From the NCBI RefSeq assembly GCF_010645065.1, contig NZ_JAADZW010000017.1, positions 1-64,000 on the forward strand: 64,000 nucleotides of DNA, written 5' to 3'. Positions 1 through 64,000 of this stretch are shown here, piece by piece. The position numbers and the translations under genes were made by a program. This DNA is from Flavobacterium fluviatile. Its GTDB lineage: Bacteria; Bacteroidota; Bacteroidia; Flavobacteriales; Flavobacteriaceae. The notes beneath the pieces are model-generated. The model saw nothing but the letters and a program-made list of their open reading frames with translations, was not told the DNA's origin and ran no database searches. The stretch's first letter is position 1. Every line of letters begins with the position of its first letter.

Positions 1-9
1 TTATATTTG

Positions 10-41
10 AAAAAAGGCTCCGATTATAAAAACCGAAGCCT
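10..41 (-). terminator. Rho-independent terminator of the two-component operon
   Basis: Read on the minus strand, an 8-bp stem (15-22 with 34-41, one G-U pair) is followed by six T. It lies 57 bases past the stop of the response regulator, so it most likely ends the three-gene operon that starts near 3062. Confidence 0.7.
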
Positions 42-97
42 AAACTTTTCAACTTACACACTTTTTGGGATAGTGTCTTTTTTTTTAAAGTAATAAT

Positions 98-844
98 TTA
101 TTTCAATATTCTAAAGTGCTTTACAAAGTCTTTGTATTTATCACTTAAGGTAACTTTGTGCTTTCCTTTTAAGACAATCAAATTATCGTTTACAATTATT
201 TCTTCTATTTTACTTGCGTTTACAATATAATTCCGATGCGTCTGAAAAAATTTTGCAGGATCCAGCAGCTGAATAATTTTAGTAAGAGAAATTAAAATGA
301 CAAATTTTTCCGTTTCGGTTATGATGTTGCAATAGCGGTCTTCAACTTCTATATACACAATGTCCTTTATTTGTACTTTTTTAAGGGATTTGTTTTTTTT
401 GATAAACAGCGAGTCGTTACTGACTACTGCATTTTGGTCTTCGCTGTGAAAAGCATTCGTCTGTCCGTAAAATTTTTCGACAGCCATTTCGAGTGCGTAC
501 AAAATTTCCAGTTCGTTGAATGGCTTTAATAAAAAACTGAAAGGCTTCGTTAATTTTGCCCTTTCAAAAACCTGGCGGTCTTTTGAACTGGTTAAAAAAA
601 CAAATGGCTTTACACTATTAGGAACAATATTTATGGTTTCTGCAAATGTAATTCCGTCCGCTTTTCCGTCTAAAAAAACATCGATAACCACGATGTCAAT
701 TTCTTTTTCATAAAACAGCGTTAATGCTTCCTGATAGGTCCGGGCAATTCCGGCAATGTTGTAATTGTTTTCTGAAAGTACTTTTATAAGTGCATCGCTT
801 TCTTCCGGTGTATCTTCGACAATGAGTACATTAATACTATCCAT
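98..844 (-). CDS. LytTR-family response regulator
   Basis: This is a two-component response regulator of the LytR/AlgR type, acting as a cytoplasmic transcription factor. The N-terminal receiver domain (about residues 5-125) has the acidic pair in VEDTP, the phospho-acceptor Asp55 in VVIDVF and the conserved Lys in LLKPF. The C-terminal LytTR DNA-binding domain (about 145-245) carries the typical IVYIEVEDRYC and FFQTHRNYIVN blocks. The start overlaps the end of the upstream sensor kinase gene by 8 bases, so the two are very probably co-translated partners. The length of 248 aa is normal. Its targets cannot be told from the sequence; no other LytTR gene lies nearby. Confidence 0.93.
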   Translation of the reverse strand: MDSINVLIVEDTPEESDALIKVLSENNYNIAGIARTYQEALTLFYEKEIDIVVIDVFLDGKADGITFAETINIVPNSVKPFVFLTSSKDRQVFERAKLTKPFSFLLKPFNELEILYALEMAVEKFYGQTNAFHSEDQNAVVSNDSLFIKKNKSLKKVQIKDIVYIEVEDRYCNIITETEKFVILISLTKIIQLLDPAKFFQTHRNYIVNASKIEEIIVNDNLIVLKGKHKVTLSDKYKDFVKHFRILK

Positions 845-2582
845 GATTTTTAAACTTTGGTAATGCTATGATAATTCTGGTTCCTACATTCTCTTCACTC
901 TCTATATCGAGTTTTCCTTCGTTTTTCCGAATCAGGCTTTTGCACAGCTGCATTCCTAATCCGGTACCTACAATATCATCGTTTTGCTTTTTAGAAAGCA
1001 AAACGGTTTCTTTTAATAATTCTTTTCTTGTTGCTTCGTTCATTCCTAATCCGGTGTCTTCGATGACCAGATAACAAAAATCTTCTGATGCAGGACGACT
1101 GTAAATAGAAATCTTTCCGTTTTCTTTAGAGAATTTAATCGCATTGTCTAAAAAATTCCGAATAATGATTTTGAGTGAATCCATATCTGCAAACACATAA
1201 TCTGAAGCCGAAACACTGCTTTTAAAATCAATATTTTTGTTTAGCATCAAAGGCTTGTAATTGTACTCTACATGCTCTACAATTCTAATCAAATGCAATG
1301 ATTCCCGATAAAAGTAACCCTGTTGTGTTTGCAGCAAAGCCCAATTAAGCAGATTGTCTAATAAATTGTAAGCCCCGCTGGCAATTGAACTGTTTTTATG
1401 CAGCAAAACATCTAATTCTGCATAGTTTTTACTTTCCAGATTCTGGATTAATTTACCATTACTCGTTTTTAATGCGTTTACGGAAGAACGCAAATCATGA
1501 CTTACAATGGAAAACAACTTGTCTTTTGTAGCATTAAGCTCATCGAGTTCGTTTTTCTGCGCTAAGATGATTTTATTGTTCCTTATTTTCTGCCTGTAAA
1601 AATAAACTCCTGTACCTAACAGTACAAACAATAAAACCGAAGAAATGAGAAACCCATTTCTTTCGGCTATTTTTGCTTTATTCTCTGCAGCGAGAACGTT
1701 AACTTCTTTTTGCTTTTGCTTGATTGCAAATTTCTTTTCCAGATCTGCAATCGCCCAGACTTTGTTTTGATCGTTTAAGGAATCTTTCCAGGCTTCGTAT
1801 TCTTTTCTGTAAGTTAAGGCTAAGGGGAAGTTTTTTCTGTTTTCTTCTACTGCTGCCATATTTTTGGCTGCTGCTCTTTTTAAATCAAAGGATTTTACTC
1901 TTTTGGATAAATGATAGGCTTTTTCAAAATAAGGAATGGCTTGATTATCTTTGTATTGTATATAATATAAATTAGCTAAGGACAAATAAGATTCAATAAG
2001 AGCTAATGTATCTTTCTCAATTTCATTTAATTTAGAATTTTTAAATAAATATTCTTCTGCTTTATGAAATTTTTTAAGATGTAAATAGCATAATCCAATG
2101 TCTTGTAAAACAGCATTTCTTTTAAAAAAATACTGTTTTTCATTTGCATCCTTAATAAAATTAAAGTATTTCAAAGCTAACTCAAACTCATTTTTTTGTA
2201 AAGCTATTTCTCCAAAATAAAAGATAACATTATAATAAAATGCAAAATTTTTAGAAATAAATCCCAATTCATTTTTTGCCTCTTTAAAAAGCTTTTTTCT
2301 TAAAAAACTAACACCCCTAAAATAATGGCAATAATCTTTTAATTCAACAACATTTCTTTTACTAAGCTGCTTCATAGAATAGACTAAAGTTGAGTCCCAC
2401 TCCATTTCAAAAAAGAAATTCTGAGCCTTATCAAAATAAATTTCTTCTTTAAACTTAATTGTTTTATTTTTAATTTGAGTTTTTAACAGATCCTCTTTAG
2501 AACTCTGAGAACAAAGAATAGAAGAAAAACAAATTAAAAATAAAAAAGTCAAAAAATTTACGCCTATTTTTTTTTTAAACAT
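837..2582 (-). CDS. TPR-containing sensor histidine kinase
   Basis: This is a membrane sensor kinase. In order, it has a signal peptide (residues 1-25), a periplasmic helical region with TPR-like repeats (about 50-270), a coiled segment, one membrane span (about 311-329), a HisKA dimerisation helix with the H-box SIVSHDLRSS (His362), and an HATPase_c domain with N-box RNFLDNAIKFS and G-boxes EDTGLGM and GTGLGMQLCK. It should phosphorylate the overlapping LytTR regulator. Bacteroidota often pair a periplasmic TPR sensor with a LytTR output. HisKA-type kinases feed LytTR regulators less often than HisKA_7TM/His_kinase types do. The stimulus is unknown. It follows the small gene 2586-3062 by 3 bases. 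Confidence 0.92.
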   Translation of the reverse strand: MFKKKIGVNFLTFLFLICFSSILCSQSSKEDLLKTQIKNKTIKFKEEIYFDKAQNFFFEMEWDSTLVYSMKQLSKRNVVELKDYCHYFRGVSFLRKKLFKEAKNELGFISKNFAFYYNVIFYFGEIALQKNEFELALKYFNFIKDANEKQYFFKRNAVLQDIGLCYLHLKKFHKAEEYLFKNSKLNEIEKDTLALIESYLSLANLYYIQYKDNQAIPYFEKAYHLSKRVKSFDLKRAAAKNMAAVEENRKNFPLALTYRKEYEAWKDSLNDQNKVWAIADLEKKFAIKQKQKEVNVLAAENKAKIAERNGFLISSVLLFVLLGTGVYFYRQKIRNNKIILAQKNELDELNATKDKLFSIVSHDLRSSVNALKTSNGKLIQNLESKNYAELDVLLHKNSSIASGAYNLLDNLLNWALLQTQQGYFYRESLHLIRIVEHVEYNYKPLMLNKNIDFKSSVSASDYVFADMDSLKIIIRNFLDNAIKFSKENGKISIYSRPASEDFCYLVIEDTGLGMNEATRKELLKETVLLSKKQNDDIVGTGLGMQLCKSLIRKNEGKLDIESEENVGTRIIIALPKFKNHG

Positions 2583-2585
2583 ACA

Positions 2586-3062
2586 TTATATTGTAGTAAC
2601 AACCGTCTCAGTTCCTCTTGAAGTCTCCGGATCAATATCCCAAAGGAAAGTCTGAATTATGTTAACATTTTTAAATGCATCTTCTCCATAAGGATCTTGT
2701 TCAGCTTTAAAACTTATTTCATAAACATCAAAGTCTGTACTTATAGTATCCTCAATATCATACGTTATAAAAAATTGCAACTGACGCTTTCCATCGAGAT
2801 CTACATACCAATTTTGATAAATCATAAAATCTAATTTATCATTATTTAGTTCTGTATTGGTTGACACCAAAAAAACAGCTCTGACCTGAAGTGTTTCAGA
2901 ATCTGTAAAAGTAGCCTGAACTATAGGTGAAAAAGGAATTTGTGTATTGTTTTCTGGAAAGCTTACAGGTTTCTGCGTTAGTTTATTTTTAGTTGCTTTT
3001 TTAATGCATTTGCCTGGTGGGTAAATTTTTGAAGTTGGTGAATAAAGGGTGGTTTTTTCCAT
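2586..3062 (-). CDS. Hypothetical protein, first gene of the two-component operon
   Basis: I do not recognise this 158-aa protein. It has no signal peptide or membrane span. The N-terminal 40 residues are basic and rich in Pro and Lys, and the rest looks like beta strands (alternating hydrophobic residues, a central FMIYQNWYVDLDG block) with an acidic C-terminal half. Only 3 bases separate its stop from the histidine kinase start, so the three genes form one transcription unit. A role as an accessory or a target of the kinase is possible but is inference from position only. Confidence 0.75.
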   Translation of the reverse strand: MEKTTLYSPTSKIYPPGKCIKKATKNKLTQKPVSFPENNTQIPFSPIVQATFTDSETLQVRAVFLVSTNTELNNDKLDFMIYQNWYVDLDGKRQLQFFITYDIEDTISTDFDVYEISFKAEQDPYGEDAFKNVNIIQTFLWDIDPETSRGTETVVTTI

Positions 3063-3149
3063 GGTATCATTTTTAGGTGTTAGATTAATAATTTACTTCT
3101 TTGCAACTATTAAAATTTAATGATGAAAATAATTACAAATTTCAGTTGT

Positions 3150-3157
3150 CAAATATA
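3150..3157 (-). promoter_or_regulatory. Possible -7 element (TATATTTG) of the kinase operon
   Basis: On the minus strand TATATTTG matches the Bacteroidota -7 consensus TAnnTTTG. It is the best match upstream of the gene at 3062 and would give a leader of about 80 bases. No good TTTG lies 18-19 bases upstream of it, so this is only a candidate. Confidence 0.35.
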
Positions 3158-3303
3158 ACAAAGTATTTCTTAATAAGTTTTGAAAAACGTGTTATTAAAC
3201 GGTATTATTCGCTCTTTAACGTTAAATAAATCTCACATTATCAACATCTAAGCATAATTCATAAAACAAATCCTACTCTTTAGAAACAGAATTTATTGTT
3301 GCT

Positions 3304-4692
3304 TTATTTATCAATTTTTAAAAACTCATAATACAAAGTTTTCGACAAAAATGATTTTTCCTGATAGCTGCGGATATTGCTTTCTCTGTGTAAATCAATA
3401 TTTCTATGCTCAATTTTATTTTGCAAAAAATAATCATTACGTGCTTCATCGTTAAAATTCAAATCACTTAAAAAAATAGGTTCAACCCCTTTATTAACAG
3501 AAATATTATAAGTAGTAATCAGGTTGCCCCAATTAAAATAACTGGAAATCAAGATCGTTCCGTACAAGTACCAAATCATGTGGTTAAAAAGATAAGCGTT
3601 TGTTTTTTGCCTGATAATTTTTTGAAAAGAAAGGATTAATCCAATAATCGCTAAAGCTAAAAACAAATACACTCCCAGTCTTTTGTAGGTTAAGCCAAAA
3701 AAAGCAATGTATTCTGTATTTTTAGTAAAAGCACTTATAATCAAAGCACAGTTTAATGCAATCCAGATTTTGGCAAGTCTTTTTAGGCGGTTTGCTTTTT
3801 CATCAAAATTGAATCTTCCTTTGAAGTAAAACAGAATTACTCCCACAGCCATAATGATGGAGAAGATTACAGCATTTACGCGTTCGTGTGTATCAGAACT
3901 TAAATTTGTTTTTTCGACCACCTCAAAAAACTGTTCGTAATTATAGGTTCCAATGAACACCAATAGCATCAGGTTTAAAAGTACCAGTGTAATTTCACCG
4001 CTCTTTCTTTCAAAATCTACATCAAGGAAAGAAAATGTGTTTTGGTTTTCCATTTTAGCTGTATTACTAAAATCATTATCCAATAGGTGCTTTTTTTCAT
4101 AACACACTTCAGGAACCCAGTAATTCCAAAAGCTAAAACAAATATAAAATCCTAAAACAGAAATGACGATTAACTGCCAAAGATCAATATCTAAAGTATA
4201 ATCTGTAAAGAAAGAAGAAAAATGATCGCTCCCAAAAGAATAGACAATAAAAAACAATCCCAGAAAAACAGCTGGAATAACAACAAAAGCTATCAGCTTT
4301 TTTGCAAAATTGTTATGAATTTTCTTTTCGGGAAGCCATTGATTAAACATAAAAATACGGCCTATAGATGCAAATCCGTTTATGAAGATCAACGGTATCA
4401 CCTGAATTACTTTGAGTTCTCTTTCATGGGTTTTAAATTGTAAAAAGGTAATCGACAATGCCAAGGCCAAAAAAGAAGCAAAATCTCCGTACCAGGCAAA
4501 TGCCAGACAAGACAATATAGAAGTAACTACTAATATTAAATGGGTTCTGTCTGTAAATTTGTCCTGAAAAAAATAACAGATTGCAGTAGTTAATAGTAAC
4601 CCAAACAGAGCCAGATTAATACCCACTGTCTCATTGTAAAAAAGCAATGTAAAAATCAAACTGCTGGCCAGAATAAATTGGTGTGTTTTCAT
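3304..4692 (-). CDS. DUF4173/DUF4153-type polytopic membrane protein
   Basis: This is a multi-pass inner-membrane protein of about 462 aa with roughly 11 hydrophobic spans over residues 10-400, followed by a soluble, charged tail of about 65 residues (FLSDLNFNDEARNDYFLQNK). Overall it matches the DUF4173 family, whose function is unknown. I chose the ATG at 4692: the frame is open to a TTG at 4746, but that TTG sits inside the palindrome at 4733-4749, and the ATG is followed directly by a hydrophobic segment. The shared palindrome upstream links it to the winged-helix regulator operon at 4773-5682, which lies just upstream on the same strand. Confidence 0.8.
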   Translation of the reverse strand: MKTHQFILASSLIFTLLFYNETVGINLALFGLLLTTAICYFFQDKFTDRTHLILVVTSILSCLAFAWYGDFASFLALALSITFLQFKTHERELKVIQVIPLIFINGFASIGRIFMFNQWLPEKKIHNNFAKKLIAFVVIPAVFLGLFFIVYSFGSDHFSSFFTDYTLDIDLWQLIVISVLGFYICFSFWNYWVPEVCYEKKHLLDNDFSNTAKMENQNTFSFLDVDFERKSGEITLVLLNLMLLVFIGTYNYEQFFEVVEKTNLSSDTHERVNAVIFSIIMAVGVILFYFKGRFNFDEKANRLKRLAKIWIALNCALIISAFTKNTEYIAFFGLTYKRLGVYLFLALAIIGLILSFQKIIRQKTNAYLFNHMIWYLYGTILISSYFNWGNLITTYNISVNKGVEPIFLSDLNFNDEARNDYFLQNKIEHRNIDLHRESNIRSYQEKSFLSKTLYYEFLKIDK

Positions 4693-4732
4693 GATTTTAA
4701 AATTATTATTTACTGTTTTTAAAATTAAAAGT

Positions 4733-4749
4733 ACTTTGTATTTCAAAGT
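4733..4749 (-). promoter_or_regulatory. Palindromic operator candidate upstream of the DUF4173 gene
   Basis: The site is ACTTTG-N5-CAAAGT with perfect 6-base arms. The same 17-base layout, including the neighbouring TACTTT, recurs at 5692-5708 in the promoter of the regulator operon. It lies in the 80-base gap between the regulator gene and the DUF4173 start. It is probably the binding site of the winged-helix protein encoded at 4773-5063; that assignment is inference. Confidence 0.6.
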
Positions 4750-4772
4750 TTTTGAATAAAAAATTTTAGTTA

Positions 4773-5063
4773 TTAGAATTTCATTAATTTTTCGAGATAA
4801 TTAAGGTGCTCCTTAAAAGCAGCACGCCCAAGATCGGTAACTTTATAAGATGTTCTGGGTTTTTTACCTACGAATTCTTTTTTCACTTCAATATACTGTG
4901 CTTTTTCAAGAGCAGAGGAATGACTTGCTAAATTACCATCTGTGATATTCAAAAGTGTTTTCATTTCGGTGAAATCAATCCACTCGTTTACGATCAGAAT
5001 AGACATTATACCTAATCTGACACGGCTTTCGAAATCCTTATTTAATTTATCAATAATTCCCAT
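4773..5063 (-). CDS. Small winged-helix transcriptional regulator (HTH_34-like)
   Basis: This 96-aa protein is a single winged-helix domain. Its helices hold SRVRLGIMSILIV and FTEMKTLLNITDGNLASHS (the recognition helix), followed by a wing with KKPRTSYKVTDLGRAAF, which matches the MarR/ArsR-like PF13601 (HTH_34) family. Such proteins usually act as dimeric repressors. It starts 5 bases after the upstream membrane-protein gene, so the two form an operon. The palindrome at 5692-5708 overlaps the -7 element of this operon, which suits autorepression, and a second copy precedes the DUF4173 gene. The effector is unknown; no ligand domain or Cys cluster is visible. Confidence 0.88.
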   Translation of the reverse strand: MGIIDKLNKDFESRVRLGIMSILIVNEWIDFTEMKTLLNITDGNLASHSSALEKAQYIEVKKEFVGKKPRTSYKVTDLGRAAFKEHLNYLEKLMKF

Positions 5064-5067
5064 CGGG

Positions 5068-5682
5068 TTATTTGTATTTTCTGAACATTATTAATCCGTA
5101 CAAGATATGTAAAATACCAAATCCAATTATCCAAAAAATCAAACCATATCCTAAATAAAACATAGAAATAAATCCTAAAACCAATTCACAGTATCCCAAA
5201 TACTTCACATCAGAAAATGTATATTTTTCAGCATTGACAAGTGCTAAACCGTAAAAAATTAGAGTTGCCGGGGCAATTAAAACATATATTTCATGGTATA
5301 AAAGCGCCAGACAAAATATACCGCCAGCCACAAGAGGAATTGCCAAATTTAACAGCATCTTTTTTGTGGCAGATGTCCAGATTGGCAAATGATATTTTCT
5401 ACTTTTTCTGATGGTGAAAAAAATTCCAAACGTAAGTGCAGCCACCAAAATAATAAGCGCAATCCAAATTAACTCAGATACCAAATTAACTGAATACAAT
5501 TTATGATACCCATCAAAATAGTCAAGACCATTGGCCTTAAATAACTGATAAACGTACAATCCGCCGATAAGGGCAGACAATCCCGCAAAAACTCCAGAGA
5601 GTCCGCTTAAGGATATAAATCTTGAAGAGCGTTCCATCATAGAACGAATATGTGCTAAATCTTCCTGGTGCTTCTGATTCAT
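5068..5682 (-). CDS. Small polytopic membrane protein cotranscribed with the regulator
   Basis: This protein of about 204 aa has six hydrophobic spans (first near residue 25, last near 190) and a charged N-terminus reading NQKHQEDLAHIRSMMERSS. It belongs to a flavobacterial family of unknown function that I know only from this type of locus. The ATG at 5682 is preferred; the in-frame ATG at 5700 falls inside the palindrome and close to the predicted transcription start. It is followed by the winged-helix gene with a 4-base gap. Its likely role is membrane-associated, co-regulated with the DUF4173 protein. Confidence 0.8.
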   Translation of the reverse strand: MNQKHQEDLAHIRSMMERSSRFISLSGLSGVFAGLSALIGGLYVYQLFKANGLDYFDGYHKLYSVNLVSELIWIALIILVAALTFGIFFTIRKSRKYHLPIWTSATKKMLLNLAIPLVAGGIFCLALLYHEIYVLIAPATLIFYGLALVNAEKYTFSDVKYLGYCELVLGFISMFYLGYGLIFWIIGFGILHILYGLIMFRKYK

Positions 5683-5691
5683 AATTAAAGT

Positions 5692-5732
5692 ACTTTGCAT
5701 TACAAAGTTATTATTTATTTTGAATTGGCAAA
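5692..5732 (-). promoter_or_regulatory. Promoter with overlapping palindrome for the regulator operon
   Basis: Read on the minus strand, TTTG (5729-5732), an 18-base spacer and TAACTTTG (5703-5710) match the Bacteroidota promoter. The perfect palindrome ACTTTG-N5-CAAAGT (5692-5708) covers the -7 box and the expected transcription start. A protein bound there would block RNA polymerase, as expected for autoregulation by the winged-helix regulator. Confidence 0.65.
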
Positions 5733-5823
5733 TAAAAATTGAGTTTTATTTTACTGATGTGAAAATTTATTCTACGGGGCTTTGAAAACCTCGTAGAAAG
5801 TGTATTCTTAATAAACACGAGTT

Positions 5824-5935
5824 GCGTGAGGGATAGGAGCTGGCTACCGAAGTAGCGCGGATAGCCCGACCTTATTTAAAGAAAGGCGCTTATAAGTGTA
5901 AAGATTGGAGCGCCTTTTTGTAAATAAGGTCACGC
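5824..5935 (+). ncRNA. Structured RNA candidate resembling the Flavo-1 motif
   Basis: A strongly folded stretch in a 300-base gene-free gap. Nested perfect stems are visible: GCGTGA (5824-5829) with TCACGC (5930-5935), an 11-bp stem 5868-5878 with 5921-5931, a 9-bp stem 5882-5890 with 5909-5917, and GGCTA (5842-5846) with TAGCC (5862-5866). The single-stranded GTGAGGGATAGGAGC and AGCCCGACC segments resemble what I remember of the Flavo-1 RNA, a flavobacterial structure of unknown function. The outer stem and the 11-bp stem share base 5931 or nearly abut. A separate 9-bp hairpin lies just upstream (5771-5797). The gap is richer in G and C than its surroundings. The strand is chosen from the motif match. 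Confidence 0.55.
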
Positions 5936-5952
5936 CCAAATTATATAAAACG

Positions 5953-5981
5953 AAAAAAGCCTCTTCTTACGAACAGGCTTT
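5953..5981 (-). terminator. Terminator downstream of folD
   Basis: On the minus strand a 7-bp stem (AAAGCCT, 5956-5962 with 5975-5981) is followed by a T run, 20 bases after the folD stop. Confidence 0.7.
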
Positions 5982-6001
5982 GATCTATATTTAAAATAAA
6001 A

Positions 6002-6889
6002 TTATTTGTTTTTTGCGCTTCTCATTTTGCGTGCTAAAAGCGTATTTTTTAATAACATTGCAATGGTCATTGGTCCTACTCCTCCGGGAACAGGAGTTAT
6101 GAATGATGCTTTTTTGCTAACTCCGTCAAAATCAACATCACCTTTGATAATATATCCTTTTGCGTTTGAAGTATCATCCACACGGGTAATTCCAACGTCG
6201 ATAACGGTTACTCCTTCTTTTACCATATCTGCTTTTAAGAATTCCGGAACCCCTAAAGCTGTAATAATGATATCAGCATTTTTAGTAAACTCTGCTAAGT
6301 CTTTAGTGCGGCTATGTGTTAAGGTAACTGTCGAATCTCCAGGATTTCCTTTACGGCTCATTAATATACTCATTGGGCGACCAACGATGTGGCTTCTTCC
6401 AATAACAACTGTATGTTTTCCTGAAGTTTCCACTTTGTAACGCTCTAACAATTCCATAATTCCGAATGGTGTTGCAGGAATAAAACTTTCCATTTCAAGC
6501 GCCATTCTTCCGAAGTTTGTTGGATGGAATCCATCTACATCTTTATCCGGATCGATTGCCAAAAGAATTTTTTGCTCATCAATATGTTTTGGTAATGGCA
6601 ACTGAACAATATAGCCGTCCAGATTGTCATCTTCATTTAGTTCTTTAATTTTTGCTAATAAATCTGCTTCGGTAATATCTTCAGGCAAAGCAACTAAAGT
6701 GGAATCAAAACCAATTTGCTCACAGGATTTTACTTTACTTCCCACGTAAGTTAAACTTGCTCCGTTATTTCCAACTAATACTGCTGCTAAATGAGGTACT
6801 TTTCCTCCTGCTGCTTTTATGGATTGAACTTCGGCTGCGATTTCGTTTTTAATGTCTTCAGATGTTTTTTTACCGTCTAGTATTTGCAT
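6002..6889 (-). CDS. folD: Bifunctional methylenetetrahydrofolate dehydrogenase/cyclohydrolase
   Basis: FolD interconverts 5,10-methylene-, methenyl- and 10-formyl-tetrahydrofolate with NADP in the cytoplasm, supplying one-carbon units for purines and formyl-methionine. The 295-aa length is normal. Visible family signatures are [13 protein letters not shown] (with the catalytic Lys), QLPLPKHID, the [11 protein letters not shown] block and the nucleotide-binding [12 protein letters not shown], followed by [12 protein letters not shown] near the C-terminus. It is separated from ffh upstream by an imperfect palindrome (6899-7016) and has its own terminator, so it may be read from ffh or alone. 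Confidence 0.97.
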
Positions 6890-6898
6890 TTTCTTAAA

Positions 6899-7016
6899 AG
6901 GTTTTAAGTTTAAAGTTTCAAGTTTCTAAATGCAGAAACTCTTTTTTATTAATCAATCTTATTATAAAATTTAAGGTCTAAAACTTCAAATAACCTGAAA
7001 CTTTAAACCTTAAACA
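6899..7016. repeat. Imperfect intergenic palindrome between ffh and folD
   Basis: The left arm (6901-6925, rich in AAGTTTAAAGTTTC) is nearly the reverse complement of the right arm (about 6985-7015, GAAACTTTAAACCTTAAAC). The roughly 55-base centre is AT-rich and has no ORF. Short units of the same GTTTCAAAG-like vocabulary occur at 8418-8460 and 44070-44112. It resembles the short palindromic repeats scattered between flavobacterial genes; it codes for nothing visible. Confidence 0.6.
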
Positions 7017-7025
7017 AATTTTATT

Positions 7026-8378
7026 TTATCTTGGCATTCCGCCCGGCATACCTTTCATACCTCCCATCATTTTCATTAGGTTTTTTCCGCCTGGCCCCTG
7101 CATCATTTTCATCATTTTGCTCATTTGGTCAAACTGCTTCATCAGCTGATTTACCTGCTCAACTTTAGTTCCCGAACCTTTTGCAATTCTGGCTTTTCTT
7201 TTTACATCGATGATAGCCGGCTTGCTTCTTTCTCCAGGTGTCATTGAATAAATGATTGCCTCAATATGTTTGAAAGCATCATCTTCGATCTCAACATCTT
7301 TCATGGCTTTTGAAGCACCTGGTATCATTCCGACCAGGTCTTTCATGTTACCCATTTTTTTCACCTGCTGAATCTGCGTTAAGAAATCATCAAAACCGAA
7401 TTCATTTTTAGCGATTTTCTTTTGAAGTTTTCTGGCTTCTTCTTCGTCAAATTGCTCCTGAGCTCTTTCAACAAGAGACACAACGTCTCCCATCCCTAAG
7501 ATACGCTCAGCCATACGATCCGGGTAGAAAATGTCGATTGCTTCCATTTTCTCTCCTGTACCCACAAATTTGATTGGTTTGTTTACAACAGATTTAATCG
7601 AAAGGGCTGCTCCACCACGTGTATCACCATCTAATTTCGTTAAGATAACCCCATCAAAGTTTAAGATATCGTTGAAAGCTTTTGCGGTGTTTACAGCATC
7701 CTGTCCTGTCATAGAATCGACAACAAACAAGGTTTCCTGAGGCTGTATTGCTTTGTGTACACGTGCAATTTCATCCATCATTTCCTGATCTACTGCCAAA
7801 CGACCAGCTGTATCGACGATAACAACGTTTAAACCGTTTGCTTTGGCATGTTTGATTGCGTTTTGAGCAATTTCTACAGGATTTTTATTTTCCGGCTCTG
7901 AGTACACCTCAACACCTATCTGATCTCCCACAACATGAAGCTGGTTAATCGCCGCAGGACGGTAGATATCACACGCTACAAGAAGAGGTTTTTTATTTTT
8001 CTTAGTTTTTAAGAAATTAGCTAATTTTCCGGAGAAAGTTGTTTTACCGGAACCCTGCAATCCTGACATCAAAATCACTGTCGGATTTCCTGAAAGATTT
8101 ACGCCGGCAACATCGCCTCCCATTAATTCAGTCAACTCATCTTTAACAAGTTTAACTAATAACTGACCTGGCTGAAGTGTAGTCAATACATCCTGACCGA
8201 TTGCTTTTTCTTTTACCCTTGCAGTAAAATCTTTAGCAATTTTAAAGTTAACATCGGCGTCAAGTAATGCACGACGAACTTCTTTTAAGGTATCGGCAAC
8301 GTTTACTTCTGTAATTTTACCGTGTCCTTTTAATATATGGAACGCTTTATCTAACTTATCACTTAAATTATCAAACAT
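7026..8378 (-). CDS. ffh: Signal recognition particle protein Ffh (SRP54)
   Basis: Ffh binds signal sequences of nascent membrane proteins together with 4.5S RNA and delivers ribosomes to FtsY. The 450-aa protein shows the N domain (1-90), the GTPase domain with P-loop GLQGSGKTT (about 105), DTAGR, TKLDGDTRGGA, and the C-terminal M domain with a run of methionines (QFDQMSKMMKMMQ) and a glycine-methionine tail. The start is the ATG at 8378; the longer reading frame to 8414 begins with TTG and overlaps the promoter at 8401-8431. No SRP RNA gene was identified in the window. Confidence 0.97.
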   Translation of the reverse strand: MFDNLSDKLDKAFHILKGHGKITEVNVADTLKEVRRALLDADVNFKIAKDFTARVKEKAIGQDVLTTLQPGQLLVKLVKDELTELMGGDVAGVNLSGNPTVILMSGLQGSGKTTFSGKLANFLKTKKNKKPLLVACDIYRPAAINQLHVVGDQIGVEVYSEPENKNPVEIAQNAIKHAKANGLNVVIVDTAGRLAVDQEMMDEIARVHKAIQPQETLFVVDSMTGQDAVNTAKAFNDILNFDGVILTKLDGDTRGGAALSIKSVVNKPIKFVGTGEKMEAIDIFYPDRMAERILGMGDVVSLVERAQEQFDEEEARKLQKKIAKNEFGFDDFLTQIQQVKKMGNMKDLVGMIPGASKAMKDVEIEDDAFKHIEAIIYSMTPGERSKPAIIDVKRKARIAKGSGTKVEQVNQLMKQFDQMSKMMKMMQGPGGKNLMKMMGGMKGMPGGMPR

Positions 8379-8400
8379 AATTTTGTTTTTTTTGAAGTTG

Positions 8401-8431
8401 CAAATATAGAACAAAGTTAGAAAGTTTCAAA
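8401..8431 (-). promoter_or_regulatory. Promoter of ffh (TTTG-N19-TATATTTG)
   Basis: On the minus strand TTTG (8428-8431) and TATATTTG (8401-8408) are 19 bases apart, an exact match to the Bacteroidota housekeeping promoter. It lies 23 bases before the ffh start. The -33 box falls inside the repeat unit at 8418-8460. Confidence 0.75.
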
Positions 8432-8460
8432 GATTCAGAGGCGCAAAGGTTTAAAGTTTT
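8418..8460. repeat. Single arm of a GTTTCAAAG-type intergenic repeat
   Basis: The stretch reads AAAGTTTCAAAGATTCAGAG followed by GCGCAAAGGTTTAAAGTTT. It is alignable with the reverse complement of 44070-44112 (GTTTCAAAGAGCCAAAGG...) and shares words with the palindrome at 6899-7016. No second arm is present here. Confidence 0.5.
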
Positions 8461-8510
8461 AATCTGTAATTTCTGCTTATCGTATTTCTGAAAATCAATT
8501 AATACTTCAT

Positions 8511-8541
8511 AAAAAAGAGGTTAGAAAAAACTCTAACCTCT
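8511..8541 (-). terminator. Terminator of the hmuR-hmuY operon
   Basis: A perfect 10-bp stem AGAGGTTAGA/TCTAACCTCT (8516-8525 with 8532-8541), with a T run on the minus strand, about 65 bases past the hmuY stop. Confidence 0.85.
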
Positions 8542-8604
8542 ATCAAAAAAAAAATAAAAAAAACTAAGTTATTAACTAATTGAAAAGTTAAATATTGTAA
8601 TCTC

Positions 8605-9201
8605 TTAGAATGTTGTTGTACTATTTGCCTGATAAGCAAAATTGAAAGTATAAAAACCAGTATCTTCCGCCTTTAATGGATCTGGAGTTGCAGGAGCTCC
8701 TTTATAGTAGCTCAAAATTTCTAATTTTGCATATTTACCATCGTGAGTTTTTATAACAAAAACTTTTCCTGCAATAGGAGAAACAATATGTGAGTTCATA
8801 TCATAATTATACCAACCTTTTCCACTCCCTTTAGGAATTGCATAAACGGTAGCCGCATCCTGAGCAAAAGCAGAAGCCGCAGGATATAAAGTTACGCTGG
8901 AGAATGTTCCCGAAACAATACTGGCTGCACCAGATCCTGTTCTGTTTGGCTCAGCATCAGTCATTTTAACTCCTCCATTTACGATAATAGTTGTAGTATT
9001 GAAAGCTATGTCCCAATTATCATTGGTAACGACTTTATTTTCCGAAAAACTGAATTTCGTATAACCTGCTGACGCATTAAGATCAGAAACTTTTTTAGTT
9101 TCAACTGCCGGAACCGTGTTATCGTTATTATCATCACTGCTGCAAGATGCGGTAAAAATAAATAATGCTAAAAGTGAAAGTTTTAAGAATTTTGTTTTCA
9201 T
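8605..9201 (-). CDS. hmuY: HmuY-family haem-binding lipoprotein
   Basis: This is a surface lipoprotein that captures haem and hands it to the partner TonB receptor. The signal peptide ends in the lipobox FTASC (Cys at about residue 20), followed by SSDDNNDN, an acidic tail of the kind that exports lipoproteins to the surface in Bacteroidota. The mature part carries HmuY-type blocks: YTKFSFSENKVV, NDNWDIAFNTTTI, GSGKGWYNYD, PIAGKVFVIKTHDGKYAKL, and FYTFNFAYQ at the end. The 198-aa length is typical. It follows the receptor gene by 27 bases and ends at a strong terminator. The P. gingivalis haem ligands are His134 and His166; I could not align these with confidence, so the ligand (haem or another chelate) is uncertain. 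Confidence 0.85.
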   Translation of the reverse strand: MKTKFLKLSLLALFIFTASCSSDDNNDNTVPAVETKKVSDLNASAGYTKFSFSENKVVTNDNWDIAFNTTTIIVNGGVKMTDAEPNRTGSGAASIVSGTFSSVTLYPAASAFAQDAATVYAIPKGSGKGWYNYDMNSHIVSPIAGKVFVIKTHDGKYAKLEILSYYKGAPATPDPLKAEDTGFYTFNFAYQANSTTTF

Positions 9202-9228
9202 GGTAAAAAGTGTTTAAATAAATATTGA

Positions 9229-11295
9229 TTAAAAATTATATTGGATTCGTGCAAAAAGCTGTCTTCCGGCGAGATTAGGAATCTGTCCCGGGTCTGTGTA
9301 GTCAAATAAATTATTCGCTCCGGCCTGAAGCATTATTTTATCAACTATATATTTTGAAACTGATAAATTTGTTAATGCATAACCCTTTACAAATGTGTCA
9401 TATTTGTCAAGAATCTGATTTCCGTTGGTATCATAAAGTCCATATTTGCTACGGTAGAAAACACGGAGATTGATATCGGTTTTGATTTTCGGAATAGTGT
9501 AAGCAAACTTTATATTCGCTGTATGTTTGGATCTGTTGTATAATCCGAAATAATCTGATTTACTTATCTCAACCGTTTGTAATTCTGAATTGCGGATATA
9601 TTGATAGTCTTCAAAATTGTCAACAACATCCTTATTTTTAGCAATTAAATATTGGTATCCTAATGATAACGAGAATTCTTTAGTAAAACTATACATCGAA
9701 TTGTATTCAATACCGTAAGTAAATATTTTATTGAAATTGGAATAACTAAAAATATTCTGGCTGTTCGTTTTTGTGGCTACAATTTGGGTATCAATCAAAT
9801 TACTAATTGAATTATAGAAGGCATTAATATCCATTCTGAGTTTATTCTTTTTGTAAAAAGTTCCAAAATTGACGTTAATCGAGCTTTCTGCCTCCAGTGG
9901 TTTGTCAAAATTAACTCCTGCCACTCTTGATAAAAGCTGACCTTCCTCTTCTAATTGATTCAAACGTGCTTCGGCAACATTATATCCTAAAACCGTATAG
10001 CCCACTGACGGATTTGTAAAATCGAAAAACAGCTGACGGAAATCCGGTGCTTTGTAACCATATCCGACAGACGATTTTAAAGAAAAATTATTATTGATTT
10101 TATAATTGACAGCCAGTTTAGGACTAAACTGCGAGGCGTATTCGCTATGATTATCATACCTAAATCCGGCAAGAACATTCCATTTTTCTGTTGGATTCCA
10201 ATCATATTGTAAAAAAACATATTGGGAATTAAACTTTACATTCTTATCAAAATAAGTTCTGTCTAAAGTCTCATAATTCAACCCAATTCCTCCTGTAATT
10301 TTATCGTTTTTAAGAGAAAGGGTTGTTCTGATTTCGGGACGAAAAAGCCACTGATTGTAATAGGCATCCTCGTAACGAACATTATTCTGGTCATTCAAAA
10401 AGGAATCATTTTTATAATTTGTAGCATATAATTCGTATTCAGAATAGAACTTATCATTCCATTTATGCTCTAATTTAACTTGTGAGTTCCACTCCTTTTC
10501 TGTCGCATCACCTTCGTAATTTTCAGACTCTATTACAGCTTTATTATCCATTTTCATATCATAAAAACGGTTGCTCACTATTAATTTCAAATGCTCTGAG
10601 AAGTCATAGTATATTTTAGGCTGAAGGGTAAAATTGTAAAATGGTTCTACATTTTTTAGAGGTGTGTTTTTGTCTAAATCGTAACCATCTGTAGCATAAA
10701 AATTAGCAAACAGATTAGCAGAGAATTTCTTCTTTTTCCAAAGAAGGTTTGCATTGGCATCATTAGTGTTAAATGTAGCATACCTGTATGAAAGGCTTCC
10801 AGAAAACATATCTTTACCAGGTTTTTTTGTAATTACATTGATTACTCCTCCCATCGCTTCAGACCCATATAAGGCAGACGAAGCCCCTTTTACAATTTCG
10901 ATTCTTTCTATATTTCCAACAGAAACCCGGGACAAATCCAAAACGCCCGAACTTCTTCCCACAAGTGGTACACCATCAATTAAAATCATAGTGTAGGCAG
11001 CATCAAGTCCCTGCATTTGAATTCCTTCGAAACCACTTTCGTCAGGAATCAAAATAATTCCTGTTTGTTCACTTAGAATTTCATTTAATCTGGTAACACC
11101 TGATTTTATAATTGCTTCGGATGTGATAATTGTCATCGGTAATGGCAATGACGAAAGTACCCTTTCTGTTCGGGTTGCAGTGGTAACCTTAACTTCGGAT
11201 AATTCATTTGTTTCAACACTATCTTTTTGCACTTTCTGAGCAAACGAAATTTGACAAAAAACAAACAGCACAAAAAGAGTAATTCTAATTTTCAT
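9229..11295 (-). CDS. hmuR: TonB-dependent haem receptor (HmuR-like)
   Basis: This is an outer-membrane TonB-dependent receptor of 688 aa, the import channel for the ligand bound by the adjacent HmuY-type lipoprotein. It has a signal peptide (1-19), a TonB-box-like start of the mature chain, a plug domain (about 45-160, with IERIEIVKGASSALYGSEA and GGVINVITKK), and a 22-strand barrel ending in the C-terminal aromatic residue (LFARIQYNF). There is no CarboxypepD-like N-terminal extension, as in HmuR and BtuB types. It is the first gene of the hmuR-hmuY operon, and its promoter faces the DUF6607 gene across a shared palindrome. Iron control by Fur is likely but not proven by the sequence. Confidence 0.88.
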   Translation of the reverse strand: MKIRITLFVLFVFCQISFAQKVQKDSVETNELSEVKVTTATRTERVLSSLPLPMTIITSEAIIKSGVTRLNEILSEQTGIILIPDESGFEGIQMQGLDAAYTMILIDGVPLVGRSSGVLDLSRVSVGNIERIEIVKGASSALYGSEAMGGVINVITKKPGKDMFSGSLSYRYATFNTNDANANLLWKKKKFSANLFANFYATDGYDLDKNTPLKNVEPFYNFTLQPKIYYDFSEHLKLIVSNRFYDMKMDNKAVIESENYEGDATEKEWNSQVKLEHKWNDKFYSEYELYATNYKNDSFLNDQNNVRYEDAYYNQWLFRPEIRTTLSLKNDKITGGIGLNYETLDRTYFDKNVKFNSQYVFLQYDWNPTEKWNVLAGFRYDNHSEYASQFSPKLAVNYKINNNFSLKSSVGYGYKAPDFRQLFFDFTNPSVGYTVLGYNVAEARLNQLEEEGQLLSRVAGVNFDKPLEAESSINVNFGTFYKKNKLRMDINAFYNSISNLIDTQIVATKTNSQNIFSYSNFNKIFTYGIEYNSMYSFTKEFSLSLGYQYLIAKNKDVVDNFEDYQYIRNSELQTVEISKSDYFGLYNRSKHTANIKFAYTIPKIKTDINLRVFYRSKYGLYDTNGNQILDKYDTFVKGYALTNLSVSKYIVDKIMLQAGANNLFDYTDPGQIPNLAGRQLFARIQYNF

Positions 11296-11322
11296 TATTT
11301 TTATTCAGTCTTAATAATGCTG

Positions 11323-11370
11323 CAAATATATAATTATTTTTATTTATTCTAAATAAAGTTTATATATTTG
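11323..11370. promoter_or_regulatory. Divergent promoters flanking a palindrome (possible Fur-type site)
   Basis: Two -7 elements TATATTTG face away from each other: 11323-11330 on the minus strand for hmuR and 11363-11370 on the plus strand for the DUF6607 gene. Between them lies TTTATTT-N5-AAATAAA (11339-11357), a 7-base-arm palindrome that covers the -33 region of the hmuR promoter and the spacer of the other. This is the layout expected for joint iron control. The match to a Bacteroidota Fur box is only by general look. Confidence 0.55.
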
Positions 11371-11402
11371 CCAAAAAATTTTAAAACAAATAAATATAAG
11401 TT

Positions 11403-12305
11403 ATGATTACAAAAAGCCTCTATTTATCAGCCGTAATGGCTTTAGCCTGCAGTCTTGGTTTTAGCCAGGATAAAAAACAGCAGGATATTAAATCTATTAA
11501 ATCAATGTGCGGCTGCTATGAAGTGAAATTTAATTTTGCAGAAACTTTTCAGTATGCGAAGGATTCAGCCTCTTACAAACCTTCACAGACAAAACACGAG
11601 TCGGCTCTGGAATGGGTAGAATTAATAGAAGACACTCCAAATAAAATCTCAATGCAGCATTTATTGATTGTAAGCGATGATATGATTATTAAACACTGGA
11701 GGCAGGACTGGCTCTATGAAAACACCGATTTATATTTGTTTGACAAAAACACGTCATGGAAGTACAAAAAACTCGATAAAAAAGCGGTTAAAGGACAATG
11801 GACTCAAAAAGTATATCAGGTAGATGACAGTCCAAGATACGAAGGAACTGCAACATGGGTTCACGTTGATGGTCAGGATTACTGGGCAAACGTAACTGAC
11901 GCCCCGCTGCCAAGAAGAGAGCAGACAAAGCGTAATGACTATAATGTCTTAAAAAGAAGAAACATTCACGAAATCACTTCAACAGGCTGGAATCACGAAC
12001 AGGATAACCAAAAACTGATCAGGGATGAAAACGGAAAAGATGTTTTGTTAGCTGAAGAAAAAGGAATGGACGTTTACACTAAAGTTCCGGATAGTAAATG
12101 TATTGCCGGTCAAAAATGGTGGAAGGAAAATAATACTCTTTGGAAAAATGTTCGTGACAAATGGCAAACCCTTTTTGAAAGGAACAAAGACTTAAACTTA
12201 GAAGCTAAAGTCAATAAAAAAGCATTATACTCACTTTTGTTTGATTTGAAACCAAATGCGACAAAAGCAGAAACTGATGCGATAATCGAAAAGTTTGTAA
12301 AATAA
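11403..12305 (+). CDS. DUF6607 family secreted protein
   Basis: This 300-aa exported protein has a signal peptide (residues 1-22, cleaved after SLGFS). The family blocks IKSMCGCYEVKFNFAET, ISMQHLLIVSDDMIIKHWRQ and GQDYWANVTDAPLPRRE match the DUF6607 family, whose function is unknown. The family is commonly found beside haem or iron TonB receptors in flavobacteria (my recollection), and here it is divergent from hmuR with a common palindrome. That makes a role in haem or iron handling likely, possibly periplasmic haem processing, but this is inference. Two Cys in MCGCY stand close together and a single later Cys (SKCIAG) is also present. It ends at a strong terminator. Confidence 0.85.
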   Translation: MITKSLYLSAVMALACSLGFSQDKKQQDIKSIKSMCGCYEVKFNFAETFQYAKDSASYKPSQTKHESALEWVELIEDTPNKISMQHLLIVSDDMIIKHWRQDWLYENTDLYLFDKNTSWKYKKLDKKAVKGQWTQKVYQVDDSPRYEGTATWVHVDGQDYWANVTDAPLPRREQTKRNDYNVLKRRNIHEITSTGWNHEQDNQKLIRDENGKDVLLAEEKGMDVYTKVPDSKCIAGQKWWKENNTLWKNVRDKWQTLFERNKDLNLEAKVNKKALYSLLFDLKPNATKAETDAIIEKFVK

Positions 12306-12328
12306 ATAGTTGTGTTAGTTGTTAAAGA

Positions 12329-12359
12329 GCCGGTAATTTTTAAAGTTACCGGCTTTTTT
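12329..12359 (+). terminator. Terminator after the DUF6607 gene
   Basis: An 8-bp stem GCCGGTAA/TTACCGGC (12329-12336 with 12346-12353) and six T. It stands 9 bases before the end of the convergent gene at 12369. Confidence 0.9.
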
Positions 12360-12368
12360 CGAATTTAT

Positions 12369-13085
12369 TTATTGTGCACACTCAGAATAAGTAATTGCAT
12401 GTTTCGTTAAATCTGTCCATTTTGGATCTGCAGAAGACTCTGCAATCAATTTCTCGCAGCTTTTCCACAAAGGCAAAAATTCTTTTTTGTAATCTTTTTT
12501 CTTTAGTAAAAATGCAGGCTCATTCTTTTTTGCTACATAAAAAGATTTAATATCACCTCCAACAAGTTTCATACCTCCTACTCCTAATGAAGCTGTTTTT
12601 TTGGCGTAAGGATCGCAATAAATTCTAAATTCCTTACTAAACGAAGGATTAAGAAGCTGCATAAGTAATTTAGTGTTTTTCTTTTTAATCTTTACATCTG
12701 TAGTTTCAAAATAAGCATAACCGGCATTTAAGTGTGTCTCGTTTAATTTTTCATCATTCCATTTTTTGAAATCAGAAGCAAAATTTAATTTCTTTCCTAA
12801 ATTGTCAAGACCGCTTGGTGGCAGGTACATGAATTTAATATCTTCAGGTTTTAGTTTATGTTTTTTTCCGGTTCCGTCTTGTAATTTTATAAATTCGATC
12901 AATCCCTCATCTCTGTCGATATCTTTAATTGTTCCATTTATTTCAGTACCATCCGCTAAAGTAATATAGGCTGTTTCACTATGTGAAAAACCATAAGAAG
13001 GCGCAACTAAGTCTTGCGCTTTAATTGAAATTGTACCAAACACAAATAAAAGTGTAAGCAATTTAAAAGTTTGTTTTTTAATCAT
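12369..13085 (-). CDS. Hypothetical exported protein
   Basis: I do not recognise the family. The ATG at 13085 gives 238 aa with a clear signal peptide (MIKKQTFKLLTLLFVFGT, cleaved after IKAQ); the longer frame to 13145 starts with TTG and would bury the signal. The mature part opens with a beta-rich domain reading ITLADGTEINGTIKDIDRDEG, like the YITLADG-type domains that specify a transition-type property; it then has a Lys-rich middle and a Cys-containing segment (WKSCEKLIAES, ITYSECAQ). It is a single-gene unit between convergent DUF6607 and argS. Confidence 0.75.
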   Translation of the reverse strand: MIKKQTFKLLTLLFVFGTISIKAQDLVAPSYGFSHSETAYITLADGTEINGTIKDIDRDEGLIEFIKLQDGTGKKHKLKPEDIKFMYLPPSGLDNLGKKLNFASDFKKWNDEKLNETHLNAGYAYFETTDVKIKKKNTKLLMQLLNPSFSKEFRIYCDPYAKKTASLGVGGMKLVGGDIKSFYVAKKNEPAFLLKKKDYKKEFLPLWKSCEKLIAESSADPKWTDLTKHAITYSECAQ

Positions 13086-13318
13086 TTTTTTGGTTTTAAA
13101 ATTATTGCTTACTCTTACGATTTTCAGCTTACTCGATATCGTCAATTATTTACTTCAGAACAGTAACACTAAGAAAAATTTAAACCATATTTTCCTACTG
13201 TAAACATAAATATAAAAAGCATATATACAAATAAAAAAAAATATTTTTTAGAAGAAATTTCAATCATAAATCATCAAATATTTTTACATTAATTACATCA
13301 TTTAGTACCTGAAAATTC

Positions 13319-13362
13319 CAAAAAAAAGAGCCAAATAGCTTTTTACACCTATTTGGCTCTTT
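13319..13362 (-). terminator. Terminator of argS
   Basis: On the minus strand a 14-bp stem (13325-13338 with 13349-13362, AAAGAGCCAAATAG) is followed by a T run. It lies 20 bases after the argS stop. Confidence 0.9.
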
Positions 13363-13382
13363 GAAATTTAATTTTATAAACT

Positions 13383-15161
13383 TTACATCCTTTCCGGAAC
13401 CTCAATTCCTAATAATGAAAATGCTGATTTTATAACCTCAGCGACTTTTTGTGAAAGCTGCACCCTGAAGATTTTTTTAGTCATATCAGCTTCACCCAAA
13501 ATGTGAACCGATTGGTAGAATGAGTTATATTCTTTTACCAAATCATACGTATAATTGGCAATCAAAGCCGGGCTATGGTTTTGAGCGGCATTTTGAATTA
13601 TTTCAGGAAAAAGCTGGATTTGTTTTACCAGTTCTTTTTCTTTTTCATGCATTTGTTCAATTGCCGATTTTTCAGAAAAATCAAAGTCAGCTTTACGAAT
13701 GATAGATTGAATCCTTGCATATGTATATTGAATAAACGGACCTGTATTACCTGCAAAATCAACAGATTCTTCTGGATTGAACAAAATACGTTTTTTTGGA
13801 TCTACCTTTAGAATGTAATATTTCAAAGCCCCAAGTCCGATTGTCTTGTATAATCTGGCTTTTTCTTCAACTGAATAGCTGTCTAATTTACCTAAATCTT
13901 CAGAAATTTGTTTGGCTGTTGCCGTCATATCATACATCAAATCATCAGCATCTACCACTGTTCCTTCACGGCTTTTCATTTTTCCGGAGGGCAAATCAAC
14001 CATCCCGTATGATAAATGATATAAGTTTGAAGCCCAGTCGAAACCTAACTTTTTCAGAATTAAGAATAATACTTTAAAATGATAATCCTGCTCGTTACCA
14101 ACAGTGTAAACCATTCCGCCAACATCCGGCATGTCTTTTACACGCTGGATTGCAGTCCCGATATCCTGTGTCATGTAAACTGCAGTTCCGTCAGAACGCA
14201 AAACAATTTTACGATCCAGACCTTCATCCGTCAGATCAATCCAGACTGAACCATCAGGATCTTTTTCAAAAACCCCTTTGTCAAGTCCTACCTGAACCAC
14301 ATCTTTTCCTAATAAATAGGTATTGCTTTCGTAGTAATATTTATCAAAATCGACTCCAAGATTGGTGTATGTTGTAGCAAAACCGTCATAAACCCATTGG
14401 TTCATTTTTTCCCAGAGTGCAATTACTTTTTCATCTCCTGCTTCCCATTTTTTTAGCATATCCTGCGCTTCAATAATTATTGGCGCTTGCTTTTTTGCCT
14501 CTTCTTCTGTCTTACCTGCTTCTATTAGTGTATTAATTTCACCTTTATAAGCTTTATCAAACTCAACATAATATTTACCAACTAATTTGTCTCCTTTTAA
14601 ACCAGAACTTTCCGGAGTTTCACCATTTCCAAATTTCTCCCAGGCAAGCATCGATTTGCAGATATGGATTCCACGGTCGTTGATGATTTGGGTTTTGTAT
14701 ACTTTTTTACCGGAAGCCTTCAAAATTTCAGCAACAGAATAACCCAATAAGTTATTACGAACATGCCCTAAGTGTAAAGGTTTATTGGTATTTGGGGAGG
14801 AATACTCCACCATTACAGCCTTATCTCCCGGATTTGGTTTTACATATCCAAATTTATTATTAGCTCTTATTTCATTAAAGAAATTCAGGTAATAACTATC
14901 TGCAATGACGATATTAAGAAAGCCAGAAACAACATTGAATCTTGCGACTTCAGCCACATTTTCAACGAGAAAATCTCCAATTTTATTTCCTAATTCGGCA
15001 GGATTGCTTTTAATCACTTTCAATAAAGGAAAAAGTACCATGGTAATATCGCCTTCAAACTCTTTTCGCGTAGCCTGAAATTCGATTTTATCAACAGTAA
15101 CATCAAATAATGCCTGAATAGCTTTTTGTATAGAAGGTGTAAGAATTTGTGATAATGACAT
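13383..15161 (-). CDS. argS: Arginyl-tRNA synthetase
   Basis: ArgS charges tRNA-Arg with arginine using ATP. This class I synthetase has 592 aa, the normal size. The N-terminal Add-1 domain is at 1-100, the catalytic HIGH motif appears as HLGH (130-133), the KMSKS-like loop as GKMKSREGTVV (about 395), and the DALR anticodon-binding domain is C-terminal, ending in LLGIEVPERM. A -7 element TATATTTG lies at 15183-15190. It is monocistronic with a strong terminator. Confidence 0.97.
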   Translation of the reverse strand: MSLSQILTPSIQKAIQALFDVTVDKIEFQATRKEFEGDITMVLFPLLKVIKSNPAELGNKIGDFLVENVAEVARFNVVSGFLNIVIADSYYLNFFNEIRANNKFGYVKPNPGDKAVMVEYSSPNTNKPLHLGHVRNNLLGYSVAEILKASGKKVYKTQIINDRGIHICKSMLAWEKFGNGETPESSGLKGDKLVGKYYVEFDKAYKGEINTLIEAGKTEEEAKKQAPIIIEAQDMLKKWEAGDEKVIALWEKMNQWVYDGFATTYTNLGVDFDKYYYESNTYLLGKDVVQVGLDKGVFEKDPDGSVWIDLTDEGLDRKIVLRSDGTAVYMTQDIGTAIQRVKDMPDVGGMVYTVGNEQDYHFKVLFLILKKLGFDWASNLYHLSYGMVDLPSGKMKSREGTVVDADDLMYDMTATAKQISEDLGKLDSYSVEEKARLYKTIGLGALKYYILKVDPKKRILFNPEESVDFAGNTGPFIQYTYARIQSIIRKADFDFSEKSAIEQMHEKEKELVKQIQLFPEIIQNAAQNHSPALIANYTYDLVKEYNSFYQSVHILGEADMTKKIFRVQLSQKVAEVIKSAFSLLGIEVPERM

Positions 15162-15182
15162 GTAAACTTATTTTAAAGTGAG

Positions 15183-15190
15183 CAAATATA
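15183..15190 (-). promoter_or_regulatory. -7 element of argS (TATATTTG)
   Basis: A TAnnTTTG match on the minus strand 21 bases before the argS start. No good TTTG is found at 18-19 bases upstream. Confidence 0.5.
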
Positions 15191-15214
15191 CTGCTTATTC
15201 ACCAATTAGAGAAA

Positions 15215-15316
15215 ATGAAAAACATATTAAATACCGGAAAACAGTTAGAAATTCTTAAAAACAATCTTGCCTCAATTGTTAAAAATATCAAAAATAAAAA
15301 GGCTAATCAATTATAA
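15215..15316 (+). CDS. Possible 33-residue ORF
   Basis: An ATG at 15215 preceded by GAGA opens a 33-codon frame ending TAA at 15314-15316. The product would be Lys/Asn/Leu/Ile-rich and helical (start MKNILNTGKQLEILKNN). It stands alone between argS and the divergent barrel gene. Nothing shows that it is translated and I have no family for it; an AT-rich chance ORF is as likely. Confidence 0.2.
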   Translation: MKNILNTGKQLEILKNNLASIVKNIKNKKANQL

Positions 15317-15446
15317 AACAAGACATCAAAGAGTGTTTTGATTTTTTCTTATAAAATTTCTGTAACAAATCGTTAATATAAAGGTCTTATTATCAAATTT
15401 TAATACAAGCATCATCAATCAAATCAAAACAATCAATTAACAAGTT

Positions 15447-17852
15447 ATGAAATTAAAATTCTTTTTGTTCGCATTACTGGGCGTAATTGCAACAACTCAG
15501 GCCCAGAACACGGGAACTGTTTCGGGGAAAATTATTGAAAAATCAAATAAGGCTCCCATTTCTTATGCTACAGTTTCTATTAAAGACAACGGAAAAGTCG
15601 TTTCCGGAATAAACACAGACGACAACGGAGATTTTACAATTAAAAACCTTGCCCTTAAAAGCTACACAATCGAAATTCAGTATATAGGATTTAGAAAATA
15701 CATTGGATCTGTACTTTTGAGCGACAATAAAAAATCGGCTACGGTTAATGTATCTCTTGAAGAAGAAGCTACACAGCTAAAAGGAGTAAATATTGTGGCT
15801 GAACGTTCTACTATTGAGCAGAAAATTGACCGAAAAGTAATTAACGTTGGAAAAGACCTGACAACCGCCGGAGCATCTGCATCTGATATCATGAATAATA
15901 TTCCGTCTGTAAATGTAGATCAGGACGGAAAGCTTTCGCTTCGCGGAAACGACAATGTACGCGTGTTAATTGACGGAAGGCCAACAAATCTTGATCCGGC
16001 ACAATTGCTGAAACAGATTCCGTCAACTTCGATCAAAAAAATTGAACTGATTACCAATCCAAGTGCCAAATACAACCCGGAAGGAATGTCGGGAATCATC
16101 AATATTGTGTTGCATAAAAATGCTAATACAGGATTCAACGGAACTTATAGCGGTGGAATTACCTTTGGCGAAACGGCCAAATACAATCAGTCTTTAGACC
16201 TGAATTACAAAACCGGCAAAGTGAATTTCTTTGGAAACGGAGGAACTAATTTTGGAACTTATTTTAATGATGGTTATATCACAAAAACGGATAATACTAT
16301 TGTTCAGGATTTGAAAATTTCTAATGAAAATGATTCGTATCTCTACAAAATCGGAATGGATTATTTGATAGATGACCACAATACTTTGTCTTTTTACACT
16401 ACTCAAAACAAAGCCACAGGTCTTGGATTGATAGATACTGATATTGATTATATTAATTCAGCAGAAGGAATCGGCAATATCTTTCAGAAAGCAAGATATC
16501 AGGGACCAAACGAAACCGGAACCTACAATTTAGCTTACAAACACATCTTTAAAAAAGAAGGTCATACTTTAGATTTTGAAGGAAATTATAGTGACACTGA
16601 AGAAACTCAAAATGCCAGTTTTGATACTGAAACTACAAAAACAGATAATACATCCAGCAACATTGTTTATAATGATTTTATAAAAGACGAAAGAAAATTA
16701 AGCACTTTGAATGTTGATTATGTAAATCCGTTAAACGAAAAAACCACACTTGAAGCAGGTGCTGAAGCCAGAATCACCAGAACAGAAAACAATTATAACA
16801 CAAGTAATCCGTTTGCTGAATTACCGGTTTCTAACTATACTTATGATATTGATATCTATTCAGCTTATGTAACTTTTGGACAGAAATTCAATAAATTCAG
16901 TTATCAGGCAGGACTTCGTTTCGAGAGTTACAAGGTCGCTGCTAACCTAAATGATGGCTTGGAAAAATTTGACGATGATTATATTACCTTATATCCATCA
17001 GCATATCTAACTTATAATTTAAACGAGAAAAACACTTTACAACTAAGCTACAGCCGTCGTGTAGATCGTCCGAGTTTAGAGCAGACAAAACCTATTCGTG
17101 AGTTTTCTACTCCATTGGTTACTTCTTTTGGAAATCCTGAATTAAGACCTCAGTTCACCAATTCTGTTGAATTAAATTATACTAAAACATTAGAAAAAGG
17201 AAGTTTTACTACAGGAGTATTTTTTAGAAGTATCCATGACCCGATTGGCAGAGTCTTAGAATCAGATGAATCCGATCCGAATAAGCAAATTATGACTTTT
17301 ACCAACTATGATCACAATACTTCATACGGATTTGAAGTTTCTTTCAATTATAAAATCACAAAATGGTGGGATATTCAGCCTTCTGTTGATTTTTCAAGTA
17401 TTAACCAAAAAGGAGTTGTATCTAAATATGATCCTGTAGAAAATAGTAGCAAACCAGAAGAGAGAACAGTTACTGTTGCGGCATTTAATGGACGTATGAA
17501 TTCAAACTTTAAGGCAAACAAACGATTAAGCTTTTTATTGTTCGGTTTTTACAGAGGAGCAGTTGAAGGAATACAAAATGACAGCCATGAAATGTACAAA
17601 ATAGATATAGGTTCACGCTACACTTTATTAGACAATAAAATGAACCTGAGCTTACGTTTTAATGATGTTTTCAATACTATGAAATATGCTTTTGACACCC
17701 AATATCCTTATCCGCAATCAGGACAATTTACGTGGGAAAGTCAAACCGTTTATTTAGGACTAACCTACAATTTTGGAGGTGCAAAAATTAAAAACCTACA
17801 GCGTAAACAAAGAGAAGATAACACTAATAAAGGCGGGGGCGGAATGTTTTAG
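15447..17852 (+). CDS. Outer-membrane beta-barrel family protein with CarboxypepD-like domain
   Basis: This is an outer-membrane protein of 801 aa. It has a signal peptide (1-19), a CarboxypepD_reg-like domain (about 20-105, TGTVSGKIIEKSNKAPISYATV), a plug (about 115-215, GNDNVRVLIDGRPTNLDP and ELITNPSAKYNPEGMSGIINI) and a C-terminal OMP_b-brl_3 barrel with aromatic strand ends (YLGLTYNFGG near 775). The tail beyond the barrel, rich in Lys, Arg and Gly and ending GGGGMF, is a frequent feature of this family. It lacks a nearby lipoprotein partner, so the substrate is unknown. It is a lone gene with its own terminator. Confidence 0.85.
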   Translation: MKLKFFLFALLGVIATTQAQNTGTVSGKIIEKSNKAPISYATVSIKDNGKVVSGINTDDNGDFTIKNLALKSYTIEIQYIGFRKYIGSVLLSDNKKSATVNVSLEEEATQLKGVNIVAERSTIEQKIDRKVINVGKDLTTAGASASDIMNNIPSVNVDQDGKLSLRGNDNVRVLIDGRPTNLDPAQLLKQIPSTSIKKIELITNPSAKYNPEGMSGIINIVLHKNANTGFNGTYSGGITFGETAKYNQSLDLNYKTGKVNFFGNGGTNFGTYFNDGYITKTDNTIVQDLKISNENDSYLYKIGMDYLIDDHNTLSFYTTQNKATGLGLIDTDIDYINSAEGIGNIFQKARYQGPNETGTYNLAYKHIFKKEGHTLDFEGNYSDTEETQNASFDTETTKTDNTSSNIVYNDFIKDERKLSTLNVDYVNPLNEKTTLEAGAEARITRTENNYNTSNPFAELPVSNYTYDIDIYSAYVTFGQKFNKFSYQAGLRFESYKVAANLNDGLEKFDDDYITLYPSAYLTYNLNEKNTLQLSYSRRVDRPSLEQTKPIREFSTPLVTSFGNPELRPQFTNSVELNYTKTLEKGSFTTGVFFRSIHDPIGRVLESDESDPNKQIMTFTNYDHNTSYGFEVSFNYKITKWWDIQPSVDFSSINQKGVVSKYDPVENSSKPEERTVTVAAFNGRMNSNFKANKRLSFLLFGFYRGAVEGIQNDSHEMYKIDIGSRYTLLDNKMNLSLRFNDVFNTMKYAFDTQYPYPQSGQFTWESQTVYLGLTYNFGGAKIKNLQRKQREDNTNKGGGGMF

Positions 17853-17896
17853 TCCATTTTTAATTTTTGAATATTTTTTAATTAGTACTTGTAGAA

Positions 17897-17931
17897 AAAA
17901 GGACTGAAGTTTGCCAGCTTCAGTCCTTTTT
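17897..17931. terminator. Bidirectional terminator between the barrel gene and cutC
   Basis: A 13-bp stem AAAAGGACTGAAG (17897-17909) with CTTCAGTCCTTTT (17918-17930) and T runs on both strands serves the convergent genes. Confidence 0.9.
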
Positions 17932-17943
17932 ACTTATAACCAT

Positions 17944-18611
17944 TTATAAAAAATTTCGAATTTCTTTTACTTCTTCAGGATTTGCTTTCTCTGTATTATC
18001 TGTAATAGCTGACGAATGGTAAAAAGTAGGCTCTAACTTATCCTGCAATAATTTTATATTTGAGGATCGCAATCCGCCGCCAGGCATAATTTCAATTCTG
18101 CTGTTTGCTAATTTTTGGATTTTCTCCAGATTGAAAATTCCTTCTTCAACATTTATTTCCTGACCGGAAGTTAAAATCGTTTTGAAACCACAATCTATAA
18201 CATCTTCTAAAGATTTTTCGACATCTTTTACCACATCAAAAGCCCGGTGAAAAGTACAGGAAAGCGGCTTGGCTAAATTGACTAATTCCTGATTTTTCTT
18301 TTATTTACACTGCCATCCTCGTTTAAAACTCCGAAAACAAAACCATCAACTCCTAATTTTTTAAACTGTTTTATATCCTGCTTCATTTCGGCAATTTCTT
18401 CATCGTCATAAACGAAATCCCCACCTCTCGGTCTTATCATAACATGCATTTTTATAGTAAGTTTTTCACGAAGTTTAACCGTTAAGACGTAATTTGGGGT
18501 TGTGCCGCCCAGCTTCATATTCTCACACAATTCAATTCGGTCAGCACCATGATCCTGTGCAATCAATGCTGATTCGTAATTAAAGCAGGCTATTTCAAGC
18601 TGGTTTTTCAT
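17944..18611 (-). pseudogene. cutC: Copper homeostasis protein CutC, broken by a frameshift
   Basis: Two minus-strand frames form one CutC. The 5' part (18282-18611, 109 codons) begins MKNQLEIACFNYESAL and includes GADRIELCENMKLGGTTPNY and VMIRPRGGDFVYDD. The 3' part (17944-about 18300) continues with CTFHRAFDV, TILTSGQE, EIMPGGGLRSSNI and ends KEIRNFL. The break is at 18285-18302, at an A run (AATAAAAGAAAAATCAGG on the minus strand): one extra A would restore NKKKNQELVNLAK. It may be a sequencing error in the homopolymer, a real loss of function, or phase variation. CutC is a cytoplasmic protein of TIM-barrel fold linked to copper tolerance; the role is contested. Confidence 0.85.
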
Positions 18612-18726
18612 TTTATAACAGAAATTAAAACGCTAAAATATAAATTATCATTTTACACACTTTTAAAATCTCATAATAAAATGCTAATAAAAATTTCATT
18701 CAGCCTAAAGTTTATATTTTTGCCTG

Positions 18727-19116
18727 ATGCTGAATTCAATTAGACAAAACAAAAAACTTAGTTTCTTTTGGGCTTTTATGGCACTGTATCTTCTTAATTG
18801 CAGTGTTGACACCAGTGATTTTAATTCTAGTTTTAATCCGGAAAATTTATCAATTAACGATCAGGAAAGCATTATAGAACTTGTTGTAGAAAAAGTTTTA
18901 GGCTATCAAAATGCTATTCCTGAAATAGATGACTGTGATTCTGATGATCATACAATATTAAAGAAAACTGTAGCATTAGACTTTTTTATGCTTCCTTATT
19001 TCAATATCAATATTAGTCAGACCTACGGTAATTTGGAAACTAAAAACACTTGTTTTACTAATTCATCTCATTTAAAAACGTATTTAGAAATTCATTCTCC
19101 CCCACCCGAAGCATAA
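18727..19116 (+). CDS. Small lipoprotein-like protein upstream of an OM protein
   Basis: This 129-aa protein has a lipoprotein-type signal (MLNSIRQNKKLSFFWAFM, then LLNC, Cys at about residue 25) and no known domain. The mature part is acidic and has a central VEKVLGYQNAIPEIDDCDSDD block with a second Cys, and a Pro-rich end reading HSPPPEA. It precedes the HAEPLYID-type gene by 82 bases. The -7-like element TATTTTTG (18715-18722) sits only 4 bases before the ATG, so the transcript could be nearly leaderless. Function unknown. Confidence 0.65.
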   Translation: MLNSIRQNKKLSFFWAFMALYLLNCSVDTSDFNSSFNPENLSINDQESIIELVVEKVLGYQNAIPEIDDCDSDDHTILKKTVALDFFMLPYFNINISQTYGNLETKNTCFTNSSHLKTYLEIHSPPPEA

Positions 19117-19198
19117 TTTGTTACTTCTATTTCATTTGATTTTGTTTTCCAGGCAGGAAATCAAAGCGAATTTATGTTTAACAAATTAACTTATTACA

Positions 19199-20059
19199 AT
19201 GAAAAATAATTCATTCAATAACGCCATGCTTTTTATCATGGCTATATCTGCATATGCTGCAAATGCTCAAATTAAAAACCAAAATGAAAACATACTTGAC
19301 AGTCTCTATATTCAGGAAGTAGAATCCACAAAAGAACCTGTAAAAATTTTACATGCTGAACCTTTATACATTGACTTAATACGGGATCTTGGAGCCAGAA
19401 AAGGTGAAAAAGAATGGAATGTAGGTTTTGGACTTACTGATAAAAATTATTACGACGAATATCAGACACTCATAGAGTACGAATGGGCGCCAGTAAACCG
19501 ATTAGGACTTGAAGTAGAATTGCCTTTTACCATTTATCCTTCCAGTAAAAATTCAGATGTCCCGGGGAGCAAACTTAATGGATTGAAACTCGCTGCACAA
19601 TATTCATTTTTTATATCCGAAAAACTCAAAACATCAATGGCTATCGGATATATTCATGAATTTGAACTGACTGAATTTAACCGATACGGTGAAAGCAAAT
19701 TATTTACAGGGAACAGCTATAATCCATTTTTTGTGATTGCAAAAAGATGGGGAAGCAATTTTCATACACTTCTTTACACAGGTCCCGTAGTAGAACATCA
19801 TTTTGAAGATAATGCCATCTCCAACTCCTGGCAGATAAACACTAATTTTCATTACATGATTCCGGGCACCAAAAATTTTATTGGTGTCGAATTAAATAAA
19901 GAAGTTCATGAAAAAGATTTTGACATGACCATACGACCACAAATGAGAGTAGGTGTTGCAGAAAATCTGTTAATAGGCATTGTTACAGGAATTCCGATTA
20001 GTCGTGAAAACGAAAGATTCAGTACTTTTTTAAGGCTAATCTATGAACCGAAACATTAA
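19199..20059 (+). CDS. HAEPLYID family outer-membrane protein
   Basis: This 286-aa exported protein has a signal peptide (cleaved after AANAQ) and, at about residue 50, the motif LHAEPLYIDLIRDLGARKGE that names the HAEPLYID family. The rest alternates polar and hydrophobic residues, as in a small beta barrel, and ends LRLIYEPKH. The upstream 129-aa lipoprotein gene is probably its partner. The function is not established; metal or organic solute handling has been guessed for similar pairs, but I have no direct evidence. It ends at a bidirectional terminator. Confidence 0.75.
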   Translation: MKNNSFNNAMLFIMAISAYAANAQIKNQNENILDSLYIQEVESTKEPVKILHAEPLYIDLIRDLGARKGEKEWNVGFGLTDKNYYDEYQTLIEYEWAPVNRLGLEVELPFTIYPSSKNSDVPGSKLNGLKLAAQYSFFISEKLKTSMAIGYIHEFELTEFNRYGESKLFTGNSYNPFFVIAKRWGSNFHTLLYTGPVVEHHFEDNAISNSWQINTNFHYMIPGTKNFIGVELNKEVHEKDFDMTIRPQMRVGVAENLLIGIVTGIPISRENERFSTFLRLIYEPKH

Positions 20060-20066
20060 AAATAAA

Positions 20067-20099
20067 AAGCCCCTGAGAAAAAGTATATCTCAGGGGCTT
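20067..20099. terminator. Bidirectional terminator
   Basis: A perfect 12-bp stem AAGCCCCTGAGA/TCTCAGGGGCTT (20067-20078 with 20088-20099) with A/T flanks, placed between the convergent genes ending at 20059 and 20117. Confidence 0.9.
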
Positions 20100-20116
20100 A
20101 TTTCTAAATATAAGTT

Positions 20117-21124
20117 CTACCATTTGATAATGGCACTTGCCCAGGTAAATCCACTTCCAAACGCTGCCAGGACAACAGTGTCTCCAGATTTGATTTTCCC
20201 CTGCTCCCAGGCTTCTGTCAACGCAATTGGAATTGATGCTGCAGTTGTATTTCCGTACTTCTGGATATTATTATGCACCTGGTCATCTGTCAATTTGAAT
20301 TTATTCTGAATGAATTGTGAAATCCTTAAATTCGCCTGATGCGGAATCAGCATATCAATATCTGATACATTCAAACCATTTTCTTCCAAACCTTCATTGA
20401 TCACTTCGGCAAAACGAACAACTGCATTTTTAAACACAAACTGTCCGTTCATATAAGGATAATAACTTTCGTCATCAGGATCATTATCAGCAATAATATC
20501 AGTTACCCAGCGAGCGCCCATTCCCGGTGCCTGCAAAGCCAGTTCTTCGGCATGCTGGCCTTCTGAATGCAAATGTGTGGACAAAATTCCTTTTGATAAA
20601 TCTTCTTCACGGCTTAAAACTGCCGCTCCCGCCCCGTCTCCAAAAATAACTGAAACCCCACGTCCTCGTGTTGTCATGTCTAATCCGGTTGAATGCACTT
20701 CGGAACCAATAACCAGAATATTTTTATACATTCCGGTTTTAATGTATTGATCTGCAACAGAAATAGCATAAACAAAACCTGAACATTGATTTCTTATATC
20801 TAATGCTCCAACTGTTCGTAATCCCAAATCACGCTGAACCAAGACACCCGGACCAGGAAAATAGTAATCAGGACTCAATGTAGCAAAAACTACAAAATCA
20901 ATATCTTCTTTGGCAACGCCTGAACGCTCAATTGCTATTTTTGCCGCTTTTACTCCCATTGAAGTTGTGGTATCTTCACCTCGAATAATATGTCTTCTCT
21001 CCTGAATTCCGGTCCGTTCCTGAATCCATTCATCATTGGTATCCATAATCTTAGACAAATCCTCATTTGTCACCACATTTGAAGGAACGTAATATCCTAA
21101 GCCCGCTATTTTTGAATGATACAT
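20117..21124 (-). CDS. 3-oxoacyl-ACP synthase III family protein (FabH-like)
   Basis: This enzyme of the KAS III fold condenses an acyl-CoA with malonyl-ACP in FabH, or a related donor in relatives. The catalytic triad is present: Cys in RNQCSGFVY (residue 114 from ATG), His in LIPHQANLRI, and Asn in KYGNTTAASIP. The ATG at 21124 is preferred over the in-frame GTG at 21130. It is alone, not next to plsX or fabD, so it may not be the housekeeping FabH; a role in a secondary or special acyl starter (for example branched or isoprenoid-like) cannot be excluded. The 335-aa length is normal. Confidence 0.85.
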   Translation of the reverse strand: MYHSKIAGLGYYVPSNVVTNEDLSKIMDTNDEWIQERTGIQERRHIIRGEDTTTSMGVKAAKIAIERSGVAKEDIDFVVFATLSPDYYFPGPGVLVQRDLGLRTVGALDIRNQCSGFVYAISVADQYIKTGMYKNILVIGSEVHSTGLDMTTRGRGVSVIFGDGAGAAVLSREEDLSKGILSTHLHSEGQHAEELALQAPGMGARWVTDIIADNDPDDESYYPYMNGQFVFKNAVVRFAEVINEGLEENGLNVSDIDMLIPHQANLRISQFIQNKFKLTDDQVHNNIQKYGNTTAASIPIALTEAWEQGKIKSGDTVVLAAFGSGFTWASAIIKW

Positions 21125-21156
21125 ACTCACTTTTTTATTTGTTTAAAACTGGATTG

Positions 21157-21164
21157 CAAATTTA
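21157..21164 (-). promoter_or_regulatory. -7 element (TAAATTTG) of the FabH-like gene
   Basis: A TAnnTTTG match on the minus strand, 32 bases before the start. No clear TTTG lies at 18-19 bases upstream. Confidence 0.4.
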
Positions 21165-21295
21165 ATTATACTTTAAAACATTGGTGGACAAATTACCATT
21201 TTTTTCGCGATTGACAATTTTCACTATCTTAAAAAACATTTTATTTTAAATTAACCCATTTTTAGAGACTGCCTCCTCAAAATGAGACAAAACAA

Positions 21296-21327
21296 AAACC
21301 CCTAAATAGTAAACAATTTAGGGGTTT
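21296..21327 (-). terminator. Terminator of the M61 peptidase gene
   Basis: A 12-bp stem AAACCCCTAAAT (21296-21307) with ATTTAGGGGTTT (21316-21327), followed by a T-rich tail on the minus strand, 20 bases past the stop. Confidence 0.85.
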
Positions 21328-21346
21328 CTCTTATAAATTTATTTTT

Positions 21347-23200
21347 TTAACCTTTTAGCCAGGCATTTCTAAGTTTTTCTTTTGAAGCATCTGTTGCTTT
21401 AAATGTTTCTGCTTCCTCGTAAGGTAATTTTACAGTTCCTTTTATAGTTTGCTCTGCTCCTGCTCTTTTTATCTTAACTGTTACCTGATCATTTTCTTTC
21501 CAGATTTCGCTCTCACCTATTAAGTCATAAATATTATCTAATGAATATGGTTTAGCATTTATTGACAAAATAACATCTCCCGGTTTTAAATTCAGATTAG
21601 TAAAGAACGGATTTAACTCAACATCAGGACGAACACTTATTTCTTTTGTTTTTGGATCTACTCCTATATACGGAACCTGTCCTTTCAGGAAAACTGAACC
21701 GGCTTTTTTCTCAGATGCTTTTGTCACGCCTACCTTAGCTAAATACTCATCATAAGGAATCGGAGTCGTTCCTGCAACATAAGTCTTCAAAAATTCTCCA
21801 ACTTCAGGATACGTTAGTTTTGTAATTTTATCAAAAAGGTCTTCGTCGTTAAATGGTTTTTCAACACCATATTCTTCAGATAATTTATGCATCAGATCAA
21901 GAATTCCTCTCTCTCCGTTGCTTTTTTCCCTGATAATAATATCGATACACATTCCGATTAAAGCTCCTTTTTGATAAACATTCAAATATTGGTCTTTATA
22001 AGGCTGTTCCAATACATTTTTACTCATTACTGTAAAAGACATGGTATCGTTTAAAGTTTTTGCCTGTTCAATTTTATCAGCAATACGGGTATAAAATTCA
22101 GCTTCATCAATCAAGCCCTGATTAATCTGAAAAAGATTGGCGAAATATTCCGTCACACCTTCATACATCCATAAATGTTCAGACATTTTTGGAGCATTGT
22201 AATCAAAGTACTGAATTTCTTTAGAATGAATAGTTAATGGAGTTACAATATGGAAAAATTCGTGAGAGACCACATCTTTCATCGATTCAACCAATTTGTC
22301 TTTCGGCATCGATTCAGGTAAAACAACCGTAGTGGCTGTTGGATGCTCTAAAGCTCCGAAACCATGCGCATCATCTTTTGCCATACTTGACAAATACAGT
22401 AAGACTGTATATTTTTTAGTAGCGTTTACTTTGCCCAAAAAGTTTTTTTGTGCCGTCATCATTGTTTTCATTTCCGGCGTAATACTCTCGGCAGTAAATT
22501 TTCCGGTTGGAGAATAAACAGCAATAAGAATATCCATTCCGTTAACGTTAAAAGTTGTATAATCCGGCTTCGAATACATAATTGGATTCTCAACCAAAAC
22601 AGCATAGCGAGGTGTTGTAAAAACATCGCTAGTTTTGCTTGCATCTTCATCAGTCATTGAAGTTGCTCCCCAAAGTGTTTCAGGATGTGTTATGGTAACT
22701 TTATAAGGAATGTCTAATTTATCCTGAAAATATCCAACAAATCCATGTGTGTTAACCATAAAGTTGACTCCTGCATTTATATTTGTTCCTGCAGGTGAAA
22801 ACACATCATCATTACCAAAACCGGTTCCTTTTTCATTATCAAAAGTATCACCAACCATATAAGTTATTGTTTTTAACTTTTTTGCATCCGAAACGGACCA
22901 GGAATTATCATCGATTCTTTTTACGGTTAATGCATTTCCTTTAACATCAAAAGCTTTGAAACTATCTGAATATTTTCCGTAATTATCCGTAGAATATGTT
23001 CCCGGAACTGTTTTAGGAATGCTATAAATGATTTCATCCGTTTTTATCTCAGGTGCAGTAACTGTTACCAAAACTTTGTCATCTTTAACATCTGTAAGAT
23101 TAATATTGACAGCCACATTGTTTACCCCGGCACCTGAAGTCCCTGTTTTACAGCTCCAAAATGCAACTGCAAGAGCTAATGTGCAAATTATTTTTTTCAT
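21347..23200 (-). CDS. M61 family metallopeptidase with PDZ domain
   Basis: This 617-aa secreted peptidase has a lipoprotein signal peptide (WSC, Cys17). The zinc-binding motif HEFFH spans 313-317, and the third zinc ligand lies in YEGVTEYF (Glu351). The N-terminal beta domain (about 35-200) is typical of M61, and a PDZ domain (about 500-590) follows the catalytic part; the M61 group is known as glycyl aminopeptidases. It is probably attached to the periplasmic face or cell surface. A unit of its own with the terminator at 21296-21327. Confidence 0.88.
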   Translation of the reverse strand: MKKIICTLALAVAFWSCKTGTSGAGVNNVAVNINLTDVKDDKVLVTVTAPEIKTDEIIYSIPKTVPGTYSTDNYGKYSDSFKAFDVKGNALTVKRIDDNSWSVSDAKKLKTITYMVGDTFDNEKGTGFGNDDVFSPAGTNINAGVNFMVNTHGFVGYFQDKLDIPYKVTITHPETLWGATSMTDEDASKTSDVFTTPRYAVLVENPIMYSKPDYTTFNVNGMDILIAVYSPTGKFTAESITPEMKTMMTAQKNFLGKVNATKKYTVLLYLSSMAKDDAHGFGALEHPTATTVVLPESMPKDKLVESMKDVVSHEFFHIVTPLTIHSKEIQYFDYNAPKMSEHLWMYEGVTEYFANLFQINQGLIDEAEFYTRIADKIEQAKTLNDTMSFTVMSKNVLEQPYKDQYLNVYQKGALIGMCIDIIIREKSNGERGILDLMHKLSEEYGVEKPFNDEDLFDKITKLTYPEVGEFLKTYVAGTTPIPYDEYLAKVGVTKASEKKAGSVFLKGQVPYIGVDPKTKEISVRPDVELNPFFTNLNLKPGDVILSINAKPYSLDNIYDLIGESEIWKENDQVTVKIKRAGAEQTIKGTVKLPYEEAETFKATDASKEKLRNAWLKG

Positions 23201-23266
23201 TTATTAAAAGTTTAATTTTTATATGAGTCTTACAAATCGCAAAACTGTTACAGTAAAGATATAAAT

Positions 23267-23294
23267 AAAAAAACTCCTGAAATTCAGGAGTTTT
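23267..23294 (-). terminator. Terminator of the DUF2805 gene
   Basis: An AAAACTCCTGAA/TTCAGGAGTTTT stem (23270-23281 with 23283-23294) with T run on the minus strand. It lies right at the end of the gene at 23298. Confidence 0.85.
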
Positions 23295-23297
23295 CAT

Positions 23298-23576
23298 TTA
23301 GTCTAATTTATTTTTTATATAATATTTTCCGTCCAAATCTTCATCAAAATCGTCTATTTTTACTGGTTTTGGCTTTGGTTTATTTGCGATTGCCTTCTTT
23401 TTCCACATCTCAAATTTTTCAAGAGGCATTTTCTTTTTCATTATTTCCAGAACTTCTTTTTCTGACAATCCAAATTCTTTCTTTATAATTTCGAATGGAT
23501 TTCTCTCTTCTAATGCCAACGAAACAAGCTTTTCAGTTTGTTCCCAATTCAACTCTTTGCGGTTACTCTTTTTCAT
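23298..23576 (-). CDS. DUF2805 (TIGR03643) family protein
   Basis: This small basic protein of 92 aa contains an HTH-like helical core (NWEQTEKLVSLALEERNPFEIIK, GLSEKEVLEIMKK) and the K-rich PKPKPVKIDD segment typical of the family. It was named from uncharacterised proteins; a DNA- or RNA-binding role is a guess from the HTH-like look. The start is the ATG at 23576; a GTG one codon earlier is in frame. Confidence 0.8.
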   Translation of the reverse strand: MKKSNRKELNWEQTEKLVSLALEERNPFEIIKKEFGLSEKEVLEIMKKKMPLEKFEMWKKKAIANKPKPKPVKIDDFDEDLDGKYYIKNKLD

Positions 23577-23579
23577 CAC

Positions 23580-23894
23580 GTGAAAATTAATTCAAAATAG
23601 AGGTTAATGATTAATAGATTGATTTTCAATTTCAGTATCAATATTAATAAAAAAAATAATTAGTTGATCAGATTGAGTATATTTTTTTTACTCATTTTAA
23701 TATTTTTTTACAGTATGTGAATTTTAAGAAATATGTTTGTAAATTTTTCAGTTTTACGTTTTTTCTTTTACTGGTATGCAGTTTTAAATACAGGCTTAAT
23801 GTAATTTTAAACAGATTTGGCAATCTACATTCCAAAAAAAACAGAAAACCCAATTATACGTCTGGATTTTCCTCCTGTTTTTTAAATTATAAAA
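23580..23894. other. 315-base gap without a clear gene
   Basis: AT-rich. It contains the aquaporin terminator (23834-23882) and long A/T runs near 23640-23700. A 72-codon frame at 23717 was rejected. I see no RNA structure or promoter match apart from these. Confidence 0.6.
23834..23882 (-). terminator. Terminator downstream of aqpZ
   Basis: On the minus strand AAACAG/CTGTTT and the inner GAAAACCC/GGATTTTC arms (23839-23851 with 23864-23880) form a bulged stem followed by eight T. It is 12 bases beyond the aqpZ stop. Confidence 0.55.
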
Positions 23895-24602
23895 TTATTC
23901 ATCTGAATTATTTTGCAATAAAGTTTTATAAATAATTCCTGCGATTATTGCTCCCAATATTGGTGCAGCCCAAAACAGCCAAACCTGCGACAAGGGTTCT
24001 CCACCAGCAAAAATTGCCTGAGACAACGATCTTGCCGGATTTACTGAAGTATTCGTAATTGGAATACTAATCAAGTGAATCAATGTTAAAGCTAAACCGA
24101 TGGCAATACCACAAAAATTAGTATTTGCGCATTTATCTGAAGCCCCTAAAATTACCAATAGAAAAAACAAGGTAAGCACAAATTCAGCTATGAAAGCTGA
24201 TGACATAGAATACCCATCCGGCGAAAATGCCCCAAAACCATTAGAGGCGAAAGCTCCGGCTTTTGTATTATCTATCGCATTACCCGCTTTTCCTGACCAG
24301 ATTATAAACAATGTTCCTGCAGCAGCAAGAGCACCAATACATTGCGAAATGATATAAGGAATCAAATCTTTTACCGGGAATCTTCCTCCGGCCCACAATC
24401 CAATTGAAACAGCCGGATTAAAATGTCCTCCTGAAATATGCCCAACAGCGTAAGCCATTGTTAAAACTGTCAAACCAAATGCTAATGAAACACCTGCAAA
24501 TCCAATTCCCAACTCAGGAATTCCAGCCGCGAAAAGAGCACTTCCACAACCTCCAAAAACAAGCCAATACGTTCCGAAAAACTCTGCAAATAATTTTTTC
24601 AT
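23895..24602 (-). CDS. aqpZ: Aquaporin of the AqpZ type
   Basis: This inner-membrane channel of the MIP family (235 aa) passes water and possibly small solutes. Six membrane spans are apparent. Both NPA motifs are present: [11 protein letters not shown] near residue 62 and TSVNPARSL near 190. The first has the Phe-His-Asn-Pro-Ala pattern of aquaporins, favouring AqpZ over GlpF. It begins an operon-like pair with the DoxX gene 29 bases upstream on the same strand. Confidence 0.92.
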
Positions 24603-24631
24603 AATAAATAATTTTAATTAATGGTTAATAA

Positions 24632-24988
24632 TTAAAGGGTATATTGGTATGCCCACAAAATCAACAAAAGCTGTAATGGCATACGTAGCAATAAAATCCA
24701 TTTTGGTAAACCAAAACCTGCCTTTTTGTTTTGGTACATGAAAAGATTTGCCGGAAACACAGCAATCAGCAAAGCTATAATTCCCCATGCTGCAAAATGT
24801 CTCAAAGGTGGCAGGATAAGAAGAATGCCCAAAATTACTTCTGCAGCTCCACTTAAAATATTTAATAATTTGGGGTTTGAAAAATAAGGAGGTATGATTT
24901 TAAGATACATTCCAGGAGATCTGAAATGATTAATTCCGGCAATAATATAAAGAAAAGCCATCAAACATAAATGCCAGGTTAAATTCAT
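24632..24988 (-). CDS. DoxX family membrane protein
   Basis: This 118-aa protein has four hydrophobic spans and a GINHFRSPGMYLKIIPPYF motif typical of DoxX/MauE-type proteins, whose biochemical role is varied and unclear. It lies 29 bases upstream of aqpZ on the same strand and could be cotranscribed with it. Confidence 0.8.
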   Translation of the reverse strand: MNLTWHLCLMAFLYIIAGINHFRSPGMYLKIIPPYFSNPKLLNILSGAAEVILGILLILPPLRHFAAWGIIALLIAVFPANLFMYQNKKAGFGLPKWILLLRMPLQLLLILWAYQYTL

Positions 24989-25069
24989 GATAATCAGTTT
25001 TTTACACGAATTTAATAATTTTCCAGGACTTTTATTATAAAGTGTGATTTTTTTTACAAATAGCGAAGG

Positions 25070-25966
25070 TCAATTATTTTTTTTGACATTAATATTCATT
25101 ATAACAATAGCTAAAATAATCAGCACGATTCCAATCCATTGCAAAAAAACTACTTCCTCGTTTAATAAAACAAAAGCCATCATTACAGAAACAGGCAGTT
25201 CAAGTGCCGAAACAATGCTTCCTAATCCAATTCCCGTTAACGGAAAGCCCGCATTCATGAGCATAGGAGGTATTATAGTTCCGAAAAGAGAAAGCACAAT
25301 GCCCCATTTCAGGAAAATTGAAAAATTAAAAGGCATATTTTGTGTTGCTAATGCAAAAGAAAAAACAATAACCGCGCCTCCTAAAAGCATGTACAAACTT
25401 CGTTGCGCAGATGAAATTTCAACAGCAACACGGTTTGCCGTAAACATGGTTGTAGTAAATGATGCAGCAGCCAGAATTCCCCAGCCAATTCCTCTCCAGT
25501 CTAATATAATGTCGTTTTTCAGAATATTAGTTGCCAGCACAGTTCCCATAAAAACTATTATAACAGCAATTATTTTTTGACGTGACGGGAGTTTCCTTTC
25601 CAATATCATTTCGAGCAAAACCCCCATCCAGACGGTCTGCATCAGCAAAACAATACCAATAGAAACCGGAATATACTTTACAGCCAGATAATAAAACAAA
25701 CTCGTCATACCAAGTGAAGTTCCGGCCAGCATTAAACTAAATATATTTTTTGTCTTTGCTTTTACTACATTTTCTTTATGTTTTACTTTTTGAAAAGCAT
25801 TAATTAGCAAAACACCTATAATCCCTAATATGAACTGAGAGGTTGTAACTTCGGCAGTTGTAAAACCTTCATTATAAGCCATTTTTACAAAAGTTGCCAG
25901 CATACCATAACTTGTAGCGCCTAAAGCAACCAGAAAAACTCCTCTCAGAACATTTTTTTGTGACAT
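25070..25966 (-). CDS. EamA/DMT family transporter
   Basis: This 298-aa protein has ten hydrophobic spans and two repeated EamA domains (about 8-145 and 155-290), with the first carrying the ATSYGMLATFVKMAYNEGF region and the second PLTGIGLGSIVSALELPVSV. Family members export amino acids or metabolites; the substrate here is unknown. Isolated gene. Confidence 0.88.
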   Translation of the reverse strand: MSQKNVLRGVFLVALGATSYGMLATFVKMAYNEGFTTAEVTTSQFILGIIGVLLINAFQKVKHKENVVKAKTKNIFSLMLAGTSLGMTSLFYYLAVKYIPVSIGIVLLMQTVWMGVLLEMILERKLPSRQKIIAVIIVFMGTVLATNILKNDIILDWRGIGWGILAAASFTTTMFTANRVAVEISSAQRSLYMLLGGAVIVFSFALATQNMPFNFSIFLKWGIVLSLFGTIIPPMLMNAGFPLTGIGLGSIVSALELPVSVMMAFVLLNEEVVFLQWIGIVLIILAIVIMNINVKKNN

Positions 25967-26147
25967 CTTTATTTGATTTTAAAAATTCAGCCAACAAAGA
26001 TAGTGCATAGTTTTTAGCTCAGTGTTAAAAATTGAGAAAGCAAAAATTTAACTTTAAAGACCAATTGAATTTATTTCTTAAAAATTAAAACCTCCAATCT
26101 CCTTCATTTAAAAAATTTCTTTATTTTGCACCCAAATCGAAAAAACA

Positions 26148-26867
26148 ATGAAAAAATCAATTATTGCATTTATTGCAATTGGCTTATTAGCTGTCGGATG
26201 TGATAAAAAAGAATCAACTGATGGTCTGCATCTTACAGGAAACATAAAAGGATTAAAAGAGGGAAAATTATACATTCAAAGATATAATGACACAGCTTTG
26301 GTAGCTATCGACAGTATTAAAATTGATGGGAATTCAGCTTTTGAAACCAATATAAAATTAGAATCACCAGAAATGCTGTATCTATTTCTGGATCGTGGAG
26401 TTACTAATTCATTAGATAATAACATTATGTTTTTTGCCGAACCAGGAAACGTAAACATCGATGCAAATCTTGATAATTTTATAAATGGTGCCAAAATTAC
26501 GGGTTCAAAAAACCATGAATTATATGAAGAATACCTAAAAGTAGCTTCTCGTTTTAAAGATGAGAACCTTTCCCTGATTGAAGCAAAATTCAAAGCACTG
26601 AAAAGACAGGATCAAAAAGCTATTGACAGCATTATGGCAAGAGGTGATTCAAATATCAAACGAAAATATTTGTTTGCTACCAACTTTGCAATCAACAATA
26701 AAGATCATGAAATAGCACCCTATATTGCTTTAGCAGAAATTTACGATATCAATATTAAATTCCTGGACACCATTCAAAAATCGATGACACCTAAAGTGGC
26801 AAAATCATTCTACGGTAAAAAACTTACTAAGTATGTAAATGAAATTAAAAAAGAAGAAAAGAAATAA
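26148..26867 (+). CDS. DUF4369 domain lipoprotein
   Basis: A 239-aa lipoprotein. The lipobox is AVGC (Cys18). The DUF4369 domain starts right after it: LHLTGNIKGLKEGKLYIQRYND and DSIKIDGNSAFETNIKLESP. In other Bacteroidota this domain precedes a thioredoxin/TlpA domain; here none follows, and the C-terminal 120 residues are helical without a CXXC. It ends at a 44-base perfect palindrome that acts as terminator. Confidence 0.8.
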   Translation: MKKSIIAFIAIGLLAVGCDKKESTDGLHLTGNIKGLKEGKLYIQRYNDTALVAIDSIKIDGNSAFETNIKLESPEMLYLFLDRGVTNSLDNNIMFFAEPGNVNIDANLDNFINGAKITGSKNHELYEEYLKVASRFKDENLSLIEAKFKALKRQDQKAIDSIMARGDSNIKRKYLFATNFAINNKDHEIAPYIALAEIYDINIKFLDTIQKSMTPKVAKSFYGKKLTKYVNEIKKEEKK

Positions 26868-26876
26868 TGTTTAAAG

Positions 26877-26920
26877 AATAACGAAAGGCCCGGAAAATAT
26901 TTTCCGGGCCTTTCGTTATT
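26877..26920 (+). terminator. Terminator: perfect 22-bp palindrome
   Basis: AATAACGAAAGGCCCGGAAA continues to its exact reverse complement with no loop (26877-26898 with 26899-26920). It is 10 bases past the DUF4369 stop. Confidence 0.85.
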
Positions 26921-27006
26921 TCAGCAATCCACTACCAATTGTTCGGAGCATCCTATAAAAAACAAAATCCTGCAAGCATTAAACTTACAGGATTTATTTT
27001 TACTTG

Positions 27007-27077
27007 TTGGTCTACTAGGACTCGAACCTAGAAAGACGGCACCAAAAACCGTAGTGTTACCATTACACCATAGACCA
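27007..27077 (-). tRNA. tRNA-Gln (anticodon TTG)
   Basis: A 71-base cloverleaf on the minus strand: acceptor arm TGGTCTA/TAGACCA, D stem, anticodon stem ACGGT/GCCGT closing loop TTTTGGT with TTG at 34-36, and T arm CTAGG/CCTAG. The CCA end is not encoded in full (ACA follows). Confidence 0.93.
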
Positions 27078-27102
27078 ATAAAGTAGTGCGGTTAAGCGAG
27101 TG

Positions 27103-27133
27103 CAAATTTAAAGCTTTTTTTAGTTTGCGCAAA
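27103..27133 (-). promoter_or_regulatory. tRNA-Gln promoter (TTTG-N19-TAAATTTG)
   Basis: TTTG (27130-27133) and TAAATTTG (27103-27110) are 19 bases apart on the minus strand, 26 bases before the tRNA. Confidence 0.75.
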
Positions 27134-27326
27134 CTTTTTGGTAAAAAAAATCAATTTTTTTATCATTTTTTTTCTTTTAAACCCGCCACATCACTGCAAA
27201 TATTTAAAAAACAACAGGTTACTTCTATCAAATACTTTTGTAGAATTTTTTGTTAATGCTCGTTTCTTTACACAAAAAAACATTTTCTTTGTAAGATAGA
27301 AAACATACAAAATTTAACACCTGAAT

Positions 27327-30300
27327 ATGGCACAATTCAATTTCAATAAATGGAATACAATTATTGGTTGGTTTGCATTTGCAATCGCTTTAATCACCTA
27401 TACACTAACTGTTGAACCAACCATGAGCTTCTGGGATTGCGGCGAATATATTGCTACAGCTGCCAAACTTGAAGTTGGCCATCCTCCCGGAGCACCTTTA
27501 TTTCAAATGATGGGTGCGTTTTTTGCCATGTTTGCGATCGACAATCAGCATATTGCACTAATGGTAAACATGATGTCTGTTTTTTCAAGTGCTTTTACGA
27601 TTTTATTTATGTTTTGGTCATCGTCAATGATTTTGAAAAAAATTGTAGCCCGTTTTGCTGAAATCGATCAAAATAATTCAATTGTAATCTTAGGAAGCTC
27701 TTTTGTTGGAGCTCTTGCCTATACCTTTTCAGACAGCTTTTGGTTTAATGCAGTGGAAGCCGAAGTTTATGCGATGGCATCCTTATTAATAGCATTGCTT
27801 TTCTGGCTGGGACTTCGTTGGGAGCAAGATATGGACAAACCAAAAGGAAACAGATGGCTGCTCATTATATCTCTTGTTGTAGGTCTTTCGTTTGGAGTTC
27901 ATTTTATGGCATTATTAACTATTCCTGCAATTGGATTCCTTTACTTCTTTAAGCATTATGAAAAAGTCACTATAAAAAATTTCATTATTGGCAACATCGT
28001 AGTTATTGCAATTTTATTATTCATTTTCAAATTACTTCTTCCATTAACTATGGCATTCTTTGGCAAAACCGAAGTTTTCATGGTAAACAGCATGGGATTA
28101 CCTTTTAACTCAGGAACCATTTTCGTTGCGTTGCTTTTTATTGCTTTCTTTTATTTTGGATTAAAATACACCAAACAAAAAGGATTTATTTTCTATAACA
28201 CCATTATTTTATGCATTCTGTTTATCTTAATTGGTTTTTCTACCTGGATGATGCTGCCTGTACGTGCCAACGCCAATACAGTTATCAACGAAAATAAACC
28301 ATCCGATGCCACAGAAGTTTTGGCTTATTACAATCGCGAGCAATACGGTGTAAATCCATTGTTTTATGGTCCACAATACACTGAAGTTTTTGCCGGACTG
28401 GATGAAAAAACGCCTTACCTGGATAAAAAACCAAACTACGAAAGAGATTATAAAACCGGCAAATACATCATTACCAACAATTACAAAAATGCAGAGCAAA
28501 ATAGCGATGATAATCAAAAAACAATTCTGCCTAGAATGTGGAGTACCGAAAATGGACACATTCAGAATTATATCAATTTCACTAATCCGCCTCAGTTCAG
28601 AATAAATCCGAACTACCCTTACGAAGAGGATTTAGGAAAATACGGAATTGATGCCAATCAGTTGAGTGAAGATGAATACAATAAAGCCATTGCTCAATTA
28701 CGTAACGAAGTTGAAAAAACAGTCCACGAATTCAGACAGGCTTATGCACAAAAACAAATTGACAACGAAGGTTATGTGAAATTCTTAAGAAGCTATAGTG
28801 ATTATTTAATCATCGAAAAACCTTCAACCGTTGATAATTTCAGTTTTATGTTTGAATATCAGTTTGGATATATGTACTGGAGATATCTGATGTGGAATTT
28901 CGTAGGACGTCAAAGTGATGTTCAGGGGAAATATGACAATTTAGACGGTAACTGGATTAGCGGAATTAAACCGTTAGACACCTTGCATTTAGGATCTCAG
29001 GATAATCTACCTTCAGACGTTTTAAATAATAAAGGACGTAATGCTTATTATTTCCTTCCTTTCATTTTAGGCTTAATCGGAATAATGTATCATGCTAATA
29101 AAGATCTTAAAAGTTTCTATGTTCTTTTAGTATTATTTTTATTTACGGGTATTGCACTTAAAATCTATTTGAACGAAAGACCTTTTGAACCTCGTGAAAG
29201 GGATTATGCCCTGGTGGGCTCCTTCTACGTTTTTGCAATCTGGATAGGCTTTGGAGTTTATTCTTTATATGAAACTATTCAAAAATACTTAGCACCAAAA
29301 ATTGCAGGTCCGGTAATTATTGCCGGAAGTTTATTAGCAGCTCCTGTTTTAATGGCTTCTCAAAACTGGGACGATCATGACAGGTCAGGCAAATATACAG
29401 CTGTAGCAATGGCAAAAGCGTATCTGACTTCATGCGATAAAGACGCTATTTTATTTACAATTGGAGACAATGATACATTCCCATTATGGTATGCACAAGA
29501 AATCGAAGGTATTCGCACTGATGTAAAAATTGTAAATACAAGTCTTTTCATGACTGATTGGTATATCGATCAGATGAAAGCTAAGGCGTACGAATCCGAC
29601 CCATTACCAATCTCATTCAAACATGATGAGTATGTTGGTGATAAATTAGATTATGTAGCCCACATTCCAAAAGTAGAAACCCGTTGGGATATTAATGACT
29701 TTATTACTTTTATTAAACACCCAAAATCAACTGTTGGGTTACAAAATGGACAAACCATTCACTTTTTTCCAACAAATAAAATCAGAATTTCTGTTGATAA
29801 GAATACCATCATCAAAAACAAAGTAGTCAATCCTAAATATAACGACTCTATTGTGCCTTATATGGATATTGACATCAAAGGAAGTGCTATATATAAGAAT
29901 CGTTTGATGATGCTGGATATTTTAGCAAACAACAACTGGAAAAGACCAATCTATTTTAGCGGTGGTGCTTTTGACGATGAAGATTATTTATGGCTGAAAG
30001 ATTATCTTCAATTAGACGGAATGGTTTATAAATTGGTCCCAATAAAAAACACTCCTTCAAAAGACGGAGGCCCAATGGACATGGGTCAGATTGACGCTGA
30101 TAAAATGTACAACATCGTAACAAAATGGGATTGGGGCAACAGTAACGGAAATATTTATCACGATCCTGAAACAAGACGAAACAGTATTACTTATCGAACA
30201 AATCTCTCCCGTTTAATGAATCAGCTTATTGCTGAAGGTAAAATTGATAAAGCGAAAAACATCATCAATCTTGCTATGACAAAAATGCCATTGAATCAAT

Positions 30301-30605
30301 ATGGATACTATTCTTTAGTAGAACCTTTTACAAGTGGCTATTATAAAGTGGGAGAAAAAGGAAAAGCACAGGATTTGTTAAACAAACTGGTTCAGAAATA
30401 CAAAGAGAATCTTAATTATTATGCAACTCTAAGCGGAGCTGATCAGTCTGATTTAGCCATTGATATCATAACAGATATTGAACGCTACAGAAGCCTGCTT
30501 CAGGTTATGAAAGAAAACAAAGACCTGCTTTTTTACGAGAATCACAAAAAGACTTTCAATACTTATGTAAATGTTTTTGAACGTTTTGGACGTGAAAAAG
30601 AATAA
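27327..30605 (+). CDS. DUF2723 membrane protein (GT-C-like)
   Basis: A large (1092 aa) inner-membrane protein. The N-terminal half has about 12 spans and begins FNKWNTIIGWFAFAIALITY, then TMSFWDCGEYIATA with the conserved Asp and Glu, and GHPPGAPLFQMMG. These match DUF2723, a family distantly like protein-O-mannosyltransferase and GT-C enzymes. The C-terminal third is soluble and periplasmic, with helices. A role in lipid-linked sugar transfer to protein or lipid is likely but the acceptor is unknown. It is monocistronic with a strong terminator. Confidence 0.85.
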   Translation: MAQFNFNKWNTIIGWFAFAIALITYTLTVEPTMSFWDCGEYIATAAKLEVGHPPGAPLFQMMGAFFAMFAIDNQHIALMVNMMSVFSSAFTILFMFWSSSMILKKIVARFAEIDQNNSIVILGSSFVGALAYTFSDSFWFNAVEAEVYAMASLLIALLFWLGLRWEQDMDKPKGNRWLLIISLVVGLSFGVHFMALLTIPAIGFLYFFKHYEKVTIKNFIIGNIVVIAILLFIFKLLLPLTMAFFGKTEVFMVNSMGLPFNSGTIFVALLFIAFFYFGLKYTKQKGFIFYNTIILCILFILIGFSTWMMLPVRANANTVINENKPSDATEVLAYYNREQYGVNPLFYGPQYTEVFAGLDEKTPYLDKKPNYERDYKTGKYIITNNYKNAEQNSDDNQKTILPRMWSTENGHIQNYINFTNPPQFRINPNYPYEEDLGKYGIDANQLSEDEYNKAIAQLRNEVEKTVHEFRQAYAQKQIDNEGYVKFLRSYSDYLIIEKPSTVDNFSFMFEYQFGYMYWRYLMWNFVGRQSDVQGKYDNLDGNWISGIKPLDTLHLGSQDNLPSDVLNNKGRNAYYFLPFILGLIGIMYHANKDLKSFYVLLVLFLFTGIALKIYLNERPFEPRERDYALVGSFYVFAIWIGFGVYSLYETIQKYLAPKIAGPVIIAGSLLAAPVLMASQNWDDHDRSGKYTAVAMAKAYLTSCDKDAILFTIGDNDTFPLWYAQEIEGIRTDVKIVNTSLFMTDWYIDQMKAKAYESDPLPISFKHDEYVGDKLDYVAHIPKVETRWDINDFITFIKHPKSTVGLQNGQTIHFFPTNKIRISVDKNTIIKNKVVNPKYNDSIVPYMDIDIKGSAIYKNRLMMLDILANNNWKRPIYFSGGAFDDEDYLWLKDYLQLDGMVYKLVPIKNTPSKDGGPMDMGQIDADKMYNIVTKWDWGNSNGNIYHDPETRRNSITYRTNLSRLMNQLIAEGKIDKAKNIINLAMTKMPLNQYGYYSLVEPFTSGYYKVGEKGKAQDLLNKLVQKYKENLNYYATLSGADQSDLAIDIITDIERYRSLLQVMKENKDLLFYENHKKTFNTYVNVFERFGREKE

Positions 30606-30631
30606 TAATATACGAAAAATATATTAATTAA

Positions 30632-30672
30632 AAAAATGCAGCGCTGTTAGTTAAATAGCGCTGCATTTTTTA
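30632..30672 (+). terminator. Terminator after the DUF2723 gene
   Basis: A 14-bp stem AAAAATGCAGCGCT/AGCGCTGCATTTTT (30632-30645 with 30657-30670) and a T run. Confidence 0.9.
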
Positions 30673-30701
30673 ATTTTACATATCTCTAAAATGTTTCCAA
30701 A

Positions 30702-31337
30702 ATGAGTTTTTACTGGGTCAAAACCAATTCATTCATTAAAAGGATATTTTCTAAATATTGTTGGGATATTCCAAACAAAGAAAAGAAAATATATCTCACA
30801 TTTGATGATGGGCCAACTCCTGAAATTACGGATTGGGTTCTAACTGAATTAAAGAAGTTTGACGCAAAAGCCACATTCTTTTGTATTGGAAAAAACATCA
30901 AAGCTAACTTAGCCTTATTTGAAAAATTAATAACCGACGGGCATTCTATCGGCAATCACACTATGAATCATGTAAACGGCTGGAAAAGCCATACTGATGA
31001 TTACATTGAAAACGTTCAAAATTGTGCTGCTGTTTTAGAAGAAGAGAAAACATCTAACCTGATATTTCGCCCTCCTTACGGGAAGATAAAAAAAGCGCAA
31101 TCTAAAATTCTACGAAAATTAGGTTACAAAATTGTAATGTGGGATGTTTTAAGCGCCGATTTTGACCAGAGTATTACTCCTCAAAAATGTCTTGAAAATG
31201 TTATAAAAAATGTAACATCAGGAAGTGTGATTGTATTTCATGATAGTATAAAGGCTTCGCAGAACTTAAAATTTGCACTTCCTAAAACTTTACATTTTTT
31301 AAAAGAAAATGGATATGATTTTGATGTTATCAGATAA
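30702..31337 (+). CDS. Polysaccharide deacetylase (NodB family)
   Basis: This 211-aa enzyme removes N-acetyl groups from peptidoglycan or other polysaccharides. It has the metal motif TFDDGPTPE (near residue 34), the HxxxH motif GNHTMNHVN (near 85), RPPYGK (near 124) and the C-terminal VFHDS of family 4 carbohydrate esterases. No signal peptide is clear; the N-terminus (SFYWVKTNSFIKRIF) has a short hydrophobic part. It faces the thioredoxin gene. Confidence 0.88.
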   Translation: MSFYWVKTNSFIKRIFSKYCWDIPNKEKKIYLTFDDGPTPEITDWVLTELKKFDAKATFFCIGKNIKANLALFEKLITDGHSIGNHTMNHVNGWKSHTDDYIENVQNCAAVLEEEKTSNLIFRPPYGKIKKAQSKILRKLGYKIVMWDVLSADFDQSITPQKCLENVIKNVTSGSVIVFHDSIKASQNLKFALPKTLHFLKENGYDFDVIR

Positions 31338-31361
31338 GCACAATAACAAACAATAGAATTA

Positions 31362-31664
31362 TTATATACCAAATTGTTCCTGAACAATTCCTATGATGGT
31401 ATTAGCATCCAGCTCACCTGACTGCCTCCATATCATTTGCCCTTCTTTATAGATCATCAGGGTAGGAAGTCCTTTTATCCTTAAAGCTTCTGCGAGTTCC
31501 TGATTTTTATCCACATCAATTTTGATTACCTTGGCTTTATCACCAAGTGCAGCCGCAACATCCTTAATAACAGGATGCATAGAAACTGAGGATTCATTCC
31601 AGTCTGTGTAAAAATCGATTAACACAGGAACCTGTGCATTTATTAGTTCTCCAAATTTTGACAT
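31362..31664 (-). CDS. Thioredoxin-fold protein without CXXC
   Basis: A 100-aa protein with a complete thioredoxin fold: VPVLIDFYTDW, then NESSVSMHPVIK, KVIKIDVDKNQELAEALRIKG, LPTLMIYKEGQ. The active-site WCGPC is replaced by WNESS, so both redox Cys are lost. It cannot do disulfide exchange; it may be a scaffold or a chaperone. The cis-Pro (LPT) is kept. It is a lone gene. The sequence is intact over 100 codons, so this is not decay. Confidence 0.88.
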   Translation of the reverse strand: MSKFGELINAQVPVLIDFYTDWNESSVSMHPVIKDVAAALGDKAKVIKIDVDKNQELAEALRIKGLPTLMIYKEGQMIWRQSGELDANTIIGIVQEQFGI

Positions 31665-31737
31665 AAAACCAAAAATTTAAATTTTTAAATCTACTAAAAA
31701 GAGATTACCATTATACAAATGTAGCATTTTTACCGAA

Positions 31738-32973
31738 TTAAGCCACATTGTTGCCCTTTTTTAGTTCAACAACTGTGATTTCAGGCATAATTCCAACCCG
31801 CCCAGGATAGGCATGAAAACCAAATCCTCTGTTCACATAAACATATCTTCCTAAATTTTCATATAACCCCGCCCATTGTTTATAAATATATTGTGCCAGA
31901 CTCCATTTAAAATAACCCGGAATTTCAATACCAAACTGCATTCCGTGCGTATGTCCTGAGAACGTTAAGTGAAAATTTTTAGGATGCTCTTTAATTTCTG
32001 CGTCCCAATGACTCGGGTCATGACTCATCAGTATTTTAAAATCTTCCTGAGCGACTTCAGCAGCAGCTTTATTTAAGTCACCGGCTTTTTTAAAATTCAC
32101 TCCCCAGTTCTCTACTCCAATCAAAGCAATTTTATCATTCCCTTTTTGAATATAAGTATGTTCGTTAAGCATTAATCTAAATCCAATTTGTCCATAGAGA
32201 TCCTTAATCGACTGAAAATTTTCACTCTTTTGCTTCTCCGATGGCCAGGTAACGTATTCACCATAGTCATGATTCCCTAAGATAGCAAATTTTCCGTATT
32301 TATATTCTTTAATTCGGTTAAAAACATCAATCCAGGGATGCATTTCTTTAGCATGTGTATTCACAATGTCCCCTGTAAACAAAATCATATCTGATTCCTG
32401 TTCATTAATGAGGTCAATAGCATAACTTATTTTTTCAGGATTATCAAAACTTCCGCTGTGCACGTCTGAAATTTGAGTAATTTTAAATCCGTCAAAAGCA
32501 TCAGGTAAATCAGGAAAAAGAATGGTTTGTTTGAATACTTTAAAATTATATTTCCCTTCAAAAATCCCATAAATCAAAGACAGAAACGGAACAGCTGCCA
32601 AACCCAGAGCCAATTGACTCACAAATCTACGCCGTTCAGGCATCATTTCTCTTCTTGGCACATTGTACATGAAATAGTTCAAAATGCTGGCTCCAATTCT
32701 AAAAATATCTTCTCCAAATAAAATTAGCGTAATTACAATTTTAGGAACATACACCAACAACATTAACCCCATGGTAAACATGGTATATCTGGTCTGACCA
32801 ACAGAACGGTCAAATTGCGTAAAAGAATAGACAATAAAAACTAAAAGTAATACACTAATAACCTGATAAGCTATTAAAACCCATCTCAACTTGATTAAAG
32901 TACGAAAGGCCTGGTAGGAATAGAACTCAATAAGTAAAAAAAGAGCACACAGAATTACAAAACGAAGAATCAT
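31738..32973 (-). CDS. Membrane-anchored metallophosphoesterase
   Basis: This 411-aa protein has about five N-terminal membrane spans (1-130) and a calcineurin-like phosphoesterase domain (about 150-390): ISDVHSG (metal), LFTGDIVN, LGNHDYG, LMSHDP and FSGHTHGMQFG. The layout is like YkuE-type enzymes that may act on lipid-linked phosphates. The substrate is unknown. Confidence 0.88.
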   Translation of the reverse strand: MILRFVILCALFLLIEFYSYQAFRTLIKLRWVLIAYQVISVLLLVFIVYSFTQFDRSVGQTRYTMFTMGLMLLVYVPKIVITLILFGEDIFRIGASILNYFMYNVPRREMMPERRRFVSQLALGLAAVPFLSLIYGIFEGKYNFKVFKQTILFPDLPDAFDGFKITQISDVHSGSFDNPEKISYAIDLINEQESDMILFTGDIVNTHAKEMHPWIDVFNRIKEYKYGKFAILGNHDYGEYVTWPSEKQKSENFQSIKDLYGQIGFRLMLNEHTYIQKGNDKIALIGVENWGVNFKKAGDLNKAAAEVAQEDFKILMSHDPSHWDAEIKEHPKNFHLTFSGHTHGMQFGIEIPGYFKWSLAQYIYKQWAGLYENLGRYVYVNRGFGFHAYPGRVGIMPEITVVELKKGNNVA

Positions 32974-33169
32974 TATTTACAGTTTTAAACAAAGTAACAA
33001 AGAATGAAAATTTTAACGCTTTTTATTATCAAAATTTTAACTACTATGAGAAGCGATTTTATAATATTATTTCAATATTTAAATTAACAGCGAGACCTCA
33101 ACATAAATTCAAACAACAAACTGTTTTTTAAAACCCAATTGTTTATTTTTACAGACTAATATTTTTTAT

Positions 33170-36013
33170 ATGTCAACTCAAAAACGACTTTTTCTTTTAG
33201 ACGCTTATGCTTTAATTTTTCGTGGATATTATGCTTTTATAAAAAATCCGAGAATCAACTCCAAAGGCATGGATACATCAGCAATCATGGGTTTCATGAA
33301 CTCACTTTTGGATGTCATCAAACGAGAAAAGCCGGATCATTTGGCCGTAGCCTTTGATAAAGAGGGAAGCACTGTAAGAACCGAAATGTTTTCTGACTAT
33401 AAAGCCAATCGTGACGCAACTCCTGAGGCTATCAAAATTGCGATTCCATACATTCAGGATTTACTAAAAGCCATGCATATTCCCATTATTGAAATTGCCG
33501 GATGTGAAGCTGATGATTTGATTGGAACCATTGCCAAACAAGCCGAAAAGCAGAATTACAAAGTGTTTATGGTAACGCCCGATAAGGATTTTGCCCAGTT
33601 GGTTTCTGAAAACATTTTCATGTACAAACCTGCCAGAATGGGTAACGGAATTGAGATTTGGGGAATCCCTGAAGTTCTGGCAAAATTTGAGGTAGAAAGA
33701 CCGGAGCAGGTAATAGATTTTCTGGGAATGATGGGCGATGCAGTTGACAACATCCCGGGACTACCCGGTGTTGGTGAAGTCACTGCTAAAAAATTCCTCA
33801 AAGAATTCGGCTCGATGGAAAACCTTTTGGAAAATACACATTTACTGAAAGGCAAAATGAAAGAAAACATTGAGGCTAATAAAGAAAAAGGGATTCTTTC
33901 TAAAAAACTGGCTACCATAATTTGCGATTGCGATGTTGTTTTTAATGAAGACGACTATGAACTTTCACGCCCCGATATAGAAAAAACAGATGCTATTTTT
34001 CAGGAATTGGAATTTAGAAGAATGGCGGAACAGTTTGATAATTTGTTTAAAACTGGCGGCAGTAATGAATTAGCAAACAACACACCTGCTGATAACAAAT
34101 TATACAAAAAACCACAACCCAAAAATGAAGACCAATTTGATCTTTTTGGAGCAGGAAGTTCTGATGAAAATACCGAAACGGAAAGGACTTCGTTTTATAA
34201 CACTTTAGAAAACACACCTCACTCGTATCAGCTTGTTCAGGGTGATTTAGGAATTAAACTGCTCCTGCAAAATTTACAAAAGCAGAGTTCTGTTTGTTTT
34301 GATACCGAAACAACTGGCTTAGACGCTTTACATGCAGAATTGGTAGGGATTTCATTTTCTTATGAGAAAGGAAAAGGATACTATGTACCGTTTTCTGAAA
34401 GTCAGGAAGAAGCTCGTATTTTAATTGACAAATTCAGACCTTTTTTTGAAAACGAAAATATTGAAAAAATTGGTCAGAATTTAAAATACGATTTGAAAAT
34501 TCTTTCTAATTATGGTATCACCGTTAAAGGAAAACTTTTTGATACCATGATTGCGCACTATCTGATCAATCCGGATATGCGTCATAATATGGATATTTTA
34601 GCAGAAACTTATTTGAAATATTCTCCTAAGTCAATTGAAACTTTAATTGGCAAAAAAGGAAAAAATCAAATTTCGATGCGCGATGTTGCTCTGGAAGAAA
34701 TTAAGGAATATGCTGCAGAAGATGCAGATGTGACTTTACAATTAAAAGAAATTTTTACCACGGAATTAGATAAAACAGAAACCAAAAAGTTATTTGAAGA
34801 CATTGAAATTCCATTGGTAAGCGTTTTAGCTGCAATGGAAACAGAAGGAATTCGTCTGGATGTTGAATTTTTAAAATCAATGTCTACTGAAATGGATGCT
34901 GAAATTAAAACTTTGGAACAAAATATCTACGAAACTGCCGGAGAGAAATTTAATCTGGCCTCTCCAAAACAGCTTGGTGATATTTTATTTGACAAACTAA
35001 AAATTGGAGGTGCAAAGCAAAAGAAAACCAAAACTGGGCAATATGCTACCGGAGAAGAAGTTTTGACTTATCTGGCAAATGACAATCCGATTGTGAAAGA
35101 AATTCTGGAGTGGCGTCAGATGGTAAAACTACAAAGCACTTACATTCTTGCTTTGCCGGAACAAGTTGATAAAAAAACTTTACGTGTTCATACTGATTAT
35201 ATGCAGACTGTTGCCGCTACAGGACGTTTGAGTTCTAACAATCCAAACCTGCAGAACATTCCGATTCGTACTGAAAGAGGCCGTCAGATCCGTAAAGCTT
35301 TTGTCGCACGTGACGAAAACCACACTTTAATCTCTGCCGATTACTCACAAATAGAATTACGAATCATTGCCGCATTAAGTGGCGAAGAAAATATGATCAA
35401 AGCGTTTCAGGACGGAGAGGATATCCACAGAGCAACAGCGGCAAAAGTTTTTAATGTTCCTTTAAATGAAGTTTCACGCGAACAAAGAAGCAATGCCAAG
35501 ACTGTAAACTTCGGAATTATCTATGGTGTTTCAGCTTTTGGATTAAGCAATCAGACTTCTTTATCAAGAAGTGAAAGCGCTGCTTTGATTGAAGCGTATT
35601 ACAACACCTATCCAAGGTTAAAATCATATATTTCAGATCAGGTTGAATTTGCCCGTGAAAATGGTTATGTGCAGACGATTTTAGGCCGTCGTCGTTATTT
35701 GAAAGATATCAACTCTGCAAATGCTGTTGTAAGAAGTGCTGCTGAACGAAATGCCGTTAATGCTCCAATTCAGGGAAGCGCCGCAGATGTGATTAAAATT
35801 GCAATGATTAACATTCACAAAAAGCTTCAGGAAGAAAACTGGAAGTCAAAAATGCTGCTTCAGGTGCATGATGAGCTTGTATTCGACGTTCATAACGACG
35901 AATTAGATAAAATCCAGCCAATGATCAAATACGAAATGGAAAATGCCTTTAAAATGACGGTTCCTCTTGAGGTTGAAATTGGCTTAGGTAGTGACTGGCT
36001 CGAAGCACATTAA
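33170..36013 (+). CDS. polA: DNA polymerase I
   Basis: PolA fills gaps and removes RNA primers. The 947-aa protein has the N-terminal 5'-3' exonuclease (about 1-300, DAYALIFRGYYAF, ADDLIGTIA), the 3'-5' exonuclease with an intact FDTETTGLD (near residue 376), and the family A polymerase (about 600-947) with DYSQIELRI (near 723), the O-helix segment RSNAKTVNFGIIYGVSAFG and QVHDELVFDV (near 900). The intact FDTETTG suggests active proofreading. It ends at a bidirectional terminator shared with tRNA-Thr. Confidence 0.97.
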   Translation: MSTQKRLFLLDAYALIFRGYYAFIKNPRINSKGMDTSAIMGFMNSLLDVIKREKPDHLAVAFDKEGSTVRTEMFSDYKANRDATPEAIKIAIPYIQDLLKAMHIPIIEIAGCEADDLIGTIAKQAEKQNYKVFMVTPDKDFAQLVSENIFMYKPARMGNGIEIWGIPEVLAKFEVERPEQVIDFLGMMGDAVDNIPGLPGVGEVTAKKFLKEFGSMENLLENTHLLKGKMKENIEANKEKGILSKKLATIICDCDVVFNEDDYELSRPDIEKTDAIFQELEFRRMAEQFDNLFKTGGSNELANNTPADNKLYKKPQPKNEDQFDLFGAGSSDENTETERTSFYNTLENTPHSYQLVQGDLGIKLLLQNLQKQSSVCFDTETTGLDALHAELVGISFSYEKGKGYYVPFSESQEEARILIDKFRPFFENENIEKIGQNLKYDLKILSNYGITVKGKLFDTMIAHYLINPDMRHNMDILAETYLKYSPKSIETLIGKKGKNQISMRDVALEEIKEYAAEDADVTLQLKEIFTTELDKTETKKLFEDIEIPLVSVLAAMETEGIRLDVEFLKSMSTEMDAEIKTLEQNIYETAGEKFNLASPKQLGDILFDKLKIGGAKQKKTKTGQYATGEEVLTYLANDNPIVKEILEWRQMVKLQSTYILALPEQVDKKTLRVHTDYMQTVAATGRLSSNNPNLQNIPIRTERGRQIRKAFVARDENHTLISADYSQIELRIIAALSGEENMIKAFQDGEDIHRATAAKVFNVPLNEVSREQRSNAKTVNFGIIYGVSAFGLSNQTSLSRSESAALIEAYYNTYPRLKSYISDQVEFARENGYVQTILGRRRYLKDINSANAVVRSAAERNAVNAPIQGSAADVIKIAMINIHKKLQEENWKSKMLLQVHDELVFDVHNDELDKIQPMIKYEMENAFKMTVPLEVEIGLGSDWLEAH

Positions 36014-36033
36014 AATTTGATTTGACACAAAAC

Positions 36034-36065
36034 AAAAAACCATCACAAAAGTGATGGTTTTTTTT
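36034..36065. terminator. Bidirectional terminator (polA / tRNA-Thr 1)
   Basis: A perfect stem AAAAAACCATCAC/GTGATGGTTTTTT with a four-base loop. It ends polA on the plus strand and the tRNA on the minus strand. Confidence 0.9.
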
Positions 36066-36066
36066 G

Positions 36067-36140
36067 AGCCGATAGAGGGACTCGAACCCACGACCTGCTG
36101 ATTACAAATCAGCTGCTCTAGCCAGCTGAGCTACATCGGC
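36067..36140 (-). tRNA. tRNA-Thr (anticodon TGT), copy 1
   Basis: A 74-base cloverleaf on the minus strand: acceptor GCCGATG with a CTATCGGC end, anticodon stem CTGAT/ATCAG around TTTGTAA with TGT at 34-36, T arm GTGGG/CCCTC-like. Identical in sequence to copy 2 at 36249-36322. Confidence 0.95.
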
Positions 36141-36154
36141 CTGTTTAACGGGTG

Positions 36155-36185
36155 CAAAGATAAAATTGTTTTTTATATTTCCAAA
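36155..36185 (-). promoter_or_regulatory. Promoter of tRNA-Thr copy 1 (TTTG-N19-TATCTTTG)
   Basis: TTTG (36182-36185) and TATCTTTG (36155-36162) on the minus strand, 19 bases apart. Confidence 0.8.
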
Positions 36186-36212
36186 ATAAATTTTGCACCT
36201 CTCTTTATAATT

Positions 36213-36242
36213 AAAAAACCATCACATTTCTGTGATGGTTTT
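36213..36242 (-). terminator. Terminator of tRNA-Thr copy 2
   Basis: AAAAAACCATCACA/TGTGATGGTTTT stem, close to the hairpin at 36034-36065 in sequence and in the same place relative to its tRNA. Confidence 0.8.
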
Positions 36243-36248
36243 CGTTTG

Positions 36249-36322
36249 AGCCGATAGAGGGACTCGAACCCACGACCTGCTGATTACAAATCAGCTGCTC
36301 TAGCCAGCTGAGCTACATCGGC
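36249..36322 (-). tRNA. tRNA-Thr (anticodon TGT), copy 2
   Basis: Identical to copy 1, 182 bases downstream in plus coordinates, with its own promoter and terminator. A tandem cassette duplication. Confidence 0.95.
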
Positions 36323-36335
36323 CTCATTACGGGTG

Positions 36336-36366
36336 CAAATATAAAGCGGTTTTTGGTTTTGCCAAA
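36336..36366 (-). promoter_or_regulatory. Promoter of tRNA-Thr copy 2 (TTTG-N19-TATATTTG)
   Basis: TTTG (36363-36366) and TATATTTG (36336-36343), again 19 bases apart. Confidence 0.8.
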
Positions 36367-36398
36367 ATAAATCTGCACTTTTTTATACTTTTTTTCGC

Positions 36399-36665
36399 TT
36401 ATAATGCGTTGATTTTTTCAATCAATTGATTAGCAGTTTGTTCTAATTCAACGTTGATTTGTTTAAAATGTGCTTTTTTATTTTCAACGTTTTTTGCGTT
36501 CACTTTTGTAATCAAGTTATCAAATGCAGCAATAGCTTCATCGATTAAAGCATTCGTTTCCGGAGTAGGATTTCCCGTTGTAGACATCTCAAACAAATAA
36601 ACTGCTTCAATAATATCCCCTAATACGAAATTGATGTCTTTCTTTAAATTTTTAACGTTTGCCAT
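36399..36665 (-). CDS. Small conserved helical protein
   Basis: This 88-aa protein is all-helical, with ANVKNLKKDINFVLGDIIEA, a middle Asn/Pro turn (TTGNPTPETN) and an ELEQTANQLIEKINAL end. I have no name for the family. The ATG at 36665 is chosen; the frame upstream begins with TTG. It follows manA by 57 bases and may belong to the same unit. Confidence 0.7.
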   Translation of the reverse strand: MANVKNLKKDINFVLGDIIEAVYLFEMSTTGNPTPETNALIDEAIAAFDNLITKVNAKNVENKKAHFKQINVELEQTANQLIEKINAL

Positions 36666-36722
36666 TTTTATTTTAATTTTAATTTGCGTCTGCAAAAGTA
36701 CACATAATCTTTATATTACAAG

Positions 36723-37691
36723 CTAAGAAATGTAAATTTCTAAAATTGAAGCATTTCCATTCAAAACAAATGCATTTATCTCTGCAGGAACCAAAACAGT
36801 ATCACCTTTTATATATGATTCTTTAAAACCATCGTATTGAATTTCAAAACTCCCTTCAATACACATATAAACAGTAAATGTTTCACCAGATTTAGAAACC
36901 TCAACTTTATTTTCTAACGGAATAAAATTGGTTGTAAAATAAGGACAATCAACAACTACATTAGATGTATTTGTTTTTGTTTCGTATTTCTTTTGTGTAT
37001 CTACTTTATTGTAATTGATTGCATCCAGCGCTAAATCCACGTGTAATTCCCTAGTATTTCCCTGTGCATCTTTACGATCAAAGTCATACAAACGATAAGT
37101 TATGTCTGATGTCTGCTGGATTTCAGCCACAACTAACCCTGCTCCTATTGCATGTACTGTACCGGTTTCTAAAAAGAAAACATCTCCTGATTTCGCATTA
37201 ACAGTATCTAAAATAGAAACTAAGCTTTTGTCGTTTAAATGTTTTAAATATTCTTCTTTCCCTGAATCTTCTTTAAAACCAACAATAATTCTGGCATCAG
37301 CATCTGCCTGCATTACATACCACATTTCGGTTTTACCAAAAGAATTGTGTCGCTCTTTTGCTAATTTATCGTTTGGATGTACCTGAATCGAAAGATCTTC
37401 CCTTGCATCTAAATATTTGAACAAAAGAGGAAACTGTTTTCCAAAACGCTGGTAAACACTTGTTCCCAGAATTTCGTTTGGAGTTTCTTCGATAAGATCC
37501 ATCAAAGATTTTCCTTTTAAAACACCGTTTGCCACAATGCTCACATCACCTTCTACAGTTGAGAGTTCCCAGCTTTCGCCGGTAATTTTTGAAGAGACTG
37601 GTTTATTTAATATCGTTTTAAGTTTTTCCCCGCCCCATATTCTTTCTTTTAGAATTGGCTGGAATTGCAAAGGATATAAATTAGATTTCAT
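36723..37691 (-). CDS. manA: Mannose-6-phosphate isomerase, class I
   Basis: ManA interconverts fructose-6-P and mannose-6-P and opens the path to GDP-mannose for glycans. The 322-aa protein has zinc-binding sites: LSIQVHPND (QVHP), KTEMWYVM, and GTVHAIGAG. The substrate Arg is likely in KERIWGGEKL near the start. It is the shorter type I form. It belongs to the minus-strand cluster idi-queD-prx-manA, with a 60-base gap from the peroxiredoxin gene. Confidence 0.93.
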   Translation of the reverse strand: MKSNLYPLQFQPILKERIWGGEKLKTILNKPVSSKITGESWELSTVEGDVSIVANGVLKGKSLMDLIEETPNEILGTSVYQRFGKQFPLLFKYLDAREDLSIQVHPNDKLAKERHNSFGKTEMWYVMQADADARIIVGFKEDSGKEEYLKHLNDKSLVSILDTVNAKSGDVFFLETGTVHAIGAGLVVAEIQQTSDITYRLYDFDRKDAQGNTRELHVDLALDAINYNKVDTQKKYETKTNTSNVVVDCPYFTTNFIPLENKVEVSKSGETFTVYMCIEGSFEIQYDGFKESYIKGDTVLVPAEINAFVLNGNASILEIYIS

Positions 37692-37751
37692 ACTTTTATT
37701 TTAAGGCTAATATTTATAATTAAATAAAAAGGTACTATTATTTTCTCAAAT

Positions 37752-38210
37752 CTACAACACCAATTCTTTAATTGTATCCAAAGCTTTTGGAATGTGGCTT
37801 GCAGCATTTAAACTGTCAAAAATCAAAATCACCACTCCATTTCTGTCAATTACATACGTCACTCTTCCTGGCAGAAGTCCAAATAAGTTGTTTTTAACCC
37901 CAAAAAGATGTCTCAGTTTTTTATCCTGATCTGAAAGCAGAATAAATGGCAATTCATGTTTTTTGGCAAATTTGTGATGTGATTTTACACTATCAGCACT
38001 AATTCCAATCACTTCAGCGCCTAGATCTTTAAAATCTTCATATTGATCCCTGAAACTACAGGCTTCTGTTGTACATCCTGGTGTATTATCTTTGGGATAA
38101 AAATAAATCACAAGTGGCTTTCTGCCCAAAACACTTTGGCTTTCAAAAACTTCCCCATGACTATCTTTTGCAGTAAAATTCGGAACTATATCTCCTATTT
38201 TTAACGACAT
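37752..38210 (-). CDS. bcp: Peroxiredoxin of the BCP type
   Basis: This 152-aa thiol peroxidase reduces H2O2 and organic peroxides. The active motif is DNTPGCTTEACSFRD: peroxidatic Cys in PGCT and a resolving Cys five residues on, which fits the BCP/PrxQ class. The start overlaps nothing but lies 3 bases after queD, so it is cotranscribed. Confidence 0.93.
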   Translation of the reverse strand: MSLKIGDIVPNFTAKDSHGEVFESQSVLGRKPLVIYFYPKDNTPGCTTEACSFRDQYEDFKDLGAEVIGISADSVKSHHKFAKKHELPFILLSDQDKKLRHLFGVKNNLFGLLPGRVTYVIDRNGVVILIFDSLNAASHIPKALDTIKELVL

Positions 38211-38213
38211 TCT

Positions 38214-38624
38214 TTATTCTCCTTTATAAGTTACAAAATTGCGGTCCGTTTCATTCAAAACGATCTCCAAATCAAAATCGGGTTGAATTCTTTTTCTAAT
38301 TTTATTCCATATCACAACGGCAATATTTTCTGCAGTCGGATTCAAATCCTGAAATTCCGGAACATCCAGATTCAGGTTTTTGTGATCAAACGGAATTTCT
38401 ACTTCTTCGAGTATAATATCCGCTAATACTTTCACATCTAAAACAAAACCAGTTTCCGGGTCAATTTTTCCTGTAACACTTACTGTTAAACCATAATTAT
38501 GACCATGAAAATTGGGATTGTTACATTTTCCAAAAACGGCATCGTTTTTTTCAAATGTCCAGTCTTTCCTGTACAATCGATGTGCAGCATTAAAATGCGC
38601 TTTTCTTGATATGGTTACTTTCAT
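38214..38624 (-). CDS. queD: 6-carboxytetrahydropterin synthase
   Basis: QueD acts early in queuosine (preQ0) synthesis from dihydroneopterin triphosphate. The 136-aa protein has the zinc-ligand His in AAHRLYRKDW and the HGHNYGLTV motif, the catalytic Cys in FGKCNNPNFHGH, and the Glu/Asp region PTAENIAVVIW. Part of the idi-queD-bcp group, 20 bases downstream of idi. No queE, queC or queF is in the window. Confidence 0.92.
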   Translation of the reverse strand: MKVTISRKAHFNAAHRLYRKDWTFEKNDAVFGKCNNPNFHGHNYGLTVSVTGKIDPETGFVLDVKVLADIILEEVEIPFDHKNLNLDVPEFQDLNPTAENIAVVIWNKIRKRIQPDFDLEIVLNETDRNFVTYKGE

Positions 38625-38644
38625 TTGGTTATGGTTAATAGGTT

Positions 38645-39172
38645 TTAAATCTTATGGCCCTCTAAATAATGATAAAATTCATCAAAAATTATTTTAAACC
38701 AAACAGTATAAATTTCGGGCTGTTTTTCAATATCTTCTTTTATGTCTTCTATTTTCATCCATTTCCAATCCTCCACCTCTTCTGGATTAATCGCAGGATT
38801 TTCATTATGATAGCCAATCATTACGTGATCAAGTTCATGTTCAGTCAGTCCATTATCAAAAGGTGCTTTGTATATAAAGTGAAACAGTTCTTTTAAGTCT
38901 GTCTGAAAACCCATTTCTTCAAACAGTCTTCTGCTTCCTGCTTCGATATTGGATTCTCCTTCACGCTGGTGACTGCAACATGTATTGGTCCAAAGCAAGG
39001 GTGAGTGATATTTTTGGTGAGCACGCTGCTGGAGCATAATTTCATTTTTATTATTTAAAATAAAAACGGAAAATGCGCGATGTAAAACTGCTTTTTCATG
39101 TGCTTCTAATTTTGGCATTAAGCCAATTTGCTCATCATTTTGATTAACTAATATTACGTTTTCTTCTGTCAT
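38645..39172 (-). CDS. idi: Isopentenyl-diphosphate isomerase, type 1
   Basis: Idi interconverts IPP and DMAPP for isoprenoid synthesis. The 175-aa Nudix-fold protein has the WTNTCCSHQREGE block with the catalytic Cys, a Nudix-like box around AGSRRLFEEMGFQ, and EHELDHVMIGY with the catalytic Glu. It is the first gene of the cluster. Confidence 0.93.
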   Translation of the reverse strand: MTEENVILVNQNDEQIGLMPKLEAHEKAVLHRAFSVFILNNKNEIMLQQRAHQKYHSPLLWTNTCCSHQREGESNIEAGSRRLFEEMGFQTDLKELFHFIYKAPFDNGLTEHELDHVMIGYHNENPAINPEEVEDWKWMKIEDIKEDIEKQPEIYTVWFKIIFDEFYHYLEGHKI

Positions 39173-39430
39173 AGGGCGTGTTGATTTAACAAAAATACGA
39201 AAAAAGAATTGGCTGGAAAATCTTAGAAAAGATTGTGAAAAGTTTAACTGACAGGAAATTTTGCATCCATTTTATTTCCAACACCATACAATTCTATTTT
39301 TACAAAAAAGCCTTCAATAACAGTATTTAAAACTATAAGCCTTTAATATACGTAGATAAACAAAAAGTTAAAACATACTTAAATATATCTGAATTGTAAT
39401 TTACAGTCATTTATCCTTCAAATCTCATCG

Positions 39431-39438
39431 TATCTTTG
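39431..39438 (+). promoter_or_regulatory. -7 element of msrB-msrA (TATCTTTG)
   Basis: A TAnnTTTG match 29 bases before the msrB ATG. The TTTG partner is not clear. The 293-base gap upstream of the gene holds no other visible feature. Confidence 0.45.
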
Positions 39439-39466
39439 AAAATCAGATTAATTCATTTAGAAAACT

Positions 39467-40021
39467 ATGAAAACAAAAAAAATAATCTTTAGCCTTTGCT
39501 TTTTAATGTCGCTGTTTATCTTTCAGGCTTGCGGACAGTCAACAAAAAAGCAAAGTACAAAATCAGCTGCTATGGAAAATAAAATAGATAAACCCGGAAA
39601 TCCTTATTATTCGAATACTGATTCAACAAAACTAAATATCACTGATGCCGAATGGAAAAAAGTCCTGCCAGAAGACGTGTATGCTGTAATGCGTGAAGCA
39701 GATACAGAAAGGCCTTTTACAGGAAAATACTGGAATACCGATGACAAAGGAACCTACTATTGTGCTTCATGTGGAAATAAACTTTTCAGATCGACAACAA
39801 AATTCGCCAGCAGCTGTGGATGGCCAAGCTTTTTTGAACAAGAGAACAAAAAAAGTGTAGTCTACAAAAACGATAATTCTTTAGGAATGGAAAGAATTGA
39901 AGCTCTTTGTGGCAGATGTGGCGGACATTTAGGTCATTTATTTGATGATGGGCCCGCACCAACAGGAAAACGTTATTGTATGAATTCGATTGCTCTTGAT
40001 TTTATTCCTGATTCTAAATAA
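39467..40021 (+). CDS. msrB: Exported methionine sulfoxide reductase B (lipoprotein)
   Basis: MsrB reduces methionine-R-sulfoxide in proteins. The 184-aa protein has a lipoprotein signal (IFQACGQS, Cys22), so it acts in the envelope. Zinc Cys pairs are CASCGN and CGRCGGH; the catalytic Cys is in RYCMNSIALDF. The resolving Cys expected near residue 85 of the domain is in the SSCGWPSFFE segment. It is followed 7 bases later by msrA. Confidence 0.93.
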   Translation: MKTKKIIFSLCFLMSLFIFQACGQSTKKQSTKSAAMENKIDKPGNPYYSNTDSTKLNITDAEWKKVLPEDVYAVMREADTERPFTGKYWNTDDKGTYYCASCGNKLFRSTTKFASSCGWPSFFEQENKKSVVYKNDNSLGMERIEALCGRCGGHLGHLFDDGPAPTGKRYCMNSIALDFIPDSK

Positions 40022-40028
40022 TTAAAAA

Positions 40029-40649
40029 ATGAAAAACATCTTATTAGTTTGCCTTTCTCTATTATCCTTAAATGCGTTTTCACAAAACTCTAATTCAAAA
40101 AAAGTTTCTAATCTGGAAACCATAACACTCGGAGGAGGATGCTATTGGTGCGTAGAAGCCGTTTATGAAAACCTGGACGGAGTTAAATCTGTTGTATCGG
40201 GTTTTTCAGGAGGTAATGTCACCAATCCAACTTATGAGCAAGTATGCACTGGAACCACAGGTCATGCTGAAGTTGTGCAGATTACTTACGATAAAAATGT
40301 AACAGACATTAATGAAATTTTTAAGGTTTTTTTTACTGTTCATGACCCTACAACACTTAACAGGCAAGGTGCTGACGTTGGTACTCAATACCGGTCTGTG
40401 ATTTTTTACAAAAATGATGAACAGAGAAAAGCCGCTCAGAGTATTATTGCAGAACTTAATAAAGCAAAAGTATATGATAATCCGATTGTAACAAAAATAC
40501 AGGCTTTTACAAAATTCTACAAGGCAGAAGATTATCACCAGAATTATTACGCAAATAACAAAAATCAGCCGTACTGCAAAATGGTTATTCAGCCTAAAAT
40601 AGAAAAATTTGAAAAAGTTTTTAAAACTAAATTAAAAAAGAAGTCATAA
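40029..40649 (+). CDS. msrA: Exported methionine sulfoxide reductase A
   Basis: MsrA reduces methionine-S-sulfoxide. The 206-aa protein has a signal peptide (cleaved after NAFSQ) and the GGGCYWCVEAVYENLDGV motif with the catalytic Cys; the HPTT-like and GTQYRSVIFY blocks are conserved, as is QNYYANNKNQPYC near the C-terminus. Together with msrB it forms an envelope repair operon. Confidence 0.94.
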   Translation: MKNILLVCLSLLSLNAFSQNSNSKKVSNLETITLGGGCYWCVEAVYENLDGVKSVVSGFSGGNVTNPTYEQVCTGTTGHAEVVQITYDKNVTDINEIFKVFFTVHDPTTLNRQGADVGTQYRSVIFYKNDEQRKAAQSIIAELNKAKVYDNPIVTKIQAFTKFYKAEDYHQNYYANNKNQPYCKMVIQPKIEKFEKVFKTKLKKKS

Positions 40650-40677
40650 AAAAACTCCTTTATTATTTTAGTATCAA

Positions 40678-40716
40678 TAAAAAAGTCTGCATCGTTTTAT
40701 TTGATACAGACTTTTT
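40678..40716. terminator. Bidirectional terminator of msrA and the PL7-like gene
   Basis: An AAAAAGTCTG/CAGACTTTTT stem (about 40679-40689 with 40707-40716) with one internal mismatch and T runs both ways. Confidence 0.75.
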
Positions 40717-40736
40717 CTATTATATACGAGAACTTC

Positions 40737-41546
40737 TTAGTGACTAACATCTAAAGAGTAAAACTTGACATTTGCAAATGCGCCAGTTTCATCACCCTGA
40801 AGATTACATCCTACAGTAAAATAGTTATCAAATGAATTCCATAACTTGTAGTCTCCTCCTGAGTATACCTTTTTCTCGCCGTTCACACTGACTTCCATTT
40901 TGCCGTCAGAAATTTCAATTTGAAAATTAAATTTATCAAAATCTACTTTATTTTTAAAAGTATAGCCGTCATCATCAATCCAGGAATCTTCTTTTAACAT
41001 GTCAACTCCGGTAATAGATGGATCAGCTAATCTTTTTGATCTTAATTTCACATATCCATTATCCCAAAAAACTTTTAAAATCGAAGGCGCACTTTTGTCC
41101 TTTGCACCAATTTGGTTAACCTGATCTTCTTTTAGTCTTCCTCCGATCTGAGCAAATATGATACGTGGATACTGATCATTTTTTTTAGAAATCTCTCCCA
41201 TTTTTATTGATGCTTTTAATTTAGCCCCTTGCTTAAAAGACCAGCCTGCATCACCCCCAAATGAATTTTGTTCTTTTAAATCTGTTTTATTAAAAGATCT
41301 TTTAGACTTAATAGATGGATAAACATAAAAAACTAAAGATCTATCCGTCAAATCATTAAACATAAATTTAGTAATTTCTACATTTTCAGCATAATCCAAA
41401 ATTTTTGGTGCCTTATAAGTTGTTACTGATCCTTCAGGAATTGTTAATTTCCATAAGGTTAAATCTATTTTCGGCGCTTTTTGAGCATGAAGTATAAAAG
41501 TAGTACTTGTTAATAATAATAAAAGATAAGTTCTAATTTTTTTCAT
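40737..41546 (-). CDS. PL7-like (alginate lyase fold) secreted protein
   Basis: This 269-aa exported protein has a signal peptide (start MKKIRTYLLLLLTS, cleaved after LHAQ) and the jelly-roll of polysaccharide lyase family 7: it opens KIDLTLWKLTIPEG, and ends with NYFTVGCNLQGDETGAFA and VKFYSLDVSH. The catalytic blocks of PL7 are changed: the RTEL-like site reads KTDLKE, the QIH site reads QIGG, and the YFKAGxYxQ site reads YFTVGCNLQ. So activity on alginate is doubtful; it could bind or cleave another polymer. The start is ATG 41546; the longer frame begins with GTG. It is a single gene with a 900-base gap behind it. Confidence 0.7.
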   Translation of the reverse strand: MKKIRTYLLLLLTSTTFILHAQKAPKIDLTLWKLTIPEGSVTTYKAPKILDYAENVEITKFMFNDLTDRSLVFYVYPSIKSKRSFNKTDLKEQNSFGGDAGWSFKQGAKLKASIKMGEISKKNDQYPRIIFAQIGGRLKEDQVNQIGAKDKSAPSILKVFWDNGYVKLRSKRLADPSITGVDMLKEDSWIDDDGYTFKNKVDFDKFNFQIEISDGKMEVSVNGEKKVYSGGDYKLWNSFDNYFTVGCNLQGDETGAFANVKFYSLDVSH

Positions 41547-42452
41547 TTTTTGCTGTTTTTGGATTAAAATAAATTGTAAACTCGACACAAAGAAAATGCA
41601 GTAATAATTTTAAAACATTTTGAAAGTTCTACAAAGAAAAATATGCAAATGCCTTTGTAATCGATTGCATAAAATTATATTTTTTTTTTAATTTCAATAT
41701 ATTTTTTCAAAAAAATTTTTCTATTTCTTAAAAAAATAAGCGTAAAAATGTTTTTTTATAAAAAAAAGTCAAAACATAGCAATTTTAAATAAGAAAAAAA
41801 CATCATAAAGATCAAATCATTGAAGATTTTCAAAGAGAATTTTACGACGAAATGATTTAAAAAACTTCTTATTTTTTATATACCATTGAATTACAAAGTA
41901 ATTACATACAAAAAAAATGGTTTTGATTTAGGATTAAATTTAAAAAACACAAAATACAATAGAAGTACTTGACGTAAAACTGAAACCTTAGGTATGTTAC
42001 ACTATGATAAATCCTAAAATTGTTTTGTTACCCGAACTATTGTGCAGCAAAAAAAATAAGAAATTATTCAGCAGATGATTAAAATATTTTTTAAAATCCG
42101 GAGCAGGCTTCAAATAAAACTGAATGTGAATAAACATATTCTAATTCCTGGCTCATTAACCCTTTAGACAAAACTCCAATGTCAAGTTTTTTTTTATAAA
42201 GCTCATTCAAAACTTAATAAACGTTTTCCAAACCTTCTTTTTGATTTCTTCCTGCCTCTTCATGATTAAATGAAGTTGGAAAGAATATAAAGTTACCCAA
42301 ACAGAATCGTGAACTCCTTTTATATTTAATTCAATTTATTGGACTCATGATATAAGCATGCTTAAATTGAATCAATTACATCACAAGAAATTATAGATTG
42401 CGGACTTTTATTTTGACCAAATTATTCGAAAAGAAGTTTTTTTACTGAAAAT
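41547..42452. other. Gene-poor AT-rich gap
   Basis: About 900 bases with no full gene. The left half (41590-42060) is AT-rich low-complexity DNA. The right part contains a broken reading frame at 42091-42330. No tRNA, stable hairpin or insertion-sequence end was found. Confidence 0.6.
42091..42330 (-). pseudogene. Possible gene relic with an internal stop
   Basis: A minus-strand frame is open for 38 codons, hits TAA at 42214-42216, then runs for 40 more codons to TAA at 42091-42093. The translation looks protein-like rather than random (FFPTSFNHEEAGRNQKEG, then KKLDIGVLSKGLMSQELEY), and both parts share the same frame. I do not recognise the family. It has no visible start. A decayed 3' end of a gene is the best reading; chance is not excluded. 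Confidence 0.3.
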
Positions 42453-44012
42453 TTATTTTAAAGATTCAGCAATCATCAAGGCGCATTTTTCCCCATCAAT
42501 TGCAGCAGAAATGATTCCTCCGGCATACCCCGCTCCTTCTCCGCAAGGATATAAACCTTTTATTTGTAAATGTTCAAAAGACAAAGGATCTCTAGGAATA
42601 CGCACTGGAGATGAAGTTCTGCTTTCCGGTGCATGCAAAATGGCTTCATTGGTTAAGTAGCCCCGCATTGATTTTCCAAATTCCTGAAAACCCTGACGCA
42701 GAATCTGCGATAAAAAACCAGGAAAAACCTGTCCCATTTCTACTGAAGTCGTTCCGGGAACATAGGATGTTTTAGGAATATCTGCTGAAACTTTATTTTG
42801 TGTAAAATCAATCATTCTTTGTGCCGGAACTTTTTGAGTTCTTCCTGCTAACTGCCATGCCTTTTGTTCAATACTTTTCTGAAATTCCATTCCGGCAAGG
42901 GCACCAAATTTAGCAAAAGGTTTAAAATCTTCTAATTTTAATTCCACCACAATTCCTGAATTTGCAGTTGCCTGATCACGTTTAGATGGCGACCATCCGT
43001 TTGTAACCACTTCACCCGGACTTGTAGCGCATGGTGCGATTACACCACCAGGACACATACAGAATGAATACATACCACGACCGTTTACCTGTTTTACGAT
43101 AGAATATGGAGCCGGAGGCAAATGTTCACCGCGGTAATCACAACTGTATTGAATACTATCAATTAATTCCTGTGAATGTTCTGCCCGAACACCTAAAGCA
43201 AAAGGTTTAGCTTCTATTAAAATTTTCTTTTTATCTAGTAATTCAAAAATATCACGGGCTGAATGTCCCGTTGCCAATATCAATTTGCTGGCCAGGATTT
43301 TATCTCCATTCTGGGTTACTACTCCTTCTACTTCATTATTTTTCACTAAAATATCTGTTACTCTGGTATCAAACAAAACCTGTCCACCATATTCGATAAT
43401 TTTATTGCGGATATCTTCAATAATTTTCGGCAATTTATTAGTTCCAATATGCGGATGTGCTTCTACCAAAATATCTTCAGAAGCTCCGAAAGCGACTAAA
43501 AGTTCTAAAATTCGTGTGACATCGCCTCGTTTTTTAGAACGCGTATATAGTTTTCCATCAGAATACGTTCCTGCTCCGCCTTCCCCAAAACAATAATTAG
43601 AATCTTCATTTACGACATGCTCCCGATTGATTGCTTTTAAATCACGACGGCGTCCGCGAACATCTTTCCCGCGTTCGAGTACAATTGGCTTTAAGCCTAA
43701 TTCAACTAATTGTAATGCAGCGAATAATCCGGCCGGCCCTGCTCCGACAACAATGACTTCCTGCGCTTTTGAAACATCATTATAAACAGGAAGTCCAATT
43801 TTAGTTTCCTGAAAAGGCTCTCCTTTTAAATAGATAACTACTTTCAAATTGATTTTTATCGCTTTTTGGCGGGCATCAATTGATCTTTTCAAAATCGAAG
43901 TGTGTTGGATTTCGTGGGGAGAAACTTTAATTTGTTTAGACAAATATTCTTTAAGCAACGATTCGTTTGCTGCAATTTCGGGAGTTACCTGAAGTAAAAG
44001 TTCTCTTGGCAT
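42453..44012 (-). CDS. NAD(P)/FAD-dependent oxidoreductase
   Basis: This 519-aa flavoprotein has the Rossmann FAD motif GAGPAGLFAALQLVE (about residue 92), an ERGKDVRGRRRDL stretch and a second conserved GEGGAGTYSDGKLYTR region, ending SPVRIPRD and GEGAGYAGGIISAAIDG. It belongs to the COG2509 family of uncharacterised FAD-dependent dehydrogenases. The N-terminal 85 residues form a small separate domain. Single gene; substrate unknown. Confidence 0.85.
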   Translation of the reverse strand: MPRELLLQVTPEIAANESLLKEYLSKQIKVSPHEIQHTSILKRSIDARQKAIKINLKVVIYLKGEPFQETKIGLPVYNDVSKAQEVIVVGAGPAGLFAALQLVELGLKPIVLERGKDVRGRRRDLKAINREHVVNEDSNYCFGEGGAGTYSDGKLYTRSKKRGDVTRILELLVAFGASEDILVEAHPHIGTNKLPKIIEDIRNKIIEYGGQVLFDTRVTDILVKNNEVEGVVTQNGDKILASKLILATGHSARDIFELLDKKKILIEAKPFALGVRAEHSQELIDSIQYSCDYRGEHLPPAPYSIVKQVNGRGMYSFCMCPGGVIAPCATSPGEVVTNGWSPSKRDQATANSGIVVELKLEDFKPFAKFGALAGMEFQKSIEQKAWQLAGRTQKVPAQRMIDFTQNKVSADIPKTSYVPGTTSVEMGQVFPGFLSQILRQGFQEFGKSMRGYLTNEAILHAPESRTSSPVRIPRDPLSFEHLQIKGLYPCGEGAGYAGGIISAAIDGEKCALMIAESLK

Positions 44013-44069
44013 TGTATCTTTTTTAATCGATTAGCTTTTCTATTTATGAAAAGAACAGGCAAAAATAAC

Positions 44070-44112
44070 ATTTTGAACTGAGACTTTGTACCTTTGGCTC
44101 TTTGAAACTTTA
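44070..44112. repeat. Single arm of a GTTTCAAAG-type intergenic repeat
   Basis: Its reverse complement (AAAGTTTCAAAGAGCCAAAG, then GTACAAAGTCTCAG) aligns with 8418-8460. It lies in the divergent gap before the 79-aa gene and contains TACCTTTG (44089-44096), which could serve as a -7 element for that gene. Confidence 0.5.
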
Positions 44113-44123
44113 CACTTGTAATA

Positions 44124-44363
44124 ATGTCCAGAAAAATAAAACTAATTTGGGATTTCAGAGGTCCGGCCTCTGCAAAAACAGCTGAGCACCACGAAATCCA
44201 TTTAAAAGAATATATTACTATTGAAAAGATACCCTTGAATATTACGGGATTTAAAATCATAAGCGACATGCATGCCACTGCTTTTATGGTCGTAACAGAT
44301 GAAAATATGATTCAGGTAAGAGATGCTTTAAAACCCCATCGCGGGGAAGTATATACTGAATAA
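44124..44363 (+). CDS. Small conserved hypothetical protein
   Basis: This 79-aa protein begins SRKIKLIWDFRGPASAKTAE and holds HHEIHLKEYI and a DMHATAFMVV segment. It has no signal or membrane part. I know it as a conserved flavobacterial small protein, but the function is unknown. The Trp-Asp-Phe-Arg-Gly start and paired His suggest metal binding (a guess). It ends at a bidirectional terminator shared with recQ. Confidence 0.7.
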   Translation: MSRKIKLIWDFRGPASAKTAEHHEIHLKEYITIEKIPLNITGFKIISDMHATAFMVVTDENMIQVRDALKPHRGEVYTE

Positions 44364-44416
44364 AACTTCTATCTTTTAAATTCCAACCAAACTCCAATAC
44401 CTGGAAAATTTAAATA

Positions 44417-44462
44417 AAAAAATCCAAATTCCAATTGTCTTTAAACCTGGAATTTGGATTTT
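44417..44462. terminator. Bidirectional terminator (79-aa gene / recQ)
   Basis: A long stem AAATCCAAATTCCA/TGGAATTTGGATTT (from 44419 with 44448-44461) with T runs on both strands. Confidence 0.88.
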
Positions 44463-44480
44463 ATGTTTTGGAATTTAACT

Positions 44481-46673
44481 TTAATTCGCTACTTCACTGA
44501 TAAACTTAATACGCATTAATCGCAATTCATCAATATCATATTCTCCATCGAATTCTTTAAGTGCATCTTCAATTTTATCCGATTCTGATTCCATGAAATA
44601 ATCATGAATTTCCTCCTGCTGATCATCATCAAGCATGTCATCAACCCAATATTTGATGTTTAATTTGGTTCCGGAATAAACAATTTGCTCCATCTCTTTA
44701 ATCAAAGCATCCATTGTTAGTCCCTTTGCGGAAGCAATATCATTTAAAGGCAGCTTTCTGTCGATATTTTGAATAATATATAATTTATTGGCTGAGTTGA
44801 CTCCTGTAGATTTTACAACCAGATCGTCAGGACGGATAATATCGTTGTCTTCAACATATCTACTGATTAAAGCAACAAAATCTCCACCGTATTTCTTTGC
44901 TTTTCCTTCACCGACCCCATGAATATTAAACAATTCCTGTAATGTAATTGGATATTTCAAAGCCATATCTTCTAAAGAAGGATCCTGGAAAACCACAAAT
45001 GGAGGTACTCCCAGTTTTTTGGCTACTTTTTTTCGAAGTTCTTTTAACATACCCGTCAAAACCTCATCAGCAGTACCGGAAGATTTAGATGATGCCACAA
45101 TAGATTCATCATCGGCTTCGCTGTATTCATGATCTTCAGACATCATAAATGAAACCGGCTTATTAATGAAGTCTAAGCCTTGCTGAGTTATTTTAACAAC
45201 CCCATAAGTTTCAATATCTTTTGATAGATATCCAGACACTAAAACCTGTCGTAATAATGCCATCCAGTATTTTTCGTCATGATCTGAACCTGATCCAAAA
45301 AAAGATTGTGTATCGGTTTTATGTGCTTTGATAACTGCATTGATACGTCCTATTAAGGTATATACAATTTCTTTTGATTTATAAATGTGTTTGGTATCGC
45401 GAACAATTTCCAACAATTTAACAACCTGGTCTTTTGCTTCAATTTTATTTTTTGGATTACGAACGTTATCATCCATATCAGCTCCGTCGCCATCATCCGG
45501 AAATTCTTCACCAAAATAGTGTAACAGAAACTTTCTTCTTGACATGGATGTTTCAGCATAAGCCACCACTTCCTGTAATAACGCAAAACCTATTTCCTGT
45601 TCTGCTACCGGTTTTCCTGACATGAATTTTTCCAACTTTTCTACATCTTTATAAGAATAGTAAGCCAGGCAATGGCCTTCGCCGCCATCACGTCCTGCAC
45701 GCCCCGTTTCCTGATAATAACTTTCCAGTGATTTTGGAATATCATGGTGAATCACAAAACGAACATCCGGTTTGTCAATTCCCATTCCGAATGCAATTGT
45801 CGCAACCACAACATCAACATCTTCCATTAAAAACATATCCTGATGTTTAGCACGCGTTTTAGCATCTAAGCCTGCATGATAGGGAACAGCACTGATTCCG
45901 TTAACTTGTAAAACTTCAGCAATAGACTCTACCTTTTTACGGCTCAGGCAGTAAATAATTCCCGATTTCCCTTTATGCTGTTTGATAAACCGAATAATAT
46001 CTGATTCAATATTTTTAGTTTTAGTACGAACCTCGTAATATAAATTTGGCCTGTTGAATGATGCTTTAAAAGTATTTGCATCAGCCATATCAAGATTTTT
46101 CAGAATATCTTCCTGAACTTTTGGGGTAGCTGTTGCAGTAAGACCGATAATTGGCACTTTACCTAATTGTTTAATGATATTTCTAAGATTCCTGTATTCA
46201 GGTCTGAAATCATGCCCCCATTCGGAAATACAGTGAGCTTCATCAATTGCTACAAATGAAATAGGAACACTCTGCAAAAAAGCTACATATTCTTCTTTTG
46301 TTAAAGATTCCGGTGCAACATATAAAAGTTTTGTCAAACCGGATGCGATATCAGTCTTAACCTGTGCAATTTCTGTTTTTGTTAAAGACGAATTCAGTAC
46401 ATGAGCGATTCCATTTTCAGAAGAAAGACTTCGAATGGCATCGACCTGATTTTTCATTAAAGCAATTAGAGGTGAAACAACGATAGCTGTTCCTTCCTGA
46501 ATTAAAGCGGGCAATTGATAACAAAGAGACTTTCCGCCGCCCGTAGGCATAATTACAAAAGTATTCTTCCTGTCTAAAATACTAGTAATGACTTGCTCCT
46601 GCAAGCCTTTAAATTGGCTAAAGCCGAAATACTTCTTTAATTCTTTATGTATTTCAATTTCGTTTGAATTCAT
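44481..46673 (-). CDS. recQ: ATP-dependent DNA helicase RecQ
   Basis: RecQ unwinds DNA in recombination and repair. The 730-aa protein has Walker A GGGKSLCYQLP (near residue 45), DEAH in IDEAHCISEWGHDFRPEY (near 144), the RQC region and an HRDC domain (about 525-605), and a further C-terminal region to 730. In the RQC zinc site the four expected Cys are all absent: residues 376-405 read SRRKFLLHYFGEEF then DDGDGADMDDNVRNP. Zinc binding is therefore lost or done differently. It is divergent from kdsD. Confidence 0.93.
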   Translation of the reverse strand: MNSNEIEIHKELKKYFGFSQFKGLQEQVITSILDRKNTFVIMPTGGGKSLCYQLPALIQEGTAIVVSPLIALMKNQVDAIRSLSSENGIAHVLNSSLTKTEIAQVKTDIASGLTKLLYVAPESLTKEEYVAFLQSVPISFVAIDEAHCISEWGHDFRPEYRNLRNIIKQLGKVPIIGLTATATPKVQEDILKNLDMADANTFKASFNRPNLYYEVRTKTKNIESDIIRFIKQHKGKSGIIYCLSRKKVESIAEVLQVNGISAVPYHAGLDAKTRAKHQDMFLMEDVDVVVATIAFGMGIDKPDVRFVIHHDIPKSLESYYQETGRAGRDGGEGHCLAYYSYKDVEKLEKFMSGKPVAEQEIGFALLQEVVAYAETSMSRRKFLLHYFGEEFPDDGDGADMDDNVRNPKNKIEAKDQVVKLLEIVRDTKHIYKSKEIVYTLIGRINAVIKAHKTDTQSFFGSGSDHDEKYWMALLRQVLVSGYLSKDIETYGVVKITQQGLDFINKPVSFMMSEDHEYSEADDESIVASSKSSGTADEVLTGMLKELRKKVAKKLGVPPFVVFQDPSLEDMALKYPITLQELFNIHGVGEGKAKKYGGDFVALISRYVEDNDIIRPDDLVVKSTGVNSANKLYIIQNIDRKLPLNDIASAKGLTMDALIKEMEQIVYSGTKLNIKYWVDDMLDDDQQEEIHDYFMESESDKIEDALKEFDGEYDIDELRLMRIKFISEVAN

Positions 46674-46698
46674 TCTTTATATTAATGGATATTTTGTA

Positions 46699-46706
46699 TA
46701 AATTTG
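46699..46706 (+). promoter_or_regulatory. -7 element of the kdsD operon (TAAATTTG)
   Basis: A TAnnTTTG match 54 bases before the chosen kdsD start. A TTG upstream reading (46704) falls inside it, which argues against that start. Confidence 0.5.
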
Positions 46707-46760
46707 CAACACATAAAGATACAAATTTCTTTCACACTCACAAATTTTAACTTTTCTGTT

Positions 46761-47726
46761 TTGATTACAAAAGAAAATATTTTAGCGATTGCAAAAAAGA
46801 CAATACTCTCTGAAAGTGAAGCAATTACAAAGCTAATTGATTTTCTTGACGAAAATTTTTACCACGCAGCCCAACGTATTTACGAAACAAAAGGCCGATT
46901 AATTGTTACGGGAATTGGAAAAAGTGCCATCATTGCACAAAAAATAGTTGCTACGTTCAATTCAACCGGGACACCATCTATGTTTCTTCATGCTTCTGAA
47001 GCAATTCATGGCGATTTAGGAATGATTCAAAACGACGATATCATTATTTGTATCTCAAAAAGTGGAAACAGTCCTGAAATAAAAGCTTTAGTGCCATTAT
47101 TGAAGCGTTTTGGAAACACATTAATCGGAATGACAGGAAATATTACTTCGTTTTTAGCAAAAGGTTCTGACTACGTTCTGAATACTACTGTTGATATGGA
47201 AGCGTGTCCGATAAATCTTGCGCCAACAAACAGTACAACGGCACAGCTTGTAATGGGTGACGCACTCGCAGTATGCCTTATGGAGATGCGTGATTTTAAA
47301 CCGGAAGATTTTGCAGTGTATCATCCGGGAGGCGCACTAGGAAAAAAATTATTGCTTCGTGTAAAGGATATGACTGAACATTCATTAAAACCTACAGTCA
47401 CACCAGACACATCTGTTAAAAAAGTAATTTTTGAAATTTCAGAAAAGCGACTGGGTGTCACAGCAGTAATTGAGAACAATACAATAGTCGGAATCATTAC
47501 TGACGGAGACATTAGAAGAATGCTGAATGACCGTGACAGTATTGCTGATTTAACTGCAAAAGATATCATGAGTAAAAACCCAAAATTAGTTTCATCTGAA
47601 ACCATGGCAGTAGATGCATTGAATATTTTAGAAGATTACTCTATAACTCAATTGATTGTTGCTGACAATGGCGAATACAAAGGAGTTTTACATTTACATG
47701 ACATTTTAAAAGAAGGAATCATATAA
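46761..47726 (+). CDS. kdsD: Arabinose-5-phosphate isomerase (KpsF/GutQ family)
   Basis: KdsD interconverts ribulose-5-P and arabinose-5-P, feeding KDO for LPS. It has an N-terminal SIS domain (GIGKSAIIAQKIVATFNSTG, SGNSPEIKALVP) and two C-terminal CBS domains. The start is the TTG at 46761, directly before ITKENILAIAKK; no ATG is suitable. About 321 aa, the usual size. It is the first gene of an operon with tatC, overlapping it by one base (TAATG). Confidence 0.92.
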   Translation: MITKENILAIAKKTILSESEAITKLIDFLDENFYHAAQRIYETKGRLIVTGIGKSAIIAQKIVATFNSTGTPSMFLHASEAIHGDLGMIQNDDIIICISKSGNSPEIKALVPLLKRFGNTLIGMTGNITSFLAKGSDYVLNTTVDMEACPINLAPTNSTTAQLVMGDALAVCLMEMRDFKPEDFAVYHPGGALGKKLLLRVKDMTEHSLKPTVTPDTSVKKVIFEISEKRLGVTAVIENNTIVGIITDGDIRRMLNDRDSIADLTAKDIMSKNPKLVSSETMAVDALNILEDYSITQLIVADNGEYKGVLHLHDILKEGII

Positions 47727-48541
47727 TGGCAAAGAAAAACCTTGGCGAAATGTCATTTTTAGACCATCTCGAAGAATTACGATGGCTGTTAGTCAGAAGT
47801 ACAATCGCTATTCTTGTAATGGCTTTTATCACTTATTTTTTTAGCGATTATTTATTTGATGAAATAATTTTAGGACCCACAAGACCTACCTTTTTTACTT
47901 ACGTTTGGTTTTGCGATTTATCTCATCAATTAGGGATCGCAGACAGCATCTGCATTACTGAACTTAACTTCATTATTCAGAATACTGAAATGGAAGGACA
48001 GGTCAATATTTTTGTCTGGATGTGTATTTTGGTCGGTTTCATTTTAGGCTTCCCTTATATTTTATGGGAACTCTGGAAATTTATCAGCCCTGCTTTATAT
48101 GAGAATGAAAGAAAAAATGCCAAAGTGTTTATTTTTACTTCCTCTCTCCTGTTTTTTTTAGGTGTAATTTTTGGATATTTTATTGTAATTCCGATGTCTG
48201 TGAATTTTGTTGCCACTTTCTCAGTGAGTGATGTAGTAAAAAATCAATTTACCCTGGACTCTTATATGGGAATGGTAAAAACGAGTGTTCTTGCAGGTGG
48301 TTTGTTTTTCGAACTGCCTATCATCATTTATTTCTTGACCAAATTAGGGTTAGTGACTCCGGTTTTTTTAAGAAAATACTGGAAATATGCCGTAATCCTA
48401 ATCCTGATTATTGCAGCGATCGTAACGCCTCCGGATGTTGTAAGCCAGACAATTGTAGCAATACCAATGTTGGTAATATATGAAGTAAGTATCCTGATCT
48501 CAAAGGTTGTTTATAAAAATAAAGAAAAAGAAAATGTCTGA
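47726..48541 (+). CDS. tatC: Sec-independent protein translocase TatC
   Basis: TatC is the signal-peptide receptor of the twin-arginine pathway in the inner membrane. The 271-aa protein has six spans, the N-terminal MSFLDHLEELRWLLVRS motif and a central FILGFPYILWELWKFISPALYENE motif, which are diagnostic. It overlaps the next gene by 8 bases. tatA/B genes are not in the window. Confidence 0.95.
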   Translation: MAKKNLGEMSFLDHLEELRWLLVRSTIAILVMAFITYFFSDYLFDEIILGPTRPTFFTYVWFCDLSHQLGIADSICITELNFIIQNTEMEGQVNIFVWMCILVGFILGFPYILWELWKFISPALYENERKNAKVFIFTSSLLFFLGVIFGYFIVIPMSVNFVATFSVSDVVKNQFTLDSYMGMVKTSVLAGGLFFELPIIIYFLTKLGLVTPVFLRKYWKYAVILILIIAAIVTPPDVVSQTIVAIPMLVIYEVSILISKVVYKNKEKENV

Positions 48542-48887
48542 TATTATTCAAGAATTTAACGACTATCGTTCTAAAATGAACGAAAAACTACTCGCTGACA
48601 ATAATAAAATTGTGAAGCGAATTTTTAATCTTGATACTAATGCTTATGCACCCGGTGCTTTGGATGTAAAAACGAAAGAGCTTCTGGGCTTGGTGGCATC
48701 TGCAGTTTTGCGTTGTGATGATTGTGTAAAATATCATTTAGAAACAAGCCATAAAGAAGGCGTTACAAAAGAAGAAATGATGGAAGCCATGGGAATCGCA
48801 ACTTTGGTTGGAGGAACAATTGTTATTCCGCATTTAAGAAGAGCTTACGAATTCTGGGAGGCGCTTGAAGAGGAAGCTGCAAATTAG
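48534..48887 (+). CDS. Carboxymuconolactone decarboxylase family (AhpD-like) protein
   Basis: This 117-aa protein has the AhpD-type active site RCDDCVKYHLETSH (Cys60 and Cys63, then His67). The family includes alkylhydroperoxidase-like proteins that use the CXXC for redox. The ATG at 48534 is preferred (a longer frame begins TTG at 48507). It starts inside the 3' end of tatC. A role linked to the envelope operon is unclear. Confidence 0.9.
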   Translation: MSDIIQEFNDYRSKMNEKLLADNNKIVKRIFNLDTNAYAPGALDVKTKELLGLVASAVLRCDDCVKYHLETSHKEGVTKEEMMEAMGIATLVGGTIVIPHLRRAYEFWEALEEEAAN

Positions 48888-49050
48888 AAAATGAGATAAT
48901 TAGTCAATGAGGTAATTTCAACAGGATATGTTAATTCCTTTAATTGATTGACTTATTTTAACTTATTTTGCCTTTCTCAAAAGATGAAAGATACATTTCT
49001 AAAGGAATTTGAATTATCAAATTATCTAATTGACACATTACCTAATTAAA
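48887..49050. repeat. Imperfect palindrome between the AhpD-like gene and lptB
   Basis: A left arm (48888-48920, ATGAGATAATTAGTCAATG and on) and right arm (49012-49050) are partly inverted copies, and an inner AATTCCTTTA (48933-48942) pairs exactly with TAAAGGAATT (49000-49009). The 164 bases could fold into one long hairpin in the mRNA. It resembles short non-coding repeats of flavobacteria. No ORF. Confidence 0.6.
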
Positions 49051-49055
49051 CAAAA

Positions 49056-49796
49056 ATGAAGCTAAGAGCCGATAATTTAATCAAAACCTACAAAGGCCGA
49101 AGTGTAGTAAAAGGAATTTCTGTTGAAGTAAACCAGGGGGAAATCGTTGGACTGCTAGGACCAAATGGTGCCGGAAAAACAACCTCGTTTTATATGATTG
49201 TAGGATTGGTAAAACCAAATCAGGGAAATATTTATCTGGATGATCTGAACATTACCGATTATCCGATGTACAAACGCGCACAACAGGGAATTGGTTATCT
49301 GGCACAAGAAGCTTCTGTTTTTAGAAAATTAAGCATTGAAGACAATATTTTAAGCGTTTTGCAATTGACAAAACTTTCAAAAGAAGCGCAAATTGCAAAA
49401 ATGGAAGAATTAATTGCCGAATTCAGCTTAGAGCACATTCGCACCAATCGTGGTGATTTACTTTCCGGAGGGGAGCGTCGCCGTACCGAGATTGCCAGAG
49501 CATTAGCCACAGACCCAAAATTCATTTTACTGGACGAACCTTTTGCCGGAGTTGACCCGGTTGCGGTTGAAGATATTCAGCGAATTGTAGCGCAGCTAAA
49601 AAATAAAAATATCGGAATCCTCATTACCGATCACAACGTTCAGGAAACTTTGGCCATTACCGACAAAACGTACTTAATGTTTGAAGGAGGAATCTTAAAG
49701 GCCGGAATTCCTGAAGAATTAGTTGAAGACGAAATGGTTCGTCGTGTTTATTTGGGGCAAAATTTCGAGCTTCGTAAAAAGAAACTGGAGTTTTAA
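49056..49796 (+). CDS. lptB: LPS export ABC transporter ATPase LptB
   Basis: LptB powers LPS transport by the LptB2FG complex. The 246-aa ATPase has Walker A GPNGAGKTTSF, the signature LLSGGERRRTEIARAL and Walker B ILLDEPFAGVDP followed by the H-loop TDHNVQETLA. It closes the kdsD-tatC-AhpD operon, about 168 bases behind the preceding gene; lptF/G are elsewhere. Confidence 0.95.
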   Translation: MKLRADNLIKTYKGRSVVKGISVEVNQGEIVGLLGPNGAGKTTSFYMIVGLVKPNQGNIYLDDLNITDYPMYKRAQQGIGYLAQEASVFRKLSIEDNILSVLQLTKLSKEAQIAKMEELIAEFSLEHIRTNRGDLLSGGERRRTEIARALATDPKFILLDEPFAGVDPVAVEDIQRIVAQLKNKNIGILITDHNVQETLAITDKTYLMFEGGILKAGIPEELVEDEMVRRVYLGQNFELRKKKLEF

Positions 49797-49852
49797 AATT
49801 TGTAAAAATACCCGTTTTGCTTTTTACATATCAAATTTACATTACAAAAAAG

Positions 49853-50704
49853 CTAATCAACTGTAATATATTGCAATTGCTGTAAATCGCCGTTGTAAAT
49901 ATTTATATCTACCGTGCGCTCAATTCCCGGCACACTGGCTTTTTCCGTGAATTGCCAAAACAGCCAGTCATCTTCAATTTTTTCTCTATAAAAATTATAA
50001 TTGGCAATCCAAAACAGATATTCACCAAATTCACCCTTCAAAAAATCTGAATAATATCGCTCTCCTGTATAAATTATAGGCCGAACTTTATAATGATCTT
50101 CTACTTTTAGAAGCCATCGCTTTAATCCTTTTTTCAAACTATCCAAAGATTGAGTCTTTGGCAATTTTTCGATATCCAGAACCGGAGGCAAATCACCTTT
50201 TTCCAGCTTTACTGTTTCAATAAAAAGATTGGCCTGTTCAATAGAATTTTCATTTGGCCTGTAATAGTGATAAGCTCCTCTGATCATTTTATTTTTTTTG
50301 GCTCCAATCCAGTTCCGTTTAAACTGAAAATCTTTTCTGTCCCTGCCCACAGTTGCTCTTATAAAAACAAAATCAAGAGGATACTTCTGCTCTAATGTAT
50401 CTACATACGACCAGCTAATTTTTCCCTGATATTCAGACACATCCAATCCAATTGATTTACCTTCATGTTTTGCCAGAACCTGGAAATTACGAATATCAGA
50501 CAATCGCTTATCTTCGACCTCTTTCTCAGACATTTTATTGGTTTTAAAACCTAAATAATAAGCCAATCCTCTGCGATAGTGATAGATTACTGCAACGAAA
50601 AGTAATGTAAAAACTAAGAAAAAAATAAAACGTAATATCCTTCTGAAAGCAGATCTGCCTGTTTTTCTGGAAGTGGTTTTGCGATAAGTGGTTTTTCTTG
50701 CCAT
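49853..50704 (-). CDS. GH25 muramidase with membrane anchor
   Basis: This 283-aa protein has a basic N-terminus and one membrane span (about 25-45), then a glycoside hydrolase family 25 domain (about 85-280): GLDVSEYQGKISW with the catalytic Asp, FIRATVGRDRKD, GAYHYYRP and PPVLDIEKLP with the acid/base Glu. It probably cuts peptidoglycan at the periplasmic face. It lies between convergent lptB and pssA on the same strand. Confidence 0.9.
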   Translation of the reverse strand: MARKTTYRKTTSRKTGRSAFRRILRFIFFLVFTLLFVAVIYHYRRGLAYYLGFKTNKMSEKEVEDKRLSDIRNFQVLAKHEGKSIGLDVSEYQGKISWSYVDTLEQKYPLDFVFIRATVGRDRKDFQFKRNWIGAKKNKMIRGAYHYYRPNENSIEQANLFIETVKLEKGDLPPVLDIEKLPKTQSLDSLKKGLKRWLLKVEDHYKVRPIIYTGERYYSDFLKGEFGEYLFWIANYNFYREKIEDDWLFWQFTEKASVPGIERTVDINIYNGDLQQLQYITVD

Positions 50705-50713
50705 TCGGATAAA

Positions 50714-51424
50714 CTACTTTTTCAAAAATTTATTATTTATGACAGATAGCAATACATAAAAAATGATAATCACAGGAACTGCGGTAAATTGAAGCAACAA
50801 AAGCAAAACAATAGAAATGGCTAAAAATACAACTTGAAGTACATTATCTTTTAAAGTAAACTTTTTAATTTTCAAAGCAAACAGCGGAATTTCTGCGTTC
50901 AAAATGTATGCACTGAATAAAGTAATCATAAGTAAAACCCATTGATTGGTTAAAATTTCCAAGATTATTAATGAGTCTGAAAATAGCAAAACCAGAGGTA
51001 AACTCAGAATAAAAAGTGCATTTGCCGGGGTTGGCAAACCAATAAACGAATCGGTTTGGCGGGTGTCAATATTAAAATTAGCCAATCGATAACAAGAACC
51101 CAGAGTGACAATAAATCCCAAAAACGGAATCAGTGAGCTTGTTCCTAATTCGTGGGCACTGTTTGTAAACATCGAAAACATAACATATCCGGGCACTACT
51201 CCGCTGGTTACCATATCTGCTAAAGAATCCAATTGCAATCCAAGAGGGCTTGATACTTTAAATAACCTCGCAAAAAAACCATCAAAAAAATCAAAAAAGA
51301 TTCCCAGACAAACCAAATAAAAAGCCATTTCATAATTTTGTTCAGAGACAAAAACTACAGCTACACAGCCACAAAAAAGATTGATAAGCGTAATTAAATT
51401 AGGAATATGTTTTTTGATATCCAT
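50714..51424 (-). CDS. pssA: CDP-diacylglycerol-serine O-phosphatidyltransferase
   Basis: PssA makes phosphatidylserine, precursor of phosphatidylethanolamine. The 236-aa membrane enzyme has the CDP-alcohol phosphatidyltransferase motif DGFFARLFKVSSPLG-x3-DSLAD, and about seven spans. GH25 follows it in an operon-like arrangement with 9 bases between. Confidence 0.92.
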   Translation of the reverse strand: MDIKKHIPNLITLINLFCGCVAVVFVSEQNYEMAFYLVCLGIFFDFFDGFFARLFKVSSPLGLQLDSLADMVTSGVVPGYVMFSMFTNSAHELGTSSLIPFLGFIVTLGSCYRLANFNIDTRQTDSFIGLPTPANALFILSLPLVLLFSDSLIILEILTNQWVLLMITLFSAYILNAEIPLFALKIKKFTLKDNVLQVVFLAISIVLLLLLQFTAVPVIIIFYVLLSVINNKFLKK

Positions 51425-51613
51425 CTTTTATATTTTTTGAAGATTGAAGAGCAAATTTAGCATAATAACTCATTCTTATAAGCGTTTTTAATAGAGTTTT
51501 TTATACAAACAGATGACTTTCGTATTATTTATCGAAAGGAAGAAATAAGCTCAGTAAAAAATTATATTTTTGGTAAAAAATTAAGCAAGCCCAGGTTTGA
51601 AAAAATAAATACG

Positions 51614-52681
51614 TTGAAAAAAATCTTAGCCTTTTTATTGATTTGGAATTGCACTTCTCATTATGCGCAAACGGTTCGAAAATATTCGAATGAGTTTATG
51701 AATATTGGTGTAGATGCAGCTGCTCTGGCAATGTCAAGTGCTGTTGTAGCTTCGTCTAATGATGTAAATTCTGTTTATTGGAACCCCGCCGGACTAACGC
51801 ATCTTGAAGACCATCAGATATCCTTAATGCACGCCAGTTATTTTGCCAATATTGCACAATACGATTATATCGGATATGCAAACACTATTGACGACAGAAG
51901 TGCCTGGGGAATCTCGATGATCCGTTTTGGGGTTGATGATATTTTAGACACCACACAATTAATCGATAATCAGGGTAATATTGACTATAACCGCATCAGT
52001 TTGTTCTCTACTGCAGATTATGGTTTTACATTTTCATACGCCAGAAAATTACCAATCGAAGGATTTCAATACGGTGTAAATGCCAAAATCATTCGTCGTG
52101 TAATTGGAAAATTTGCTAATTCCTGGGGATTTGGATTTGATTTCGGTCTTCAGTTTGAGAGAAACGACTGGAAATTCGGATTGATGTTACGTGATATTAC
52201 AACTACTTACAATGTCTGGAATATTGACGAGGAAGAATATAAAAAAATCTCTGATGCTATTCCCGGAGAAAATCAGGAATTACCGGAAAGCACTGAAATT
52301 ACACTTCCAAAAGCACAATTAGGAATTTCAAAAAAATTTGAATTTCATAATGACACCAGTCTATTGGTTGCCACAAATTTAAATATGCGCTTTGAACAGA
52401 CCAACGATATTATTTCATCAAATATTGTAAGCATTGATCCGGCAGTTGGCTTTGAATTTGGTTATACAGAGCTTGTTTTTTTAAGGGCAGGAGCAGGAAA
52501 TTTTCAGAATGTAACGCAATTAGACAATACCGAAAAATTAAATTTTCAGCCTAATATTGGACTTGGTTTTAAATATAAAGGGATTCAGATTGATTATGCC
52601 CTGACTGATTTAGGCAATCAAAGCACTGCATTATATTCTAATATTTTTTCGCTTAAAGTAGATTTAGGTATCTTTAGATAA
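51614..52681 (+). CDS. porV2: PorV/PorQ family protein (PorV2-like)
   Basis: This 355-aa outer-membrane beta-barrel belongs to the PorV/PorQ family, which serves the type IX secretion system as shuttle or sorting factors. It has a signal peptide (ISS-like, cleaved after HYAQ), the family start VRKYSNEFMNIGVDAAALAMS and VNSVYWNPAGL, and barrel strands up to IFSLKVDLGIFR. The start is TTG at 51614, with no ATG before the signal. A PorV2 assignment is by resemblance. It is followed 21 bases later by the DUF4105 gene. Confidence 0.75.
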   Translation: MKKILAFLLIWNCTSHYAQTVRKYSNEFMNIGVDAAALAMSSAVVASSNDVNSVYWNPAGLTHLEDHQISLMHASYFANIAQYDYIGYANTIDDRSAWGISMIRFGVDDILDTTQLIDNQGNIDYNRISLFSTADYGFTFSYARKLPIEGFQYGVNAKIIRRVIGKFANSWGFGFDFGLQFERNDWKFGLMLRDITTTYNVWNIDEEEYKKISDAIPGENQELPESTEITLPKAQLGISKKFEFHNDTSLLVATNLNMRFEQTNDIISSNIVSIDPAVGFEFGYTELVFLRAGAGNFQNVTQLDNTEKLNFQPNIGLGFKYKGIQIDYALTDLGNQSTALYSNIFSLKVDLGIFR

Positions 52682-52702
52682 AAACTATTATAAAAAATCA
52701 AC

Positions 52703-53833
52703 ATGAGAGGTTTTGCGTTTCGAAAGATAATTTTCCTGTTACTATTATCCAATTTTAGCTTTGGACAAAATTTACCCTTATCCAAAGATGCACATGTAAG
52801 TGTATTGACTTGCGGGTTAGGCAACGAATCTTATTCATTTTTCGGACATACTGCAATTCGTGTTGCTGATCCTGCAAATAATATTGATGTCGTGTACAAT
52901 TATGGCGCATTTGATTTCAGAACTCCAAATTTTGTGGCCAAATTTGCAAAAGGTGATTTACAATATTTTGTAATTGCACATTCTTATAATGATTTTATAA
53001 AGGAATACGATTACGAAAAAAGAAGTGTTTATGAACAAAAACTGCTTATTCCGCAGGAGGCCAGGCAAAAGCTTTTTGACAACTTAAATGTTACTTTGCT
53101 TTCTGATGAACGTTATTACACTTATAAATTTATTGATAAAAACTGCACTTCTATGGTCGTTGATATCATTAATAAAACATTAAACGAAAAAGTAATAACC
53201 AAAAAAGGAGATACCGACATAACATACAGAAGCATCTTATTTCCTTACTTTGACGGGCATTTTTATGAAAAGTTAGGAACAAGTATTATTTTTGGGACTA
53301 AAGTAGATCAGTCAGGTACTAAAATATTCCTGCCTTTCGAATTAAAAAACAGTTTAGAAAAAACAACTTTCCAAAATCATCCACTTACCAGTAAGAGTAA
53401 AACATTATTAAGTTTTGAAAAAGTAACTCCAATTTCCTGGTGGAATAACGTTTACAGCTATATTCTTATTCTTGGTTTTATTATCCTGATAAACAAAAGA
53501 TTTGTTGATAATATCTATTTATTTATTTTATCCTTGATGGGTATCTTTTTTATTTCAATGGGATTTTATTCCTTCCATCGAGAATTAGCACTGAATTATA
53601 ACGTCTTACTATTTAGTCCTTTGTTGTTGTTTTTGATTATTTTTTCAGCGATTAACAACAAAAGATGGACTTATAAATTCGCTGTGCTGCATTTGATTTT
53701 ATTAATAATTTATACCCTTTTCATAATTAATAAAGCTCACTTTTTTATTGTTCTGCCAATGATTATTACGAGTGGAGTTGTTTTGGCAAGGATAGCGATT
53801 AGAAATAAAAAAAGAATACCGATAATAATCTAA
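52703..53833 (+). CDS. DUF4105 domain membrane protein
   Basis: A 376-aa protein: signal peptide (cleaved after FSFGQ), an N-terminal DUF4105 domain (about 25-230) with GHTAIRV and NCTSMVVDIINK, and five membrane spans from about 245 on. The His in FGHTAIR and Cys in KNCTSM look like a papain-type Cys/His pair. Recent work, as I remember it, tied DUF4105 proteins of Bacteroides to lipoprotein N-acylation; I cannot confirm this here. Its partner gene is the PorV-like one upstream. Confidence 0.8.
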   Translation: MRGFAFRKIIFLLLLSNFSFGQNLPLSKDAHVSVLTCGLGNESYSFFGHTAIRVADPANNIDVVYNYGAFDFRTPNFVAKFAKGDLQYFVIAHSYNDFIKEYDYEKRSVYEQKLLIPQEARQKLFDNLNVTLLSDERYYTYKFIDKNCTSMVVDIINKTLNEKVITKKGDTDITYRSILFPYFDGHFYEKLGTSIIFGTKVDQSGTKIFLPFELKNSLEKTTFQNHPLTSKSKTLLSFEKVTPISWWNNVYSYILILGFIILINKRFVDNIYLFILSLMGIFFISMGFYSFHRELALNYNVLLFSPLLLFLIIFSAINNKRWTYKFAVLHLILLIIYTLFIINKAHFFIVLPMIITSGVVLARIAIRNKKRIPIII

Positions 53834-53835
53834 AA

Positions 53836-55230
53836 TTATTGCCCTCTGTAAAATAGAACTGTTGTTATGGTTTTTAAGGTAATACTTAAATCCAGAAATA
53901 TGCTTCGATGTTTGATATAGTATAGATCATACTGTAATTTTATAAGGCTTTCTTCAATAGATTCTCCGTATGAATAATTTACTTGTGCCCAGCCTGTGAG
54001 TCCCGGTTTAATAACATGGCGGGTTTCATAAAACGGCATTATTTCTGCAATTTCCTTAACAAAGAACGGTCTTTCGGGTCTTGGGCCAATAACAGCCATA
54101 TCTCCTTTTAAAACATTTATGAACTGTGGAAATTCATCAATTCTTGTCTTGCGCATAAATTTCCCAAATCGTGTAATCCTTTTATCATTTGGTTTTGCAA
54201 AAACAGCACCATTGTTTTCAGAATTTTCAACCATTGTCCTGAACTTGTAAATTTGGAATACCCTGCCGTTTTTGCCGACACGCTCCTGTGTATAAAACAA
54301 AGATCCTTTATTCCAAAACACATTAGCAATAAAAATCAATGGTATGAAAAAGGCGCAAAGAACTAAACCAGTTAGTGAAAAAACAAATTCAAGAAAGCTT
54401 ACTAACAGCAAATATAACTTATTGTTGTTACTACGGCTAAAAGGAAAAAATCGATAAAAATCCCTGGCGATATACTGAACCGGAATGCGTTGGGTTTTGC
54501 TTTCATATACTTGTGTATATTCTCTGATGATATTTCCTTTCTCCAGCAAATGCAGCAAATGCTGATATAAATCGGCCGTAATACCATCTGTTTTTTGAGA
54601 AGCTATAATAATTTCAGATATATTATTTTTACTTACAAAAGACAATAAATGATCTTTTTCAATTTCTTTAATATAGTTTAAGGAAAAATCCTGTTCAGCC
54701 AGAATATCTGAATTTACAAAGCCAATGATTTTATAATGCGGATCAACGTTTTCTAATCCTAAAACGAGTTCATCGACCTGATGCTTATTGCATATTAAAA
54801 TGACGTTTTGTGAAAACCGATGAGTCGCTAAAAAGAAAACGTAAAAAAAGCGCCAAAACAATAAAGCACCCAGAATCATTAAATAGAAAATCAGAATAAC
54901 CAAACGCTGTTTTGGAAGTTCAGGCGACAATATAGGTGTAAACAAATATACTAAAGTAGCTGTTGTCACAGTTAAGATAACACTTCGCAGAATCTGGAAC
55001 TGATTACTTGCAATCTGAAGATTGTATATCTCGAAGATTGCCCCAAAACCACTCAGATAAACGATAAATAAAATTGGTCTGGAATAATCTGCACTATCCA
55101 AATTGAAATATGAATAATAAAATAACTCATCCATTAGATACAGCGCAAACAAAACAAATGCAATATCAAAAAGCCTGAGAAGTACTTTTCTTTCTGAAAT
55201 TTCAAAATGCATTTTTTTGTTTGTCTGCAT
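53836..55230 (-). CDS. Undecaprenyl-phosphate sugar phosphotransferase (initiating enzyme)
   Basis: This 464-aa membrane protein starts polysaccharide synthesis by moving a hexose-1-phosphate to undecaprenyl phosphate. It has an N-terminal membrane part (about 1-140), a central nucleotide-binding-like domain and the C-terminal bacterial sugar transferase domain (about 260-460): TQERVGKNGRVFQIYKFRTM, KRITRFGKFMRKTRIDEFPQ, GDMAVIGPRPERP and GLTGWAQVNY. It is the WcaJ-like type, sugar likely glucose or a related hexose. It ends the polysaccharide operon on the minus strand; the start ATG at 55230 is 59 bases after the Wzy-like gene. Confidence 0.93.
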   Translation of the reverse strand: MQTNKKMHFEISERKVLLRLFDIAFVLFALYLMDELFYYSYFNLDSADYSRPILFIVYLSGFGAIFEIYNLQIASNQFQILRSVILTVTTATLVYLFTPILSPELPKQRLVILIFYLMILGALLFWRFFYVFFLATHRFSQNVILICNKHQVDELVLGLENVDPHYKIIGFVNSDILAEQDFSLNYIKEIEKDHLLSFVSKNNISEIIIASQKTDGITADLYQHLLHLLEKGNIIREYTQVYESKTQRIPVQYIARDFYRFFPFSRSNNNKLYLLLVSFLEFVFSLTGLVLCAFFIPLIFIANVFWNKGSLFYTQERVGKNGRVFQIYKFRTMVENSENNGAVFAKPNDKRITRFGKFMRKTRIDEFPQFINVLKGDMAVIGPRPERPFFVKEIAEIMPFYETRHVIKPGLTGWAQVNYSYGESIEESLIKLQYDLYYIKHRSIFLDLSITLKTITTVLFYRGQ

Positions 55231-55289
55231 ATATTGTATCTTGATTTTGAGCTATAACCCGGAAGCAAATGTATTATAAAAAACAGAAT

Positions 55290-56639
55290 TTAATTGACTG
55301 AATTTACTGCTTTTTCAGGTTTTTTCAGTTGTACCGAAAGAAGGCATAAAGCATAAACAAAAGCAGGAGCAGCTGTTCGCATCGCTGCATGATTAATAGT
55401 CAGGAGCCAAAAAAAGTAAAATGACAGGCAATACAGATGCTGTCGGTTATTTATGAACAACACTAAGGGTGTGGCAAAAAGTATCAATAGTCCGAAAATT
55501 CCAAATAAACCATGTTCACTTAACATTCTTGTTATTTCATTGTGAGAAGCAACCTCCTGACCAATCATTTCTTTCCTGAACTGTTTACCGAGACCTGCGC
55601 CTGCACCCAGTATCGGATTTTCTAAAAACAGATTTATTTCATTATTCATTACTTTTTCACGTCCGCCAAGTCTATCCTTTTTTGTTCTTCCCGCCGCGTC
55701 CTGATTGGCATATCTTTTATCTATGAGTCCTGATGTCTTCAAAGAAGTGTAACCCCATATCCCAAGTCCCATAAATACAGACAGGATAATAACCATTCGG
55801 GATTTTGCTTTTCCTTTTGCATCTGAATAAAGATACAACAACAATAGTAAAATCACAATCATAAAGACTCCTGTTATTACACCTCCTCTGGAAAAAGTTA
55901 CTATGCCTCTAAAACTGATGAGAGCAACTATACTCCCATTTACAAACCACATTAATTTCGATTTGGAGAAAATTATAAACTGTGTAAAAAACACAAACAT
56001 ACCCAATCCTAAAACAGTCGATACCTGATTTGGTCCAAATCCTCCGGATGTTTCAAAATTAGACTGTGTACCAGTTATCACATCCTTAACGCTGGGATTA
56101 TACAAAACCAGATATACAGTTGTAGTAATGATAGGCAATCCCATAGCAATTACAATATGCTGCAAATCTGAAAAAAGAATTTTTCGGTTTAAAGTATAAA
56201 TTGCGCAGAGGGCAAGACAAAATGGCCCGGAAAGATTAAAAACTATTGCTTTTCTTATGTCAACAGAATAAAAATCAGTCATTGAAGTTACCAAAATACC
56301 CGGTATCAGGAATATGAGAAATATCCAATAAATAAATGAGTTCATTGAAAACCCTTTGTAAACCATCCCCAATAACATAAAAAAAACAACATTTAATTTT
56401 ATGTATTCGTTATTAAAATTGCCTCCTGTCATCCGCAAAAAAACTTCAACGCCAACCATATATGCGGCAACCAAAAGAACTTCATGGTTTTTATTCTTTG
56501 TTATATAAACAACGTAAAAGCCAATAGCAGGAATTAAAAGTGCATAAATTTTTGATAAAAAGGGTACCAAAAAGATCGCCAAGGCAATTAATGCATGGAT
56601 TATCAGGAGATAAATATAAGTCAATGAAATATTTTTCAT
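55290..56639 (-). CDS. O-antigen ligase/polymerase family protein (Wzy-like)
   Basis: This 449-aa polytopic protein (about 11-12 spans) has the Wzy_C region with RGIVTFSRGGVITGVFMIVIL and a later NPILGAGAGLGK followed by SHNEITRMLSEHGLFGIFG. It joins repeat units or ligates them to a lipid in the periplasm. Its start overlaps the preceding glycosyltransferase stop by one base. Confidence 0.85.
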   Translation of the reverse strand: MKNISLTYIYLLIIHALIALAIFLVPFLSKIYALLIPAIGFYVVYITKNKNHEVLLVAAYMVGVEVFLRMTGGNFNNEYIKLNVVFFMLLGMVYKGFSMNSFIYWIFLIFLIPGILVTSMTDFYSVDIRKAIVFNLSGPFCLALCAIYTLNRKILFSDLQHIVIAMGLPIITTTVYLVLYNPSVKDVITGTQSNFETSGGFGPNQVSTVLGLGMFVFFTQFIIFSKSKLMWFVNGSIVALISFRGIVTFSRGGVITGVFMIVILLLLLYLYSDAKGKAKSRMVIILSVFMGLGIWGYTSLKTSGLIDKRYANQDAAGRTKKDRLGGREKVMNNEINLFLENPILGAGAGLGKQFRKEMIGQEVASHNEITRMLSEHGLFGIFGLLILFATPLVLFINNRQHLYCLSFYFFWLLTINHAAMRTAAPAFVYALCLLSVQLKKPEKAVNSVN

Positions 56640-57715
56640 TAAGTATTTTTTTTATATTCGAGTATTAGCTTTTCAATTACTATTTCTTCAGAATAATTTG
56701 TGGTTACATACTCTTTTAGATTATCCCTTAGTTTTTTTATGAGCAAATCATTCATAATTAATTTAAGTAATTGATCTCTCACTTCACAACTTGAAGAAGG
56801 ATCGAAGAGCAATCCGGTAAACTCATCTTTAATAACCGATGAGCAATACCCTACATTTGTTGAAATTACAGCCAAATTTCCTAAAGCATATTCTAATAAA
56901 GTTACTGGAAATCCTTCGTCTGTTGAAGCTAAAATACCTATTGACGCTTGAGATAAGATAAATTTTATATCATTTTTTTCACCATACAAATGTATATCAT
57001 TACTCAATGAACTAATTTCTATAAATTTTTTTATTACCTCAGAATAAGCATCAAAATAATCTTTACCAATCAGATGTAAACTCCATCCTAACTCATTTAA
57101 TCTTAATTCATGAAAAGCTTTCAAAATCAAAATATGATTTTTAGGTTTTTTTAAGTTTGCCAAAAAAACAATTTTTTTACCCACATTGCCCTTTAAGATA
57201 GTTGATTGTTCGAATACATTTTGAAAAGTTGCAAAATTTGGTAAAAAAATTACTTTAGAACATTTCATATTTTTTTTGTTCCACTCCTTTAATTGAAGAT
57301 TCACAACAAAAATAGAGGAGAAAAAAACAGACATTAAAATCAAAACTTTATTTTGCCTGCCAGACTCTTTAACGCGAGTCCCGTAATGATCATGCCAAAT
57401 GATTTTTACTTTAGGAAAAGTGAATTTTACTAAAACAGCAATAAAAAAAGAAGAACTATGCGCATGAACTATATCTACTTTGTTATTTTTTATAAATTTC
57501 CTTAATTTAAAAACGGCTTTTAAATCGATACTTTTCTTTTTGTCCAAAAAAACATAAGACACTTTCGAATCAATTTGGTTTTTCAAAACCCCTTCTTTTC
57601 TAGTTGCCACTAATCCGGAAAACTCTATTTTTTTTGCTAAAGCATTTGCATAATTCACAGCCATACGTTCAGCTCCTCCTGCTTCCAGAGAATCTATAAT
57701 TTGTAATATTCTCAT
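56639..57715 (-). CDS. Glycosyltransferase family 4 protein
   Basis: A 358-aa GT-B enzyme of the GT4 type. The N-terminal domain shows SLEAGGAERMAVNYANAL, the C-terminal domain has FLANLKKPKNHIL and the sugar-nucleotide loop STDEGFPVTLLEYALGN, the E-x7-E motif. The sugar and acceptor are unknown. Both ends overlap neighbours (4-base ATGA and one base). Confidence 0.9.
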   Translation of the reverse strand: MRILQIIDSLEAGGAERMAVNYANALAKKIEFSGLVATRKEGVLKNQIDSKVSYVFLDKKKSIDLKAVFKLRKFIKNNKVDIVHAHSSSFFIAVLVKFTFPKVKIIWHDHYGTRVKESGRQNKVLILMSVFFSSIFVVNLQLKEWNKKNMKCSKVIFLPNFATFQNVFEQSTILKGNVGKKIVFLANLKKPKNHILILKAFHELRLNELGWSLHLIGKDYFDAYSEVIKKFIEISSLSNDIHLYGEKNDIKFILSQASIGILASTDEGFPVTLLEYALGNLAVISTNVGYCSSVIKDEFTGLLFDPSSSCEVRDQLLKLIMNDLLIKKLRDNLKEYVTTNYSEEIVIEKLILEYKKNT

Positions 57716-58830
57716 TTTTTTAGTAGCTCTTTAATTTCAGTTTCAAAAACATCTGTAGTGTATTTTTGTGACCAATTAATTGCCGATTCGCTTTTAGCAA
57801 AGAAAATATTTTCATCATTTACAACTTCATTTATTTTTTCCTCATCTTTTTTTAAATCCATCTCCAACAGAATACCTCTATTTCCATAATCGAGCATGAA
57901 GGGAACACAAGAAACTTTGCTTACAACAGGAACACATCCCCAGAACATACCCTCGGCAATAGCTTTTGGCCAGCCTTCACTTTTAGAAGGTAAAACTACA
58001 AAATGGCTTTTTTGACATGCCTTTTTTATAATCTCCTGATTCTGATTTCCTTTTAAAATTACATTATGCTCTAATTGATTTTCCTTAATGTAATCCTCTA
58101 ATTTCTGTCTTTCTGAACCTTCTCCATACAATTCTAAAGTAACATCATGACGCTTTTCTATCAGTTTTTCAACTAATTTCACAGCATATAACGGGTTTTT
58201 TCCTAAAACTATGCTCCCAATAAAAACAAAATGAATTCCTAAATCTGGACTTGTCTTTTTAATTGTTTCTTTTTCTGATTCTGAATAGGTAGCCGTAAAG
58301 AAAGACTTTATGTTTTTTGATTCATTTTCCCAAGCTCCATAAACCAGTACCTGCATATTTCGGGTTAAAAAAGTGTTACTCAGAATATATTTTTGCAAAC
58401 GATACGTCCACGGCTGTTTACTTTTCGGGTCCCAATTTCCTGCATATTTTGCAGTTTTTATTTTATGGGGAAACAAAATCTGAACAAAACAACCTATTAA
58501 ACCAACGTTCCCGGGACATCTCAAATGAATATGATCGGCATTTTTCATGGCCCAAAATATCTTCCAGAAAATTTTAGGCAATTTAAATACCGCAGAAAAG
58601 ATATTCTTAATACCTATAAAATTGAAATTCGGAATAATCCTAAAATCAATTTTCTCATGATTATAAGCCAAATCGATAGCTGTTATTTCTTTATTCTCCA
58701 ATGGTCCCACCACAATGACCTCATCAGTATATTTAAACCAAATATTCATTTCGCGTATATAAGGTGCATAACCAAAATATTGATTCCCTTTTTGTTGGTG
58801 AATAACATGTGTGATGATTGCAAATTTCAT
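57712..58830 (-). CDS. Glycosyltransferase (GT-B, GT4-like)
   Basis: A 372-aa enzyme with a GT4-like C-terminal domain: HFVFIGSIVLGKNPL, LYGEGSERQKLEDYIKEN and the SKSEGWPKAIAEGMFWG loop. The N-terminal domain reads IITHVIHQQKGNQYFGYAPY. The ATG at 58830 is used; the codon before is a TTG. It forms TGATG with the stop of the upstream gene. Confidence 0.88.
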   Translation of the reverse strand: MKFAIITHVIHQQKGNQYFGYAPYIREMNIWFKYTDEVIVVGPLENKEITAIDLAYNHEKIDFRIIPNFNFIGIKNIFSAVFKLPKIFWKIFWAMKNADHIHLRCPGNVGLIGCFVQILFPHKIKTAKYAGNWDPKSKQPWTYRLQKYILSNTFLTRNMQVLVYGAWENESKNIKSFFTATYSESEKETIKKTSPDLGIHFVFIGSIVLGKNPLYAVKLVEKLIEKRHDVTLELYGEGSERQKLEDYIKENQLEHNVILKGNQNQEIIKKACQKSHFVVLPSKSEGWPKAIAEGMFWGCVPVVSKVSCVPFMLDYGNRGILLEMDLKKDEEKINEVVNDENIFFAKSESAINWSQKYTTDVFETEIKELLKK

Positions 58831-59846
58831 CAAACTAAATCTTTAATATTTTCATTTAAAACAACTAACTCACTGTTTTTATTTTCGTTAAAAACATAAC
58901 TTTCATAATATCTTTTATAATATTCGATTACATTTTTCGCCATTTCTTTTTTTTCATTATCAGACAGCAAAAGTGCTTTATCAATTATAGTTTTAATATC
59001 TGAAACATCTTTATAAACCAAACAATCAGAATTGTCTTTTAAAGAAGGATTTAACCAATGCGGATAATTTAAAATTGGGATTACACCTACGGACATTGCT
59101 TCTAAAACATTATGACACATAGGCATTGTCATTCCCGGAGCACAAAAAATAAAATCGGCAGATGAAAGAAAATGCCTCCACTTTTCTGTGGGAATTGCTC
59201 CTGACTGCCATTTCATTAAAACTAAATTATTTTTAAAACGTCCGGTGAATAAATCTTTAACCAATTCGTCCCCTGAAATTGAAAGCGCTTTTTTATGATT
59301 TACAATTTCGTTGCAAATCTCCCATCTGTTAAGTAATCCAAAGTTATGCTGAATCACGCTTGTATTATATATTTTTTCTTCAAAATTCCCACTCATCAAA
59401 ATTCCAATATTTTTAGGTAAGGTTTCAATTTCTGGATGTAAATAATTAACAGGATGCATAATGTATGGCAATGCATTTTCCTGATATTCATCACATGAAT
59501 ATATTTTTTTGTAATTGTAATTAACCCTGAAATCTGCTTTTTTATGATGACTGAAAGTTTTGAATTTTATTGTTTTCGAAAATGGTTTTGCAAAATAAAT
59601 ATAATCAAGCTCATTGAACCATCTTGCCAAAAAAATCATTCTTAACAATGAAAATTTAATGACTATTGGTTCATTATAAACGTTATGAATTCTAAAAAAA
59701 AGATTCAGATAAGTCCTGACTTTTGTGCGATGGTTTAAATTGATATAAATAACCGGTTTGTCCTGATTATAAAACCGGATATAGGAATAATTTGACTTAA
59801 ACTCTTTTAACTTTTTTAGAATCTTCTTTTTTAATAAAAATATCAT
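58830..59846 (-). CDS. Putative glycosyltransferase of unclear family
   Basis: A 338-aa protein in the middle of the sugar operon. No family is obvious, but the C-terminal half (LSSADFIFCAPGMTMPMC, HNVLEAMSVGVIPILNYPHW) is like the acceptor/donor loop of exostosin- or GT-B-like enzymes. Translationally coupled by ATGA to the neighbours. Function by context: surface glycan synthesis. Confidence 0.65.
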   Translation of the reverse strand: MIFLLKKKILKKLKEFKSNYSYIRFYNQDKPVIYINLNHRTKVRTYLNLFFRIHNVYNEPIVIKFSLLRMIFLARWFNELDYIYFAKPFSKTIKFKTFSHHKKADFRVNYNYKKIYSCDEYQENALPYIMHPVNYLHPEIETLPKNIGILMSGNFEEKIYNTSVIQHNFGLLNRWEICNEIVNHKKALSISGDELVKDLFTGRFKNNLVLMKWQSGAIPTEKWRHFLSSADFIFCAPGMTMPMCHNVLEAMSVGVIPILNYPHWLNPSLKDNSDCLVYKDVSDIKTIIDKALLLSDNEKKEMAKNVIEYYKRYYESYVFNENKNSELVVLNENIKDLV

Positions 59847-60841
59847 TTTTGTTTTGGCTTATTAAAGAGTAAACTCCACCAACCAACAGTTCTGCCGACT
59901 GCTTCTGTAAAAGCTTCTTTTCTATTTTTTTCTGTTATTATATTAGTAAAACGAATTAGAGTTAATAAAATGGTTATGGCATTCCACTTAAGACAATCTT
60001 CAATATTTGGATTCGGATTTTTAACCCTCCACACATACCAGCCGTTTCTAACGACCATTTTTCCATATTTATATTGATTAGGCCTACCGGAGGGTTCATG
60101 AAAATGGGACAATCGGGCAGCAGTATTTAAGTACAATTTTCCTGTTTTAGCAACTCTCAAAGTAAAATCAGCATCTTCATATAAACCGTAACCTTCAAAA
60201 TAAGGAGAAAATAAAAACTTTTCAAATACAGATTTCCTGAACGAAGAAACTCCTCCCATTAATTGTTCAACCTGGTATATTTTATTTGAAGGCGGCAAAA
60301 AACCAACACTCCTTCCATGTGAAAATGAAGGAGAGAAACCAGGTGGCTGATCACTATCTAAATTCAGCTTTTTTCTTAAAACAAACCTGCTGCCATCTTT
60401 ACGTTTCCATCCGTCAAAATAAAATTCATTTATTTCAGGTATAATATTTGGCCCTGCATTTTCCCACTTTACTTCATTAGAAATATAACCTCCAACTCCT
60501 AATGCATCAGGAAACAATTTGTAGGTATCCAATAAATTCTCAAAATAATCTATTTCTAAAATTGTATCGTCGTCCAGAAAACAAACAATTTCAGTAGTTT
60601 CACTTATATTATTAATTCCGAAATTTCTTTGTTTAGTAAGACCTCTGTCTGATTCATCAATTAAAAAATATTTTAGATTCTGAAATTGATTTTGAATAAG
60701 AATGTTTTCTGTATGCTTGTTTAGAGAACCATCAACAATTAAAATTTCATCAGGGTATAAAGTCTGTCTCTTCACTGAATGCAATAATTTCAGTAAAGGT
60801 TCCGGTCTCATGTAGGTACAAATGATTAACGAAAATTTCAT
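59843..60841 (-). CDS. Glycosyltransferase family 2 protein
   Basis: A 332-aa GT-A enzyme with SLIICTYMRPEPLLKLLHSV at the start, the VCFLDDDTILE metal motif (near residue 93) and GYGLYEDADFTLRVAKTG (the ED catalytic site) later. It has no membrane span. Four-base overlaps on both sides. Confidence 0.92.
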   Translation of the reverse strand: MKFSLIICTYMRPEPLLKLLHSVKRQTLYPDEILIVDGSLNKHTENILIQNQFQNLKYFLIDESDRGLTKQRNFGINNISETTEIVCFLDDDTILEIDYFENLLDTYKLFPDALGVGGYISNEVKWENAGPNIIPEINEFYFDGWKRKDGSRFVLRKKLNLDSDQPPGFSPSFSHGRSVGFLPPSNKIYQVEQLMGGVSSFRKSVFEKFLFSPYFEGYGLYEDADFTLRVAKTGKLYLNTAARLSHFHEPSGRPNQYKYGKMVVRNGWYVWRVKNPNPNIEDCLKWNAITILLTLIRFTNIITEKNRKEAFTEAVGRTVGWWSLLFNKPKQK

Positions 60842-62382
60842 TCCTGATTTTTTAATTGATTCGCCCAGTATACACTTCTATTCCATTGCTTTTGTAATTT
60901 AGAGAAATATCTAATTGGATTTTTTATTGACTGTTTTTTATAAAATTTTAAAAACAAAATAGTTTTATAACCCCGGATTTGCTTTTCATTTAAGTGCAAT
61001 ATTTTATACAACATAACTGTTGGCGATGGCTTAGGCTTTATTACATCATTTTGCCATGCTAAAACTGGTTTGGTCCTAAATCCGCCTACAGGTGCTTTTA
61101 AATGGATGATTTCCGGATTTGGCACATACAAAATGTCGATTCCTAAATTCCTTAATTGCATTCCAAAATCACTATCTTCTCCATAACCAAATTCAAACCT
61201 TTTATCATACTTCATGCCTCTTAAAAATTGGTTTTTTACAATACTACATCCAGAACCAAACGATCCCCATTGCATTTGTATTTCATGTTTTTTACCGGAT
61301 AGATATCCTTCTCCATAACAAGCTAGTGTCATTACGTCGATTCCAAATTCCTTAATTTTTAAAAATACATTTTTAAAAAAAATTTTATCTATTCTTATAT
61401 CATCATCAGCCATAAAAACCCATTCGCTTTTTACTTCGGCCAACGCTAAATTTCGGGCATTGCACGCACCTGCCTGATGTGTGAAAATGTGTTTTATTTC
61501 AAAATTCCAGGTTTCACTTGCGAGATAATCTAATTTTGAAACACTATCAGGATTAGGATTTTGTTCTACAATTATAACCTTTTCAGGAAGATGAGTCTGT
61601 TTTGATAAATCTTTTAAAACATCATACAAATAATTTTTCCGCCCTATAGTTGGAATAATTACATCTATCGTCCCCAGTTCCACTACTTTTTTTGTTGACT
61701 GAATCTCAATATTGTCTAACACACTTTTTTTTAACTTTCGCTGAAAATAAAACAAGGACAATAGGAAAGGCAAAAGAGCAATTTTTCTTTCATATAAAAA
61801 CAGATTCAAAAACAATAAAAACACCCAGCGAGTTCGGTAGTGCTGCTTTACAAACCGAAATAAAACGAAATTGCTGCAGTTATTAATTTTGGTTTGATTC
61901 GGAATTTCTTTTAATAATTTTGGCTCCGAATAACACAAAATTCCTATGTGCATTGTAAGTTTTGCCAAAGAGTGCAGGAAATAATCCAGATTATCTGAAA
62001 CATTGATATTATCTTTTAAAGCTAATAAAACAGACGCATCAATACCTCCGGCAATGCTACTCATCTGCCAGGTGGGATAAGTAACTTTTTTATTTACATT
62101 TATAAAAACAGATTCATCTACGTAACCAATTCCGTCTGATAAAAATGAATTTGGGAAAGGATTATAAGAAGCCATTATCCTTTTATGGTGAAAAATGGAC
62201 TCAAGTTCATGAAAATTCAAATTAGATTTAAAATCTGAATGACACCAAATCAATAATTCATTTGGAAAAGCACTTGCAATTTCAAATAAAGTTGCTACAA
62301 TATTTTTACCTGAAAAAAGTATGATTTCATTCGCTTTCCAAACGCTAATTACTTTATTGTTTTCATGATAAACAATTACCAT
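60838..62382 (-). CDS. Glycosyltransferase family 2 protein with N-terminal extension
   Basis: A 514-aa protein: the C-terminal half (about 240-460) is a GT2 domain with TIDVIIPTIGRKNYLYDVLK, FMADDDIRIDKIF and FGYGEDSDFGMQLRNLGID. The N-terminal 235 residues lack a DxD site but have a GT-A-like pattern (YHENNKVISVW, SDGIGYVDESVFINVN, SIAGGIDASVLLALKD), perhaps a degenerate second GT fold. A hydrophobic segment (about 180-215, FLLFLNLFLYERKIALLPF) separates them. Confidence 0.82.
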   Translation of the reverse strand: MVIVYHENNKVISVWKANEIILFSGKNIVATLFEIASAFPNELLIWCHSDFKSNLNFHELESIFHHKRIMASYNPFPNSFLSDGIGYVDESVFINVNKKVTYPTWQMSSIAGGIDASVLLALKDNINVSDNLDYFLHSLAKLTMHIGILCYSEPKLLKEIPNQTKINNCSNFVLFRFVKQHYRTRWVFLLFLNLFLYERKIALLPFLLSLFYFQRKLKKSVLDNIEIQSTKKVVELGTIDVIIPTIGRKNYLYDVLKDLSKQTHLPEKVIIVEQNPNPDSVSKLDYLASETWNFEIKHIFTHQAGACNARNLALAEVKSEWVFMADDDIRIDKIFFKNVFLKIKEFGIDVMTLACYGEGYLSGKKHEIQMQWGSFGSGCSIVKNQFLRGMKYDKRFEFGYGEDSDFGMQLRNLGIDILYVPNPEIIHLKAPVGGFRTKPVLAWQNDVIKPKPSPTVMLYKILHLNEKQIRGYKTILFLKFYKKQSIKNPIRYFSKLQKQWNRSVYWANQLKNQE

Positions 62383-62384
62383 TT

Positions 62385-63542
62385 TTACTTATTTTTTTGG
62401 CTTATTATTTTTTTATAAAACTCTATATTTTGATTGGCTATTACGTGTATATCGAAATATTTTTCTACTTTATCTCTCGCTGCTTTTGCTAATTTAAGGG
62501 ACAAAAGTTCATCCTCCAGAAAATCACTAATTTTTTGTGCAAAAGCCTTATGATTGGCTGGATGGACTAAAAAACCATTTTTACCCTCGTCAATCATTTC
62601 CGTTGCCCAGCCAACATTTGAGGCTACAATTGGTTTTTGCATTGCCATAGCTTCCAGCCACGAAACCGGGAAAGCCTCTGCAAAAGAAGGAAAAACGCAA
62701 ACATTTGCCTGCTGGATTTTCTCTTTTATTTCAATATACGGAACGCTTCCTAAATAAGTAACATTTGGGAACGCTTTTTCTGAAAATAATTTCTGCATCA
62801 TTTTCCAGGTTGAAGGATTTCCTGAAATAATATCGGGTACATCTTTACCAATTAAAATCAATTTAGCAGCAGGGTCATTTTCTATTACTTTATTAAAAAT
62901 CAACGGCAATTCTAAAAGCCCTTTTTTTCTAATTAAACTTCCAAAATACAATATCGTTTTTCGCTTCTGGTCGCTTTCATTATCAACCTGAAATAAATTA
63001 ACATCAATAGGGTTTGGAATAATTGTAAATTTCTTCTTCAAACCAAAAATCATATTTGTGGTATCAGCTGTAAACTGACTTACAGACAATAATCCATCTG
63101 ATTTTTTTAATGCTCTTTTTTCATGAAACTTATTAATCCATTTTACTTTCCGATTATCCAAATGGCAAAAATAGGTATCAGACCCATGTAATCTGATAAG
63201 CAAAGGACATAATTTTGGTTTTATAAATGATGAAATACCTGTCCAGTCTGCTGCTTCAACCAAATCAATTTCATTATTTGCATGCAATTGATTGATTATT
63301 TTTTCAATCTTTTTTCTTGTCAAAAACCAGGATAAACCTTTAAACCTAATGTTTTTTATTTGCTGAATAAGAATTCCGTCATCATCAAACGTATCATCCT
63401 GCTCCTGTCCATATACTAATATCCTTACAGAAATTCCTTTGGCTAAAAGTCCGATTGCCAGGTTCTTTATACTTGTCCCGATTCCTCCTGAGTTTCCTGT
63501 TTTGGAGTGTGGATATTCCGGGGTTAAAAATGCTATTTTCAT
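62385..63542 (-). CDS. Glycosyltransferase family 4 protein
   Basis: A 385-aa GT-B enzyme: FLTPEYPHSKTGNSGGIGTS at the N-terminus, GSLIRKKGLLELPLIFNK and the SFAEAFPVSWLEAMAMQKP loop with E-x7-E. Two bases separate it from the GT2 gene downstream. Confidence 0.92.
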   Translation of the reverse strand: MKIAFLTPEYPHSKTGNSGGIGTSIKNLAIGLLAKGISVRILVYGQEQDDTFDDDGILIQQIKNIRFKGLSWFLTRKKIEKIINQLHANNEIDLVEAADWTGISSFIKPKLCPLLIRLHGSDTYFCHLDNRKVKWINKFHEKRALKKSDGLLSVSQFTADTTNMIFGLKKKFTIIPNPIDVNLFQVDNESDQKRKTILYFGSLIRKKGLLELPLIFNKVIENDPAAKLILIGKDVPDIISGNPSTWKMMQKLFSEKAFPNVTYLGSVPYIEIKEKIQQANVCVFPSFAEAFPVSWLEAMAMQKPIVASNVGWATEMIDEGKNGFLVHPANHKAFAQKISDFLEDELLSLKLAKAARDKVEKYFDIHVIANQNIEFYKKIISQKNK

Positions 63543-63551
63543 TCTTATTTT

Positions 63552-64000
63552 TTAAAAAAAGTCTTTTAAAATAATAGCTGTAAACAATCTGGCACCACTA
63601 TCTGTCATATGTCCGCAGGAAGAAAAATATTTATTTTCAACAACCACATTCTCGTAATTATAAATTTCAGGATAAGCTTTTTTTACTTTATCAAAATAAT
63701 TCATCCCGGTTACATTTTCACACATTGGTGTCATTACAGGAATAAAATTGATATTATTAGCTTTACAAATAGTTTTAATTTCTTCGTAATATTTATTGTG
63801 TTTTAGTGGATTTAGATTCACAATATTATTTTTCATATTCCCGTTTTTGTGTTTTTTCAACGGGTAATATCCCTGATTATCTAAAGCATTTGTTTTTTTA
63901 TGAATTAAAGTAAAAAATGTTTCCCTAAACCCTATTTTACCATCATACTTTATGTATCTGTAAAAAGGAATGTAATACAATTCATTAAAATTTTCCTGCG
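63552..64000 (-). CDS. SGNH-like protein, partial (runs off the right edge)
   Basis: At least 149 codons; the reading frame is open through base 64000, so the true start lies outside the window. The C-terminal part has FIPVMTPMCENVTG and SSCGHMTDSGARLF, the Asp-His region of the SGNH/GDSL type (here in a GHMTDSG form). Such proteins O-acetylate or de-acetylate glycans. It is the most upstream gene of the visible operon. Confidence 0.6.
   Translation of the reverse strand, partial: QENFNELYYIPFYRYIKYDGKIGFRETFFTLIHKKTNALDNQGYYPLKKHKNGNMKNNIVNLNPLKHNKYYEEIKTICKANNINFIPVMTPMCENVTGMNYFDKVKKAYPEIYNYENVVVENKYFSSCGHMTDSGARLFTAIILKDFF

Follow-up and report, generated by a model that had tools for sequence, protein, structure and literature searches.

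A short, strongly folding, dispersed flavobacterial repeat in the gap before folD that looks like distinct kin of the Flavo-1 RNA

The gap before folD

The window analyzed here is a stretch of 64,000 nucleotides from Flavobacterium fluviatile (contig NZ_JAADZW010000017.1, positions 1 to 64,000). Its gap before folD contains one copy of a short, strongly folding, dispersed flavobacterial repeat. Both flanking genes lie on the minus strand in the gene list, as the initial annotation had stated. The features of the locus are:

5068–5700, minus strand: gene 2 of the gene list, 210 aa, unmatched in Pfam at E ≤ 0.001; in related species a relative adjoins the element
5771–5797, plus strand: upstream palindrome, separate from the element (folding; comparison with orthologous sites)
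5824–5940, plus strand: whole element, a three-way junction with the conserved tail CCCAAA (sole match of model R2 in the window at E ≤ 10)
5824–5828, plus strand: 5′ strand of the closing stem, GCGTG (6 bp with A5829-T5930 in the window copy; covariation)
5830–5867, plus strand: hairpin 1, including the module common to Flavo-1 (alignments, covariation, core pattern)
5870–5929, plus strand: hairpin 2, a long, fast-changing stem that retains its pairing (two-sided changes in 20 of 21 helix pairs, 94 copies)
5931–5935, plus strand: 3′ strand of the closing stem, CACGC (covariation)
5936–5940, plus strand: unpaired conserved tail CCAAA (conserved 3′ flank in 39 locus clusters)
6002–6889, minus strand: folD, with its 3′ end toward the element (Pfam THF_DHG_CYH and THF_DHG_CYH_C)

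The stretch 5771–5935 had been described as a structured RNA of four nested perfect stems similar to Flavo-1, and as RNA it does fold strongly (minimum free energy −62.3 kcal/mol versus −40.5 in shuffles, z −5.5, 0 of 200 as good). That description holds for the fold, the stems, the motifs, the G+C content and the strands of the neighbors, but not for the nesting, the extent or the 5771–5797 hairpin. The perfect stems of 6 bp (GCGTGA/TCACGC) and 11 bp (GACCTTATTTA/TAAATAAGGTC) are present, but they form part of a three-way junction and not of a nest, and the 11-bp stem and the closing stem compete for two pairs. The hairpin at 5771–5797 is neither nested nor in the unit, since orthologous sites, compared by eye, show other palindromes or none there; at several of them CCTACAAGGTTTTGAAAACCTTGCAGG or another palindrome occupies its position. 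The conserved unit spans 5824–5940, its tail CCCAAA reaching beyond the end first claimed, and the model R2, built from other genera, aligns to 5823–5943 with 67.9 bits. The two motifs reported earlier, GTGAGGGATAGGAGC and AGCCCGACC, are present, and the G+C content of the element (47.9%) is enriched over its sides (26.0% and 24.6%) and the window (33.3%), as had been observed.

Hairpin 1 is built from GGG/CCC, an A.G mismatch, TA/TA, a GGA/GGA internal loop, GC/GC, a 2-nt bulge and the apical GCTAC-CGAA-GTAGC, reading GGGATAGGAGC..GCTAC-CGAA-GTAGC..GCGGATAGCCC, while the 5′ strand of the closing stem varies among copies (GCGTG, GCGAG, GCGTT, GCAAG, GCACT, GCAAT and others), each variant being accompanied by its complement. 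By eye, the element stands between an imperfect terminator-like hairpin of folD and the promoter box of gene 2, a TAACTTTG box (also by eye) in the upstream region of that gene which is directed away from the element.

Fold conservation, folding strand and orientation

The fold is conserved, with compensatory changes in homologous copies. In a 94-row alignment (A3; 97 long-type copies minus L249, L250 and L152, the last a duplicate of L088 with an identical row), 97.8% of cells are paired versus 81.6% when shuffled, two-sided changes occur in 33 of 38 pairs, and sliding the partners by 1–3 columns lowers pairing to 33–50%. The set from other genera (A5; 27 of 48 loci, picked for a short hairpin 2) has 99.4% of cells paired and two-sided changes in 14 of 20 pairs, and RNAalifold returns the same structure for it unprompted. 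Copies from the site beside a corA-like gene (A4; 18 of 20 copies, L249 and L250 removed and the window copy not included) likewise have 99.4% of cells paired, with two-sided changes in 19 of 36 pairs, including 14 of the 19 pairs of hairpin 2; the count of further pair types in these 18 copies is not above shuffles (93/500). Identity among the corA-site copies is 0.74 in the element and 0.36 in the 5′ flank, the latter measured over 11 columns only. Alignments A2 and A3 were fitted to the structure of model R1 described below, and A4 and A5 are plain MAFFT alignments.

By these sequence measures the folding strand is the plus strand. With two tip pairs left out, the plus strand of the 94 copies carries 77 G-U against 7 A-C pairs (in 20 and 6 columns, respectively); the corresponding p of 5e-16 would hold only if cells were independent, which they are not, and the model to which A3 was fitted itself favors G-U over A-C. 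Restricting the count to the 73 copies that are antisense to both neighbors gives 56:6, and the 18 corA-site copies give 13:2; the other-genera set (3 G-U and 1 A-C in 540 cells) has too few wobbles to tell. RNA folding makes the plus strand more stable than the minus strand in 4/4 copies folded, and DNA parameters also favor it in the window copy.

The plus strand carries no promoter signal. The pattern TTG-N17-23-TAnnTTTG, whose TAnnTTTG box is also named as a Bacteroidota promoter pattern in the part of a published account available to us (PMC6414381), occurs upstream on the plus strand in 4 of 96 copies versus 4.9 in shuffles, and on the strand of gene 2 in 28 of 96 versus 1.7, an enrichment which indicates that the test is able to see promoters; the set of 96 includes many copies of one site. 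A generic sigma-70 scan gave a single plus-strand site (TTGGCA-16-TATTTT, 5725–5752), which is at chance level (2 on both strands, 1.1 in shuffles).

Long-type copies of the genus are oriented unevenly. With the strands of the neighbors written on either side of the element, 39 clusters divide into -[+]- 24, +[+]- 6, +[+]+ 5 and -[+]+ 4, so that the right-hand neighbor is on the minus strand in 30 of 39 (p 0.001), a preference for antisense placement behind a gene end, and the copies often lie 5–15 nt from a stop codon. Orientation to neighboring genes looks random in other genera, where 35 clusters from 48 loci comprise +[+]- 10, +[+]+ 9, -[+]- 8, -[+]+ 7 and one undecided. The strand relative to replication was mixed in single-contig genomes, judged by eye with the origin assumed at base 1.

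Spread, site history and kinship to Flavo-1

The element is found across the family and in part of the order. Allowing up to 2 mismatches, a 15-base motif from the initial annotation occurs at 17 places in the genome (7 forward, 10 reverse), versus 0 forward and 1 reverse for its backward-read control; at least one of the places, L015, looks like chance. Two models were searched, both within the order only and with rough E-values: R1, from six full-length copies including that of the window, and R2, from 27 copies of other genera aligned by MAFFT. Searches over 40 genomes used stricter filters. In the window's genome R1 has 26 matches at E ≤ 0.01 (7 of them above 100 bits) and R2 has 30, the element itself included. 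At E ≤ 1e-6, R1 matches 92 of 121 genomes of the genus and, in a sample of 149 from the family, 50 (48 of the 147 that belong to other genera), and hairpin 2 is mostly shorter in the loci inspected outside the genus. Of 196 genomes sampled from the order, R2 at E ≤ 1e-5 matches 44: the genus contributes 18, the rest of the family 6, family f2 3 and family f5 17. Plasmids and phages gave no match at E ≤ 1e-5, and viral contigs none to an exact and narrow search pattern. The general features of REP-like repeats are present, the unit (roughly 70–125 bp) being dispersed, multicopy, intergenic and folding, with an ORF call overlapping it at few loci.

At individual sites the element has been retained beside the same gene over many species. 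R1, run on 55 of 80 folD loci, finds copies above 98 bits in 20. Clustering by neighboring genes, which rests on simple ORF calls and groups the 96 best-scoring loci into 39 clusters with one representative each, places a corA-like gene before 20 loci and folD before 6, the window's included. A relative of gene 2 comes next in all seven loci with genes listed, and by this shared neighbor folD and corA mark a single site. The element stands beside the relative of gene 2 in L070, L088, L092 and L094; by eye, L078 has a short form and L093 a remnant beside that gene, L085 also has a short form, and in L095 both neighboring genes are present and the element is absent. In a quick tree built from 59 of the 94 copies, grouping mostly follows locus (14 changes, against a minimum of 8 and 33 after shuffling). 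One copy of the own genome (L049), behind a transporter-like gene, groups with copies of the folD/corA site and not with own-site copies of other species, which suggests that sequence has been exchanged between sites. At another kind of site, eight loci from eight other genera carry the element in sense immediately ahead of the haaO start, with differing second hairpins (L314, L318, L319, L330, L334, L341 and L356 by clustering, L316 by eye); Pfam 3-HAO was found for the haaO of L314, the one checked.

Flavo-1 RNA is Rfam family RF01705 (Weinberg et al., 2010; PMC2864571, seen in part), and it is described as among the most abundant sRNA families in the portion available of a further article (PMC9029176), where its function is not given. 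The suggested likeness to Flavo-1 is right in kind, through a common hairpin-1 module and intermediates, but the element is not Flavo-1 by Rfam's test. At curated cut-offs Rfam finds three tRNAs in the window and no Flavo-1, and the Flavo-1 model (cut-off 42 bits) has no match at E ≤ 10 in the 501 bases 5600–6100. A mir-465 match (E 3e-4, 30.1 of 65 bits) was taken as chance, a long hairpin matching an animal family. In the own genome there are at least 115 Flavo-1 matches at E ≤ 0.001, at least 106 of them over the cut-off (150 of 1367 candidates scored), and 14 control genomes contain none.

The core pattern with a complementary triplet is present in 17 of 20 Flavo-1 loci, 19 of 20 R1 loci and 1 of 29 RAYT loci, and at least 14 of 30 R2 matches coincide, compared by eye, with Flavo-1 matches over the cut-off. 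The top-scoring R2 match in the window's genome is this element (E 1.3e-12), even though only copies from other genera went into the model. However, R2 found nothing at 28 loci, representing 24 different places, where strong Flavo-1 copies lie, and Rfam gives no family at E ≤ 0.01 for any of ten loci carrying the other-genera form. Neither pole's model finds the other, yet intermediates exist, which points to two poles and to kinship rather than membership; the element almost certainly belongs to an uncatalogued sister family of Flavo-1.

Both poles have the same hairpin-1 core (closing triplet, A.G, 2 bp, a 3x3 purine loop, 2 bp), both occur in the same genome in many intergenic copies, and both have a GTTCTT stretch upstream in some copies (by eye for Flavo-1; 7 of 39 clusters of the long type versus 0.8 expected, uncorrected for many words). 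Unlike Flavo-1, the element surrounds the core with a closing stem and second hairpin, has the apical stem GCTAC-CGAA-GTAGC and receives no Rfam score. They also differ in orientation: 22 Flavo-1 copies show no bias (+[+]+ 7, -[+]- 6, -[+]+ 5, +[+]- 2, two one-sided), the right neighbor being on the minus strand in 9 of 21 versus 30 of 39 for the long type (Fisher p 0.012). No description of the longer unit was found in the literature searched, among the matches listed and in the parts of the sources available, and searches for element sequence strings in papers returned unrelated occurrences only.

A DNA repeat or an RNA

The element resembles a DNA repeat more closely than a small RNA under its own promoter, and we favor, at a probability of about 0.4, a DNA-level, REP-like repeat over an independent sRNA, because the fold lies on an often non-transcribed strand without promoter signal and the many dispersed copies adjoin unrelated genes. 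Also in favor of a DNA repeat are the random-looking orientation in other genera, locus L095 with both neighbors but no element, the jumps such as L049 in a tree otherwise grouped mostly by locus, the lack of matches in plasmids and phages, and the repeat end that abuts Flavo-1 (described below). Structure kept at single sites and some sense copies inside operons leave room for RNA. The element is a dispersed intergenic unit whose GCGTGAGGG strand folds into a closing stem and two hairpins, and it may act as DNA in the manner of REP or BIME repeats. The unit would be non-autonomous, its folded single strand being the form recognized by a DNA-processing enzyme (a putative mobilizer or repeat-binding protein); old copies would persist where they are, and the fast-changing hairpin 2 could be kept complementary by copies or arms exchanging sequence with, or correcting, one another. 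Several results count against a DNA repeat: double changes at one site beside an unrelated 5′ flank are what a functional RNA would also show, the antisense bias of the long type behind gene ends in Flavobacterium is not needed for a neutral repeat, eight other genera have sense copies ahead of haaO, and the search for a mobilizer or a clean insertion, described next, was negative.

Like REP and BIME repeats, the element is short, folding, dispersed and intergenic, but it differs from them as a three-way junction of up to about 125 nt. The available part of a survey gives REP counts for two Flavobacterium genomes (PMC12306157). REPs accompanied by RAYT genes differ further, as RAYT genes do not occur beside the element or Flavo-1 beyond chance. 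RAYT was accordingly rejected as a partner, Flavo-1 being found in 1 of 20 RAYT loci (20 of 36) and R1 in 0 of 36, counts that cover the loci of best matches only; one of 7 own-genome RAYT matches (C43:581-811) does have a Flavo-1 copy (C43:65-143) no more than about 0.5 kb away. YhcG/DUF1016 was rejected likewise, with the core pattern in 2 of 30 loci and four R1 matches at E ≤ 1 in three of the 30. One of the two loci with the core pattern is cassette-like, its YhcG/DUF1016 nuclease gene being framed by two direct copies of intermediate form (L019:1500-2900; G000:C40:139352-140645). Neither a mobilizer, with RAYT and YhcG as the candidates examined, nor an insertion marked by a clean empty site plus a target duplication came to light.

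Insertion sequences were encountered at the Flavo-1 pole. In all 15 places found (L178-L192, contig ends of the own genome), the end of an assembly-breaking repeat meets Flavo-1 at one and the same base. A related element in another genome (L222:150-1310, about 1552-1650; 87% over 67 bases) carries a gene for an IS110-type transposase (PF01548, PF02371) and, by eye, also ends at a Flavo-1-like core. Flavo-1 thus looks like a target of an IS110-type element, the transposase being read in the relative and the own-genome copies recognized by their repeat end only; this resembles REPs, some of which are targeted by ISs according to the part consulted of an earlier report (PMC1525189). Separately, a 184-bp stretch with ends AATGTCATT and AATGACATT and with GCTGCTATCCC on both sides splits a Flavo-1-like copy (L040:3986-4192; G000:C59), and a tyrosine-recombinase-like gene, by eye, starts at 4329 of that locus.

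Integron attC sites have conserved R and L boxes and an integrase nearby. Like them, the long type often follows a stop codon immediately and folds on the antisense strand, but it stands beside resident genes over many species and not in cassette arrays (box motifs judged by eye), and the integron idea was dropped as no arrays were seen by eye.

An action in cis, with in-transcript copies forming hairpins between genes or at 3′ ends that affect stability, processing or translation of the mRNA, is somewhat unlikely. The sense copies directly before haaO in eight genera and the proximity of long-type copies to stop codons fit it, but transcripts across -[+]- sites would carry the minus strand while the wobble pairs are on the plus strand, the folD-gap element lies between the folD terminator-like hairpin and the gene 2 promoter box, and orientation across the family looks random.

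We consider it rather unlikely that the element is an independent non-coding RNA, transcribed from the plus strand and acting in trans as a folded molecule. Covariation in the 94, the 18 corA-site and the other-genera copies, tolerance of G-U on the plus strand, the greater stability of plus-strand RNA and conserved loop bases are all consistent with such an RNA, but the promoter pattern on that strand is at chance and the copies are many per genome beside unrelated genes. Moreover, in the part available of the Flavobacterium psychrophilum transcriptome study (PMC9723704), several 5′ transcribed regions coincide with Flavo-1 matches, yet matches lie sense or antisense of transcribed regions and many fall outside, without a consistent relation. 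The independent transcript proposed initially is thus not borne out, and the folD-gap copy is probably neither transcribed as an RNA of its own nor a regulator of folD.

A transcription terminator or insulator between the two neighboring genes is highly improbable: the element is frequently positioned between a gene end and the next promoter, but a scan of 5600–6100 on both strands, whose maximum loop of 8 makes it miss the hairpin of folD as well, found no terminator-like site (0.4 in shuffles), and a five-T run lies within 80 nt in 43 of 96 copies. There is likewise very little to recommend a canonical Flavo-1 copy below the strict cut-off, which would account for the common core and the intermediates but is at odds with the failure of either model to match the other pole.

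Beyond the DNA repeat favored here, Flavo-1 and its sister family could conceivably constitute one old, order-wide system with strand-specific folding, copied via the folded single strand by a putative enzyme, a proposal we regard as speculative. The strand copied in such a system would be either ssDNA or an RNA master copied back.

A sister family that has a closing stem and a second hairpin and extends to other genera and to two further families of the order (f2 and f5) shows the catalogued motif to belong to a broader, more diverse kind, and the tests of strand, promoter and orientation turn "RNA or DNA element" into a question that can be settled. Such matches should not be counted as expressed sRNAs. 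If the order-wide system is real, one of the commonest catalogued "sRNA" families of the Bacteroidota would be a mobile or structural DNA element.
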